From the IMG/VR virus record IMGVR_UViG_3300046167_000384, positions 1 to 47,038 of that record: a DNA stretch of 47,038 nt; one strand, given 5' to 3'. Shown in pieces: positions 1-47,038 of the stretch; position 1 is the stretch's first letter; each line of letters opens with the position of its first letter. Source of the DNA: a virus. A program made the translations under genes and the position numbers. The notes beneath the pieces are model-generated. The model was not told the DNA's origin and searched no databases. It saw nothing but the letters and a program-made list of their open reading frames with translations.

Positions 1-1200
1 TACATAGTACCAGTATCTACTGCGGGGGATGAAAGATTTACACATATATGGAATGGTTCGGCAGCAGTAGCACAAGGTATATTGGTTGAAGAAAAACGAG
101 GAAATTATTGGTGGAATTCAGATGTACCATTATTTACTGATCAGAATGGTGGTAATGTAGGAGGCGGTAGTACTCCTACTTATTCTACAGTATCAACAAC
201 ATTACCTACTGGCTCAACTGGCAATGCTAGAAAAATAGAAGCAGCAGCTACTACTAATGGTTATACCTACAAGTACACAACTAAATGGGCAGGATCGTTA
301 GACGGAACAAACGCAGGTTGGTATACATGGAGTTTTTATGCTAAGAAAACTAATTCCGGAAATGCAGGAATCAGAATAAGAAATTATGATTCACACGATT
401 ATTATCAAGGGACTACCTTCAATTTTAGTACTGGTGCAGTTGTTAATAACTATGCAGGGAATGCTGTTATGGAAGCATTGCCGAATGGGTGGTATAGATG
501 TTCATGCTCAGGATATAGTACAAAAGGTTTAGGTCAATATACAACATTTGAAGTAGGCTTAGAAACTAGCCAAGCACAAAATAACAGCACCCATACTGCT
601 ACTGATTTTCTTGTTTGGGGTATGCAATTTGAAAACGGCAGAGGTGTAACAAGTTATATTGTAAACAATAGTTCTTATGCAAGTGGATTAACAAATATTC
701 TTTATAGAGAATCAGATTATCTACGAGTTGAAGGAACAGATTGGAGTAATGCTATTACAACAGATAGCGGAAGAACCTACTCAGCTATTCTGTCAGGCAG
801 AATGCCTACCAGAGAAACAAACTCCCATGTATTACACTTTAAAGCAAGTGGCGCATATAACGGAATGATTGTGAAAACAAATAGTAGTAATAGCCCAAGT
901 GATACACCTTACTGGAACGCTTATAGTACTGAAGGTCTAAATGCTAATGTTGGAAACTTTACAGCAAATGCAGATTTTAAAATTGCCTTTGTGCAATCTG
1001 TAACAGCAGGTGGAACGCTAGGTTGTGTAAATGGTGGCAGTGTTGGTAGTAGTGGTACTAGCTACATAACACCATCACAAATGACACTTGGACAATATGA
1101 TACTGCAAGTGGTCAATTTGGTGGTCAAACCATGATTAAATATGTTTATTTATTTAACTCAGACATTGGTACATCAACAATGCAAAGTTTAACCGCATAG
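1..1200 (+). CDS. Tail fibre/adhesin protein, 5' end outside window
   Basis: The frame is open from base 1, so the true start lies upstream and at least 399 residues are visible. The TTG at 82 is an internal codon, not a convincing start. The protein is rich in Gly, Ser, Thr and Asn with alternating hydrophobics. The first half reads like a beta-sandwich carbohydrate-binding module (WYTWSFYAKK, then NGWYRCS about 60 residues later). The last third, from YRESDYLRVEG, resembles a LamG/concanavalin-like fold. It is inferred to be a receptor-binding fibre. It is followed 10 bases later by the next fibre gene, with GGAG in the gap. Confidence 0.7.
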   Translation, partial: YIVPVSTAGDERFTHIWNGSAAVAQGILVEEKRGNYWWNSDVPLFTDQNGGNVGGGSTPTYSTVSTTLPTGSTGNARKIEAAATTNGYTYKYTTKWAGSLDGTNAGWYTWSFYAKKTNSGNAGIRIRNYDSHDYYQGTTFNFSTGAVVNNYAGNAVMEALPNGWYRCSCSGYSTKGLGQYTTFEVGLETSQAQNNSTHTATDFLVWGMQFENGRGVTSYIVNNSSYASGLTNILYRESDYLRVEGTDWSNAITTDSGRTYSAILSGRMPTRETNSHVLHFKASGAYNGMIVKTNSSNSPSDTPYWNAYSTEGLNANVGNFTANADFKIAFVQSVTAGGTLGCVNGGSVGSSGTSYITPSQMTLGQYDTASGQFGGQTMIKYVYLFNSDIGTSTMQSLTA

Positions 1201-1210
1201 GAGAAATAAT

Positions 1211-3154
1211 ATGGCAAGAACAACAATACCAGCAGAACTTGTAGCAATAAACGCAATTCAAGGCACACTTATAGCCGATAATGCGATTACTGCTGTTCAC
1301 ATAGCAACAAATGCTGTGTCGGGTACTCTTGTCGCTGATAATGCGATAACATCAACTCATATCGCACAGAACAATGTAACAGCTACACAAATCGCACAAA
1401 ATACAATTACTGTTACACAAATGGCGGATTCAGCAATAGAAACAGCAAAAATTAATAATGATGCAGTAACACAGGCAAAGATAGCAGACGATGCTGTCGG
1501 CCCAGACCAATTAGCAGCAAACGCAGTTGTATCAGCAAGCATCGCAAACGGAACAATCGTTGAAGCAGATATGGCTGATAACGCAGTCACACTAGCAAAA
1601 ATGGCAAGTCTTGCTCGAGGAAGTATAATATACGGAGATAGTGCAGGAGACCCTGCAGCTTTATCTATTGGTTCAAATGGTACTGTACTAAAATCAGACG
1701 GTACAGATGTATCATGGGGAACAGTAAGTGCGGGAGCAACATTTAAAACTTTTGGTACTAGTTCAATCATGATTGGTGACGATGCAACAGGTACGATTAA
1801 TGCAGCTAATTATAATACTGGATTAGGTATAGATGTTTTTGCAGCCTTGACTGAGGGCGATGCAAATACAGCAGTTGGTACTTTTGCCTTAACTGCTAAT
1901 ACTACAGGATCAAATAATACGGCTTTGGGGTACGGCACTTTGTATGCTACAACTACAGGCGGAGATAATGTTGCAGTAGGATATGGAACTATGTTGGCTA
2001 ATACTACAGGTGCAAATAATACGGGTATTGGTTGGAATGCGTTGAATGCAAATACAGAAGCATCTAACAACACAGCAGTTGGTTATAGAGCATTAGATGC
2101 TGCTACTACAGGTGGTGCAAATACTGCGGTAGGTAAAGATGCACTTGGAGATTTAACAACAGGAAGTGAAAATACTGGTGTTGGTTGGACTGCTGGGGGT
2201 GATATTACTACTGCAAGATTCTGTACTGCTGTAGGTAGACAAGCACTTAGAATGAATACCACAACGGACTATTTAACTGCAGTTGGTTACTCAGCATTAC
2301 GAAGTTGTACTGGAGATGACTGTACAGCTATTGGTTCTTTTGCAGGATATTCAAATACAGATGGACATGGAAATATAAGTGTTGGTAATTATTCTGGGTA
2401 CAGTTGTACTACAGGAGATAATAATATTGCAATTGGAAAAGAAGCACTACATGCCAATACAGGAACAGAAAATACTGCTATGGGGTTATTATCTGGGCGT
2501 TATCAAACTGGTTCGAACTACAATACTTTCTATGGTTCAAGAGCGGGTTATCAAACTACGTCAAGTTCAAATGTTTGTATTGGTGCTTATGGTGCAAGTG
2601 AATTAACGAGCGGAAGTGGAACTGTAATTATTGGATATAATGCACAGCCCTATACAGCTACAACAGCAAATGAAATAATTTTAGGATTTGCTTGTAAAGG
2701 GGTAGGGGCAGGACGAATTACTATCGGAGTTAGCTCAGGTTCAGATAGAATTTATAATAACCCCTCTAGTAACGCATCTTGGACTAGAGTATCAGATGAA
2801 AGATATAAAGATGAAATACAAGACAATACAGATTGTGGATTAAAATTTATTAATGACTTGAGACCTGTAACTTTTAAATTTAAAGCATTGGCAGATATTG
2901 ATGAATCTCTACCAGATTATGATGCAGAAGCGACTGAGAGAAAACACGAAGAAAAGCATTATGGTTTGATTGCACAAGAAGTTAAACAAGCAATGGATGA
3001 TAATAATATTACAGACTTTGCAGGATGGGATAATTGCAGTGGAATAGAGGCTATATCACAGGAAATGTTTGTACATCCTTTAATCAAAGCAGTACAAGAA
3101 TTAACTACAAGGTTAGAAGCAGCCGAAGCAAAGATAAAAACACTAGAAGGATAA
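1211..3154 (+). CDS. Tail fibre with YadA-like repeats and S74 chaperone domain
   Basis: A 647-residue fibre with three parts. Residues 1-140 are tandem repeats of the form ADNAITxxHIA, expected to make a trimeric stalk. The middle, about 190-480, has repeated NTAVGYGAL-type units like left-handed beta-roll adhesin heads. The C-terminus, from SDERYKDEI to the end, matches the peptidase S74 intramolecular chaperone (GLIAQEV, then a short coiled coil) that trimerises the fibre and in known cases cuts itself off. The start follows GGAGAAATAAT. The protein is inferred to sit at the tail tip and contact the host surface. Confidence 0.85.
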   Translation: MARTTIPAELVAINAIQGTLIADNAITAVHIATNAVSGTLVADNAITSTHIAQNNVTATQIAQNTITVTQMADSAIETAKINNDAVTQAKIADDAVGPDQLAANAVVSASIANGTIVEADMADNAVTLAKMASLARGSIIYGDSAGDPAALSIGSNGTVLKSDGTDVSWGTVSAGATFKTFGTSSIMIGDDATGTINAANYNTGLGIDVFAALTEGDANTAVGTFALTANTTGSNNTALGYGTLYATTTGGDNVAVGYGTMLANTTGANNTGIGWNALNANTEASNNTAVGYRALDAATTGGANTAVGKDALGDLTTGSENTGVGWTAGGDITTARFCTAVGRQALRMNTTTDYLTAVGYSALRSCTGDDCTAIGSFAGYSNTDGHGNISVGNYSGYSCTTGDNNIAIGKEALHANTGTENTAMGLLSGRYQTGSNYNTFYGSRAGYQTTSSSNVCIGAYGASELTSGSGTVIIGYNAQPYTATTANEIILGFACKGVGAGRITIGVSSGSDRIYNNPSSNASWTRVSDERYKDEIQDNTDCGLKFINDLRPVTFKFKALADIDESLPDYDAEATERKHEEKHYGLIAQEVKQAMDDNNITDFAGWDNCSGIEAISQEMFVHPLIKAVQELTTRLEAAEAKIKTLEG

Positions 3155-3155
3155 C

Positions 3156-4468
3156 ATGGCAACAACAAAAGTAAATTCAGAATTTATAGCAGTAATGCAA
3201 TCTCAGGCACTATCATAGCTGACGGAGCAATCACGTCTACACACTTAGCAGCAAACTGCGTGGATTCATCAGAGCTTGTAACTGGATCAATCGATACCAT
3301 ACACATAGCCGCAAACCAAGTAACTGCAACAAAAATAGTAACAAATGGCGTACTTACAAGACATATATGCTGACGACCAAGTAACAGCAAGCACTATATT
3401 AGCAAATGCTACAATTACTACTACGCGAATAAGCATCGAATACAATAGCAACAAGCAATGTAGCTGATAACGCTATAGACGGAACAAAAATAGCTTCAAA
3501 TAGTATTCTTACTAGACATATAGATGATAATCAAATTAACATAGACCAACTTAACGTATCTGATGGTTCTAAGCGGTCAAGTGCTTACTACAAATGGAAG
3601 TGGTACTTTATCAGTTCTCAGTACTGTTAGCGGAACAACAATTAACAACAATGCTGATAACAGAGTTATAACTGGTAGTGGTACTGCCAACACTTTAGAG
3701 GGTGAAAGCGGTCTTACTTATGATGGTACTACTTTACAAGTGCAGTCAGGGGGTAACAATAGATTTAAAGTTAACAATAGTGGAGCTAGTGTTGAGTCAG
3801 GACACCTCTATTTTAATGCAGGAACTGGTAATCTTGGTAATAAATATATTTTTGTTAATGGCGGATCAACTAACGATGGTGGATTTCTATTCCAAAGAGA
3901 GAACGCAAATACATGGCAGATTGCACCAGACCCTAACTCAGATAATGATTTGAATTTTTATTCTTATGGAACTAATAGTACTGCTTTACAAATAGACAAA
4001 AGCACTGGACAAGTAAATTTTGGAGCAGGGTTAGGAATAGGCGGTACAGGTGCAGCAAACGCACTTGACGATTACGAAGAAGGTACTTGGACTCCAGCTT
4101 TTTATACATACAGCGGAGTAACAACATCATCAATAACCATTACACTTGCTACATATACAAAAATTGGAAATATAGTTCATATACACGCAAACTTAACCTG
4201 TACATTATCTTCATTACCTGGTCAAACCGTTACTATAACTGGATTACCTTTTGCTGCTAGTGGAAGTGACCAATACGCAATCATAGCTGTAGGAGGACAT
4301 ACTGTAAATACAGGTGCAAATACTCCTAAAGCACACTTTAGAACAAATGGTTCTCAACTCGACGGAATAGCTTATAATGCAAGTAGCAATACAGCGTATT
4401 GGACTTACTCTAGTATGGACGCCCAACCATTTGAGATGAGCATACATGGATTTTACACAACAACATAA
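3156..4468 (+). pseudogene. Fibre gene with four apparent frameshifts near its 5' end
   Basis: The gene starts with ATG GCA ACA ACA two bases after the previous stop. The frame then breaks repeatedly. Restoring the ADNAIxxTKIA repeats needs one deleted base near 3192, and inserted bases near 3368 (T), 3433 (A) and 3570 (A). From 3572 to 4468 the frame is clean. It encodes a Gly/Asn-rich stalk and a C-terminal beta domain with DDYEEGTWTPAF, a common end domain of marine phage fibres. With four indels in 420 bases, either the gene is dead or the sequence is wrong there. The regular repeats make the corrections easy to see. Confidence 0.7.
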
Positions 4469-4511
4469 TAATTATGTCTATCGGAGATAGGCACGGACAA
4501 AAGGAAAAACA

Positions 4512-4799
4512 ATGGCACTAACAAAAGAAACAAAAGAAGATAAAATAGAAATTGTAGGAGACTACAAAACTATACAAATTCGCACTGCTACAATTATCAA
4601 AGAAGATGGTGTAGAAATAAACAGGTCTTTTCATAGACGCACATTAGATTGCGTAGCATCTGAAAAGAACGAGGACAACAGTTGGACTCATAATGATACA
4701 GATGTATCTAGTGAGAGTTCAGAGGTTCAAGGCATAGCAACAGCAGTTTGGACTGATTCAATAAAAGCGGCAAAGAAAACAGCTAACGAGAACGCATAA
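4512..4799 (+). CDS. Small conserved-type protein between fibre genes
   Basis: A 95-residue, charged, soluble protein (MALTKETKEDK start, GDYKTIQIRTAT early) with no membrane segment or signal peptide. The start follows AGGAAAAACA. The stop at 4797-4799 directly abuts the ATG of the next fibre gene, so the two are likely translated together. Marine phages often carry a protein of this type beside fibre genes. Function is unknown; an assembly or attachment role is only suggested by position. Confidence 0.6.
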   Translation: MALTKETKEDKIEIVGDYKTIQIRTATIIKEDGVEINRSFHRRTLDCVASEKNEDNSWTHNDTDVSSESSEVQGIATAVWTDSIKAAKKTANENA

Positions 4800-5261
4800 A
4801 TGGCACTAACAAAAATAAAATCACATTCAGTAGCACTAAACTCACTGACAGTAGCAAATATAGCAGACAATGCGATTGATGCGACGAAGATTGCCTCCAA
4901 TAGCATACTTACTCGTCATATAGACGATAATCAAGTAACAAGTGATCAAATAGCTGCAAATACAATAGCAACAGCTAATATAGCTGATAATGCAGTAGAT
5001 GGTACAAAAATAGCATCTAATAGCATACTTACTCGTCATATAGACGATAACCAAATTAACATAGACCAACTTAACGTTTCAGACGGATCAAGTGGTCAAG
5101 CATTAACAACCAATGGCTCAGGAACATTGGCTTTTTCAACTATAAGTGGAGCAGATAACTTGCTCGTAGTTGGCAGAAGTGCAAACGTTTCTTGTCCATT
5201 AACAGCAGGCAGCTTAACAGTTGTAGCAAGAAGCGGAAACGTTTCAGTAGGAGTATCATAA
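4800..5261 (+). CDS. Short repeat-type fibre protein
   Basis: 153 residues built from the ADNAIDxTKIASNSILTRHI repeat also seen in the two upstream fibre genes. The last third is a plain beta-rich tail. A 40-codon unit is duplicated: the 32 bases at 4900-4931 recur at 5020-5051, exactly 120 bases later. It is inferred to be a stalk segment or accessory fibre. It lacks a chaperone domain, so it may assemble on a partner. Confidence 0.65.
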   Translation: MALTKIKSHSVALNSLTVANIADNAIDATKIASNSILTRHIDDNQVTSDQIAANTIATANIADNAVDGTKIASNSILTRHIDDNQINIDQLNVSDGSSGQALTTNGSGTLAFSTISGADNLLVVGRSANVSCPLTAGSLTVVARSGNVSVGVS

Positions 5262-5262
5262 C

Positions 5263-5928
5263 ATGGCAGATAGATTTCCTCTAGTAGTAGACTCATCAAA
5301 TCAGAACATCAAGGAATTACCTGATGGAGATTCTCTACTACTCGGAGATAGCGAAAAATTAAGATTCGGTGATGGAACAGATTTAGACATCTATCACGAT
5401 GCAACAAATAGTTATCTAAATAATGCAACAGGCGATTTATATATTAGAACTGTAAATAATCTTAGAATAACAGACACAAGTGATAATAAGATGATTCTTT
5501 GTCAAGATGGCGGAGAAACTCAACTGTATCATAATGGATCAGAAAAATTAAATACAACAGCAAATGGAGTTGATGTAATAGGTAAAGTAGTGTGCACAAC
5601 TTCTGCTAGAATCGGACAAGTAGCACTTACTTCTAGCAGTAATGCAGTTGCATGGGATAGTGCAGCAGCGGCAAATGCATATCATGTTACTACTGAGAAT
5701 ACAACTTTCTCAGCACCAAGTAATGCAGCAGAAGGCGCTATTATCTCTGTAGAGATTGCCCAGGGTGGCACAGCTCGCACAGTTGCATGGAATACAGTAT
5801 TCGAGTTTGCAGCTAGTACAGCACCCGTAGTTACAGCGACAGCAAACAAAACAGATATATTTGCTTTTCGATACAATGGCTCAGTCTGGCAAGAAATTGG
5901 CAGAGTACAAAATATGGCACAAACCTAA
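5263..5928 (+). CDS. Fibre protein with DIYHDATNSY-type repeat
   Basis: 221 residues. The N-terminal half contains LRFGDGTDLDIYHDATNSY and similar short beta repeats found in many oceanic phage fibres. The C-terminal half is a beta-sandwich-like region ending in FRYNGSVWQEIGRV, a common end motif of such fibres. The stop overlaps the next ATG as TAATG at 5926-5930. A structural or attachment role is inferred from composition and location. Confidence 0.65.
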   Translation: MADRFPLVVDSSNQNIKELPDGDSLLLGDSEKLRFGDGTDLDIYHDATNSYLNNATGDLYIRTVNNLRITDTSDNKMILCQDGGETQLYHNGSEKLNTTANGVDVIGKVVCTTSARIGQVALTSSSNAVAWDSAAAANAYHVTTENTTFSAPSNAAEGAIISVEIAQGGTARTVAWNTVFEFAASTAPVVTATANKTDIFAFRYNGSVWQEIGRVQNMAQT

Positions 5929-7388
5929 TGGAAGCGTTACAACGGCTACATAATCGAGGAAGTATTTCTACTGGCTATGATATTGATAATTCTATAAAAT
6001 TTGAAACAGATAACTCTGAGTATTTAAAAGCTGAAGGTAGAGGACAAGGTAATCAACAAACATGGACTTGGAGTTGTTGGGTAAAACGAACAGAAGTAGA
6101 TAACGGAGTTGTTGCTCAATATTTAATGTCTGCAGGATCAGATGGCAAGTTAGGTATATATTTTAGAGATGATTCAAGTTATCCAGATGATCGAATATTC
6201 CTATATATAGATGAAGGTAATAGTTTAAAATGGATTGGTCAAGTAAATCAAAGTTTTCGTGACACTTCTGCTTGGTATCACATTGTATTAGTCGTTGATT
6301 CAACAGATAGTACTGCAGCAGATAGAACAAAAATCTATGTAAATGGAGTACAGCAAACTATTACTTTTAATTCTACTTTAAACCAAAATGTATCTACACG
6401 AGTTGGTGATAATGGAGGTAAACTTTCTATTGGTGCTAAAATGGATGGTTCATATGGTTTTAATGGCTATATGGCAGAAGTTGTACTAGTAGATGGTTCT
6501 GCATTAGGACCAACATCTTTTGGTGAGTTTGATGATGAGACTGCTATATGGAAACCTAAAGATGTAAGTAGTCTTTCACTAGGTACGCATGGATTTTATA
6601 TGAACTTTGATGATTCTTCTAACTTAGGAAAAGTTCAAACTGGCACAAGTCAAGGTAATTTTGATAAATATAACATTACAGCAGCCGACCAAGCAATTGA
6701 CACACCTACAAATAATTTTGCGACAATTAATACACTACAATCAAATGGTAGTAAATTAATTATAAGCAACGGTGCAACAAAAATAGTTAAATCAGGCAAC
6801 CATGGTTGGCAAACAACAGCAGCAAATATTGGAGTAAGAAAGGGTAAATGGTATGCAGAGTTTAAGTTAGATACTAGTGCTGCTTTAATTATGTTAGGAG
6901 TAAATCAAATTGAAGATCAAGAACCTTGGATGGGAAGTCATATTGGTGCTTATACAAACTCTACTGCACGAGGAATGGGTTACTATAGTTCTAATGGTTA
7001 TTTTTATAGAAATGGCGGTAGTGGTGCTATTGGTTCTACATACACAGCTGGAGATATTATTGGTATTGCTTTACTTATTAATGATAACCTTACAGGATTT
7101 ATGGGTATGTCAAAAAATGGAACTTGGCAAAACTCACAAGACCCATCATCAGGCGACTCAGGTATGCTTGGTTTAGAATATGGTAATCCCATAGAGGATG
7201 GCATACATTATACTTTTGCAATATCAACACACCAAGACAATGGTGGAGTACTAGCAAACTTTGGAGGCTTTGATGGCTTTACAGTTTCATCTGGAAACAG
7301 CGATGCAAATGGTTATGGTAACTTTGAATACGCTGTTCCAACAGGGTACTACGCATTATGTACCAAGAATTTAGAGGAGTTCGGATAA
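5928..7388 (+). CDS. LamG plus SPRY-domain tail protein
   Basis: 486 residues. Residues about 20-210 form a LamG/concanavalin A-like domain (TWTWSCWVKR, AWYHIVLVVDS, IYVNGVQQT). Residues about 290-480 resemble a SPRY/B30.2 domain (GKWYAEFKLD, then a GYYSSNGYFYRNG strand pair). Both are ligand-binding beta sandwiches used by phage adhesins to bind sugars or proteins. The start overlaps the previous stop and the end overlaps the next start, both as TAATG. It is inferred to be part of the distal tail. Confidence 0.75.
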   Translation: MEALQRLHNRGSISTGYDIDNSIKFETDNSEYLKAEGRGQGNQQTWTWSCWVKRTEVDNGVVAQYLMSAGSDGKLGIYFRDDSSYPDDRIFLYIDEGNSLKWIGQVNQSFRDTSAWYHIVLVVDSTDSTAADRTKIYVNGVQQTITFNSTLNQNVSTRVGDNGGKLSIGAKMDGSYGFNGYMAEVVLVDGSALGPTSFGEFDDETAIWKPKDVSSLSLGTHGFYMNFDDSSNLGKVQTGTSQGNFDKYNITAADQAIDTPTNNFATINTLQSNGSKLIISNGATKIVKSGNHGWQTTAANIGVRKGKWYAEFKLDTSAALIMLGVNQIEDQEPWMGSHIGAYTNSTARGMGYYSSNGYFYRNGGSGAIGSTYTAGDIIGIALLINDNLTGFMGMSKNGTWQNSQDPSSGDSGMLGLEYGNPIEDGIHYTFAISTHQDNGGVLANFGGFDGFTVSSGNSDANGYGNFEYAVPTGYYALCTKNLEEFG

Positions 7389-8494
7389 TGGCTTATTCAG
7401 ATATAAAAGACCCTTCAGCACATTTTCAAGTCAAAGTATGGACAGCTGCAAGCGGTTCTGCAGTCAATGTTGTAAATGATGGAAATAGCGACTTACAACC
7501 TGATCTAATTTGGGCAAAAGAAAGAACATCTCCAGGAGGTTATGATTATAACCATGACATTGTAGATTCTTCAAGAGGTCGAGCAAAATCTTTACATACT
7601 AATACTCAAGGAGCAGAGAATACTGCATCACAAACAAACTATGATTTAACTTCCTTTAATACAGATGGGTTTTCAACAGGTGCACCTGAAAGTACAAACT
7701 CACTTGGTGGAGCAAATGCAGCAGATGGAAAAGTAGCATGGCAATGGAAAGCCAATGGTGGTACGACAGTTAGTAATACGGATGGCTCAACAGCTTCTAC
7801 AGTACAAGTCAATCAAGATGCTGGATTTAGCATTATTACTTATACAGGAACAGGCTCAGAAACAACATTTGGTCATGGATTAGGAGTAGCACCAGAAGTT
7901 ATAATTGCTAAAAAAAGAGGTGGTACAGCTAGTTGGGCTGTTTGGTTTAAAGCATTTAATAATTCAGATGGCTATTTACTTTTAAATGCACTTGACAAAA
8001 TGGAAGAAGCAACAACTATTTTTACTAATACAGACCCAACTTCAAGTGTAATTACTTTGGGTTCTTCATCTACAGTTAATCAAAATACTGTTACTCATTT
8101 AATGTACGCCTTCGCAGAAAAACAAGGCTACAGCAAGTTTGGCAAGTATAGTTGTGACTATACAACCTCAGACGGTCCGTTTGTTTACTGTGGCTTCAAA
8201 CCTGCTTTTGTAATGATTAAAAGTACGGCACAATCTACAAACTGGATAATGATAGATCATAAAAGAAATCCTAATAATGTTGCTAATTTAAAATTGGGTG
8301 CAAATAGAGATGCTGGTGATAATGGTTCGGATTTAGGTAATACAACTCAAAATAATATAGATTTACTTTCAAATGGATTTAAAGTTAGAACAAGAAATAC
8401 AGATACTAACTATAATACTGGAGATGTAAATATTTTTATGGCATTTGCCGAGAATCCATTCGTTGCAAATGGAATACCAACAACCGCAAGATAA
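7388..8494 (+). CDS. DUF7483-like tail fibre protein
   Basis: The start is taken at ATG 7388 (MAYSDIKDPS), which overlaps the previous stop and has GAGGAG upstream; the protein has 368 residues. It contains WQWKANGG, FSIITYTGTGS, HGLGVAPEVIIAKKR and ends MAFAENPF. This layout matches the domain labelled DUF7483 in marine phage fibres (family assignment from memory). It closes the rightward block and is followed at once by a terminator. Function is inferred as structural or adhesin. Confidence 0.65.
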   Translation: MAYSDIKDPSAHFQVKVWTAASGSAVNVVNDGNSDLQPDLIWAKERTSPGGYDYNHDIVDSSRGRAKSLHTNTQGAENTASQTNYDLTSFNTDGFSTGAPESTNSLGGANAADGKVAWQWKANGGTTVSNTDGSTASTVQVNQDAGFSIITYTGTGSETTFGHGLGVAPEVIIAKKRGGTASWAVWFKAFNNSDGYLLLNALDKMEEATTIFTNTDPTSSVITLGSSSTVNQNTVTHLMYAFAEKQGYSKFGKYSCDYTTSDGPFVYCGFKPAFVMIKSTAQSTNWIMIDHKRNPNNVANLKLGANRDAGDNGSDLGNTTQNNIDLLSNGFKVRTRNTDTNYNTGDVNIFMAFAENPFVANGIPTTAR

Positions 8495-8758
8495 TAAAAA
8501 ACCCGCTACTGTAGCGGGTTTTTCGTTTGGTTCTTCTGAAGTCTCAGGTGGTGATTCTAATTGTTGTTGTAGCCTCGAAGTATAACCCTCTTTCGCTAAA
8601 ACTAATCTATCAAGATTTCTTCTTGTAGTATTAATGTCTTGTTCTAAGGCATTTAACTCAATAACAAAAGCTTTTTGTAAATCAGTCATTTCAGATATGA
8701 TATATTTCTTATCATTCAACACCAACACTGGTTCTTCATTTGTAATTTCTGTACTCAT
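8369..8758 (-). CDS. Small coiled-coil protein (DUF6447-like)
   Basis: The first 80 residues look real: MSTEITNEEPVL, then YIISEMTDLQK and a heptad-rich helix, a small protein type seen in many marine phages (DUF6447-like, tentative). The start overlaps the reductase stop as ATGA. The frame runs oddly through the terminator at 8495-8524 and 126 bases into the convergent fibre gene. The last 45 residues (Cys-rich, unlike the start) are therefore suspect. In a neighbouring frame a TAG lies in the terminator stem, so a missed indel may hide the true stop. Confidence 0.55.
   Translation of the reverse strand: MSTEITNEEPVLVLNDKKYIISEMTDLQKAFVIELNALEQDINTTRRNLDRLVLAKEGYTSRLQQQLESPPETSEEPNEKPATVAGFLLSCGCWYSICNEWILGKCHKNIYISSIIVSICISCSNFKSI
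8495..8524. terminator. Bidirectional rho-independent terminator
   Basis: Nine-base stem AACCCGCTA/TAGCGGGTT with a three-base loop, an A-run before it and a T-run after it. It can stop the rightward fibre transcripts and the leftward reductase transcripts where they converge. Confidence 0.9.
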
Positions 8759-9720
8759 TTAAATATATCCTGCCAGTTTCCTTGTGTACTTGCTTTAGCA
8801 TACTCAGTAGCACGATTTTCAAAAAAGTTGGTATGCTCAACTGCATTAACTTGCATATCAATCCAAGGCAAGGGGTTATCATCACTACTATGAAAGATAT
8901 TTTTCATACCTAATCCTAGCAATCTTCTATCCGCAATATAACGAATATACTCTTTTACCTCAGCCGCTGTTAGATCTGGAATATCTGCTTTATCAAAACA
9001 AATATCAATAAATTTATCTTCTAGTTCTACTACTCTTTCAGCAGCACAATAGATTTCATACTTTAATTTATCTGTCCATATCTCTGGATTTTCTGCAATA
9101 AATGTTCGGAATAGTCTTGATACATTCTCAACATGGAGAGTTTCATCTCTTATTGACCATGTAACAATCTGACCCATTCCTTTCATGAGATTATGTCGAG
9201 GGTAGTTCAATAATATAGCAAAACTACTAAATAATTGTACTCCTTCTGTAAATCCACTATATACTGCCATTGTTTTGGCAATATCATGCGGTGAATTCAT
9301 ATTAAAATCAGATAGATACTCATGTTTTTCTACCATCTCTTGGATATCCATAAATTCACTATAGATATCATCTTCTTTTCCTAGTGTTTCCAAAAGTAAA
9401 GAATAAGCATCTTGGTGCACTGCTTCCATCGCTGCAAATGATACTAACATCATTCTGACTTCAGGCGCTTTGAATGTTGGTAGGTAATGCTTTGCATAAC
9501 CACAACAAACATCTACATCTGCCTGTGTAAAGAACCGAAATATATTATCTACTAACTGTCGATTCTCTGGTGTCAGTTTTTCTTTGTAATCTTTTAGATC
9601 ATCTTGTAGTGGCACTTCTTCAGGTAGCCAATGCATTTGTTGTTGTTTCTTGTAAAACTCAAATGCCCACGGATATACAAAAGGTTTATAGTATTCTCTT
9701 TCTTCTAATAGTTGGCTCAT
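8755..9720 (-). CDS. nrdB: Class I ribonucleotide reductase beta subunit
   Basis: 321 residues from ATG 9720. It makes the radical cofactor that the alpha subunit uses to turn ribonucleotides into deoxyribonucleotides. Visible features are the first carboxylate region in FTQADVDV (about 64-71), the motif MEAVHQDAY with E99, H102 and candidate radical Tyr106, and the second metal motif SIRDETLHVE. The length is normal for phage R2 proteins. It lies just downstream of nrdA, and glutaredoxin and Fe-S genes elsewhere in the window could support it. A metal-ligand and Tyr layout of this kind suggests a standard di-iron (or Mn/Fe) enzyme. Confidence 0.92.
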   Translation of the reverse strand: MSQLLEEREYYKPFVYPWAFEFYKKQQQMHWLPEEVPLQDDLKDYKEKLTPENRQLVDNIFRFFTQADVDVCCGYAKHYLPTFKAPEVRMMLVSFAAMEAVHQDAYSLLLETLGKEDDIYSEFMDIQEMVEKHEYLSDFNMNSPHDIAKTMAVYSGFTEGVQLFSSFAILLNYPRHNLMKGMGQIVTWSIRDETLHVENVSRLFRTFIAENPEIWTDKLKYEIYCAAERVVELEDKFIDICFDKADIPDLTAAEVKEYIRYIADRRLLGLGMKNIFHSSDDNPLPWIDMQVNAVEHTNFFENRATEYAKASTQGNWQDIFK

Positions 9721-9722
9721 AG

Positions 9723-11486
9723 TTATCCCTCGCACGCCAAACAATCTTCTTGTTCAAAGATTATTTCTCTTTTTACTTGAGAAGAAACATTATCAGCACG
9801 GCTGATAGCTTCACTTCTTAAGTAGTATAATGTTTTTAAATTCTTAGCCCATGCTAACATATGTACATTGTGTAGATCGCCTTTATTTACATCAGGCGGA
9901 AAGAATAGATTTACACTTTGAGACTGACAAACAAATTGTTGTCTTTCTGCAGCATGTTCCACTACCCATGATTGATTAATCTCTACAGCTGTTTTAAATA
10001 CTTCTTTTTCTTCTGGAGTAAGAATATCTAAGTGTTGTACACTTCCTTTGTTTGCAACAATCTCTTTCCATACATTATCAGTATTCGCACCTTTGCGCTC
10101 TAATAACTCTTCTAAGTACTTATTCTTTTGTAAGTATGATCCACTTTTTGTTTTTTGAGTAAATGCATTTGCACGAAAAGGTTCGATACTTGGACTTGTG
10201 TTTCCACAAATAATACTAGAACTTGCATTTGGAGCAATCGCTAGTAAATGTGCATTTCTTACTTCACATGAATCATCATCAGGACACGCTCCACGCTCTA
10301 CGGCGAGTCTACGAGTCTCTTGTAATGCATCTTGCTTTATATGTTTGAACATTTCATAGTTCTTACTAGCAGCCATAATACTCTCGAAAGGTATATTATT
10401 TCTCTGCATATAAGCATGAAATCCCATAGCACCAAGTCCAATACTTCTCTCCCGCAAAGCACTGTACTTAGCTTTTTCCATTTGACTTGGAGCATTATTA
10501 ATAAAGTATTCTAATACATTATCTAACATTCTTACTAAGTCTGGTATAAATGCTGGTACTTTGCTCCATTCGTCAAAATACTCCAGATTTACACTAGAAA
10601 GACAACATACTGCTGTTCTTTCTTCGTTTGTGGCAAGAGTTATTTCAGAACAAAGATTACTATGATTTACATAGAGTCCTTTCTTCTTTTGGAAGTCGGG
10701 TAAATCTTGGTTAACAGCATCTTCAAACATGAGATAAGGTTCTCCTGTTTCCATACGGTTTTGCAATATTTTTACCCATAGTGTTCTTGCAGACACTACT
10801 TTCTTAACTTGCTGAGTGTGAGGATCTATAAGTTCCCAACTATCATCAAAGTTTTCTTCCTTAGTTGCACGGTGTATTGTTTCCATAAACTCGTCATTTA
10901 TAACAATTCCATGGTGAAGATTGGTACACTTACGATTGATATCCCCGCCCGTTGGTTTACGAATATCTAAAAATTCTTCAATCTCTGGGTGAGTAATATG
11001 TAAGTAACCTGCATAACTACCTCTTCTAGTAACTCCTTGTGAAAAAGCGAGCATTTCTGCATCTACTACTTTCATAAAAGGAATCGCACCTGTGCTTTCT
11101 GAGCCTTTTGAAGTTGCTGTTCCTTGTGAACGAACTGCACTCCATGAACCCCCTATACCTCCTCCGAAGGAAGATAGATAAGGCATTTTCAGGTATAATG
11201 ATCTGTAATACCTTCTCTTGAATCTTCAACATAGTTTAAGAAACATGAGATTGGCATACCTCGTTGTGTACCTCCGTTGGAAAGTACTGGAGTAGAGAAC
11301 ATAAACCATAAGTTTACTTGCATAATCATACAAGCGTTGAGCATGGTCGTCATCATCTGCAAAAGCGTCTGCAGCGCGTGCGAAAGCCTCTTGAGGTGAT
11401 GTTTCACCTGCTATCATATATCTGTCTTGTAGAGTTCTTAAACTAAACTCTGTTAACAGAGAATCTTGACTATAATCTATTTTCAT
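9723..11486 (-). CDS. nrdA: Class I ribonucleotide reductase alpha subunit, three apparent frameshifts
   Basis: About 586 residues if corrected. The N-terminus (DSLLTEFSLRTLQDRYM) goes straight into the catalytic barrel with no ATP-cone, so overall activity regulation by dATP is probably absent. Catalytic cysteines are visible in PISCFLNY, NLCSEITL and AVCCLSSVN, and the C-terminal redox pair in EDCLACEG. The frame breaks three times: an extra base at 11309 (YDYASKL to WFMFSTPV), and two more between about 11180 and 11197 (DHYT, ENA, YLSSFGG). All three are insertions, suggesting sequencing error in an essential gene rather than loss. Confidence 0.88.
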
Positions 11487-12327
11487 TTAAGTGCCTTTTT
11501 AAAGTTGAATTAATAACTTCTATGTTTTGTTCTCCGATTGCTTGCTCTGAGTAAGTAACTAAATCCATAAGCTCAACGTTCATCAGAAGTTGTTCTGCGT
11601 TTTCATTGAGATTTTGAATGTATTTATACTTTCCATCTATAGGACAAGCATCGTAGATATCAAAAACGTCTCCATATTGTTCCATTAGCTGAACTGCGCG
11701 CTTTCGGACCAATTCCAGGTATTCCTGGAACATTGTCTCCCTTTGTCGCCAGTCAGACATTTGAATGTAATATAATCGGGGATCTCAAAATCATAATGTT
11801 CATCCCAATTATGTACTGTGGTTTCTTTTCTAGTAACTGTACTAAAACGAGAAACTCTATCATTGATAAGTAAGTCCCAGTCTTTATCAGATGAAACCAT
11901 CCAACATTCGTCTAGTCCATACTTCATCAAGATTCATACTTATGTATGCTGCAATATCATCAGCCTCAACTCCCTTGAATTGAAAGACTGGATATTTTTC
12001 TTTGAGTAATGTTAGAGTATTACTAAACTCTGCCATAAACATAGCAAACTCTTTTTCTTCTTGAGGAGTTTGTTCTGCATATTTTTCTTTACGGTTTGCT
12101 TTATATTCTGGGAATATTTCTTTTCTATAAGAACTGCCACCGTCAGCAGTAATTATAATATTACCTGCGTTGTATGACTTTGCTAAACTTTCTACTGTTC
12201 GTACATAATCATATTTGAAGTCTGTTACACCTTGATGTTTCCACCTAAAAGCTATATTGAGACTATCAACTATCAGCAAGTTCCCATTTTGAATTGGGTT
12301 CCCAAGGTCTGAGAATGTTATCGCCAT
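11470..12327 (-). CDS. FEN-like 5'-3' exonuclease, three apparent frameshifts
   Basis: About 284 residues when corrected, near the size of T5 flap endonuclease and T4 RNase H. It is expected to remove RNA primers and 5' flaps. Metal-binding and substrate motifs appear in order: LLIVDSLNIAF, ITADGGSSYRKEIFPEYKAN, GVEADDIAAY, SSDKDWDLL, then the helix-hairpin-helix TGDKGDNVPGIPGIGPK, which becomes readable only after correcting frame. Breaks lie near 11925, 11739 and 11702, and each is one extra base. The ATG at 12327 overlaps the upstream nuclease gene by 62 bases; a later TTG or CTG before LIVDSLN is possible. Confidence 0.82.
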
Positions 12328-12757
12328 TTGTAAATTGTATCTCCTCTTTTTCTAGCCAGTGTTCTGCGATTAGTATATACGCACCTAGCCAGGCAATGTG
12401 CATATAACGCAATGTATTTTTTGGTTTTCGTACTGTTGCTGCAAAGAACTTTCCGTGGTTCTCTCTAAATATCAACAGTGGTTCTTGTTCCATTTGTTGT
12501 GCTTGTTTACAAAGTTTACTCCACCATTTGAAAAGATTATTACTTTTCTGAGTGTATATCTTACTATTAAAACCAATGTCTTTATAAAACTTGACTTCGA
12601 CAGTAAATAAATTTACTTTGTCAGGCACCATGCAATCTCCTTTGATCTTTCCACTTCCAGATCCTGGAGTTTGTACCCATTTCTCGTCTGTAAGTCGTTC
12701 AAGCATAGATAATACTTGTTGCTCACCTCGGTTACCTTTTTGTCTAGGATTAACCAA
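12266..12757 (-). CDS. PDDEXK-type nuclease, Holliday-junction resolvase-like
   Basis: 163 residues starting at TTG 12757, which overlaps the SbcC-like stop. The fold signature is clear: GNRGEQQV with an early Glu, then GSGSGKIKGDCMVPD and VEVKFYKD, giving the E...D...ExK set of archaeal Hjc-like and VRR-type nucleases. A resolvase role at recombination or replication junctions fits the neighbours (SbcCD-like subunits and flap exonuclease). Other PDDEXK functions cannot be excluded. Confidence 0.7.
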   Translation of the reverse strand: MVNPRQKGNRGEQQVLSMLERLTDEKWVQTPGSGSGKIKGDCMVPDKVNLFTVEVKFYKDIGFNSKIYTQKSNNLFKWWSKLCKQAQQMEQEPLLIFRENHGKFFAATVRKPKNTLRYMHIAWLGAYILIAEHWLEKEEIQFTNGDNILRPWEPNSKWELADS

Positions 12758-14568
12758 GTTCGAGCCTGCTTACTTTTTCTTCTTTCACTACTTCTATTTT
12801 AGCGAGTAAAGGGTGTGTCCATCCATGTGATACTATATAAGTATTCAAATTTTCCTCTCTTAGTAGTAATTCTACTAGTCGTTCCTTTCCTTGCTCATCT
12901 AAAACATTTGTTACTTCGTCTAGGAATAACACATTTATCTGAGACTTAGATATACTACTCATTAGTTTACGAATTGCTAAAAGTGTTGAAGTGTTAACTC
13001 TTGCTAACTCTCCTGCACTCAAAGCTAATATATCTACAGTTTTGCCATTATCATCTATTTCTACATTTAATTTATCATTTAATACTACAAATTCTAAACT
13101 AAATCTTCCATCTGATAACTCAGCAAGGTATTCGTTTGTTAATTCTTCGAGATCTTTTACTAAGTTCTCAATTTTATATGCTAGTAGTCCATTTGTACTA
13201 AAAGCTTTTTTAAGTATATCAACATTTGCAAACTTATCATTTGCATCTTTTAGTTCTGCAACTAATTCTTTGTGTTGATCTTCAAAATCTGTTTGTTGTT
13301 CTTCAATAATTGAAAGTCGAGTATTGTGTCTTTCTCTGCGTTCGTTTTCTTCGATTACTTCGTTTACTCTTTCTTGTCTATTACTTATTCTTTCTTTCAA
13401 TTTAATTATTTTGTCTTGTATTTCTTCAGAGTCTGGAACTTCTAAGGGCAAAGTCTGGATCTATACTTCTATAGATTTCTTCCCAACTATTTATCTTTTG
13501 TTCCATTTGTTTCAGCATTTTATTGGCATAGTTTATATCTGTAAGCCTGTCATTTGCTTCTTCTAGCTTTTCAGAGTATGCTGTGCGAGCAGTTTGATGT
13601 TTGTGTAACTCTTGTCTTATAAATGCTAAATCTATCTCTTGACCACAAGTAGGACATCCTGCATCATCTAGTTCTTGCAAGTCCATATACTTCTTAACCA
13701 TGCGTACTTCTTGAGCACCTCTTGATTTTATTTCTCCAATCTCCTCTACTAACTGCTCTGTGTCTTGCCATTCATTGTTGTCAACATACTCTTTCGCTAG
13801 TCCTAAATCTATGGATTCTAACTGGCTTTTGTATAAATTATTTTGGTTAATTTTTTTCGTAATTTCTGAAATATTTTGGAATTCTATTTGTAAAGAACGT
13901 AAAGACTCTTCATCTTCTTCTGAGTAAAATGGTAATTCTAATTTCGATAGTAGTGATGTATCTTCCAAATAATTATCTGATAACCACTTATCGATTGTGT
14001 CAATTTTCCCTTGTATGTTTGAAACGTCTCCAGCTAAATTTCGTGATAATTCTTTAAAAACATCAAAGTATTTTACATAATTATCTAACTGTAACAAATC
14101 AATTAAGAATCTTTTACGATTAGTGTCTGTGGCAGTCAAGAATTGTAGACTAGCATTGGTATTCTGATAAACAATCTGTGAGAAAGTTTTAAAATCTATA
14201 CCAATAATTTCTTCTAGCGTCTTGTATGTGTTTGTAGCTGTATGACTGGATATATCATCTCCGTTCTTGTAGAGTTTTACTTTTATATTACCTCTACGAG
14301 CAACTTCAATTTTATACTCATCATCTACAACATCAAAAGACAAAGATATATCATAGCCTTTGTTGACTTCACGATTTGGTATTTCTGCTTTTTTAATTCC
14401 TTTTGAGTTTTTGTTGAATAATACTTCTTCAAGAATCAAAGGAATAGAACTTTTACCTGCTCCATTTGTGCCGACTAATTGTGTAACTATAGATTCGTTT
14501 AAGTTTAACTCGTTTCCTTCACCATAGCTAAAACAATTACTCCATTGTAACTTCTTTAGCGTAATCAC
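12750..14568 (-). CDS. SbcC/gp46-like recombination ATPase, one apparent frameshift
   Basis: About 605 residues when corrected. Walker A is GTNGAGKSS (33-41). Long coiled coils flank a zinc hook GCPTCGQE. The C-terminal part has the ABC signature LSAGELARV, Walker B VLFLDEV and the switch His in VSHGW. This is the SMC-like partner of the nuclease encoded next. Together they process DNA ends for recombination-dependent replication. The frame breaks at about 13447 (DPDFA to LEVPDSEE), where CCC would need to be CC; both halves are otherwise intact. Confidence 0.88.
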
Positions 14569-15496
14569 TAAACACTCCTAAAATATTTTTAACTTTACTA
14601 TCATCTAACTCTAATATATAACTTAGGTACTCTCCTAATTCTTCTTCCATTGTCATCTCTTTGCCTAATATTAGAGTGGCTTCTGTCTTTCTTTTTATAA
14701 CTTTTTTATCAAGTAATTCACTATTTTTGATATTACTTAAATCAGATACATCTCCTTCAATTTCATATATAGTATGGTCAAACTCAGTCTGCACCATTTC
14801 ACTTGGATCTGTAACTGTCTTACGAATTAACTGTGGTAAATCAAAAGTATGCCATGTCCATTGAAATCCATCATTATCGTCTATCATTAGATATCCTGTT
14901 TCAACATTATTTCTATGAAAACTTGTAGTCATTGGACTACCAGGATATACTATGTTTCTTTGTGTATTGCTATGTGCGTGCAAGTCTCCTGCAAATACAA
15001 CTTTGAACTTATCAAATCGTGATAAGTCTACTTCAGGTTGCACATGAGGAGGTATCTCTCCACGAACGTGAGTAAATAATACTGCTGAACTTATATCTTC
15101 AATACTATTTTTTCTATGTAAGTCTGCATATGGTAATATTGCATAATTACTAAAATCATCCACTGTAGTTTCATCTATAACTGTTACTAGTGAATTTAAT
15201 TGTTCTGTAACTTTTTTTAAATTTGTAAAGAATGTTTTGTTTTTGCGAGTTGCTTCGTGGTTACCATCAAATATAATAGTGCGCACTGTGACACCCTTTA
15301 CAAAGTCAAAGTAAAGTGTAAGTTCATCCATGCTGGGGACTCTATCAAATAAGTCCCCACCAATGATGTGCAGGTCAACATCTTTCTCTAAGTCATGAAC
15401 TTGTTCAAAAAACATTTCATAGCGTGTACATGCCCAAGGCAGTGGTACATTCTTTTGACCGAGTTTTATATGCCAATCTGCAGTAAATAGAATCAT
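14537..15496 (-). CDS. SbcD/gp47-like recombination nuclease
   Basis: 319 residues, intact. It carries the calcineurin-like phosphoesterase motifs ADWHIK (5-10), GGDLFD, FDGNHEA, THVRGEIPP and AGDLHAHS with a final GSPMTT, which bind two Mn ions in Mre11/SbcD nucleases. It pairs with the ATPase gene that it overlaps by 32 bases, so the two are translated together. Role: end resection or hairpin opening in recombination-dependent replication. Confidence 0.9.
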   Translation of the reverse strand: MILFTADWHIKLGQKNVPLPWACTRYEMFFEQVHDLEKDVDLHIIGGDLFDRVPSMDELTLYFDFVKGVTVRTIIFDGNHEATRKNKTFFTNLKKVTEQLNSLVTVIDETTVDDFSNYAILPYADLHRKNSIEDISSAVLFTHVRGEIPPHVQPEVDLSRFDKFKVVFAGDLHAHSNTQRNIVYPGSPMTTSFHRNNVETGYLMIDDNDGFQWTWHTFDLPQLIRKTVTDPSEMVQTEFDHTIYEIEGDVSDLSNIKNSELLDKKVIKRKTEATLILGKEMTMEEELGEYLSYILELDDSKVKNILGVFSDYAKEVTME

Positions 15497-15996
15497 CCTA
15501 CGAACTCATCTCCGAGTGTCCAAGAACACCCTGTAAGACCACCAGCCTGTAAGGCTTGTAGTGTTCGTAAAACTTCGATTGCGCTTCTTCCTGTATCTAA
15601 CGCATTTACTGATACATGTTGAATTGTTCCTTCAGGATCTACAATGAAAGTTGCTCTGTAACATACTCCCTCTTCCTCGTCAACTATTCCTAGTTCTCTG
15701 GAAAGAGTAAGACCGCAGTCTGCCGCAAGAATATGATCTATATCCCTGATTAAAGAATTGTCTTTCTTCCATGCTAGTTTACAAAATTCGTTGTCTCCAC
15801 TAACTCCGATAACATCGCAATGAGTTGATAATTCATCCATTGCTGCAATCTCTGTTGGGCAAATGAAAGTAAAGTCTTTTGGGTAGAAATATATCACAGT
15901 CCATTCTGCTAGTAATACATCTACATCAATGAAATCATTTTCATCATTTACACCTTTCAGATTCAAGTCTGGAAATTTGTCGCCTACTGTTAACAT
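15493..15996 (-). CDS. AhpC/TSA peroxiredoxin
   Basis: 167 residues. The peroxidatic motif DFTFICPTE places Cys46 in the expected context, with PxxxTxxC altered to a similar FTFIC form. A second Cys near 157 (LTGCSW) is a plausible resolving residue. It reduces hydrogen peroxide and organic peroxides using thiol donors. It overlaps the nuclease gene as ATGA. A peroxide scavenger inside a replication operon is unusual and may protect the phage reductase radical or host metabolism (inference). Confidence 0.88.
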   Translation of the reverse strand: MLTVGDKFPDLNLKGVNDENDFIDVDVLLAEWTVIYFYPKDFTFICPTEIAAMDELSTHCDVIGVSGDNEFCKLAWKKDNSLIRDIDHILAADCGLTLSRELGIVDEEEGVCYRATFIVDPEGTIQHVSVNALDTGRSAIEVLRTLQALQAGGLTGCSWTLGDEFVG

Positions 15997-16005
15997 AATG
16001 TTCTC

Positions 16006-16635
16006 CTAAGTTATATCAAACTCGTCAGAGACATTTTCGTCTGGTGTAGAGTTATCTGCACCTTCTCGTAATCTGTCAAGTAGTTCTTTTTGAGCATCCG
16101 CTGTTGGTCGAGTAAGTACTTCGTCCATTGACTTAAGTTCTGCGATGAGTTCCATCTCAGCATCGTCTAAAGCTCTAGGTTTGCATTTAAGAGCCTGTAG
16201 TTGATATTCAACATTGTAAGCCATTGGTCCAGTCTTAACTCTCTTAAAGTAAACATCCCAACCAGTTACTGGATCAGTTGGATCACCAAGATCTTCTGCT
16301 GCAACCATTATCTGCTCGAGTAATTTTTTCTTTAAGTTTAGTACTTTGACTTTTCCATCGTGGATACATTGGATAGCATAAGACCAACCGCATTTAAGTT
16401 CAGGATGATACTCTCTCACCCAGTCTTTTTCTACGTTGGTAAATGCTTCTGCGTCTCTATCGAATGATAGACACTCGAATGGTAAATTCTTACCGTTTTC
16501 GCCTTTCAACCAGTAAACATAGCGAGGAAGCATATCCCCAACCATTCTTACTTTGTTGTCGCCTTCGACATATTGATAACTGTCGATTTTATTCTTTTGG
16601 GCTTCGCCCTTGGTTTGATTAAATTTTATTGCCAT
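16006..16635 (-). CDS. gp32-like single-stranded DNA-binding protein
   Basis: 209 residues. It starts AIKFNQTKGEAQKNKID and has an OB-fold-like core with two nearby Cys (LPFECLSF, then CGWSYAIQCIH), similar to marine phage relatives of T4 gp32. The end is acidic (SDEFDIT), as in SSB tails that recruit partner proteins. It coats template strands for polymerase, helicase and recombination proteins encoded nearby. The start overlaps the end of the upstream small gene. Confidence 0.75.
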   Translation of the reverse strand: MAIKFNQTKGEAQKNKIDSYQYVEGDNKVRMVGDMLPRYVYWLKGENGKNLPFECLSFDRDAEAFTNVEKDWVREYHPELKCGWSYAIQCIHDGKVKVLNLKKKLLEQIMVAAEDLGDPTDPVTGWDVYFKRVKTGPMAYNVEYQLQALKCKPRALDDAEMELIAELKSMDEVLTRPTADAQKELLDRLREGADNSTPDENVSDEFDIT

Positions 16636-17033
16636 TTTAATTCCTTTAAAGTGATTTCTTCAAACAAAAAATGTATTCTGTCATTTTCTATTCGTAGTAA
16701 TCTATTGTTTTTAATACTGTCCTCGTTCCCTGTAAAGTGAAGGAGGTCTAATGTGGTATCTTTGTTTTTCTGATATTCAAAATAATTACGCAAAGATGCG
16801 ATACCTGCATATTGTGCAATCTCGCCATCTGAATATCTCCTACGCTGAATGAATAACGCCTCTGGGTTTACTAGGAATGAATCCCCATGAAAACTTTTAG
16901 TCCAGAACTTATATATTCTATCATGTCTATTCACTGGTGGTAGCTTATAGGTAAGTATATGAAGGATTGTCAAAATGTCTTTGACACTCCCGTTGCTTTC
17001 CCTTTTTACTTTTTCCCAATTATAGAATAACAT
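16626..17033 (-). CDS. Protein of unknown function upstream of SSB
   Basis: 135 residues as read from ATG 17033; basic, aromatic-rich, no membrane segment (DRIYKFWTKSFHGDSF, RRRYSDGEIAQYAG). I do not recognise the family; a helicase-loader or replication accessory role is only a guess from position. The ATG sits immediately after the -10 hexamer of the promoter at 17034-17062, upstream of the predicted +1. Either a longer transcript is used, or translation starts downstream. No good alternative start with a ribosome binding site was found. Confidence 0.6.
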   Translation of the reverse strand: MLFYNWEKVKRESNGSVKDILTILHILTYKLPPVNRHDRIYKFWTKSFHGDSFLVNPEALFIQRRRYSDGEIAQYAGIASLRNYFEYQKNKDTTLDLLHFTGNEDSIKNNRLLRIENDRIHFLFEEITLKELKWQ

Positions 17034-17062
17034 ATTATAACAAACTTTTAACTCCGTGTCAA
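17034..17062 (-). promoter_or_regulatory. Sigma-70 promoter, leftward
   Basis: TTGACA (17062-17057), 17-base spacer, TATAAT (17039-17034), preceded by an A/T-rich AAAAAATATATC. It drives the SSB, peroxiredoxin, SbcDC, exonuclease and reductase genes. The -10 touches the ATG of the first gene. Confidence 0.88.
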
Positions 17063-17078
17063 GATATATTTTTTCATG

Positions 17079-18356
17079 CTATACTTCAAAAACTTCATAG
17101 CCCTGTCGCATATAATATCCCCTTCTCGCCGAAGCTTGCTTTCTAGCTGTTCGACCATGTAAGTTAATATCTACCACTTTCGGCTGTTGTTTTCCGTCAT
17201 ACATTCTTATTACTCGCCCAATTAACTGTGTGAGCAAAGGCTCATTGTTTATGGGCGTCCCTAAAATGAGACAACTAAGGCAATCTAAACTGATACCTTC
17301 TGAGAAGATACTTTGTGTTCCAAACAGAACATCTTTGTCAGTAAAGATTTCCTTAACCATCTCTGCTCTCTGCTGGTGTGGAATATCTCCAGTTACGCAG
17401 ATTGCATTGTCTCCTACGAGCCTTGCACAGCTCTTAAGAAAGTCCACTCTATCGGCTACTACTAGAACTTTATGACCTTTTGCTGCATAACTTGCGGCAA
17501 GTATACCGATCATGTTTTGGTATTCCCAATCAAAAGCAAGATTGTTGACTCTTGTAGCCCAGTCAACATTGCCATCCATGAAACGAATACCAGAGTTTAT
17601 AATATCTACACTTGGTGTAAGATAATTCTCTTTCGGTGGTTTAAAAACAGTACTCGAAAAGTAATCACGAAAGACTACATGTCTTCCATCTTTTCGTTGC
17701 AAGGTTCCTGTTAAACCAATTTTATTCTTTGCTCTCGAAGCATCAATAATTCGTGTAAAAGTTGGACTACTTACATGATGCATCTCATCAAGTATAATAG
17801 TACCGAACTCCTTTGTGATTTTGTCGATATTTCGATACAAAGTTTGCACATTTCCAACGACAAAGGGGGAATCGATCTCAAACTTCCCTGAGCCAATCAC
17901 ACCCGCCGTAACCCCGAAAACTTTTTGTACTTCTTTTTCCCACTGCGCTCGTAACGCTAAAGTGTGGGTAACAATTAAAGTTTTCTGTTGTAATTTATTT
18001 GCGATAGCTAACGCAGTAAATGTCTTTCCCCAACTTACCCAAGCGTTAATTATACAACTGCCTTCGACTTCATCATATACGGACTGTTGAGAGTCTCGTA
18101 AAGTGAACTTAAAGTCAAGAAGTTCAGTTGGTATCTCAACACGCTTATCAACTATCTCGTAATCGTTTGGAATTAAGTCCGTTCTCCCGATTGGTAAGGT
18201 CACTAAACCTGCTCTCACTACGCCCATATTCTTAATAATGATAGGCGGATCTGTAGGTCTACGAGGCGGTATACTGTATGTGAGTTCTTTATCGAGATAC
18301 TCTTGGTACTCGTTAGTGCACTCTATGTATATTCTGTTGCTTAATACTGCCTTCAT
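17079..18356 (-). CDS. UvsW-like SF2 helicase
   Basis: 425 residues. Motifs in order: an unusual motif I NAWVSWGKTFTA (about 102-113), Walker B ILDEMHH, GLTGTLQRKDG (motif III region), and motif VI QLIGRVIRMYDGK. This is the T4 UvsW/RecG-like set used to unwind R-loops and branched DNA and to switch origin-dependent to recombination-dependent replication. Motif I normally reads xPTGxGKT; here the glycine-rich part is replaced by WVSW while GKT remains. Start ATG 18356 follows AAGGACACA. Confidence 0.85.
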   Translation of the reverse strand: MKAVLSNRIYIECTNEYQEYLDKELTYSIPPRRPTDPPIIIKNMGVVRAGLVTLPIGRTDLIPNDYEIVDKRVEIPTELLDFKFTLRDSQQSVYDEVEGSCIINAWVSWGKTFTALAIANKLQQKTLIVTHTLALRAQWEKEVQKVFGVTAGVIGSGKFEIDSPFVVGNVQTLYRNIDKITKEFGTIILDEMHHVSSPTFTRIIDASRAKNKIGLTGTLQRKDGRHVVFRDYFSSTVFKPPKENYLTPSVDIINSGIRFMDGNVDWATRVNNLAFDWEYQNMIGILAASYAAKGHKVLVVADRVDFLKSCARLVGDNAICVTGDIPHQQRAEMVKEIFTDKDVLFGTQSIFSEGISLDCLSCLILGTPINNEPLLTQLIGRVIRMYDGKQQPKVVDINLHGRTARKQASARRGYYMRQGYEVFEV

Positions 18357-18379
18357 TGTGTCCTTGTTTTTGTAAAAAC

Positions 18380-18446
18380 TCTAAAGGGCGAACCAAAGTA
18401 TATGGTTGGGAGAATCCATAAAATTAAAATTATGGTCGCCCTTCGA
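18380..18446 (-). terminator. Long hairpin between ParB-like gene and helicase gene
   Basis: AAGGGCGA pairs with TCGCCCTT across a 50-base loop that holds an inner CCATAA/TTATGG hairpin. On the minus strand it is followed by TTTAGAGTTTTT. It may be a weak terminator or an attenuator in the leader of the helicase gene; the interrupted T-run makes the strength uncertain. Confidence 0.5.
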
Positions 18447-18451
18447 GTTAA

Positions 18452-18802
18452 TTATTTAAAATAATTTAAAATTTCCTCTAGGTTTGCATTAATGACTACA
18501 CATTCGCAATGATTCATGTATGAATCGTCGGTATCGTTTATATATCTTTTCGATAAAAAGTCAAATCTATGATGCCCATTTATAATATAGTATTTTCCAG
18601 CTTTAGCAGGACATACTTTTATTGGGTTTCTATAAAATCCACCGCTCAAACGCATTTCCATTTTCTTAGTAACCTTAGGATCTCTGTCTTTTTGTGTTGG
18701 TAATAAGTCTACATAGCGTATACTTTTTACTGTAAAAGAAAAATCAGATCGTTCAATATCCGTCATATGCACTTGTGGCATATCTTTTCTCATGTAGATC
18801 AT
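18452..18802 (-). CDS. ParB/sulfiredoxin-fold protein
   Basis: 116 residues. The core reads GGFYRNPIKVCP, GKYYIINGHHRFDFL, matching the NGHHR box of the ParB/Srx nuclease-like fold. No DNA-binding HTH follows, so it is the catalytic or ligand-binding domain alone. Phages carry several such single-domain proteins, some acting as nucleases or ATPase-like modifiers; the role here is unknown. The start overlaps the upstream stop as TAATG. Confidence 0.65.
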   Translation of the reverse strand: MIYMRKDMPQVHMTDIERSDFSFTVKSIRYVDLLPTQKDRDPKVTKKMEMRLSGGFYRNPIKVCPAKAGKYYIINGHHRFDFLSKRYINDTDDSYMNHCECVVINANLEEILNYFK

Positions 18803-19497
18803 TAGTCATCCAACCCATGAACGTAATTATCGTTCTTTTCGTTGTATCCGTAGAAACTTCCTTCTTTTTCACTTTGTGAGTCTTTGAAAGGAGTGACTAA
18901 GTCTTCCCATTGTTCATCCATCCAGTTCCAAACATAATCATCTAGCCTTTCGCCAGGCACACAATCGTACTTTTCATGAAAGTCATAGTGGTCAAACTCA
19001 TCATCATTCCACTCTGGAAACTCTTCAAGCATTGCTTCATCTAAGTCAGAGTCTTGAAGTTCTTCGTAATCAGAATCTCCTTCCCCGTTGTCTGCCCAAA
19101 ATATTTGTATTCCAATAAAGTTTCTAAATTCATCTTCGTACTGATGTCTAAGTAATACATTCGGATCTATTTGTGATAAGTATTCTACTAAATGTTTACA
19201 GAAATCGCTTATTGGTGACCATGCAGATACTACATTTATATAATCATCTGCACCATCTTCAATGTGTGCCCACTTCGCTCCTACATTGGTACAATACCAA
19301 TTATAGGAATCATCTTCATCATACTTAGGCATAAAAGATAACTCATCAATACCAACATGCTCTTGTATTTTCATAGGCTCGCCTTCCCAATTAGTGATTT
19401 CCCTCTCCACTGTTTTGTTTGCTACTTGATCTGCAAACTTATCTAGTACTGCTTCGTTTCCTATTACAGTAATATAATTTGATACATGATTTGCCAT
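18802..19497 (-). CDS. Acidic YubB/DUF1281-like protein
   Basis: 231 residues. The start MANHVSNYITVIGN and the block VGAKWAHIEDG...SAWSPISDF are typical of the YubB ferredoxin-like domain found on plasmids and phages. The second half is very acidic (many Asp/Glu from about 140 to 200), which could mimic DNA or bind basic proteins (inference). Function unknown. It lies between oxygenase and ParB-like genes in a short-gap operon. Confidence 0.6.
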   Translation of the reverse strand: MANHVSNYITVIGNEAVLDKFADQVANKTVEREITNWEGEPMKIQEHVGIDELSFMPKYDEDDSYNWYCTNVGAKWAHIEDGADDYINVVSAWSPISDFCKHLVEYLSQIDPNVLLRHQYEDEFRNFIGIQIFWADNGEGDSDYEELQDSDLDEAMLEEFPEWNDDEFDHYDFHEKYDCVPGERLDDYVWNWMDEQWEDLVTPFKDSQSEKEGSFYGYNEKNDNYVHGLDD

Positions 19498-19505
19498 GTT
19501 ATCTC

Positions 19506-20090
19506 CTATTTAAACTCGGGACCATTGTACCACTGAACTAGTGAATACCTTTTCCCTCTTTTAACTTCAGTAACTTGATGTTGTAAAAAAGATGGAAATA
19601 CAATAACTGTACCTCTTTTTCTCAACTGTCCTAGAGGCATTTTTAGTGCTGCTCCATTTGGATCTTTTATTTCAAAGTTACCACCTTCATAATCTTTTGG
19701 ATGAGATAAGTTTACTGTAATAGATAACTTTCTAAAAGGAACATTAGGATTTAAAGATGAATCTGTATGCCATCCGTAATGTCCTCCTTTTTTATACTCA
19801 CCAAACTGTATTGTTTCTTTACCAGTTACGATAAAGTTCCATGCTTCTAAGTTTGCTAATGTAGCATACCCTTGTAGCATAGATTCTAAAAAATGTCCTT
19901 TCGGAAACCACGATACATTTGTAGTCCTAATATTTTTCATATTAATTTTATCATTCTTTGTAGCGCCGTATATTCCTGCTTCTTCTAGTCCATTTTCTTT
20001 TCCGAGTTTTATTATTTCATCACAGGCTTCTTCGGATAACCTGTTGTCTTTAGAATACCAAAAAGGTACTCTATACGCATGTCGTATCAT
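19506..20090 (-). CDS. 2-oxoglutarate/Fe(II) dioxygenase
   Basis: The start is placed at ATG 20090 because it overlaps the previous stop as ATGA; 194 residues. The iron and 2-oxoglutarate site is visible: H108-x-D110 in HYGWHTDSS, H171 in FLQHQV and R181 in GKRYSLV. This is the P4Hc/PKHD type of hydroxylase common in marine phages. The substrate is not known; candidates are a protein side chain or modified base. The N-terminal 25 residues (EEACDEIIKLG) are typical of the family. Confidence 0.85.
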   Translation of the reverse strand: MIRHAYRVPFWYSKDNRLSEEACDEIIKLGKENGLEEAGIYGATKNDKINMKNIRTTNVSWFPKGHFLESMLQGYATLANLEAWNFIVTGKETIQFGEYKKGGHYGWHTDSSLNPNVPFRKLSITVNLSHPKDYEGGNFEIKDPNGAALKMPLGQLRKRGTVIVFPSFLQHQVTEVKRGKRYSLVQWYNGPEFK

Positions 20091-20566
20091 ATTTTTCTCC
20101 AAGTATCTTTCCACTTGCGTGTACTTAATTCATATAAGTATGCAGGGCGTTTATTGATATACAATATACCTGCGTATAGTTCAGTTCTATTTGGAGGTCG
20201 AGGAACTTCAAAAGGGAAAGGTATACCTTGAATCCATATCAAACTAGCAAGTTCTTTAACTTCTACTTTACCTATTAGATGGTATTTTAAATCTGCTTTT
20301 ACACTTTTTTCGTAAATGAAAAACTTTCCATTTGAGTCCACATAAAATCGTCCTCTGTGTTTTATTAATCCACCAAAATTATCTATTTGATGTTTTAAAT
20401 CATACATATTTTTTAAAGGTGTTCGTAATCTTCTTTCACCTATACTTTGTCCGTCAACATTTGTATCATCAATGACAGCACCATCAATCCAAAGTACGCC
20501 ATCTCTACGCATAACTTCATCAGAATGAACCACATAAAGTGGGAATCGAATATCTTCTAGTTTCAT
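20087..20566 (-). CDS. Protein of unknown function
   Basis: The start is chosen at ATG 20566, which overlaps the lipoprotein stop as ATGA, giving 159 residues. The protein is beta-rich and basic, with LRTPLKNMYDLKHQ and GKFFIYEKSVKADLK, and no membrane segment. I do not recognise a family. The ATGA overlaps on both sides place it firmly in this operon. Confidence 0.6.
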   Translation of the reverse strand: MKLEDIRFPLYVVHSDEVMRRDGVLWIDGAVIDDTNVDGQSIGERRLRTPLKNMYDLKHQIDNFGGLIKHRGRFYVDSNGKFFIYEKSVKADLKYHLIGKVEVKELASLIWIQGIPFPFEVPRPPNRTELYAGILYINKRPAYLYELSTRKWKDTWRKI

Positions 20567-20709
20567 ACTATTGCCATACAAGTCGACCATGCTTCTGCAT
20601 CGTGAGTAAGAAAAGCTTCGCACTTCTCCCAATCTGTTGGTTCGACAGGGGGTTCTTCATAAGTTGTAGTTGTACAACTAACCAATAATATTAATACTAA
20701 TAATTTCAT
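20563..20709 (-). CDS. Small lipoprotein
   Basis: 48 residues. It begins MKLLVLILLVSC, a hydrophobic signal with lipobox LVSC, so Cys12 should be lipidated. The rest is short, acidic and contains two more Cys. It could be a membrane-anchored accessory factor, superinfection exclusion protein or spanin-like peptide; nothing decides. Both ends overlap neighbours (ATGA). Confidence 0.6.
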   Translation of the reverse strand: MKLLVLILLVSCTTTTYEEPPVEPTDWEKCEAFLTHDAEAWSTCMAIV

Positions 20710-20915
20710 TTTCTTTGACTCGCAGCGAGAGGATCTAACAATACTCTTTCTCGTCTTGAAAGTTTTACTTTCTTTGGTAAATTAACTAACTTTATATGAT
20801 TAAATGATCTTTCTTCTATAGCTTTTTTAAATATTTCTATATGTTCATCCATTTCCATATTCATTATATCTTCGTCAGTATATACTACTAACTTTATTAT
20901 TCCTTTAGGTTTCAT
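20706..20915 (-). CDS. Small charged protein downstream of DNA polymerase
   Basis: 69 residues from ATG 20915, starting inside the last codons of the polymerase gene. It reads MKPKGIIKLVVYTDEDIM and ends in a basic stretch (KKVKLSRRERVL). Function unknown. An upstream start at 20966 is possible but would extend the overlap without a ribosome binding site. Confidence 0.55.
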   Translation of the reverse strand: MKPKGIIKLVVYTDEDIMNMEMDEHIEIFKKAIEERSFNHIKLVNLPKKVKLSRRERVLLDPLAASQRK

Positions 20916-23169
20916 ACTTTGCCTCAAATTTTCCGAAGGAGTAATCGTCTCCGACATCAAAATCACATCCGACTGGACAGTTTGGTATTGACATGCCTCT
21001 GTCTTTTTGTATACATTCTTTTACTATTGACATATACTCATCTACATAAATCATATCAACTTCTGCTAAAATAGAATCATGTACTAGAGCAAATATCTTA
21101 GCTTGAGACTGATCGATTTGATTATGAGCATCAATCGCTCCGAGTAAGTTTACATCAGATGCTATAGACTGTACTAGAAAATTAATACCAGATCTTACTT
21201 CATGAGATGCAATACCTTTATCTTCAGAGAATACATTTGGTAATCTTCTCTTTCTTCCAAAGTGAGAATATATAAATCCATTGTCTTGAATAAATCGTTT
21301 GTTATCATCTAACCATCTTTTGAGACCATGAAACTGCTCAAAGTAATCTCGAATAACTGCACTTGCCTCATTCATACTAAAGTATTTTCCTGAGTCTTTG
21401 GTAACTTGCTCACTGATCTTCTTCGGACCAGCTCCATACATAATTCCAAAGGTAACAGCTTTTGCCATTTGTCTTTGTGTTCCATACTTCTCTGCAACTT
21501 CTTCTACTTCGCAAGGAAGATTGAATACTAACTTTGCAATATTTGAGTGAAAGTTTCCACCACTTCGGAATACATCCATTAAGTTTTTGTCATTTGCAAG
21601 CACGGCTGCGCAATATACTTCTGCTGTTGTCAAGTCCATTGCAACTATTTTAGTGCCTGGGCTTGCTTTGATACACCCTTTCACAATCGGATTGTCTCTT
21701 GGAATCTGTTGCATATTCATTTTACCACTTGATGACAACCTTCCAGAAGTTGTGCCATGCAGGTTGAAACCTGTACGAAGTCTACTATCTCTATCAAGCT
21801 GTGGGTAAATTTTGTCAAGATATGTACTCTTAATCTTAACTTTCTGTCGTATATCAAGCACTAACTGAGGCACTTCATGTTTCTCAGCTAACTCTTTTAA
21901 TACTTCCGCATCAGTACTGTCCGCACCCGTTCCAGTTTTCTTACCTGTAGGAGTTAGTCCTAAGTAATCAAACAATAAAGATCGTAATTGCATTGTACTG
22001 TTTGGGTTAAAGTCTTTACCTTGTGAGTGTTCAAACTCTTTGATAGCTGGATAGGTATATAACTTTTCTATAGCTTCATCAATCTGTTCTTGCATCAATA
22101 CTGAAGATGTTTGTAGTCTTTCTTTGTCGAAAGGAACTCCTGCATCCTGAATATCCGTCAGGAATCTACAGCCTGGTATGAGAATATCTCTATACACTCC
22201 GTACAATCTATCATTCTTTACTAGTGCATTTTCAAACTTCTGAAATAATAAGAAGGTACATACTGCATCCATAGCAGCATAATCTCTCATAATTTCAAAA
22301 GGAATCATATCCCAACTAAAACTGCCTTTGAGTATTCCATTTCTACGACAGTAATCATCTATCCACTCATACATACCTTTCTCATAATCTCCGTAAGGTG
22401 TGTACTTCAGTGATAGTTGTTTCAAACCATGTGTGCCAGGATTCTCGTCTAGCATATAATGTAGTAGCATAGTATCTTCGAATCTTGGAAATTTAAAGTT
22501 GAAATGATACTCAAAGAAAGCCAAGTCAAATTTAGCATTATGAAATACTACTCTCTTTTTGTTAAATATTTGTTGAAGTAATACTTCTGCTGTTTCATCA
22601 ATACACTCACAGTCTATATACGCTCCATGCTCTGGCTCATATGATATACTGATACCAAGCATATAACCATCTCGGGGATACAATCCAGATGTCTCGGAGT
22701 CAAGTGCAATAAAATCATTTGCATGATCTCTTGCATTGATAAGGAACTCATGTAGTTTTTTTGAATCTGTAATTCCATAACACTTATCGTCTCCAAGCTT
22801 TTGTTGTTTTAACTTACCTTGTGTATACTTTACTATGTTTCCTCTTGATTCTTCCCATGTCTTTTTAGCCTCAGGTTTGAACGCTAACATTGCTGGGTTA
22901 ATTACTGGTAAGTACTTATCATCAATACATCTACCACTATACTCTGTTACAGAGTTTTGGTTTGTAAAATACTTTAAACACTCAGAACCTACAAGTATAA
23001 TCCAGTCATAGTCATCTTGATTGATCTCTATATCACAATCTCGTTTTAGTACTTTCTTTATTGTAGGATCAGAACATAGTTCATATTTATCAAACTGTAT
23101 TTCATTGTTAAATAATCTTACATAGTCATTACGACTAGGCTTACTCTCTACTAGGGCTATCTTAGCCAT
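20905..23169 (-). CDS. polA: Family A DNA polymerase with 3'-5' exonuclease
   Basis: 754 residues, the phage replicase. The exonuclease domain has ALDSETSG (D157, E159), HNAKFDLAF (D215) and DYAAMDAV (D296, D301). Polymerase motif A is VAMDLTTAEVY (D512) rather than DYSQIELR. Motif B is RQMAKAVTFGIMYG (R566, K570, F574, Y578). Motif C is VHDSI (H697, D698), with Ser in place of the usual Glu. F574 matches the Phe762 form of E. coli Pol I. It is coupled to the primase gene by an eight-base overlap. No 5' nuclease domain is present; that job is done by the separate exonuclease gene. Confidence 0.93.
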   Translation of the reverse strand: MAKIALVESKPSRNDYVRLFNNEIQFDKYELCSDPTIKKVLKRDCDIEINQDDYDWIILVGSECLKYFTNQNSVTEYSGRCIDDKYLPVINPAMLAFKPEAKKTWEESRGNIVKYTQGKLKQQKLGDDKCYGITDSKKLHEFLINARDHANDFIALDSETSGLYPRDGYMLGISISYEPEHGAYIDCECIDETAEVLLQQIFNKKRVVFHNAKFDLAFFEYHFNFKFPRFEDTMLLHYMLDENPGTHGLKQLSLKYTPYGDYEKGMYEWIDDYCRRNGILKGSFSWDMIPFEIMRDYAAMDAVCTFLLFQKFENALVKNDRLYGVYRDILIPGCRFLTDIQDAGVPFDKERLQTSSVLMQEQIDEAIEKLYTYPAIKEFEHSQGKDFNPNSTMQLRSLLFDYLGLTPTGKKTGTGADSTDAEVLKELAEKHEVPQLVLDIRQKVKIKSTYLDKIYPQLDRDSRLRTGFNLHGTTSGRLSSSGKMNMQQIPRDNPIVKGCIKASPGTKIVAMDLTTAEVYCAAVLANDKNLMDVFRSGGNFHSNIAKLVFNLPCEVEEVAEKYGTQRQMAKAVTFGIMYGAGPKKISEQVTKDSGKYFSMNEASAVIRDYFEQFHGLKRWLDDNKRFIQDNGFIYSHFGRKRRLPNVFSEDKGIASHEVRSGINFLVQSIASDVNLLGAIDAHNQIDQSQAKIFALVHDSILAEVDMIYVDEYMSIVKECIQKDRGMSIPNCPVGCDFDVGDDYSFGKFEAKYET

Positions 23170-24001
23170 ATAATGTCTCCTTTAATTCTTTTACTTTTAA
23201 TTTGTTTAATGCTCCTGCATCCCCTAATTGTACAGGTAGTCTTATGTTTTTTGATAATAGTTCTGCAATTTCACACATCTCTTGTATCTTTGTTGATGCA
23301 TCTTGTCCTGCTTCGTCAGGATCAAATAGTATATCTACTGCATTTACTCCTTGCATTTTTAGTAATTTTAGTTTTTCAATATCTACATTCCGTGTACCAA
23401 AACAACAAACAGCATTATCTAACCCTTTGTCGTGAAGATTTAACATATCAAATATGCCTTCTACTAATATTACTCTGCCCTTGATGGGGCGGACTCGAGC
23501 AGGATACAAAGGTAGCAATGCCTTCGGGGGATGTATTAAATACTTTGGAACATCAGTTGGGGACTGTGTTCTGCAATTAAATGCTACAATTCTTCCTGTC
23601 AAGTCCTTAATTGGAAAAGAAATTCTACCTGTAAATGGCTTGTCTGGATGCAAAAATGCATCAAACAATTTATAGCTTTCTGGAGTGATCTCACGCCAGT
23701 TGCCCACATAAGGCATAAAGTTCTTTGGCATCTTCAATCCTACAGAGGATGCTCTTTTTTCTTCTATCTTTCGTCTGACTTTTTCTCTACGAATATCTAA
23801 TGGATTCGAAGGGGCATCAAAGTGATTAAACAAGTTGCCCTTAAAGCCACACGAAAAACAGTTGAATACTCCAGTAATTCTATCAATTCTCATACTTGGG
23901 TTACTGTCGTCATGCTCAGGATTTAGACACGCAACAACAGCATCTGCTGGAGATAACTTATACTGTATCTTTCGTTCTTGTAGTAGTTCTTCTACTGTCA
24001 T
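23162..24001 (-). CDS. DNA primase (CHC2 zinc finger plus TOPRIM)
   Basis: 279 residues. The CHC2-type finger is C25-x4-H30 and C48-x2-C51. The TOPRIM core has LVEGIFDML and DILFDPDEAGQDA. There is no helicase domain; the DnaB-like helicase is encoded separately 1 kb upstream. It makes RNA primers at the fork. A 31-residue membrane peptide gene overlaps its start. Confidence 0.9.
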   Translation of the reverse strand: MTVEELLQERKIQYKLSPADAVVACLNPEHDDSNPSMRIDRITGVFNCFSCGFKGNLFNHFDAPSNPLDIRREKVRRKIEEKRASSVGLKMPKNFMPYVGNWREITPESYKLFDAFLHPDKPFTGRISFPIKDLTGRIVAFNCRTQSPTDVPKYLIHPPKALLPLYPARVRPIKGRVILVEGIFDMLNLHDKGLDNAVCCFGTRNVDIEKLKLLKMQGVNAVDILFDPDEAGQDASTKIQEMCEIAELLSKNIRLPVQLGDAGALNKLKVKELKETLYG

Positions 24002-24093
24002 AGCTGTTGTATAAATGCAAAAATTACAATGATAGGAGTTGCTATCATTATTGCAAATGTCATTGCTATAAGTATATGTTCTGCTATCCTCAT
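23998..24093 (-). CDS. 31-residue membrane peptide
   Basis: Reads MRIAEHILIAMTFAIM and continues as one hydrophobic helix to IQQL. Both ends share ATGA overlaps with neighbours, the usual coupling in this genome, which is the main support that it is translated. A single-span peptide; function unknown. Confidence 0.5.
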   Translation of the reverse strand: MRIAEHILIAMTFAIMIATPIIVIFAFIQQL

Positions 24094-24596
24094 AGTTTCT
24101 TGTGTTTCCATCCTTTTAATTGATCTCCAAGTTCTTCAAAGTCTGTCATCTTCTTGCCACTTGGATCTTCTTTGTGTTCGTAATACTTACTTTTCCAAGC
24201 AAGTTCTACCATTTGAAACCATATTGCTATGGCTTTGTTTCTAAATTCTTTATCTCCCCATAAGTAAAACATATTCCACCATTCTTTTTGAAATTTGTAT
24301 ACTTCTACATTCATTGTTTTAAACATCCAACCGTCTGGGTGTTTATGACATATCTCTAGCATTGCTCTTAGTCTTTGACTTCCTGCAATCGGATAATAAC
24401 TAGGCATGGTTAATATTGGGGATTTCATTCCATGCTCTATTAAACTTTCCATAAGAGGTTCATTCACAGGTACTTTGTGTATGTTATCACGCACAGTTGG
24501 TTGATTCAATAAAAACTTTACTGATCGTGTCTCTATATCGAAAGGAGGCAGAGCTATTAACTCTGCCGTTTCTTTACTAATTCTATCTGCCGCCAC
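24090..24596 (-). CDS. ParB-like domain protein
   Basis: 168 residues. LMESLIEHGMKSPILTM followed by YYPIAGSQRLRAMLEI is the ParB/Srx-type core, where the G(S/N)xR box binds nucleotide or phosphate. The C-terminal half is aromatic and basic (KEWWNMFYLWG). This is one of three ParB-like genes here (also 18452-18802 and 35177-35560). The role is unknown, and none has an obvious HTH. Confidence 0.6.
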   Translation of the reverse strand: MAADRISKETAELIALPPFDIETRSVKFLLNQPTVRDNIHKVPVNEPLMESLIEHGMKSPILTMPSYYPIAGSQRLRAMLEICHKHPDGWMFKTMNVEVYKFQKEWWNMFYLWGDKEFRNKAIAIWFQMVELAWKSKYYEHKEDPSGKKMTDFEELGDQLKGWKHKKL

Positions 24597-24846
24597 TGTT
24601 TCGTACCTTTCTCCATAAACCGTGCCTGCGTCTTTTTTCTATTTCCATACGAATCATGTATGTTCTAATTAATGCTACTACTGTCATTATAAAAGTAGTA
24701 GTTAAAGATATAAGAAATGCACTTTCCCAGTGCCATCTTTCTATCATTAACCATAACATAATTGTTTGTAACGGAAAGTTAATTGCTAATGCAACGCCTA
24801 CTTGAACTACTGATTCTTGTAGTGCTGCTTTCTCTGTTTTAGTCAT
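24583..24846 (-). CDS. Two-span membrane protein (DUF7220-like)
   Basis: 87 residues: soluble N-terminus, helix VGVALAINFPLQTIMLWLM, helix ISLTTTFIMTVVALI, basic tail (EKRRRHGLWRKVR). The layout resembles DUF7220 phage membrane proteins (tentative). It starts with ATGACTAA, overlapping the previous stop. Role not known. Confidence 0.55.
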   Translation of the reverse strand: MTKTEKAALQESVVQVGVALAINFPLQTIMLWLMIERWHWESAFLISLTTTFIMTVVALIRTYMIRMEIEKRRRHGLWRKVRNSGGR

Positions 24847-25000
24847 TTATTTCGTCCCATAGTTGTTCTTCGAGTTCTGATTCATAAATTACTCTGAACT
24901 CCTCGATTGTTGGTGTCATCACTTTTACTGGTGAATCCATTAATCCTCTTACATGTCTAGTGTATGCGATTAAAAGTTGTTGTTCTGTGTATAATATCAT
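24839..25000 (-). CDS. 53-residue protein between helicase and membrane protein
   Basis: Starts MILYTEQQLLIAYTRHVR and ends acidic (ELEEQLWDEIND). ATGA overlap with the helicase stop and an eight-base overlap with the next start support translation. Similar short acidic proteins occur beside replication genes in marine phages; no function can be assigned. Confidence 0.55.
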   Translation of the reverse strand: MILYTEQQLLIAYTRHVRGLMDSPVKVMTPTIEEFRVIYESELEEQLWDEIND

Positions 25001-26349
25001 ATGTCGTCTACGTTTTCTCCTGTTGCCATATTATCTTTAATTGATTCTCTTTCTTTAGGATTGATTGCTGACTGAGGTCCAATCTTCAAGGTTTCCCAGT
25101 CGACTGTGCTTGTAAAACTTTCCATACGATTACTTCTCATTTTGACACAATTAAATGTCATACACTCATCCTGTTGCTCCCATGTCTCTAAGGCATAGGC
25201 AGCATCTGCTGCATCAAGAATACCTTTTGCAAACCTAGCTTCTCCACTTGCATCCGTTTGATATGGTGCAAAGACAAGCGTTTCATATTCTTGTGCATAT
25301 AATTTCATTTTCTTACTGACTTCTATCTGTTCTGTCCAGTCATATTGACCTGAGCGACTTGGTGCATTGTGGCGACGAACTTGGTTTAGATAGTCTACTA
25401 TTACTACTCCTACATCTAGTTGGTTTACTTTCTTATCTAATTCAGACTGAATCTTAGAAAGTGTAAGGGCTGGATCATAAATAACATCTAACTGTCTCTC
25501 TTTATGTAAAGGAAGTTTTGTTAAGGCTTTGTGGAATGATTCAAAGTCATGAGTTTTTTGAAACTCTGGCAATAATTCATGTCCGCCATCAAAACGACCT
25601 GCCCACCAACCACCGACCATATTCCATTCTTGAGCAGAAAGCATTTTGTTTCTTAATCTGGAAAATGGTATCTTGGTAGCAATAGAACATATTCTCTGAA
25701 GTATTGATCTACTATCCATCTCAATGGTGAAGTACAAGGCACTACGCCCACCTTCATACACATTGGATGCTAGATTACAACAAGTCAAAGACTTTCCTGA
25801 ACCTCGTCGTCCGCCCACAAGCACTAAGTCTTTGGGAGAGAACTTAATCTGCGAGTCATACTCACTGTTGAGTCCTAAGGGTAAATACTTCGCTAGTTCT
25901 TTGTCATCTTCAAACAAAGATATGCTCTGCATACTTTCTTCGGGTGGTTTGACATCTACCTTGTCACTTACCCTTAAAACTATTTCTTGTAGTTGTTCTA
26001 TATTTTCTTCTGCACTAGCCATTGCGACTGTGTTGTCTATGTAAGTATCGAGTTCATCTAAGATTTCTACTTGTGCGTATTCATTTTTTAAATAGTCAAG
26101 CAAAAGCCACGCGTCCACCTCGACATCTATGGACTCGATTGCGAATATCTTTTCTTGGAGTTGTCGATCTCGTACTTCATATTGGAGATCTTCGAATTGT
26201 GGGAGGTCTTGATAATTGTCTATGTGTTTATCAAGGATGCGAAATATCGACTGATACTCGCCAGGTAGGTAATGTTCTTTTAACTTAGACCATGTGTCTA
26301 AATCTTTCTGAACTATAATTTGTTTTAAAAGCGCTGACGCTATATTCAC
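24997..26349 (-). CDS. DnaB-like replicative helicase
   Basis: 450 residues from GTG 26349, chosen because GGGAGAGG lies just upstream. The RecA-type core has Walker A GGRRGSGKSLTCC (179-191) and Walker B GVVIVDYLNQVRR, with the typical FTIEMDSRSILQRI in between. The N-terminal 140 residues are the helical collar. It unwinds the fork and works with the separate primase. The terminator at 26373-26400 lies just upstream, so its transcription depends on read-through from the HTH gene or on a promoter not recognised. Confidence 0.9.
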   Translation of the reverse strand: MNIASALLKQIIVQKDLDTWSKLKEHYLPGEYQSIFRILDKHIDNYQDLPQFEDLQYEVRDRQLQEKIFAIESIDVEVDAWLLLDYLKNEYAQVEILDELDTYIDNTVAMASAEENIEQLQEIVLRVSDKVDVKPPEESMQSISLFEDDKELAKYLPLGLNSEYDSQIKFSPKDLVLVGGRRGSGKSLTCCNLASNVYEGGRSALYFTIEMDSRSILQRICSIATKIPFSRLRNKMLSAQEWNMVGGWWAGRFDGGHELLPEFQKTHDFESFHKALTKLPLHKERQLDVIYDPALTLSKIQSELDKKVNQLDVGVVIVDYLNQVRRHNAPSRSGQYDWTEQIEVSKKMKLYAQEYETLVFAPYQTDASGEARFAKGILDAADAAYALETWEQQDECMTFNCVKMRSNRMESFTSTVDWETLKIGPQSAINPKERESIKDNMATGENVDDI

Positions 26350-26372
26350 TTGACCTCTCCCAAAGTACTACT

Positions 26373-26400
26373 AAAAAACGGGCAGGGGCGAACCCCTGCC
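26373..26400 (-). terminator. Rho-independent terminator after HTH gene
   Basis: GGCAGGGG/CCCCTGCC stem (eight pairs) with a short CGAA-type loop. It is followed on the minus strand by CGTTTTTT. It would limit expression of the helicase operon from upstream promoters, acting as an attenuator. Confidence 0.88.
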
Positions 26401-26425
26401 TTGAACTAATCAAAAGACTTAGTAA

Positions 26426-27142
26426 TTAACCAATATCTTTTTTAGCTGCGCCGTTATAGTCTGAACATTGTAGTCCACGTCTTGTTAACATAGTTTTTAC
26501 ACCACGAACTGTTTTGCCGATTTGATCAGCAATTTCTTCAACAGTATGGTTAGCAACATCTACGTCAGCAAGGACATCAGCTTTGCTTGATCCTTTAGTT
26601 TCTTTTTGCTTTGGAATAGCGTTGATTTCTCCACTTCTTAATAGTGATAGAGCTTTTCCTCTGATTGAGTTTACAGATTTGCCAAGTGCGTCAGCGATTT
26701 CTTCTACGAAAGAACCATCGTTAACCATTGATACAAATGTGCCTTCTTCTTCAGGAGTGTAAGTTCTAACTGTTTCAACTTTAGGAGCAGGCTTAACATG
26801 AGAAGTTAATTCCATTGATAAGATTTTTCCTTGAATTGATTTAGCAGAGAAGTTTCCGCCTTCGAAGTGTGATGCAATTTCTGCATATGTGTAAGAGCCA
26901 CTGTTGTCAGTAACAAAGGCTTGTAAAGTTGCTTCTTGCTCGTCTGAGAAAGACTTAGAAGCAGATGCTGAAGCTAATTCAACATCAAATCCCATTTTTC
27001 TCAATTTGCTAGAAACTGATCTTGTAGATGTTTCTAACTCATCAGCTGCGTTAGCAACTGTTGATTGAGATATAGGGCTTTCAGAACCAACAAAGTCTGT
27101 TAACTGTTGAGTTCTTTCGTCTGTCCATTTAGGTAATGCCAT
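26426..27142 (-). CDS. Four-repeat HTH/SANT-like DNA-binding protein
   Basis: 238 residues made of four diverged helix-turn-helix units. They begin near WTDERTQQLTDF, FSDEQEATLQAF, YTPEEEGTFVSM and ADVDVANHTVEEIADQI. Units carry the VxxxADxLxxSxRSVxxKL pattern, as in other HTH genes of this window (31368, 41488, 45580). It has a good binding site (GAGGA) and its own terminator, consistent with strong expression. It may act as a phage nucleoid or regulatory protein (inference). Confidence 0.7.
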   Translation of the reverse strand: MALPKWTDERTQQLTDFVGSESPISQSTVANAADELETSTRSVSSKLRKMGFDVELASASASKSFSDEQEATLQAFVTDNSGSYTYAEIASHFEGGNFSAKSIQGKILSMELTSHVKPAPKVETVRTYTPEEEGTFVSMVNDGSFVEEIADALGKSVNSIRGKALSLLRSGEINAIPKQKETKGSSKADVLADVDVANHTVEEIADQIGKTVRGVKTMLTRRGLQCSDYNGAAKKDIG

Positions 27143-27144
27143 GA

Positions 27145-27909
27145 TTATTTTTCCTCTATAATTTGTTTTAGGTTGTTAAATATTTTTATCCCAAGTTCTT
27201 CTGCTTTTTTAGTTTTTGCACTTTCGATTCCACTTTCATTGAGTAAGATTGTTACATCCTTTGTTAAGGAACTCTTAACAATGAAGCCATACTTTTCTAA
27301 TACTTGAGTAGCGGCTGCTTTAGTAGGGTAAGATTTCAACTTACCACTAATGCAAACTGTTCCCTTAGTGTCGTCAAGACTGACTTTTGCCTGCTTTTTG
27401 CAAGTAAAAGAGAAGGGAAGGTTATAATATCCTTGAAAGTGGAAAGTGTTTACTAACCAGTCCATAAGATTCGACGCCGCTTTCGGACCCAGACCTGCCT
27501 CTATACATATCTCTGGGGTTATCTCACTTAATGATGAGATGTGTTGTGCTAATTTATTAGTGGCACTTGAGCCAATCAGCGGTATCGAAAAAGCTGGTAA
27601 TAGAGTTATAAGGTCGACACTCTTTGATTTCTGTATCTCGTTGTGTAGTTTCGTACCAAGTTTCTCTGAATCCAAGCATAATGATATTTCTTCTTGGGAT
27701 AAAGAATAAATATCATGCAAATCAAATAGATCAAGTCTAGCAATAGTTGCAGGACCGAGTCCTTTGATTTTCAAAGTTTTTGCAAAGTGTTCAATACGCT
27801 TTGCAGATTTAGCTGAGCAAGAATCATTCAAACAGAATAACTGATCGTTCACAAAATCCAATATGCTGTTGCATGCTGGACAATTTGTTGGCGGTACTAT
27901 CTGTCTCAA
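27145..27909 (-). CDS. NAD-dependent DNA ligase, C-terminal subunit (Zn, HhH, BRCT)
   Basis: 254 residues from TTG 27909; this is the first start after the promoter, with AGGAG upstream, and it is in frame with homologous sequence. A zinc finger (C10, C13, C26, C31) begins at NCPACN. Next come helix-hairpin-helix units (IKGLGPATIARL, FSIPLIGSSAT, GLGPKAASNL), then a BRCT domain (GTVCISGKLKSYPTKAAA). These are exactly the LigA parts that follow the OB fold. The catalytic half is a separate gene at 29700-30656, about 1.8 kb upstream in the same direction. Confidence 0.85.
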   Translation of the reverse strand: MRQIVPPTNCPACNSILDFVNDQLFCLNDSCSAKSAKRIEHFAKTLKIKGLGPATIARLDLFDLHDIYSLSQEEISLCLDSEKLGTKLHNEIQKSKSVDLITLLPAFSIPLIGSSATNKLAQHISSLSEITPEICIEAGLGPKAASNLMDWLVNTFHFQGYYNLPFSFTCKKQAKVSLDDTKGTVCISGKLKSYPTKAAATQVLEKYGFIVKSSLTKDVTILLNESGIESAKTKKAEELGIKIFNNLKQIIEEK

Positions 27910-27937
27910 AGTTTCTCTTTCTCCTAAATATGAATAT

Positions 27938-27966
27938 ATTATATCAAACGAGAGAGGAAAAGTCAA
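27938..27966 (-). promoter_or_regulatory. Sigma-70 promoter for ligase C-terminal gene
   Basis: TTGACT, 17-base spacer, TATAAT at 27943-27938. It lies inside the end of the upstream GIY-YIG-like gene and gives about 20 bases of leader with AGGAG before the TTG start. Confidence 0.85.
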
Positions 27967-28334
27967 GAACTTTTTTTCGGAAAGTGGGATAAAATAAGGG
28001 AAGAAATTTCGAAACACTCCGTATGCCCACCAAACTTTTGTTTTGGTTTATAACTTTCGTGTTTGAACTTCTCGTGTAGCTGTTGTTCGTATTTCCAACA
28101 GTTATAGATTGTATCGTGATAGGTTCGTTGAATACGCAACTCATACCCTTTAAAACCACGACTTCTTTTGATTACGTGCCGCCAGTCTTTACCACTAGCG
28201 ATACCGACTTTGATGCACTCACGCTCAAAGGTTTTTGTGTTTACTAAAATAACTCCATATAACACACCCTCTCTTTCTTTTTCCTCAGGTCTGTTATCGA
28301 AGTATGTTTGGTTGTAGACTCCTCCGCTCACCAC
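27963..28334 (-). CDS. GIY-YIG-like (T5orf172-type) nuclease
   Basis: 123 residues from GTG 28334, which overlaps the previous stop region. LYGVILVN and IKVGIASGKDW correspond to the GIY and YIG strands, and WKYEQQLHEKF carries the expected Glu. The type resembles T5orf172/MUG113 domains in phages. It may be a small homing, repair or host-DNA-degrading nuclease; it is not inserted in another gene, so a normal phage function is likely. Confidence 0.6.
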   Translation of the reverse strand: MVSGGVYNQTYFDNRPEEKEREGVLYGVILVNTKTFERECIKVGIASGKDWRHVIKRSRGFKGYELRIQRTYHDTIYNCWKYEQQLHEKFKHESYKPKQKFGGHTECFEISSLILSHFPKKSS

Positions 28335-28549
28335 TTAAGTCCGTTGTCAAGAGCGTGTCTACATCCTTGATAGAAGTCTCTATCTTCTTCAGATATGAAA
28401 TGCCACTTGTAATTTATTGAATACATTTTTTCTTCTACTGTTTGAGGATCTGTAAGATGCATTTGTTTATTCATCATAGCTTCTAGTTCATCAAACTGTT
28501 TTGTAATTAATGCTTTGTATTCTTCTACTTTTTTACTCATTTCATCCAA
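28328..28549 (-). CDS. Small helical protein
   Basis: 73 residues, highly charged, mostly helical (EEYKALITKQFDELEAMMNK). No recognised domain. It overlaps both neighbours by a few bases within the ligase/glutaredoxin operon. Function unknown. Confidence 0.5.
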   Translation of the reverse strand: MDEMSKKVEEYKALITKQFDELEAMMNKQMHLTDPQTVEEKMYSINYKWHFISEEDRDFYQGCRHALDNGLKW

Positions 28550-28731
28550 TATCTTTTGATCGGTGGGTTAACTTCTCGTTTTTCTTTTACAGGTCTTTTT
28601 ATAAGTTTACCACAAGAATAACATTTTAAATTTATCTGTAGTAACTCACATATTGCCTCGTCTTTTGGTAAAGCAAAGCACTGATGAGGGTGAAACATTT
28701 CTGTAGGCAAAGGAAAGCCTATATGTTTCAT
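28537..28731 (-). CDS. Small zinc-binding-type protein
   Basis: 64 residues. Cys18 and Cys28 near the start and CYSCGKLIKRP in the middle suggest a zinc site. The C-terminal third is basic. It overlaps the upstream 57-residue gene by ATGA. It may bind nucleic acid or a protein partner; no family recognised. Confidence 0.55.
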   Translation of the reverse strand: MKHIGFPLPTEMFHPHQCFALPKDEAICELLQINLKCYSCGKLIKRPVKEKREVNPPIKRYWMK

Positions 28732-28901
28732 CTTACAACTAAGTCAATGAGAAAGAAAGATAATAACATAAACCCAAACATACCTACTTGTACTACTGAC
28801 ATAATAGCTACTTGTTTCATTGGGTGTACGTCTACAATCTTTTCAATCATATCTTCACTAGGAGATAGATTTGCGACTTGTAATAACTTTTCTTCTTTCA
28901 T
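28728..28901 (-). CDS. 57-residue single-span membrane protein
   Basis: Soluble acidic N-terminus (MKEEKLLQVANLSPSED) then one hydrophobic helix (VVQVGMFGFMLLSFFLIDLVV). ATGA overlaps at both ends. A small inner-membrane protein of unknown role, similar in design to the 42-residue gene at 38713-38841. Confidence 0.55.
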   Translation of the reverse strand: MKEEKLLQVANLSPSEDMIEKIVDVHPMKQVAIMSVVQVGMFGFMLLSFFLIDLVVR

Positions 28902-29083
28902 TCAGTTTGTGCTTTTCCTAGTTTTTTCATCCACTCTCTATGAGTTGGTTTCTGTTTCATTATACTACGATTCTTTAAGAATGCTTGTCGTAATTCTTCG
29001 TTCATTTTTTGTGATTTAGTCAATGGTTTCATCTCTTTTTGTTTCTTTGGTGGAAATAACCACTGTATTATTTTGCTTGCCAT
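28898..29083 (-). CDS. Small basic protein
   Basis: 61 residues from ATG 29083 (MASKIIQWLFPPKKQK). It is lysine-rich with a helix MNEELRQAFLKNRS. A TTG at 29092 is an alternative start. It starts inside the upstream zinc-type gene and has GAGGAG 12 bases before. Function unknown. Confidence 0.5.
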   Translation of the reverse strand: MASKIIQWLFPPKKQKEMKPLTKSQKMNEELRQAFLKNRSIMKQKPTHREWMKKLGKAQTE

Positions 29084-29247
29084 TTGTTGCAAGTCTCCTC
29101 TGAAAGTACAAATGCTGTGTACTTGCCTACTCTACACCAGCCCTCGCTGAGTTTAGATGTTATATCATGCACGGGATCGTAAAATTTACACTCTCCACAT
29201 GGTTGGGAGGGCATTGGGTTTAGTCTTTTTAACTTAACCTTTTTCAT
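29068..29247 (-). CDS. 59-residue Cys-rich protein
   Basis: Starts MKKVKLKRLNPMPSQPCGEC. Cys17, Cys20, Cys38 and Cys53 could bind zinc or an iron-sulfur cluster. It overlaps both glutaredoxin and the next gene. Small phage proteins of this kind are common; no function assigned. A link to the redox genes next door is speculative. Confidence 0.55.
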   Translation of the reverse strand: MKKVKLKRLNPMPSQPCGECKFYDPVHDITSKLSEGWCRVGKYTAFVLSEETCNKWQAK

Positions 29248-29506
29248 TACATAAGTGTTCGTATTCGGTATATCCTCCGATTGACTTTGCTACTTCAGTT
29301 TCAAATACAGGATGTCCTTCATTATCTACCTCTGTAACTACAATCTGTGGAAAGGTTCTTGCTGTGGGAAACTTTTCCATAAACTCTGGAAATTCAAAGT
29401 CTATTCCTAACTGCATATAAGTGTAATCATGTCCCATTCTCTCTGCAAGATTCTTTGCTTTTACGCAATAAGGACACTGTTCTTTACCATAAATTTCTAC
29501 TATCAT
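29234..29506 (-). CDS. Glutaredoxin
   Basis: 90 residues; the start is ATG 29506, which forms ATGA with the previous stop. The active site CPYC (Cys11-Cys14) follows MIVEIYGKEQ. TFPQIVV is the cis-Pro loop and SIGGYTEYEHL the glutathione-binding region. It is expected to give electrons to the phage ribonucleotide reductase, whose C-terminal Cys pair is present. It might also take part in Fe-S handling with IscU/IscA (inference). Confidence 0.9.
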   Translation of the reverse strand: MIVEIYGKEQCPYCVKAKNLAERMGHDYTYMQLGIDFEFPEFMEKFPTARTFPQIVVTEVDNEGHPVFETEVAKSIGGYTEYEHLCNEKG

Positions 29507-29703
29507 TTTCCGTTCCATTCTTCGTTTCCGTTCTCTGTGTTAAATCGTCTCACTAGATACTTGAAATTGTTAATTAAATATGTAGGGTAGTCATCTGCAA
29601 CAGAATAGAAAGCACTATTCTCATCACAGTGATCAAGCCACATTCTGCTTACAAAACTAGTAAATTTATCACTAAATATTTCTGTAAATGCTTCTGTTTT
29701 CAA
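29503..29703 (-). CDS. Small protein of unknown function
   Basis: 66 residues. It starts with TTG overlapping the ligase stop as TTGA, the same coupling as ATGA elsewhere. It reads MKTEAFTEIFSDKF and LVRRFNTENGNEEWN, with no recognised motif. The coupling suggests co-translation with the ligase subunit. Confidence 0.5.
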   Translation of the reverse strand: MKTEAFTEIFSDKFTSFVSRMWLDHCDENSAFYSVADDYPTYLINNFKYLVRRFNTENGNEEWNGK

Positions 29704-30656
29704 TCAACTCTCCTTACGACTTGGGGAATAATCTCCCCTGCTCTTATAACTTCTACCATACATCCTATCTCAAGACCGAGATCTTCAATGATTCCGATGT
29801 TATGTAGAGTTGCTCTTGCCACTCTTGCACCATCAATGTCGATAGGATCTAGTATTGCTACTGGGGAAACATTCCCTGATTTTCCTACTTGCCATACAAC
29901 ATCAATAAGTTCTGTGACTACACCCTCTTGTTTTACTTTCTTTGCAAATGCTCCTCTTGGGTGATGAGAAGTATATCCTAATTTTTCGAAAGCATCATTA
30001 CTAATTACTCTCCATACTTCTCCGTCTTGGGGAAACATAGGATAATTACTGTCAATGATTGTTTCAAATCCACACTTATCGAGAAAATCCATGTCATCAA
30101 TAAAGTCAGGTGTTGGATATGGTTGTATTCCATATGCAATGAAAGTTAAATCTCTATTCTGAAACTCTATCACATCATGTAAACTTAGCGCACCCGCTGC
30201 ATAGTTACGACTATTCTTAATCGTTGCTGGGGCTACTACTTCTCCTGTGATTTGTACTATGTGTTTGCCTGTGCAAGGCAGAAGGATTCGAGGTACTAGA
30301 AACCTCATATTGTCTGTGATGTCGAGACCATGTTTGCCATCGCCTCGTGTTAAGGCAAGTGATAACCTGCCATTGATATATTGAAGACTTACTGCAGCAC
30401 CATCTAGTTTTGGTGTAACAGTTACGGGTTCATTTCCATAATTCGGATGTTCTTCTACTGAGTATGCTTTCTGTAAAGAATACATAGGAAAAGCGTGAGG
30501 ATATCTTGCACCTCTATCTTTAATAAGATCGTGTCCTACTTCAGTAGATACACCTAGTTGTTCTTCGAGTCTGTCATAAGCCTCGTCAGACATAAGTGGT
30601 TTGCCATTATAGTAGGCAATCCTTGCCCGTTTGATTAGTGCTTCTAAATTTTTCAT
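29700..30656 (-). CDS. NAD-dependent DNA ligase, catalytic subunit
   Basis: 318 residues. The N-terminus has the NAD-specific domain Ia pattern (ARIAYYNGKPLMSDEAYDRL). Next come the adenylation motif PKLDG with Lys83, RGDGKHGLDITDN, ITGEVVAP and WQVGKSGNVSPVA, then the OB-fold end VIRAGEIIPQV. The gene stops precisely where LigA would enter its zinc finger; that half is at 27145-27909. The start is six bases after the -10 hexamer of the upstream promoter, implying a leaderless mRNA. Split NAD ligases are known in T5-like phages (from memory). Confidence 0.9.
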   Translation of the reverse strand: MKNLEALIKRARIAYYNGKPLMSDEAYDRLEEQLGVSTEVGHDLIKDRGARYPHAFPMYSLQKAYSVEEHPNYGNEPVTVTPKLDGAAVSLQYINGRLSLALTRGDGKHGLDITDNMRFLVPRILLPCTGKHIVQITGEVVAPATIKNSRNYAAGALSLHDVIEFQNRDLTFIAYGIQPYPTPDFIDDMDFLDKCGFETIIDSNYPMFPQDGEVWRVISNDAFEKLGYTSHHPRGAFAKKVKQEGVVTELIDVVWQVGKSGNVSPVAILDPIDIDGARVARATLHNIGIIEDLGLEIGCMVEVIRAGEIIPQVVRRVD

Positions 30657-30662
30657 ATGTAT

Positions 30663-30691
30663 ATTATACTAAAATTATAAGGACTTGTCAA
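30663..30691 (-). promoter_or_regulatory. Sigma-70 promoter, leaderless start of ligase gene
   Basis: TTGACA, 17 bases, TATAAT at 30668-30663, then ATACAT and ATG. The expected +1 is the A of ATG (30656). Upstream AAAATAATTC and spacer end ATTTTAG are shared with other promoters here. Confidence 0.92.
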
Positions 30692-30699
30692 GAATTATT

Positions 30700-30996
30700 T
30701 TATGGTAGGTATATTTGATCTAGTAAGTCTTTGAATTCTTCCTCCAAAATGCTTTTGCTCTCTGCTAACGAGAGAATTTCTACTAGTCCTTGAAAGAGAT
30801 TTCTACTATTATCAAAATCAATCGGCATACTGATACCTTGATTTGATGGTTTCCATTCTTCCTCAAAATCTAAATAGTACTTTCTCAATGAGATATACTC
30901 CACATCTCGAAAGGTAGAAACTACAAGGCGCACTTGTTCGTGTTCAGTTTCTTGAATTACTTTTTCGTATATTGCGGGGGCAGTGAAGTCAATCAT
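30700..30996 (-). CDS. Protein of unknown function
   Basis: 98 residues, acidic, mixed alpha/beta (EYISLRKYYLDFEEEW). Overlaps the previous gene by eight bases. No family recognised; a similar partner protein pair lies in the same operon from the HTH gene promoter. Confidence 0.5.
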   Translation of the reverse strand: MIDFTAPAIYEKVIQETEHEQVRLVVSTFRDVEYISLRKYYLDFEEEWKPSNQGISMPIDFDNSRNLFQGLVEILSLAESKSILEEEFKDLLDQIYLP

Positions 30997-31252
30997 TCTT
31001 AATCACTCGGTTGAGAGGTACAACACTCGTAACATTCTCTGGCACAAGGATTCTATAAGAATCTGTATCCCAGCAAAATAGTAGAACTGTGTGTTGACCT
31101 TCCTTTGCTCTGTTTCTTTTCTGACGAATGTATTCTGTAGAAAAGTCACTAGTGCAAACATTGTACTTTAGTTTCCTAGAGTTTTGACTTCTATAGGTGA
31201 TCACTGCGTCACCTGCTTCTTCGAGTTTAGCTTTAAGCTCCTCTTTTTTCAT
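30989..31252 (-). CDS. Protein of unknown function
   Basis: 87 residues from ATG 31252, chosen because GGAGG lies seven bases before. The start MKKEELKAKLEEAGDAVIT is helical; the rest is beta-rich with VLLFCWDTDSYRILV. It resembles small single-domain phage proteins of unknown fold. It lies after the terminator at 31325-31354, so a promoter not recognised or read-through is needed. Confidence 0.5.
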   Translation of the reverse strand: MKKEELKAKLEEAGDAVITYRSQNSRKLKYNVCTSDFSTEYIRQKRNRAKEGQHTVLLFCWDTDSYRILVPENVTSVVPLNRVIKND

Positions 31253-31324
31253 TGATTCCTCCAATTTAATCTAACAAAAACTCTTTTGTGTTGCTAAATT
31301 GCAGAGGTCTCTTTTATGAGATGC

Positions 31325-31354
31325 AAAAAACCAAGGCAGTATGCACTGCCTTGG
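31325..31354 (-). terminator. Rho-independent terminator after HTH gene
   Basis: Ten-pair stem CCAAGGCAGT/ACTGCCTTGG with a four-base loop, followed on the minus strand by TTTTTT. Directly downstream of the 31368 gene. Strong and unambiguous. Confidence 0.92.
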
Positions 31355-31367
31355 TCAAACTATTTTT

Positions 31368-31817
31368 TTAACTATTTAACGCTTCAACGACACCTTTGAA
31401 GTATACTGCAGCTTTACCAGTTAGTTTACTGATAATAGCTTCATCAACTTCTTGACCTGCGTCTGACAGGGCAGAGGTAAGACTTGCTTGAGCATCAGCT
31501 ACTGATACTCGTCCACCACCAGTAGATCCACCTGAGGATTTAGCTGCTGGGGTTTTTCTTACATAAACGCCTGCTTTGGTCAATATCATACGAACTCCAT
31601 TTGGTGATTCACCAAGTTCGTCTGCGATGTCTTTTACAATCTCCATGGAAGTCTCAGGTGTTGGTTCTTGTTCCTGATACATTTCGACTGCTTGTGCTTT
31701 AGATTCTTCTGTCCAAGCCATTCTTTTTCTCCTGTTTTTGTTTTGGATCCATTCGTCATTCCATATGGGTTTCCAACCTGTTCGGTCGTACTGTTGCATA
31801 TAAAATCTATCACTCAT
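31368..31817 (-). CDS. HTH/SANT-like DNA-binding protein
   Basis: 149 residues from ATG 31817 with AAGGA upstream. A second ATG at 31718 with AGGAG begins MAWTEESKAQAVEMY, where the domain starts. The HTH unit includes TPETSMEIVKDIADELG and NGVRMILTKAGVYV. A Ser/Gly linker and a C-terminal helix follow. It shares its pattern with the genes at 26426, 41488 and 45580. It has its own promoter and terminator, so it is a monocistronic, probably abundant, regulatory or DNA-organising protein (inference). Confidence 0.65.
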   Translation of the reverse strand: MSDRFYMQQYDRTGWKPIWNDEWIQNKNRRKRMAWTEESKAQAVEMYQEQEPTPETSMEIVKDIADELGESPNGVRMILTKAGVYVRKTPAAKSSGGSTGGGRVSVADAQASLTSALSDAGQEVDEAIISKLTGKAAVYFKGVVEALNS

Positions 31818-31843
31818 GTATATCCTTGTTTAAATATAACTAT

Positions 31844-31872
31844 ATTATATCGAATTTGAAACCATCTGTCAA
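31844..31872 (-). promoter_or_regulatory. Sigma-70 promoter for HTH gene
   Basis: TTGACA, 17 bases, TATAAT at 31849-31844, with AAAAATACTTC before the -35. The predicted leader is about 20 bases with AAGGA. This is a led transcript, unlike several siblings. Confidence 0.9.
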
Positions 31873-31902
31873 GAAGTATTTTTCGGTATCTATAACGATT
31901 TC

Positions 31903-32103
31903 CTATCTTGAAAAATGCTTTTCTATGGTTGCAATCTTTTCTTCGGCATTTGCAATTTTCTCTATCTGTGTCTCGATAGCTTCGACAATCTCTGGGTGTT
32001 CTCCAATACCTATTGAGTTTCTGGTATACACCATAACATTTGCTTTTGCTACTTCTACTTCGCCTTTTAACTTGGCAATGAGTGCCTGTAATAAATAATT
32101 CAT
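31903..32103 (-). CDS. Small helical protein
   Basis: 66 residues from ATG 32103 (ATGA-type overlap with the previous gene). Reads MNYLLQALIAKLKGEVEVAK then a charged helix ending IATIEKHFSR. Likely a coiled-coil oligomer. Function unknown. Confidence 0.5.
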   Translation of the reverse strand: MNYLLQALIAKLKGEVEVAKANVMVYTRNSIGIGEHPEIVEAIETQIEKIANAEEKIATIEKHFSR

Positions 32104-32231
32104 AAATATCCTTTGTCTTTTAGTGTGTCTTTTACCCACTCAACAGCATAGTAACCTAACGCAGCCCAAATGCCTAAGTTAAGTAAAAATATGCCTACTG
32201 TTGTGGGCAGTGTAAAAATAAATTCTATCAT
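32100..32231 (-). CDS. 43-residue membrane peptide
   Basis: One hydrophobic helix (TVGIFLLNLGIWAALGYYAV) then a charged tail (KDTLKDKGYL). Overlaps the IscU stop as ATGA and the next start in the same way. Function unknown. Confidence 0.5.
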   Translation of the reverse strand: MIEFIFTLPTTVGIFLLNLGIWAALGYYAVEWVKDTLKDKGYL

Positions 32232-32629
32232 TTGTGTTTCTCCTCCCAGTCTTTCACTGCGGCTTGAATTGTTTCTTCTGCTAATACGCTACAGTGTAAT
32301 TTAATTGGTGGTAATTGTAGAGCTTCTGCAATATCTTTATCTTTTATTTCTAATGCTTCGTCAAGTGTTATACCTTGTAGCATATCTACAAACATAGAGG
32401 ATGAAGCAATTGCACTGCCACACCCATAAGTTTTGAACTTTACACCAAGTATACGACGATTGCCAGGATCTACTCTTAGTTGTAGTTTCATAACATCTCC
32501 ACAAGCGGGCGCACCCGTCATGCCAGTTGCTACTGTTGGATCTTTAGGATCGAATCTTCCTACTGAAAATTGTTGAGGACTATTCAATACTCCCTCAAAT
32601 CTGTCGACTACTTCTTTACTGTATGCCAT
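32228..32629 (-). CDS. iscU: IscU-type Fe-S cluster scaffold
   Basis: 133 residues, complete. All ligands of IscU are present: Cys43 and Asp45 in GAPACGDVM, Cys70 in YGCGSAIA and Cys113 in KLHCSVLAEE, the last within the LPPIKLHC segment that in bacteria binds the HscA chaperone. The protein should accept sulfur from a host IscS and pass a cluster on. No phage IscS or HscA/B was seen. An IscA-like gene lies 6 kb away and a glutaredoxin nearby, which suggests a small phage Fe-S kit. Confidence 0.9.
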   Translation of the reverse strand: MAYSKEVVDRFEGVLNSPQQFSVGRFDPKDPTVATGMTGAPACGDVMKLQLRVDPGNRRILGVKFKTYGCGSAIASSSMFVDMLQGITLDEALEIKDKDIAEALQLPPIKLHCSVLAEETIQAAVKDWEEKHK

Positions 32630-32889
32630 TATTTAATTCTCTTTGCGCCTTTGATAAACCCTAATGCAAATTCTTCTGCTTTCTGAGGGATCAGTAAAGG
32701 CAATACCATAAATGGTAAGAACAATGTGAATATTATAAATACTACTATAGTAGATAGTATAGGTCTTTGTACTAATATGTTATCCGTATCAATAAGACTA
32801 ATTACTTTATATGAAGGTTTCCATATTTTCCACATAGCAAGTAAAGAACCTGCTATCCAAAATCCAGCTACTATCTCTAATGTTGTCAT
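32629..32889 (-). CDS. Two-span membrane protein
   Basis: 86 residues. Helices at TLEIVAGFWIAGSLLAMW and about 50-75 (STIVVFIIFTLFLPFMVL). A short basic tail ends GAKRIK. Sits immediately before iscU (stop TAA abuts the next ATG). Role unknown. Confidence 0.55.
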   Translation of the reverse strand: MTTLEIVAGFWIAGSLLAMWKIWKPSYKVISLIDTDNILVQRPILSTIVVFIIFTLFLPFMVLPLLIPQKAEEFALGFIKGAKRIK

Positions 32890-33539
32890 AAATATTCCTG
32901 TAAGTGTTTTAAACTTCCTATATTGTATGCAAGTCGTGGGGCGTAATGCCCTGCATCTTTTACCAATCCGAAGTATGGCGATTCACACTCTGCCATTTCT
33001 ATTTCCCACAATAGATAGCACTTGCTACCATGTTTCTCAAAGTTGTGGGACTTTGTTATTTCTCGTTTTACAACTGCGATACAGTTGCCCTGTGCTGACC
33101 AAACTCTTTCATTTGGTTCAAATTCTTCTGCAACACAAGGTTCGGGAATCATTGCATCTTTAATACCTTTGTAATCAGTATCTGGAAGTTTTTGAGGTAC
33201 TCCCATCCGTTCAATAACGGCTTTGATAAAAGCTGGGGAACGATATAATGCCTTTGCAATGTCAGATACTATTGCTCCATCTAAGTAATGTTTTACTATA
33301 GAAACTTTCTCTGCTTCTGTTACGCCCTTACCTTTATTTTGTGCCTTTCTTCTAGCACGAAATTCTAATGTTTCATTGTGATCTAATATGATCTTGCTGA
33401 GACGAGTTGTATTGTATGATATATGTAATATCTCACACGCCTCTTTTTTAGTAATAGGCTTCTCTGCAGCGAGTAATTCTATTACTTTGTTGATATTTGC
33501 TTCTGAGAGTTTTTCTTCTCTTTTCTTTCTAACTGCCAT
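32886..33539 (-). CDS. HTH DNA-binding protein of the marine-phage type
   Basis: 217 residues. The N-terminal domain has TKKEACEILHISYNTTRL, a winged or resolvase-like HTH, and a second HTH at GAIVSDIAKALYRSPAFI. The C-terminal half (CIAVVKREI, CYLLWEIEMAEC) is beta-rich. It occurs with small proteins in many marine phages as a putative DNA-binding protein. It may regulate late or middle genes (inference). Confidence 0.6.
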   Translation of the reverse strand: MAVRKKREEKLSEANINKVIELLAAEKPITKKEACEILHISYNTTRLSKIILDHNETLEFRARRKAQNKGKGVTEAEKVSIVKHYLDGAIVSDIAKALYRSPAFIKAVIERMGVPQKLPDTDYKGIKDAMIPEPCVAEEFEPNERVWSAQGNCIAVVKREITKSHNFEKHGSKCYLLWEIEMAECESPYFGLVKDAGHYAPRLAYNIGSLKHLQEYL

Positions 33540-33834
33540 CTTTTAACTCCAAATGATAGTCGTTTAACTCTTTGAGTTCTTCTTCATGCATTGCGCCTAG
33601 TAAAATAATAGCATAATGAATAACTTTGTATAAGTCTTTATCATTTCTGCCATTCTTCTTGCCAAAACGCTGTGCATACTTAATTATATTACCAATACAG
33701 AAACCTTCTCCATGTCCATTCTCAAATACTATCTCTGTAGTTTGAGTTTTTGCTTGGGCATAATGTTGTTCATATGTATTATCTATATACTTTTTCAGTC
33801 GAGACTGAATTAAATCTTCATTAAATTTATACAC
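33529..33834 (-). CDS. DUF3310-like nucleotide-metabolism protein
   Basis: 101 residues. GFCIGNIIKYAQRFGKK and DLYKVIHYAIILLGAM match the DUF3310 family, which contains T7 gp1.7-like nucleotide kinases. It may bind or phosphorylate dTMP/dGMP-type substrates. The family match is strong; the biochemical role is inferred. Confidence 0.7.
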   Translation of the reverse strand: MYKFNEDLIQSRLKKYIDNTYEQHYAQAKTQTTEIVFENGHGEGFCIGNIIKYAQRFGKKNGRNDKDLYKVIHYAIILLGAMHEEELKELNDYHLELKDGS

Positions 33835-34423
33835 GAGTTATCCTTTTTTCGTAATCGGCATAATCTTCATTCCACCAATGTGGTTTGTCTCTGTGAGACC
33901 ACGCTGCGAAGGTTGCCTTGTCTAAGTGGTAATAATCTCGATAGCTTTGTATCGGATTGTCATAATCTCTAAGATCTTCTGGCATTGCCAATCCGAACTT
34001 AGTAAAACCTACCCTTTCAAGATGTACTGGCTCTGGTAGTTTGTTTACTACTTGTTCTACGGATTTGTGTAGCTTGCCATAACGATAGTAGTACTCATCA
34101 TTCAATGCGTTAGCATAACAATGAACCCACTCATGATTATCCAATGACTCCCTTGCCCAGATTGTGCAGGGATGATTGTACATCATTGGAAGGTAGGGGA
34201 AGGGTCGCTCCTCTAGTGGTAAATGCTTAATTTCAGCTTTAACCTTGTTTAGAACTTCTCGTTCGTCTGCATTCAACGCACGAGGAACATACCCTAGAAA
34301 CTTGTCAATGTAAATTGTTGTACAAAGAATCTGGGCAGCTTCCAGTGGCATCTTAACAATATGCTTGTCAACATGATACTGTGCTGCCTTGTCGAGATCC
34401 TCGTCTAAGTAAAATAAATTCAT
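33827..34423 (-). CDS. Conserved phage protein with DKHIVKM motif
   Basis: 198 residues. DKHIVKMPLEAAQILCTT, HPCTIWARESLDN and the aromatic-rich C-terminus (HWWNEDYADYEKRI) are typical of a widespread marine and T4-like phage family of unknown function. Three bases separate it from the zinc-type gene upstream, with which it should be co-transcribed from the promoter at 34554. Confidence 0.65.
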   Translation of the reverse strand: MNLFYLDEDLDKAAQYHVDKHIVKMPLEAAQILCTTIYIDKFLGYVPRALNADEREVLNKVKAEIKHLPLEERPFPYLPMMYNHPCTIWARESLDNHEWVHCYANALNDEYYYRYGKLHKSVEQVVNKLPEPVHLERVGFTKFGLAMPEDLRDYDNPIQSYRDYYHLDKATFAAWSHRDKPHWWNEDYADYEKRITRV

Positions 34424-34426
34424 AAA

Positions 34427-34546
34427 TTACTTCCAACACTTGTAAATGCCACAAAGACCATCTACATTTTCTGTAGTCTTACAATAAGGACATACCTTAT
34501 CTTTCTTTGCGGGCTTGATTTTTTTAATGTCTTTGAACTTTTTCAT
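34427..34546 (-). CDS. 39-residue zinc-ribbon-type peptide
   Basis: Starts MKKFKDIKKIKPAKKDKVCP; Cys19-x2-Cys22 and Cys32-x4-Cys37 make a likely zinc ribbon. It is the first gene of its operon. Its ATG is seven bases after TATAAT, so the mRNA is predicted to be leaderless or nearly so. Confidence 0.65.
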   Translation of the reverse strand: MKKFKDIKKIKPAKKDKVCPYCKTTENVDGLCGIYKCWK

Positions 34547-34553
34547 AACTTAT

Positions 34554-34582
34554 ATTATACTAAAATTATGAGATGAAGTCAA
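34554..34582 (-). promoter_or_regulatory. Sigma-70 promoter, leaderless start
   Basis: TTGACT, 17 bases, TATAAT at 34559-34554, then seven bases and ATG 34546. Surrounded by the shared GAAAATAGTTC and ATTTTAG blocks. Confidence 0.9.
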
Positions 34583-34585
34583 GAA

Positions 34586-34963
34586 CTATTTTCCAGATCC
34601 GTTAATTTTGTCCTTTGCTGTTCCAGCATACAAACCAAACCAAGCGGCACCTGCACCTACAACGATACTAATGAGACCAGACTGTTCCATAGTTGGATCT
34701 TCTAGTGCCATAAACCACATTGTACAGTAGTACAATAGGAAAATGTATACGCTGAGGAAAGCACGGGGGAATATTCTCCAAGCATCAATCATGTTTGATA
34801 AAAAGATCCAACGCTGCCAAGGGTTGTCTGGCTCTCTGTTGGCTTCCATCTCTACGATTTTTGCTTTGAGGTTTGAGTTTTCCTGTACAAGTTCCATGAA
34901 TTTATTAAGATCAATTTCGACCTCATTTCTACTCATATCACCTGCGAATCTTTCGTCTGCCAT
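34586..34963 (-). CDS. Coiled-coil/two-span membrane protein, holin-like
   Basis: 125 residues. A short coiled coil (NKFMELVQENSNLKAKIVE) is followed by two hydrophobic helices (FLSVYIFLLYYCTMWFMAL and LISIVVGAGAAWFGLYAG). The second half resembles holin-like proteins of marine phages. It lies at the end of the lysis operon and could be the holin or a paralogue of it; 36765-37022 is another candidate. Confidence 0.55.
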   Translation of the reverse strand: MADERFAGDMSRNEVEIDLNKFMELVQENSNLKAKIVEMEANREPDNPWQRWIFLSNMIDAWRIFPRAFLSVYIFLLYYCTMWFMALEDPTMEQSGLISIVVGAGAAWFGLYAGTAKDKINGSGK

Positions 34964-35149
34964 TAGCTAGTTGCCTTATCTTTGGCTTTTCCTACATTGA
35001 TTGCAAACCAGTCAAGAACTTTATACATTTTCCCGACTAACTTGTCATCTGCTGGTGTAGGCTGTAACAGCCGCTATGATTGAAGCACTCATGACTAACC
35101 ATGGTATAACTTGAATCCATCCGATAACCCATTGTAAGAATCCTAACAT
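34963..35149 (-). CDS. Small membrane protein, one apparent frameshift
   Basis: Starts MLGFLQWVIGWIQVIPW, a hydrophobic helix to SIIAAVTA. After one extra base near 35055 the reading frame continues as TPADDKLVGKMYKVLDWF and ends KAKDKATS. Without correction it stops after 34 residues. The corrected form matches a familiar small marine-phage membrane protein; its stop overlaps the next ATG as TAATG. A lysis or membrane role is likely from context. Confidence 0.55.
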
Positions 35150-35176
35150 TCTTCTCTCCTAATCCTCTTACGAGGC

Positions 35177-35560
35177 TCAGCCTTGTTTCAAGGCGTATTC
35201 TATTGCTTTCGCCCATACATCATCATCTGCGATAATACAGTCGATAGCATCATAACCTAACTCTTTTGCTGCAGAAAGATACTTGTTCCCTTTGTAGCAA
35301 ACGAAAGGTTCTTCAATGTAGGCTTGATCGCCGTCCATTGTTAAGTCCTTATGATTAGAAATTAACAATAGAAGTGGATCTTGCAATCCTACAAGTGCAA
35401 CTCCATCTGCAAGAAATTCTTGCTCAGTATCGTTTGCACACTTAATCTTGTCCAGTTGAACTGGAATAGGTTTATACTCTGCTTCTTCTAAAAATTCTTT
35501 GACGATAAGATAAGCAGATACTCGTCTAGTTTTTGAACTTAATGTTCTTTGAATGTTTAT
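35177..35560 (-). CDS. ParB-like protein with apparent ATA start
   Basis: The frame has no ATG, GTG or TTG until residue 59, but is open and protein-like from ATA 35560, which overlaps the previous TAA as ATAA. From there it reads NIQRTLSSKTRRVSAYL then YKPIPVQLDKIKC, a ParB/Srx-type N-terminus, and CYKGNKYLSAAKEL follows. GAGGAAACC lies upstream. Length is 127 residues. It is either a rare ATA start or a base error turning ATG to ATA. The same arrangement occurs at 37412. Confidence 0.55.
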   Translation of the reverse strand: MNIQRTLSSKTRRVSAYLIVKEFLEEAEYKPIPVQLDKIKCANDTEQEFLADGVALVGLQDPLLLLISNHKDLTMDGDQAYIEEPFVCYKGNKYLSAAKELGYDAIDCIIADDDVWAKAIEYALKQG

Positions 35561-35847
35561 TTGGTTTCCTCTAATTTTTTAATTCTTTGCACTAAAGGAT
35601 CATAGCCATCAAATTCTTCAATACCACACTTTGGATGTGCTATCTTTTCTAATGCAACTATTCTTTCAGAATAATGATTTTGGTTATCCTCAATCTCTAC
35701 TATTCTGTCCTCTAGTTCTTCACACCAATCTTCGATCATTTCTAATCTTTCTTGTAAGTGTGGGTGCTTCTCAAAGTATTTAGCACCTTTCATTCCATCT
35801 CTGTATGCGAGATATTTTCTAAGAAAATTCAACAATTTTAACCTCAT
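35557..35847 (-). CDS. Coiled-coil protein
   Basis: 96 residues from ATG 35847 inside the acyl carrier gene end; an ATG at 35886 is possible. Long helices with heptads (QERLEMIEDWCEELEDRIVE, SERIVALEKIA). The gene sits between ACP and the ParB-like gene. Function unknown. Confidence 0.5.
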   Translation of the reverse strand: MRLKLLNFLRKYLAYRDGMKGAKYFEKHPHLQERLEMIEDWCEELEDRIVEIEDNQNHYSERIVALEKIAHPKCGIEEFDGYDPLVQRIKKLEETK

Positions 35848-36091
35848 CTCTAATAGGGTGATAGGGTGATAAGTTTTGATCAACATAAACTATTATGTCT
35901 CCAACTGTTCGTAATGTTTCTACATCTTCGTCAGGTATATCCATTCCAAACTCTTGTTCTACACCTATAATTATCTCAACCATATCAAGACTATCAGCAT
36001 TGTGTTCATCAACTAAATCAGAAGTCATACTTACGTTGCCTTGATTTATTTGTTCTTTGACTATACTAAATACTTTACTGTTGATTGTCAT
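35819..36091 (-). CDS. acpP: Acyl carrier protein
   Basis: 90 residues. HNADSLDMVEIIIGVEQ carries Ser34 in the DSL motif that receives 4'-phosphopantetheine. EQEFGMDIPDEDVE is the classical acidic helix. Bacterial ACPs of about 78 residues match in layout. In phages it may change lipid or lipid A synthesis, or stabilise host enzymes; the effect is unknown. It overlaps the Rz1-like gene by 17 bases. Confidence 0.85.
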   Translation of the reverse strand: MTINSKVFSIVKEQINQGNVSMTSDLVDEHNADSLDMVEIIIGVEQEFGMDIPDEDVETLRTVGDIIVYVDQNLSPYHPIRDEVKIVEFS

Positions 36092-36467
36092 TTAAAGGTT
36101 CTGTTGTTACTTTTCTATAATATACTACTACATCTTTTAGTTCAGTAATATATCTTTGTAATTCTTTCATATTTAAAGACATGACTTCGTAGTCAGGAAC
36201 AGTCATTGCTAAGAATACTAACTCGCCCTCTTGTTCTTCTATACGAGCAAGCTGATCTTCCCAGTTATCTGGTGTAACTACTATCCATTGTGGAGTTGTT
36301 AACTCTATTTCACGAGGCATGATTGGTTGAACAATCTTCCTCTCCATAGGCTTTGCTGTTATTTCTATAGGTTTAGTTGTTAACAGACTGCAACTGGAGA
36401 CCATCATCAAGATCGTCAACGGTAGCACTGATTTTTTGAATGTCTTCAAATGCATGTTTTGTTCCAT
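36075..36467 (-). CDS. Rz1-like outer-membrane spanin lipoprotein
   Basis: 130 residues with a signal sequence and lipobox SVLPLTILMMVSSC, so Cys26 should be lipidated. The rest is soluble (proline and charged residues, IEEQEGELVFL). The start lies 95 bases inside the upstream Rz-like gene in another frame, the classical nested arrangement of Rz/Rz1 pairs. It should bridge the outer membrane to the inner-membrane partner at lysis. Confidence 0.7.
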   Translation of the reverse strand: MEQNMHLKTFKKSVLPLTILMMVSSCSLLTTKPIEITAKPMERKIVQPIMPREIELTTPQWIVVTPDNWEDQLARIEEQEGELVFLAMTVPDYEVMSLNMKELQRYITELKDVVVYYRKVTTEPLNDNQQ

Positions 36468-36768
36468 TGTTTATTTTCCTTTCCATTTCTACTGGATCTT
36501 CCAGTATTTTTGCTGTTAGTTTATATTCTTTGATAAAATTACTGTATCTCATCAACTCTCTTTGAATTTCTTGACTTTTCAATGTCATACTTTGTAGTTG
36601 TTCTGTTTGCAAAGTAAAATCCTTTTGCATGGTAGCCATTGCTTCTTCTTGCGTTGCAATAGCACCTTCTAGTTTTGCATTGTTTGCTTTCAATGTTTCA
36701 TTCTCTGTATAGAGCCAATAACTTGCCCCACCAAGAACTAAACAAAAAGCTAGTAACATTTGATTCAT
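36373..36768 (-). CDS. Rz-like inner-membrane spanin
   Basis: 131 residues. An N-terminal hydrophobic segment (MLLAFCLVLGGASYWL) anchors it, then a long periplasmic coiled coil runs to about residue 110 (NETLKANNAKLEGAIATQEE). It matches i-spanin architecture and nests with the Rz1-like gene. It fuses membranes at the last step of lysis. Confidence 0.75.
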   Translation of the reverse strand: MNQMLLAFCLVLGGASYWLYTENETLKANNAKLEGAIATQEEAMATMQKDFTLQTEQLQSMTLKSQEIQRELMRYSNFIKEYKLTAKILEDPVEMERKINNGTKHAFEDIQKISATVDDLDDGLQLQSVNN

Positions 36769-37022
36769 ACTATATGATCCTCTCTCAGTTTCTTGGCAGT
36801 TCTTTTTGTGCCTGAATCACTTACATACTCTCCTGTAATTCCTTTACTGCCTTCTCCTAGTAAATCTTCTCGATTGAGTACGATTACTATAAAAGCAAGT
36901 ATTACAAATAGTCCTACAGTATTACTATAAGTATCTAATAAGTTTGTAAACCATGATGCTCCCTGAGGTAAGAGCAACGATCCTAATACTATTAATAAAA
37001 ATATTTTTGCTATTAATTTCAT
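36765..37022 (-). CDS. Small membrane protein of lysis cassette, possible holin
   Basis: 85 residues. Helix IAKIFLLIVLGSLLL and a second helix TVGLFVILAFIVIVL, then a charged tail (KRTAKKLREDHIV). The position between lysozyme and spanins makes a holin role plausible. The helix pair is of class II type. Overlaps the next gene by ATGA. Confidence 0.5.
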   Translation of the reverse strand: MKLIAKIFLLIVLGSLLLPQGASWFTNLLDTYSNTVGLFVILAFIVIVLNREDLLGEGSKGITGEYVSDSGTKRTAKKLREDHIV

Positions 37023-37270
37023 TAAATTTCCTCTATTTTGTAGTTAAGTCCTTCTGCGCCAGTGAATTGTATTACTTCTCCACTTTCTGTTCTAAACTTT
37101 AAATGTTTTTCTTTTTGAGTTATAATCTTTCTAACAAGAAACTCTTGGTCGTCTGAATCTCCCCAAACACTGTTAAAACTAACAGTTACTTTATAAAGGG
37201 GTACAAACTTGCTCTTTAACCATATCCACCACCTTTTGATGGCGGCTAAGAATTGTTTTATTTTGTCCAA
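37022..37270 (-). CDS. Small basic protein of the lysis block
   Basis: 82 residues. Starts MDKIKQFLAAIKRWWIWLKS, a basic amphipathic helix, then a beta-rich body (KVTVSFNSVWGDSDDQEF). Its start overlaps the 37191 gene. Function unknown. Confidence 0.5.
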   Translation of the reverse strand: MDKIKQFLAAIKRWWIWLKSKFVPLYKVTVSFNSVWGDSDDQEFLVRKIITQKEKHLKFRTESGEVIQFTGAEGLNYKIEEI

Positions 37271-37412
37271 TATTGCTCTCCAATTGGTTTAACTTTTGCC
37301 AATTTGCTAACTCGATGTTTCTAGTTATTTCTAACTCAGTTACATACTGTGTGTAAATATAATAATGAAAACATAATGCTACCCATACGAGTAGCACTAG
37401 TAATTTGTTTAT
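37191..37412 (-). CDS. Membrane-anchored coiled-coil protein, apparent ATA start
   Basis: The frame starts sensibly with ATA AAC AAA (residues NKLLVLLVWVALCF follow) where ATA overlaps the stop of the Ser/Thr-rich gene as ATAA. The first standard start is a GTG inside the hydrophobic helix, which would damage it. From ATA it is 73 residues: one N-terminal membrane helix, then a helical region (LANWQKLNQLESNIGQ). A second i-spanin-like or antiholin-like role is possible. Same ATA arrangement as 35560. Confidence 0.5.
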   Translation of the reverse strand: MNKLLVLLVWVALCFHYYIYTQYVTELEITRNIELANWQKLNQLESNIGQNKTILSRHQKVVDMVKEQVCTPL

Positions 37413-37768
37413 GTTGATGTTGATGAGGATGTAGAAGTCGAACTACTAGTTGTTGTACTTGTAGTTGGTACGACTGTTGTTGTTTCAGTCATAGTATTTA
37501 ATTCATCAATAATCGCCTGTTCTGTAGAAGTAACACTTGTTGTTTCAGTACTAGTTTCTGTACTTGTGTTAGTTGCTGTTGAAGTGCCTGTCATGGCTTC
37601 TCCAATCGCTGTAAGTACTGCTGCTGTCTGAGTAACTGCTACTACATCAACTGCAGTATCAGGTACTTCTACTTCTTGAATAGGGACTATATCTGGTTCT
37701 TCTGATTCCACATCTTTAGGTTGTTCATTGTATGCCCAAACTAATAACATTAATAACAATATATCCAT
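37409..37768 (-). CDS. Ser/Thr-rich secreted or membrane protein
   Basis: 119 residues. A hydrophobic start (MDILLLMLLVWAYNEQP) is followed by an acidic region, a hydrophobic patch (VAVTQTAAVLTAIG) and a long low-complexity Ser/Thr tail ending SSSTSTSSSTST. The tail covers about residues 60-119. Such sequence can be surface exposed or disordered. I recognise no family. It lies between lysozyme and spanin genes, so a lysis or envelope role is a guess. Confidence 0.55.
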   Translation of the reverse strand: MDILLLMLLVWAYNEQPKDVESEEPDIVPIQEVEVPDTAVDVVAVTQTAAVLTAIGEAMTGTSTATNTSTETSTETTSVTSTEQAIIDELNTMTETTTVVPTTSTTTSSSTSTSSSTST

Positions 37769-37908
37769 TATTTCTCCTGTTTTTTCTTTTGTTCTTGAAG
37801 TTGCTGTGCAAACTCTTGTATATATTCTTCAAAAGTCATACCTCTTTCTGCGGCGTGTGCCATAACCATTGCTACTTCTTCGCCTGATAAGGTAATCTTT
37901 TTAGACAT
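37768..37908 (-). CDS. Small RHH-like or helical protein
   Basis: 46 residues from ATG 37908 (MSKKITLSGEEVAMVM), chosen because it overlaps the lysozyme stop. A beta strand then two helices (EEVAMVMAHAAERGMTFEEY) and a Lys/Gln tail. It could be a small ribbon-helix-helix DNA-binding protein, but the evidence is weak. Confidence 0.45.
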   Translation of the reverse strand: MSKKITLSGEEVAMVMAHAAERGMTFEEYIQEFAQQLQEQKKKQEK

Positions 37909-38344
37909 TTGTCCAGTCTTTTCCTTCAAATAGTAATGCCTCTGCTTCACGTCTACGCACTAAACCTTCCAACACTTTGCCTCCAGCTTTGTTCCATCTT
38001 TTAATCTGGGCAGGTACTTCTTCGTACTCTCCAGCGTTGAGAACTTTCAGCATTGTTGAACTGTTTAGGTTAGTGGGACCGAGGTTATAAGTCCATGATA
38101 CCAATGCATCAAACATGCACTGATCTAATTGATTGTCTACTGCGTTGAGAACATGACTTTCATACTCTGCTAATTCTTCTACTAGCATTTCTTCTGCTTG
38201 TGCTTTGGTAATTTGCATACCTTCCTTTACGCCCTTGATGTGACCATATCCAATAGTCCATACACCCACTGCGTCTTGGTAAGCATCTAGCTCACATCCT
38301 TCAAACTTTTTGATAAGGGCAATGCCCTCTTGTGATATTTTCAT
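37901..38344 (-). CDS. T4-like lysozyme (GH24 endolysin)
   Basis: 147 residues from ATG 38344 (ATGA with the IscA-like stop). The catalytic triad is E15 in KKFEG, D24 in YQDAVG and T30 in VWTIGYGH, in the order seen in GH24 muramidases. The C-terminus LVRRREAEALLF is typical. No signal peptide, so it needs a holin. It is the first lysis gene of the operon. Confidence 0.92.
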   Translation of the reverse strand: MKISQEGIALIKKFEGCELDAYQDAVGVWTIGYGHIKGVKEGMQITKAQAEEMLVEELAEYESHVLNAVDNQLDQCMFDALVSWTYNLGPTNLNSSTMLKVLNAGEYEEVPAQIKRWNKAGGKVLEGLVRRREAEALLFEGKDWTNV

Positions 38345-38653
38345 AATGTAAAACTTTCTCCACAGCCACATTGTGCTGTTTCTTGTGGACTGGAGATTTT
38401 AAACTGTTCATTCAGTCCATCTTCTTCCCAGTCAATGTTGATTTCCTCAACATAACTAAATGTCATTGGATCTACAGCTATCATGCCGTAGAACACCGCA
38501 TCACTTGAAACATTTGGTTCTTCTAAATACTTCAGGTCATACGACCATCCATTACATCCGTTTGGTTTCAACATTAAGCGTATTCCCCAAACTTGCTTTT
38601 CTCTCTACTTTTTGTTGAAGTCTTTCGAGAGCGACTTCTGTACAATTTATCAT
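38341..38653 (-). CDS. iscA: IscA-like Fe-S carrier, one apparent frameshift
   Basis: About 103 residues when corrected. The N-terminus MINCTEVALERLQQKVE matches the usual start of A-type carriers. After one extra A near 38588 the sequence continues IRLMLKPNGCNGWSYDL with Cys33, and ends QCGCGESFTL with Cys95 and Cys97. These are the three conserved IscA/HesB cysteines. Uncorrected it ends after 33 residues. It should carry or deliver Fe-S clusters together with the IscU-like scaffold at 32228. Its stop overlaps the lysozyme start as ATGA. Confidence 0.8.
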
Positions 38654-38712
38654 AATATTAGTTAATGCGAGAGGGCAGTTGCCTGCCCTTTCGACTTAGG
38701 TCTTGACTTGTA

Positions 38713-38841
38713 CTAAAATATTTGTCCTGTACTTGCTATAACAGCAAATCCAAACATACAAGCTAGAAACATTGTTCCTAGTGCGTCTTGTACATCCTCA
38801 TATTTTGCTACTTGTCTAAAACTATTCATAATATATTTCAT
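38713..38841 (-). CDS. 42-residue membrane peptide
   Basis: Reads MKYIMNSFRQVAKYEDVQDA then a hydrophobic helix (MFLACMFGFAVIAS). It overlaps the Hsp20 stop as ATGA. Similar in design to the 57-residue gene at 28728. Role unknown. Confidence 0.5.
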   Translation of the reverse strand: MKYIMNSFRQVAKYEDVQDALGTMFLACMFGFAVIASTGQIF

Positions 38842-39224
38842 TTAATATCCAATACTTTACGATTAGAGTTCGGAGTTTTAGACAGCGCGATAGTCAATAG
38901 TCCATCTGTTAGTTCGACATCGTCTACTTTTAAGTCCGTGTTTAACATAAACTTACGCTCAAAAGATTTAAGACTCAGACCTTGATGAGAGAATCTTTCA
39001 CTCTCACTTAATTTCTGTTCTTTTTTCCCCTTGATGAGCAACTCATTGTCCTCATGAATTAACTCAAGTTCTTGTTTAGACCAACCTGGCACTGCAACCT
39101 CTATTCGAAAGTTGCCTGTGTCCACATTCTCTACAATGTTATATCTTGGATATGATGTATCAGTGTTGTGCAACAACCACTCATTATTCATACCAAGCCA
39201 AAATTTACTAATATCAATCGTCAT
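38838..39224 (-). CDS. Hsp20/alpha-crystallin small heat shock protein
   Basis: 128 residues. The alpha-crystallin domain runs from NIVENVDTGNFRIEVAVPG to LKVDDVELTDGLLTIALSK, including the KSFERKFML strand pair. The usual C-terminal I-x-I/V is not obvious (KTPNSNRKVLDIK), so higher-order assembly may differ. It should hold unfolded proteins, perhaps during capsid or fibre assembly. Start follows TTAGGAGAAATAAT. The leader of about 86 bases from the promoter at 39317 contains a strong hairpin. Confidence 0.85.
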   Translation of the reverse strand: MTIDISKFWLGMNNEWLLHNTDTSYPRYNIVENVDTGNFRIEVAVPGWSKQELELIHEDNELLIKGKKEQKLSESERFSHQGLSLKSFERKFMLNTDLKVDDVELTDGLLTIALSKTPNSNRKVLDIK

Positions 39225-39286
39225 ATTATTTCTCCTAATTTCCTTTTCAGTAAAACTATGCCAACCCTTTCGGTATTGACGCCATT

Positions 39287-39308
39287 GTGCAAGAAACCCT
39301 TCTTACAC
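39287..39308 (-). promoter_or_regulatory. Hairpin in Hsp20 leader
   Basis: GTGTAAGAA pairs with TTCTTGCAC over a four-base GGGT loop, starting two bases after the predicted +1. It could stabilise the mRNA or form part of a thermosensor; the binding site itself is not visibly in this stem. Confidence 0.5.
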
Positions 39309-39316
39309 TTATGTAT

Positions 39317-39345
39317 ATTATACTAAAAAGTAGACCAAAAGTCAA
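39317..39345 (-). promoter_or_regulatory. Sigma-70 promoter for Hsp20 operon
   Basis: TTGACT, 17 bases, TATAAT at 39322-39317, preceded by AAAAATAGTTG. It lies just after the 44-residue gene and starts a long-leader transcript into hsp20 and downstream lysis genes. Confidence 0.88.
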
Positions 39346-39359
39346 CAACTATTTTTTGG

Positions 39360-39494
39360 TTACTCATCGAAGTCGATCTTGCCCTGTGCTTTCATGTAGT
39401 CCAAGGTCTTTCCGATTCCCTCTTGATGTCCGTACTTGTAGGCAGCGAATGTTCCGATTACCAATATTATTAGGTATGCTATATCTATGTCCAT
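39360..39494 (-). CDS. 44-residue single-span membrane protein
   Basis: MDIDIAYLIILVIGTFAAYK gives one helix, then a charged tail with GKTLDYMKAQGKIDFDE. GGAG lies upstream and a promoter 21 bases before the start. Directly followed by the Hsp20 promoter. Function unknown. Confidence 0.65.
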   Translation of the reverse strand: MDIDIAYLIILVIGTFAAYKYGHQEGIGKTLDYMKAQGKIDFDE

Positions 39495-39514
39495 AATTTT
39501 TCTCCAATGAATAT

Positions 39515-39543
39515 ATTATACTAAAATTATAACCATAAGTCAA
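39515..39543 (-). promoter_or_regulatory. Sigma-70 promoter, leftward arm of divergent pair
   Basis: TTGACT, 17 bases, TATAAT at 39520-39515, with the shared ATTTTAG just before the -10. It gives a 14-base leader with GGAG to the gene at 39494. It is back-to-back with the rightward promoter at 39575. Confidence 0.88.
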
Positions 39544-39574
39544 GTAAAAAATTAGGGGTATCTAAAAATAGTTG

Positions 39575-39603
39575 TTGACACATGGATGAAGATTTGTTAT
39601 AAT
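39575..39603 (+). promoter_or_regulatory. Sigma-70 promoter of the bS21 operon, leaderless
   Basis: TTGACA, 17 bases, TATAAT at 39598-39603, then six bases (AACAGT) and ATG at 39610. Preceded by the same AAAAATAGTTG block as leftward promoters. Expected +1 is the A of the ATG. The 31-base gap to the leftward -35 forms a compact divergent switch region. Confidence 0.93.
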
Positions 39604-39609
39604 AACAGT

Positions 39610-39789
39610 ATGATTTATAAAAGAGGTAAATGGTCTACTAAAGAACGACAGACGCTAAAAGACCTTTACAATAAAATACCACTAAACGAGTTATCCAGTA
39701 GATTGTTAAGACGAACTACTAGCATAACATCACAAGTTAACTATCTTCGAAAAAGAGGATGGGCGTTTCACAGGAGAAAGGATGGATAA
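39610..39789 (+). CDS. Small HTH protein leading the bS21 operon
   Basis: 59 residues from ATG 39610; an ATG at 39586 lies upstream of the -10 and is excluded. It is basic and resembles one SANT/Myb-like unit: WSTKERQTLKDLYNKIPLNE, then SITSQVNYLRKRGWAF. It resembles single units of the larger HTH proteins in this window. It may autoregulate the divergent promoters 67 bases upstream (inference). Confidence 0.65.
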   Translation: MIYKRGKWSTKERQTLKDLYNKIPLNELSSRLLRRTTSITSQVNYLRKRGWAFHRRKDG

Positions 39790-40015
39790 TATAATTGAAT
39801 TCCCACGAATGAAAAAGTCAGAAGAAATAACAGATAAGTTAGCAACTGCACTTATCGCTGCATGCCACGAACAAGGACTGAATACTACAGATCCTGACTT
39901 CGTCTTTGATATGGCATGGGTACATAAGTTTCTTCAAGCGACAGTTGACAATCAACACAACATTGCGAATGACCTGTGTCGCCTCACACGAGCACAAGGA
40001 TTAAATGAGAATTGA
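39782..40015 (+). CDS. Small protein of the bS21 operon
   Basis: 77 residues. It starts MDNIIEFPRMKKSEEITDKL and has ACHEQGLNTTDPDFVFDM, like short proteins near regulators in marine phages. It overlaps the HTH gene by eight bases and bS21 by eleven. No function assigned. Confidence 0.6.
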   Translation: MDNIIEFPRMKKSEEITDKLATALIAACHEQGLNTTDPDFVFDMAWVHKFLQATVDNQHNIANDLCRLTRAQGLNEN

Positions 40016-40229
40016 ATGTAGAACAATACCAGTAGAAAAAGCCATTCGCATACTGAGAAGAAAACTAGATAGGGATGGCAGAAAAGAAAGAATAAAAGAA
40101 CTCGAATTCTACGAGAAACCGACAGCAAAGAAGAAAAGAATGAAAGCTGCCGCAGTCAAAAGACAACAAAAGATAACTAGCGAGTATCGTAAATATACTG
40201 CAAGACGACCAAGACATGGAAGATATTAA
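40005..40229 (+). CDS. rpsU: Phage ribosomal protein bS21
   Basis: 74 residues. VEKAIRILRRKLDRDG and KELEFYEKPTAKKKR align with the core of bacterial S21, and KAAAVKRQQK matches its basic C-terminal helix. It should join the 30S subunit near the 3' end of 16S rRNA. Viral bS21 is known in marine phages, some infecting SAR11 (from memory). It overlaps both neighbours and shares their predicted leaderless transcript. Confidence 0.92.
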   Translation: MRIECRTIPVEKAIRILRRKLDRDGRKERIKELEFYEKPTAKKKRMKAAAVKRQQKITSEYRKYTARRPRHGRY

Positions 40230-40551
40230 AAGAAAATCACTATTGTTTTTCGAAAAATTGTCAGAAGTTTTATTTGCACTATGTGTATACTTCTTACTGG
40301 TAGCACACTCCTTTATAGAGTTTTTCGAACAAACTCGTTTTGGAAGAGATACAATTTCTCTTTATAAAAAAGTCCTTCACTTAAACATCAATTTCAGACG
40401 AACCATTCAAGAAATAAAATATTTTAATCACAAAATCACTCAAACTTTTCCACAATTATATTCACCTACGAAAAAAATTTCTTGTGTTTTTGATAAAGTT
40501 ATGGTAAAATATTATTATCTAATTCAAGATAGATACTACGGCAATCATTAA
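40216..40551 (+). CDS. Membrane protein of the bS21 operon
   Basis: 111 residues. Basic start (MEDIKRKSLLFFEKL), one hydrophobic helix (EVLFALCVYFLLVAHSFIEF), then a long basic tail rich in Tyr/Phe/Lys. Overlaps the bS21 stop by 14 bases. Last gene of the rightward operon. Unknown function. Confidence 0.6.
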   Translation: MEDIKRKSLLFFEKLSEVLFALCVYFLLVAHSFIEFFEQTRFGRDTISLYKKVLHLNINFRRTIQEIKYFNHKITQTFPQLYSPTKKISCVFDKVMVKYYYLIQDRYYGNH

Positions 40552-40963
40552 TTTATCTCTCTTGCTCATAGCGACCTCAATTTAAAGGATTTCAAACTGA
40601 ATTCTGGAGGGAAGCGTAAGCGAGACTGGAAGAATTCATCTTTGATGTTTTTTATTACTGGGAGATAGAGCTTACGATATTCCATGCCAATCGTATCACA
40701 CCAAAGAAAAGTCAACTAACTCATAACGACTTTTCACCAATCCCCAACTTTCAACACTTAACTACACTTTCGGATTATTTTTAAGAAATTACACCCAATC
40801 GCAATTTATTTAAGTACGTTTTTACTACTTATTCTTTTGGGTTGGTATATGGAAAATTATAACGGTAAGCACTACAACTTTAAGGAAATTATCCCTAGTA
40901 TGTTATACACCCGCTGTAGCTTTTGCTGGTTCGTTATACACCCGTTGCAGGTTTGAACCAAAG
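40552..40963. other. Noncoding region between rightward operon and tRNAs
   Basis: No convincing gene. At 40556-40670 TATCTCTC and GGGAGATA can close a long stem around an inner GAATTC/GAATTC stem; a small CATC/GATG hairpin followed by TTTTTT may end the operon at about 40640-40655. Further right, two 18-base near-repeats (GTTATACACCCG[C/T]TG[T/C]AG) sit at 40902-40919 and 40932-40949, 30 bases apart, just before the tRNA-Gly 3' end. Confidence 0.5.
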
Positions 40964-41038
40964 TGGAGCGAGATATCAGAATCGAACTGATATCTACTGG
41001 TTGGAAGCCAGTCATAATAGCCTTTATACTAATCTCGC
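40964..41038 (-). tRNA. tRNA-Gly (TCC)
   Basis: 75 bases with acceptor GCGAGAT/ATCTCGC, anticodon loop CTTCCAA and T loop TTCGATT. CCA is encoded. It reads GGA, frequent in this A-rich genome. Confidence 0.93.
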
Positions 41039-41041
41039 ATG

Positions 41042-41116
41042 TGGCGGTCTGACGGAGAATCGAACTCCGACTACTAGCGTGACAAGCTAGGGTACTAACC
41101 ATTATACTACCAAACC
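41042..41116 (-). tRNA. tRNA-Asp (GTC)
   Basis: Acceptor GGTTTGG pairs with TCAGACC (two G-U pairs), discriminator G as expected for Asp, anticodon GTC in TTGTCAC, encoded CCA. Three bases separate it from tRNA-Gly. Confidence 0.93.
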
Positions 41117-41119
41117 AAG

Positions 41120-41195
41120 TGGTACTCCGTAGCAGGAGTCGAACTGCTGTTGCATGGATGAAAACCATGTGTCCTAACCACTAGACGAACGGAGC
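41120..41195 (-). tRNA. tRNA-Glu (TTC)
   Basis: Acceptor GCTCCGT with ACGGAGT, leaving a G-U closing pair; anticodon loop TTTTCAT with TTC; encoded CCA. Typical D arm TCTAGTGGTTAGGA. Confidence 0.92.
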
Positions 41196-41196
41196 A

Positions 41197-41272
41197 TGGT
41201 GCTGGATATCGGATTCGAACTGATGACCTACTGATTACAAATCAGTTGCTCTACCAACTGAGCTAATCCAGC
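41197..41272 (-). tRNA. tRNA-Thr (TGT)
   Basis: Acceptor GCTGGAT/ATCCAGC, D arm AGCTCAGTTGGTAGAGC, anticodon loop TTTGTAA with TGT reading ACA, encoded CCA. First in the leftward array, seven bases after the 41279 gene stop, so probably cut from the same transcript. Confidence 0.94.
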
Positions 41273-41278
41273 ATATTT

Positions 41279-41488
41279 TTAGTCCATTTGAATCATTCTT
41301 AGATTTACTACTTGCGTTGTGAAGGTAATATTCTCATCACGCAAAGTTATCGCTAGTTGATTCTGTAATTGTGGCTCAGGTTGTGGACTAGATACAACCT
41401 CAAAATACTCGCCATGTTCTGCTATAATCTTACGAAGTTTGTCATTTCTAGGAAAAATCTTAGCATATCTTTTATCTCTCCATCCCAT
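41279..41488 (-). CDS. Small protein before the tRNA array
   Basis: 69 residues. Starts MGWRDKRYAKIFPRND, has a Pro/Gln-rich middle (SSPQPEPQLQNQ) and a beta end. Overlaps the HTH stop by TAATG. Function unknown. Confidence 0.5.
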   Translation of the reverse strand: MGWRDKRYAKIFPRNDKLRKIIAEHGEYFEVVSSPQPEPQLQNQLAITLRDENITFTTQVVNLRMIQMD

Positions 41489-41859
41489 TATTCACCTCGC
41501 CAAACCAATTGATAGCCGTCATGGTTATCTTGACCATTACTTTCGTACTCTCTTAGAGTTAATACTAAGTTTTTCAAATCTGCCTTTGGCGACTTCTCCA
41601 AACCTACTATAGAATTTGCACTTATATCTAAAATACTTGCTAGTTCTTCTACTAACTCTTTCTTGGTAATAGGATCTTCGCCAGTCTTCGTTTTGTATAC
41701 TGTTTTCTTGTATACGCCCTCTCTACTTAACTTTCCTATTATAGATTTTACACTCTTATTGAGTTCATCTGCTAAAGCATTTACTGTTTCTCTTGTAGGT
41801 TGATCACTGTATGCTTTAACCATATAATCTACCTGTTCTTCTGTATAGTTTACACTCAT
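41488..41859 (-). CDS. HTH/SANT-like DNA-binding protein
   Basis: 123 residues from ATG 41859 (ATGA with the previous stop, AGGAG upstream). The N-terminal unit reads VNYTEEQVDYMVKAYSDQPT, then ETVNALADELNKSVKSIIGK and LSREGVYKK. The C-terminal part (ELVEELASILDISANSI, KSPKADLKNLVLTL) resembles that of the 45580 gene, its closest relative. The pair flanks the ncRNA unit and the small gene cluster. Probably a phage regulator (inference). Confidence 0.7.
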   Translation of the reverse strand: MSVNYTEEQVDYMVKAYSDQPTRETVNALADELNKSVKSIIGKLSREGVYKKTVYKTKTGEDPITKKELVEELASILDISANSIVGLEKSPKADLKNLVLTLREYESNGQDNHDGYQLVWRGE

Positions 41860-42044
41860 ACAATCTCTCCTTTTCCCCAAGTTGTTAAAAATTCTTCTTG
41901 TTCTCGAATAATATCTTCGACCTCAGCAGGTGTTAGTTTCCATTCTTTTACAAGTTTTCTTACTATAGCAGGATGTTCCAAGCCTTCTTCCAAGTGCGCT
42001 TCATAATCTATATGTAAACATATCTTAGCCCCTTGACTTAACAT
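41856..42044 (-). CDS. Small acidic protein
   Basis: 62 residues (MLSQGAKICLHIDYEAHLEE, KEWKLTPAEVEDIIREQEEF). It may contain a small HTH-like helix pair, but no family is recognised. Overlaps both neighbours. Confidence 0.5.
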   Translation of the reverse strand: MLSQGAKICLHIDYEAHLEEGLEHPAIVRKLVKEWKLTPAEVEDIIREQEEFLTTWGKGEIV

Positions 42045-42285
42045 CTTGTTCCTCCCTGCTCATTTGATCTACACAATCCTGTGTATTCATTCTACTAGCT
42101 AATGTAGTTGATGTCCACCTATCATCTTGAAGTTTCTCAAATAGTTGAGCATCATCATTATAAGTAGTTGTCCACAGTTTTTTATCTGCAGTTGCAACCA
42201 TCATAATTTGTTTCACGCCTTTACGCCACTTTTCTACTTCTAGTAAAGTTCTTTGTTTTTCTACTAAGTCGCTATACTGCCCCAT
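42025..42285 (-). CDS. Protein of unknown function
   Basis: 86 residues from ATG 42285, six bases after GGAG; earlier in-frame ATGs at 42288-42297 are possible. Mostly helical (GQYSDLVEKQRTLLEVEKW) with a Trp/Thr beta segment. It overlaps the 34-residue membrane peptide gene. Unknown. Confidence 0.5.
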   Translation of the reverse strand: MGQYSDLVEKQRTLLEVEKWRKGVKQIMMVATADKKLWTTTYNDDAQLFEKLQDDRWTSTTLASRMNTQDCVDQMSREEQDVKSRG

Positions 42286-42376
42286 CATCATCTCCATTGT
42301 TTGCAATGATGTACATTAATACAGCGAAGCCAGTGATAGCGATAACAAATGCCCACACAAATTCATCATATGTCAT
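42272..42376 (-). CDS. 34-residue membrane peptide
   Basis: MTYDEFVWAFVIAITGFAVL gives one helix, then an acidic tail NNGDDDGAV. It overlaps the MazG stop (TAATG) and the next gene start. Function unknown. Confidence 0.5.
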   Translation of the reverse strand: MTYDEFVWAFVIAITGFAVLMYIIANNGDDDGAV

Positions 42377-42672
42377 TAGCTATCCCCCTCTTTTACGAAG
42401 ATGCCGTCTATCATTTTGCCTTTACGATCTTTAATATCCTCGTAAGCAACTGCTAGACATTCTTCTAAGTTAGTGCCTTCTCTTTCAGCAATGTTAATTA
42501 ATATAACAAGACAATCTCCAATATCATCTTTGACATCTTGTTTTTTACATACACTATCAGAGAGTTCTCCAACTTCTTGTATTAGTTTTAATACTTGATC
42601 TTTGCTAGTCGCACCTTCGATTAAGTTTCTATCGTGATGCCACTGTGAGATCTTTTCAATTAGTTTTTCCAT
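42376..42672 (-). CDS. MazG-like nucleotide pyrophosphohydrolase
   Basis: 98 residues. KLIQEVGELSDSV and DIGDCLVILINIAE give the EVGEL...D..GD metal-binding pattern of MazG. It hydrolyses NTPs or dNTPs, or alarmone-like nucleotides; many marine phages carry it. The small size means a single domain dimer or tetramer. Confidence 0.8.
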   Translation of the reverse strand: MEKLIEKISQWHHDRNLIEGATSKDQVLKLIQEVGELSDSVCKKQDVKDDIGDCLVILINIAEREGTNLEECLAVAYEDIKDRKGKMIDGIFVKEGDS

Positions 42673-42673
42673 T

Positions 42674-42862
42674 TTATCTCCCTAAAGTTTTTAAATCGTT
42701 TTCGGTTATATACTGATAACCACCTTTGTTGTAGGTAATACCTACCTGCTTTTTTCGCTTGTGTGCTATAGTTTTTGCACTGCTCTCGCCACAAGATAAG
42801 CATAACTTGTAGCCTAGCTCCCACCTTGCTGGTGATACTCTGTTTCCGCATCTACACAACAT
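42674..42862 (-). CDS. Small zinc-ribbon protein
   Basis: 62 residues. CRCGNRVS and LCLSCGESSAK make a C-x-C...C-x2-C zinc site; a basic helix (IAHKRKKQ) follows. It starts within the end of the upstream gene. The alternative frame 42660-42851 lacks these features and is rejected. May bind RNA or DNA. Confidence 0.6.
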   Translation of the reverse strand: MLCRCGNRVSPARWELGYKLCLSCGESSAKTIAHKRKKQVGITYNKGGYQYITENDLKTLGR

Positions 42863-43091
42863 CCGCTAGATCCTGTACTAAGTCTGTAGACTTGATAGTT
42901 TTACCACTAGCTAAAGTGACATTCATCCAACGAGGGTTCTTTTTAATAGGCATGCCATGCCATTGTTCAGTGTACGCCCCTTCTTCAGAAGTGTCTGGTT
43001 GAGTTATTCTTGTTATTACGCTACCATTAGTCTTTTGACCAATGAAGTAATGTTTGTTTGGTTTTCTTTTCCAATAATTCTTATATGTCAT
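42852..43091 (-). CDS. Small basic protein
   Basis: 79 residues. MTYKNYWKRKPNKHYFIGQK start, then a beta-rich body (RWMNVTLASGKTIKSTDLVQ). A ribosome binding site GGAG lies upstream. Unknown. Confidence 0.5.
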   Translation of the reverse strand: MTYKNYWKRKPNKHYFIGQKTNGSVITRITQPDTSEEGAYTEQWHGMPIKKNPRWMNVTLASGKTIKSTDLVQDLADVV

Positions 43092-43114
43092 TTTTTCTCC
43101 TATAAAATATAATA

Positions 43115-43321
43115 CTATGTATTCAGAACTAAATCTTTTAGTTGTTGCAACATACTATTATACTCTGTAGTGAGCGTTACAATTTCCTCATTAAGCGTAT
43201 CTAACTCACGCATGGTTTCCTGAAGCATTTGTTCCTGTCGGTCAAGTGCTTCATTCAACTCGCGTAGTCTCTCTACTCTATTGATTTCATGCTTATTCGG
43301 AAATTGTAATATATCTGCCAT
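43115..43321 (-). CDS. Coiled-coil protein
   Basis: 68 residues from ATG 43321, which overlaps the previous stop as TAATG. Reads MADILQFPNKHEINRVERL then nearly continuous heptads to LQQLKDLVLNT. Possibly an oligomeric scaffold or anti-host protein. Unknown. Confidence 0.5.
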   Translation of the reverse strand: MADILQFPNKHEINRVERLRELNEALDRQEQMLQETMRELDTLNEEIVTLTTEYNSMLQQLKDLVLNT

Positions 43322-43560
43322 TACACCACTGCCTTTGGCTTCCAAGTAATTGTATAGCCTCTTCGCACTAATTCGTTTCGTGCTTTCATTATTTTCTTAG
43401 GTTTAGAACTATAGCCATTTAAGTACTCTATAAGTTCTGCACTAGGTGTTTGCTTAAGATAGTAATGCTTGTACTTCTTAATCGGGTTGTCTGTTCTCAT
43501 CATGCGACCACGCGCATCTCTTGCGTGAATAACTTCACTTTCTTTCCATTTAGCTGGCAT
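43321..43560 (-). CDS. Small basic protein
   Basis: 79 residues from ATG 43560 with GAGGAGG upstream. MPAKWKESEVIHARDARGRM start; KPKKIMKARNELVRRGYTI suggests a small winged or HTH-like domain with a basic face. It may bind nucleic acid. Not recognised. Confidence 0.5.
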   Translation of the reverse strand: MPAKWKESEVIHARDARGRMMRTDNPIKKYKHYYLKQTPSAELIEYLNGYSSKPKKIMKARNELVRRGYTITWKPKAVV

Positions 43561-43912
43561 CTGTTGTACCTCCTCTGATACTATCGTTAGCAAGTACACC
43601 AGATACTGCACTAACTTTGGTTTTAAATTCTAATTCAGTTCTCGCGACTACATCTTCTACAATCATATCACGAATGTTTGCCCAACTGTCATACTCGTAG
43701 CTAAAGCTATCTCTAACTCCAAGTATAGCTTCTTCAATCCATAGATTTGATACTATGACATCGGGATTACCAAGACACTCCTCATTTTCTGGATCAAACG
43801 CCCATACATATTCACTAAGCTCTTCTCGGATCTCTGCTACATTGAAAGATATAAAGTAGTGTTCTCTATCGACATCTACCATGCCTTGTTTCATTTCTTT
43901 ACCTGTAATCAT
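43550..43912 (-). CDS. Acidic protein of unknown function
   Basis: 120 residues, acidic and soluble (EIREELSEYVWAFDPENEE, DSFSYEYDSWANIRDMIVED). ATGA overlap with the upstream gene. No family recognised; acidic small early proteins may act as DNA mimics, but nothing shows this here. Confidence 0.5.
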   Translation of the reverse strand: MITGKEMKQGMVDVDREHYFISFNVAEIREELSEYVWAFDPENEECLGNPDVIVSNLWIEEAILGVRDSFSYEYDSWANIRDMIVEDVVARTELEFKTKVSAVSGVLANDSIRGGTTDAS

Positions 43913-44109
43913 TTTACAATCCTCACAGTTCCTACTACTGACTCTACTTCGTCATCTTTGATTTCGTACTTAGCGAAACCACCTTTCCAGTAGCCGATTG
44001 ATTTCCTACGCTGTAATTCTTTGCGTATCATAGCTCCACTACTACCTTGCTCGTCTTCGCGAGAATGTAATGCTAAGCTGTCCATGTTCATAATTTCTAA
44101 TAACTGCAT
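43909..44109 (-). CDS. Small protein of unknown function
   Basis: 66 residues: MQLLEIMNMDSLALHSRED, then a basic middle (MIRKELQRRKSIGYWKG). GGAGG lies upstream. Unknown. Confidence 0.5.
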   Translation of the reverse strand: MQLLEIMNMDSLALHSREDEQGSSGAMIRKELQRRKSIGYWKGGFAKYEIKDDEVESVVGTVRIVK

Positions 44110-44118
44110 CTTTTCCTC

Positions 44119-44256
44119 CTATGTATTGTCGCTGTCGTTATATTTGACTTTGTGTTTGTTGTAGCGTGAGTACTTTGTTTTGTCTCGCATACGAACTGCC
44201 CTGCAGACCTTTCGTGCATACTTCGCTACTAAATTTTGTTTTTTGTTCTTTTTCAT
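44119..44256 (-). CDS. 45-residue highly basic protein
   Basis: Starts MKKNKKQNLVAKYARKVCRA and continues rich in Lys, Arg and Tyr to DSDNT. Likely to bind nucleic acid or ribosomes. It is first in its operon; the ATG is nine bases after TATAAT, giving a predicted 5' leader of about three bases. Nothing resembling a binding site fits in that. Confidence 0.6.
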   Translation of the reverse strand: MKKNKKQNLVAKYARKVCRAVRMRDKTKYSRYNKHKVKYNDSDNT

Positions 44257-44265
44257 AATATGAAT

Positions 44266-44294
44266 ATTATACAGGAGTTAAGGAATTTTGTCAA
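44266..44294 (-). promoter_or_regulatory. Sigma-70 promoter, near-leaderless
   Basis: TTGACA, 17 bases, TATAAT at 44271-44266. Drives the small-gene cluster 44256 to 41279 and possibly the tRNAs, since no clear terminator was seen in between. Confidence 0.9.
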
Positions 44295-44347
44295 GAGATT
44301 TTTTTGATTTGGCATCAGAAATTTGATGTGGGGGAATTGTATGAAAT

Positions 44348-44393
44348 AAAAAACCCTCTATACTTGCTATCATGACTAACGAGTAAAGAGGGG
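44348..44393 (-). terminator. Terminator of the large noncoding unit
   Basis: CCCTCT/AGAGGG stem continued by ACT/AGT after a one-base bulge pair, followed on the minus strand by TTTTTTATTTC. The loop is long (about 19 bases) but the shape and T-run are good. Confidence 0.8.
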
Positions 44394-45469
44394 GAAATGT
44401 TAATATTGCATCTTTCGATATGCTTTCTCTTTTCCACTAGAAAACATTAAAACCTGAGTGGGAGTTTGTTCCTATTGTTAACGCAGGGGGGACTAAACTC
44501 AAACAAAATGTCTGCGTATGTACTGTAGACTTATAACTTGTCTCGAACAGTGAATACTTCTTGAACCTTTACTACAACCAACAACATATGCATCAGTGCG
44601 TGGCAAGTAAGCAGGTGGTATTTACTTCATTCGATTAACCCAAGAATTAATTATCGCTACTTCATAATTGATTACGCAGTTGCCTGCGGAGGTCGATTTA
44701 AGGCTCTGTTCCTCACTACCTTTTTGTTGATGCTATTGCACTTGTGCTCAATCGTTGAGGGAAGCTTACTGCATGTGGCTTGCTGTGCTCGCCCACGCCT
44801 TACTGCCTCGTTTTGCTGTTTATTTAACAGTAGTTGCAACACTACTCGCATCTATCGTTCGACAGGGATGTAGTTCTACTTAGTCCCATTGAGAGTTCCA
44901 TGCGTTTGCCCTACTCTCCGACTGTGTTCACAGGTGGCGTGGGACTTAGTTAAGAGCGTAGTAGCCGTTCTTATGATAGTTCTACTACTTTGAGGACTTA
45001 AATGGATTTTACAAAGAGTATTTCATCTTACACCTCTGCCTCAACTCTTAAGAGTATGCAGTCGGGTAGCGAGGTTTATTTATTGGCTATTGCTCAATCA
45101 TTTCTTTTTACCTGTACACGCTGGGGTTTCCCTGCTACATACTATTAAAAGTGTTGTTTTCCTACTCGATCTTTTAGCTGGTGTCTGTGGAAAACGCTAC
45201 ATAAAGTCAGCGTCCAGCGAGCAAATGTTGTCGTGCATTGCTTAATAATCACGGGTTGTTACGCCTCACAAGTTTCGTATTGCAATACTACTCCTCATCC
45301 TCACGCTGACCTTCCAATAATGCAGAAGTCGATCAGTTCACTACTGCTGGGGATTGGGTGATTGATAGTCCAACCACTTACCTGCCTCAATCACTCTCGG
45401 CAAGGTTGCTGACACACATAGGAATGATACCAATTTACGAAATGTCAGTCTTTTATCTTTTTTCGATAT
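44348..45469 (-). ncRNA. Candidate 1.1-kb structured noncoding RNA
   Basis: A transcription unit of about 1122 bases between the predicted +1 (about 45469) and a terminator at 44348-44393. No frame on either strand shows a credible gene. Many stems are visible. 44882-44888 pairs with 44940-44946, enclosing two hairpins (44891-44896/44913-44918 and 44922-44926/44929-44933), a proper junction. 44958-44964 pairs with 44982-44988. Palindromes lie at 45044-45055 and 45277-45288. GAGGCAG occurs three times on the RNA strand. Size, phage context and nearby tRNAs recall GOLLD and ROOL RNAs, but I cannot confirm homology. The base composition is less A-rich than the flanking genes. Confidence 0.75.
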
Positions 45470-45475
45470 AAATAT

Positions 45476-45504
45476 ATTATACTGAAAGTGAAACCATTTG
45501 TCAA
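45476..45504 (-). promoter_or_regulatory. Sigma-70 promoter of the large noncoding unit
   Basis: TTGACA, exactly 17 bases, TATAAT at 45481-45476. No start codon with a binding site or usable frame follows, unlike the sibling promoters. Confidence 0.92.
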
Positions 45505-45541
45505 GAAAAATTTTGAATTATTTATCTTAATCTACCTTGAC

Positions 45542-45566
45542 AAAAGGTGGCGATTAGGTCGCCACT
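45542..45566 (-). terminator. Terminator after HTH gene
   Basis: GTGGCGA/TCGCCAC seven-pair stem with a five-base loop, followed on the minus strand by CTTTTGTC. It separates the HTH gene from the noncoding unit, which starts 73 bases further on. Confidence 0.8.
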
Positions 45567-45579
45567 CCTTGACAATTTC

Positions 45580-45939
45580 TTAGCTGATTGTGTCAATCAA
45601 TCTTTGGAGGTCAGCCTTGCTGGCTTTCACTAGGGAAGGAAGCTCTATGCCATAGTGTGTCTCGATAGCTTGTAAGAGTTCTGCTTTGCGTACTATTGGC
45701 TCACCAGTCTTAGTTGTTCTTGGTTGTGCTTTGTACACGCCTTCTCTTGAAAGCTTGGCAATTACGGATCTTGTGTTCTTGCCTAATTCTTTAGCTAGTG
45801 CGTCTACTGTTTCTCTTGTAGGATTAGCTGTGTAAGTTGCGACCATTTTTGAGGTCATTTGTTCTGTATAATTAGCTTGTGCCATTATGTTCTCCTGTTT
45901 GTTAAATAGTTTGTTGTAAATTTGTTTAATTGTTTTCAT
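45580..45939 (-). CDS. HTH/SANT-like DNA-binding protein, two possible starts
   Basis: 119 residues from ATG 45939 (nine bases after the -10, near-leaderless) or 101 from ATG 45885 (AGGAG upstream; MAQANYTEQ). The domain begins at NYTEQMTSKMVATYTANPTR; ETVDALAKELGKNTRSVI and LSREGVYK match the 41488 gene closely. The C-terminal SLVKASKADLQRLID is also shared. It has its own promoter and terminator. Probably an abundant early regulator, perhaps acting on the repeated promoters (inference). Confidence 0.75.
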   Translation of the reverse strand: MKTIKQIYNKLFNKQENIMAQANYTEQMTSKMVATYTANPTRETVDALAKELGKNTRSVIAKLSREGVYKAQPRTTKTGEPIVRKAELLQAIETHYGIELPSLVKASKADLQRLIDTIS

Positions 45940-45948
45940 TATGATAAT

Positions 45949-45978
45949 ATTATATCAACTTTACTTCTGGCTTGTCAA
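45949..45978 (-). promoter_or_regulatory. Sigma-70 promoter for HTH gene
   Basis: TTGACA, 18 bases, TATAAT at 45954-45949, the one family member with an 18-base spacer. It overlaps the stop of the upstream gene. Confidence 0.85.
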
Positions 45979-46162
45979 TAGGTTGGCTTACATTTCTTAA
46001 TCTTTTTTCATTCAGTAAAGCCTCGTCATTCATTCTGTGCCAAATTTGAATTTGGTTTGCCTGCCACTCTTGTTGAGCTTGCACACGCTTTCTTTTTTGA
46101 AGTCTGATACTGTCGTTTACTGATCTTTGCCTTTGCCTTAGCCTACGCATAGTTCTGCTCAT
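45950..46162 (-). CDS. Basic protein of unknown function
   Basis: 70 residues from ATG 46162 (ATGA with the previous stop). Starts MSRTMRRLRQRQRS and stays rich in Arg, Gln and Lys with long helices (VQAQQEWQANQIQIWH). May bind RNA or DNA. The stop codon overlaps the -10 of the next promoter. Confidence 0.55.
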   Translation of the reverse strand: MSRTMRRLRQRQRSVNDSIRLQKRKRVQAQQEWQANQIQIWHRMNDEALLNEKRLRNVSQPIDKPEVKLI

Positions 46163-46308
46163 CCGAATACTCCTGCAATAAAAGTAGCAAACAGTATCCA
46201 TGTCAATGGATGCAATAACAACATTCGCCAAGGTATAGGTTTCCTGTTTGCTTTCTTTTTCTTGATGCGTTCTAATTCCTTAGCCACATTCATTCTTTTG
46301 TTAAACAT
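46159..46308 (-). CDS. 49-residue membrane protein, leaderless
   Basis: Starts MFNKRMNVAKELERIKKKKA, a basic segment, then one hydrophobic helix (LTWILFATFIAGVFG). The ATG is six bases after TATAAT, so a leaderless mRNA is predicted. Upstream in-frame ATGs lie within or before the promoter and are excluded. Confidence 0.65.
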   Translation of the reverse strand: MFNKRMNVAKELERIKKKKANRKPIPWRMLLLHPLTWILFATFIAGVFG

Positions 46309-46314
46309 AAGTAT

Positions 46315-46343
46315 ATTATAACAAAAGTGATCTGGCTTGTCAA
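46315..46343 (-). promoter_or_regulatory. Sigma-70 promoter, leaderless start
   Basis: TTGACA, 17 bases, TATAAT at 46320-46315, then ATACTT and ATG 46308. Preceded by AAAATACTTC. Confidence 0.92.
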
Positions 46344-46355
46344 GAAGTATTTTCA

Positions 46356-46541
46356 TTATGTCATTGTCCAAGCGATTACAGCACATACTAATACGAATAC
46401 TGCAAATATTCCAAAGTCCTCTGCTCTCATATCGCTAATTACTGACAATTCATCTACTAGCCAATTTAATACTACGAACGCCAGTGATAACACGATAGGC
46501 GACATAAATATTACTAAGATGAAGTTTTCCATAAATGTCAT
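46356..46541 (-). CDS. 61-residue two-span membrane protein
   Basis: Starts MTFMENFILVIFMSPIVLSL, with a second helix FGIFAVFVLVCAVIAW, joined by an acidic loop. AAGGAAAACAAATT precedes the ATG; an upstream extension to 46781 would cross the promoter and is rejected. First gene of the leftward block. Confidence 0.65.
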   Translation of the reverse strand: MTFMENFILVIFMSPIVLSLAFVVLNWLVDELSVISDMRAEDFGIFAVFVLVCAVIAWTMT

Positions 46542-46572
46542 AATTTGTTTTCCTTTTTGAAAATATAGTAAT

Positions 46573-46601
46573 ATTATATCTGAATTGATTGGCGTTGTCA
46601 A
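46573..46601 (-). promoter_or_regulatory. Sigma-70 promoter, leftmost-reading early-type
   Basis: TTGACA, 17 bases, TATAAT at 46578-46573. Gives a leader of about 25 bases with AAGGA to the gene at 46541. Confidence 0.88.
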
Positions 46602-46615
46602 TAACAAATGTGAAT

Positions 46616-46726
46616 TATTTATAAAAATGTAGGCACGAACGCCGAGGGGCGGGACGCGAAACCACGCCATCGATGTGGCAAAATCTCGAAAAACGCAAAA
46701 AATCTTCATAAATTTGCCGTAAACTC
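46616..46726. other. Divergent intergenic region
   Basis: Lies between the leftward promoter at 46573 and the rightward promoter at 46727. It holds a GC-rich patch (GCCGAGGGGCGGGACGCG) unlike the rest of the window, then an A-rich stretch. No gene seen. It could hold regulatory sites or a replication signal; nothing specific is visible. Confidence 0.4.
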
Positions 46727-46755
46727 TTGACAAACCCGCAAAAACCTGATATAAT
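46727..46755 (+). promoter_or_regulatory. Sigma-70 promoter, rightward toward window end
   Basis: TTGACA, 17 bases, TATAAT at 46750-46755. Expected +1 about 46762. Sequence after it has no clear gene; a frame to 47032 has only a TTG start. Confidence 0.9.
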
Positions 46756-46789
46756 ACCAGGGTGGGGAAGGGGTAGGTCAAAGTTGCGG

Positions 46790-47038
46790 AGGCTCGCCAA
46801 GCTTGCCAATTTAGACTATATACTTCATTTTTGCACTTACTTCTGGCTGGCGTGCCTAGTTTTTGTACTTATAACTTTTGCACTTTGGCGCAGAGCATGC
46901 CACACACCCGCAGTAAGTCCTCACTATCACGGAGACCCCGTCAAACACTGCGCGTGGCCCTCTATCGAATTTGTACTTCATTTTTTCACTTCACTACTCT
47001 ACTTTGGCGCGCAAGCGTGCTTATTGGCATGAGAATTG
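46790..47038 (+). repeat. Imperfect repeat region at window end
   Basis: Three related segments begin at about 46821, 46865 and 46973. Each runs TACTT, a T-run, CACTT, then GGCG and GTGC or ATGCC. They are spaced unevenly. The reading frame to 47032 has two hydrophobic stretches (FWLACLVFVLITFALW), but no ATG, no good binding site and a repeat-like origin. I treat it as a transcribed repeat region, perhaps RNA, rather than a gene. Confidence 0.4.

Follow-up and report, generated by a model that had tools for sequence, protein, structure and literature searches.

A family of large structured noncoding RNAs in environmental phages, probably a new class outside Rfam

What does a phage keep in 1.1 kb of its genome that encodes no protein? 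This question is raised by positions 44348–45469 of an IMG/VR virus record of 47,038 bases, the whole of which we analysed and call the window. A preliminary description had proposed that this region is an orphan structured RNA transcription unit, either a divergent relative of the large phage RNAs GOLLD and ROOL or a new class. To our knowledge, few classes of very large structured RNA have been recognized in bacteria and phages. A phage class that is unrelated to these and has dozens of diverse members, two recurrent motifs (M1 and M2, below) and a fixed neighbour would provide an independent test of the function of large RNAs. From the evidence that follows, we consider the region very probably to be the gene of a large RNA (approximately 1.1 kb) of environmental phages, one that is structured, noncoding and transcribed on its own.

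An insulated unit that carries no coding signal

Consistent with the initial impression that neither strand contains a credible gene, we found no open reading frame (ORF) of at least 60 amino acids on either strand of positions 44110–45579. In the window, the longest ORF measured 59 versus 58 amino acids in dinucleotide shuffles for the sense strand and 51 versus 69 amino acids for the antisense strand. The longest sense ORF averaged 56 amino acids over 60 homologous units, compared with 55 in dinucleotide shuffles. Antisense ORFs were slightly longer than in shuffles across the family (81 versus 67 amino acids), an excess that the window does not share. Length changes among relatives are frequent and do not keep the frame. 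Because ORF lengths were those of shuffled sequences, we rejected a protein-coding rescue of the region. The RNA units are noncoding.

The proposed RNA gene (44348–45469, minus strand) is defined by a promoter, a terminator, the lack of an ORF signal, homologues in 74 units and covariation. Its promoter (TTGACA-17-TATAAT; 45476–45504, minus strand) matches the sigma-70 consensus at 12 of 12 positions, and an equally perfect or 11/12 promoter stands at the head of nearly all relatives. The RNA is predicted to start approximately 7 nt past the −10 hexamer and to end in the U-run of an intrinsic terminator on the same strand (about 44348–44393), in which the stem CCCTCT/AGAGGG is followed by six T residues; a terminator-like hairpin ends 68 of the 74 homologous units. 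Both signals had been placed correctly in the preliminary description. On the upstream side, a terminator revealed by a terminator scan (45547–45565, minus strand) sets the neighbouring gene apart from the RNA unit, and on the downstream side the next operon has a promoter of its own (44266–44294, minus strand), again a 12/12 consensus match. The unit is insulated on both sides and, judging from these signals, would be transcribed autonomously. With a perfect sigma-70 consensus promoter, the RNA should be early and abundant; high abundance during infection is characteristic of large structured phage noncoding RNAs.

Homologous units in environmental phages

Relatives of the unit were found through its upstream neighbour or, independently, through the two RNA motifs. 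This conserved neighbour (45580–45939, minus strand) encodes a small D5-like/IF2_N-like putative DNA-binding protein, which matched phrog_323 (E 6e-6) and phrog_1725 (E 4e-4), with Pfam IF2_N below the cut-off. Searching with this 119-amino-acid protein gave 54 loci, to which a second neighbour gene added L059. The gene-free stretch is homologous in relatives by blastn and nhmmer, with 96% identity at the upper end (L004) and isolated conserved blocks at the lower. Nearly all loci have the same gene order: the D5-like gene, a perfect promoter (often doubled in tandem among relatives), the gene-free stretch, a terminator, another perfect promoter and an operon of small genes. In total, we collected 74 units, the complete ones being mostly 0.65–1.6 kb long. 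After the promoter leader and terminator had been trimmed, nhmmer at E ≤ 1e-4 connected 69 of the 74 into a single network, and reversed queries produced no links; L051–L054 formed a separate group outside this network and L021 stood alone. A global alignment of all units was too divergent for use. The region is not an orphan, as had been supposed: about 70 IMG/VR contigs carry homologues.

Scanning the 2.9 million viral contigs of IMG/VR for the M1 pattern gave 22 matches, all with an 11–12/12 promoter 37–60 nt upstream. The M2 pattern matched 27 times in the same collection; 24 of these matches have the stem around the fixed loop and sit in such units, and the other three (L090, L097 and L102), approximately the number expected by chance, lie in long ORFs with neither stem nor promoter and serve as internal controls. 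Short fragments and chance matches excepted, the contigs found by motif also carry the D5-like gene. Among 84,980 bacterial and archaeal genomes, the M1 pattern matched once, inside a protein-coding sequence, which we took as chance. No member of the RNA family was found in 50,697 records of cultured phages: blastn with the window RNA, with the M2 hairpin and with units from two further subfamilies returned chance matches or none, and the D5-like protein had no real match there. The window phage is far from any cultured phage, its DNA polymerase being approximately 45% identical to the nearest ones, those of T5-like Demerecviridae.

Covarying modules and mosaic architecture

Compensatory changes among homologues were found in four structural elements, supporting the proposal of a structured RNA together with the conserved architecture of the predicted transcription unit. 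The alignments concerned (A2, A3, A5 and A7) consist of stretches cut by eye around the motifs and lean towards structure, and the shuffle controls quoted below do not correct for relatedness. The first element, a 5′ hairpin with the conserved inner sequence CGTAAATTGGTATCATTCCTATG (45409–45448, minus strand; A3), showed both-side changes in five of six pairs (15 cells) and a covariation score of 0.748 versus 0.226 in shuffles, kinship ignored. It is followed by a GUUUUCC/GGAAAAC hairpin (45152–45201, minus strand; A5 helices 1 and 2) that is near-invariant in the window's group, its ten pairs being 100% paired, with both-side changes in one. A 14-bp outer helix (A5 helix 3), in which 45138–45151 pair with 45045–45058, encloses M1 within 45045–45151 (minus strand). 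The core of the window's group (A5) showed both-side changes in 15 pairs, most of them contributed by L011, and seven of these pairs are compensatory changes in the 14-bp helix.

Module M1 itself (45067–45123, minus strand; A2) consists of a covarying outer P1 stem, a 5-nt bulge, a 3-bp stem, an A-rich internal loop (AAAAAnAAATG opposite AAATAA) and an inner stem WUUNAGC/GCNAAW with a bulged A. Among 12 sequences, 11 of 15 pairs changed on both sides (36 cells); the covariation score was 0.542 versus 0.178 in shuffles, none of 500 shuffles reached it and slid controls stayed at or below 0.18. One A is missing from an unpaired A-run in the L031 row of this alignment, which affects no counted pair. 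Model R1 recovered M1 in the window at 45123–45067 (E 2.8e-7) and gave 39 matches at E ≤ 1.4e-4 in 70 sources, a few of which are the same contig; none of these matches fell in a source that lacks a unit. Module M2 (44958–44988, minus strand; A7) is a 7-bp stem with an invariant 17-nt loop, AACUAYCAUAAGAACGG. Six of its seven pairs changed on both sides (34 cells), with a score of 0.857 versus 0.240 in shuffles, kinship ignored; the L098 row has one extra 5′ base, again outside the counted pairs.

M2 corresponds to the seven-pair stem (44958–44964 with 44982–44988) noted in the preliminary description, which proved real and covarying in relatives. Two other proposed features stood only in part. 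The stem closing a putative three-way junction (44882–44888 with 44940–44946) is complementary as described and is not conserved, its 3′ strand being gone in L004, which is 96% identical there. The three copies of GAGGCAG are present, at unit positions 88, 434 and 667, and are absent from L007 and L008; the first copy is one arm of a stem and changes together with its partner in L005.

Consensus folding gave z scores, relative to column-shuffled alignments, of −7.1 and −10.4 for the first 480 nt in the window's group; for group B the score was −9.7. This signal lies mostly in the 5′ half; the 3′ half is hypervariable, with a signal that is weaker or an alignment that is too variable. As most of the 3′ half showed little covariation in consensus folding of aligned units, support for the fold falls short of the whole molecule. 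We dropped single-sequence folding energy as evidence, with a z score of −1.7 for the region while other stretches of the window reach −5.4; the structural signal resides in comparative folding, not in single-sequence energy. The placement of modules differs between units. In the window's group, M1 is located approximately 350 nt from the start of the RNA, compared with approximately 20–45 nt elsewhere, and a hairpin block at unit positions 487–518 of the window is found at 955–986 in L039. Comparison of the units shows what appears to be a chain of separate modules, with a conserved 5′ half containing M1, then M2, then a hypervariable 3′ half. It likewise shows that modules have been exchanged among phages, with the unit holding its seat behind the D5-like gene. 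Such module shuffling would be an unusual case of a long RNA evolving domain by domain.

Relation to known large RNAs

A search of Rfam with cmscan returned no match to the RNA unit when the window was scanned at the gathering threshold and, in the region at E ≤ 10, two chance-level matches only. When 19 loci of relatives were searched at E ≤ 1, the RNA units had nothing beyond weak chance matches, and the matches outside the units were tRNAs and a glutamine riboswitch. With no match to their Rfam covariance models at these thresholds, we rejected membership in GOLLD, ROOL, OLE, raiA and HEARO, the families that had been suggested for comparison. Our search of the open-access literature found no description of this RNA family. 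Taken at the level of sequence, these comparisons show conserved, noncoding, covarying units, bounded by promoters and terminators, that form a family outside Rfam. This family probably represents a new class of large phage RNAs; covariation, unit architecture and the absence of an Rfam match favour this option of the two that had been offered.

The closest comparisons are with GOLLD and ROOL, both of which assemble into RNA cages whose use is not known (PMC12286853). With GOLLD, the units share a large size, a structured fold, a phage origin, an unknown function, a frequent location near tRNAs and a division into one conserved and one variable half. In GOLLD, the 3′ region is universally conserved and the 5′ region less so (PMC12286853), whereas in the window family the 5′ half is conserved and the 3′ half is variable. 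The family further differs from GOLLD in having a perfect promoter to itself, downstream of a D5-like gene, and in modules, M1 and M2, that match no Rfam family. The closed 14-mer cage of GOLLD is a trait seen by cryo-EM, whereas the window family is known here from sequence. ROOL is similarly a large structured RNA of phages or prophages that lies close to tRNA islands, but the window family has no Rfam match to it, spans 0.65–1.6 kb and has a mosaic module content across units. As to tRNAs, the window has four at 40964–41272, approximately 3.1 kb from the RNA unit, and phages of the window's group have a tRNA cluster 3–5 kb downstream of the RNA. A tRNA-Glu lies directly beside the unit in L027, L028, L086 and L045; in most contigs, no tRNA directly adjoins it. 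The family is of the same kind as GOLLD and ROOL, a large structured phage RNA near tRNAs, although by model it is neither.

Other long RNAs offer looser parallels. ICP1 produces a noncoding transcript of approximately 0.8 kb that is unclassified (PMC7567579), and phage K produces lnc001, a long unclassified transcript with its own early promoter (PMC9241854). Similar to these, the window RNA is long, unclassified and predicted from ORF-less space, but they are known through RNA-seq of single phages and the window family through comparative analysis. OLE, a large and ornate RNA, was likewise found by covariation (PMC12286853); it is bacterial rather than phage-borne, and the window region has no Rfam match to it. 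The window family has the features of a long ORF-free phage transcription unit, its transcription being predicted, with a structure supported by covariation.

Proposed function and alternative explanations

How might such an RNA act? We propose that it would be transcribed early and abundantly from its perfect sigma-70 promoter and would act as a molecule in its own right, as a self-assembling scaffold or container of the type suggested for GOLLD and ROOL. In this model, the invariant loops would serve as contact surfaces and the variable 3′ half as a cargo-specific or spacer part, with phage tRNAs as a plausible cargo. By analogy with these RNAs, a scaffold or container is the mechanism we rank first, and we hold it tentatively; the full explanation, structured noncoding RNA with a scaffold-type mechanism, seems to us somewhat better than an even bet. 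More speculatively, the family may be a new, widespread and mosaic class of self-assembling scaffolds made of interchangeable modules, which phages exchange like protein domains and which has a fixed place in the genome behind a D5-like regulator.

The main rival holds that the structured RNA is a decoy or regulator; expressed strongly and early, it would titrate a host factor through its invariant loops. A perfect early-type promoter beside small-gene operons is compatible with this idea, invariant loops in otherwise variable RNAs would be expected under selection by a fixed binding partner, and fast module turnover fits an arms race. By contrast, a size of 0.65–1.6 kb with many modules speaks against it; the decoy RNAs known to us are all far smaller than that. 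When the conserved loops were compared with the rest of the window for antisense pairing, complementarity never exceeded 11 nt. We regard a decoy as possible but unlikely; the factor that it would titrate might be RNA polymerase, a ribosome or RNA-binding protein, or a defence nuclease or toxin.

A highly diverged form of GOLLD or ROOL would fit the shared size range, the phage origin and the nearby tRNAs, but neither the window region at E ≤ 10 nor the 19 relatives' loci at E ≤ 1 matched either model, and the conserved end is reversed relative to GOLLD (PMC12286853), making this reading very unlikely and leaving the earlier suggestion of such a relative without support. It is also highly improbable that the region functions as DNA, as a replication origin or a packaging or recombination site: inverted repeats covary in DNA too and the neighbouring D5-like protein is a putative DNA binder, but the stretch has a constant orientation and always lies between promoter and terminator, its covarying stems contain G-U pairs, and M1 and M2 are asymmetric (a bulge, a long fixed loop and an A-rich internal loop). 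Least probable of all is a long leader or attenuator, for which the position upstream of a same-strand operon might argue, or a decayed or frameshifted gene, given the terminator in 68 of 74 units and the separate perfect promoter of the operon in the first case, and the shuffle-like ORF lengths and frame-breaking length changes in the second.

Neighbouring features

The structured RNA is accompanied by several further features. Five perfect 12/12 sigma-70 promoters lie on the minus strand of the window within 2.3 kb (44266–46601) and have an AT-rich start region in common. On the plus strand, at 46727–47038, another 12/12 promoter reads off the end of the contig; no clear gene follows it, and it could head a further noncoding unit. 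We checked nine records (the window, L098, L106, L023, L025, L068, L032, L029 and L048) for copies of the D5-like gene; eight contain two D5-like/IF2_N-like genes 3.5–5.4 kb apart, and each RNA motif occurs at most once per record. The probable second copy in the window (41488–41880) lies just before the tRNA cluster. In L045, the tRNA-Glu (5506–5580) begins approximately 20 nt past the terminator of the large RNA, so that read-through would yield an RNA–tRNA fusion. Six relatives (L009, L015, L018, L019, L020 and L024) have a stretch of approximately 90 nt between tandem promoters upstream of the large RNA, in which a stable conserved hairpin, GAUGCGAAGGCAUC, sits inside a longer stem; this stretch may be an additional small RNA or may extend the large one at its 5′ end. 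Finally, the glutamine riboswitch in L021 (6775–6891, minus strand) scores above the Rfam gathering threshold and may be a clue to the hosts that these phages infect.
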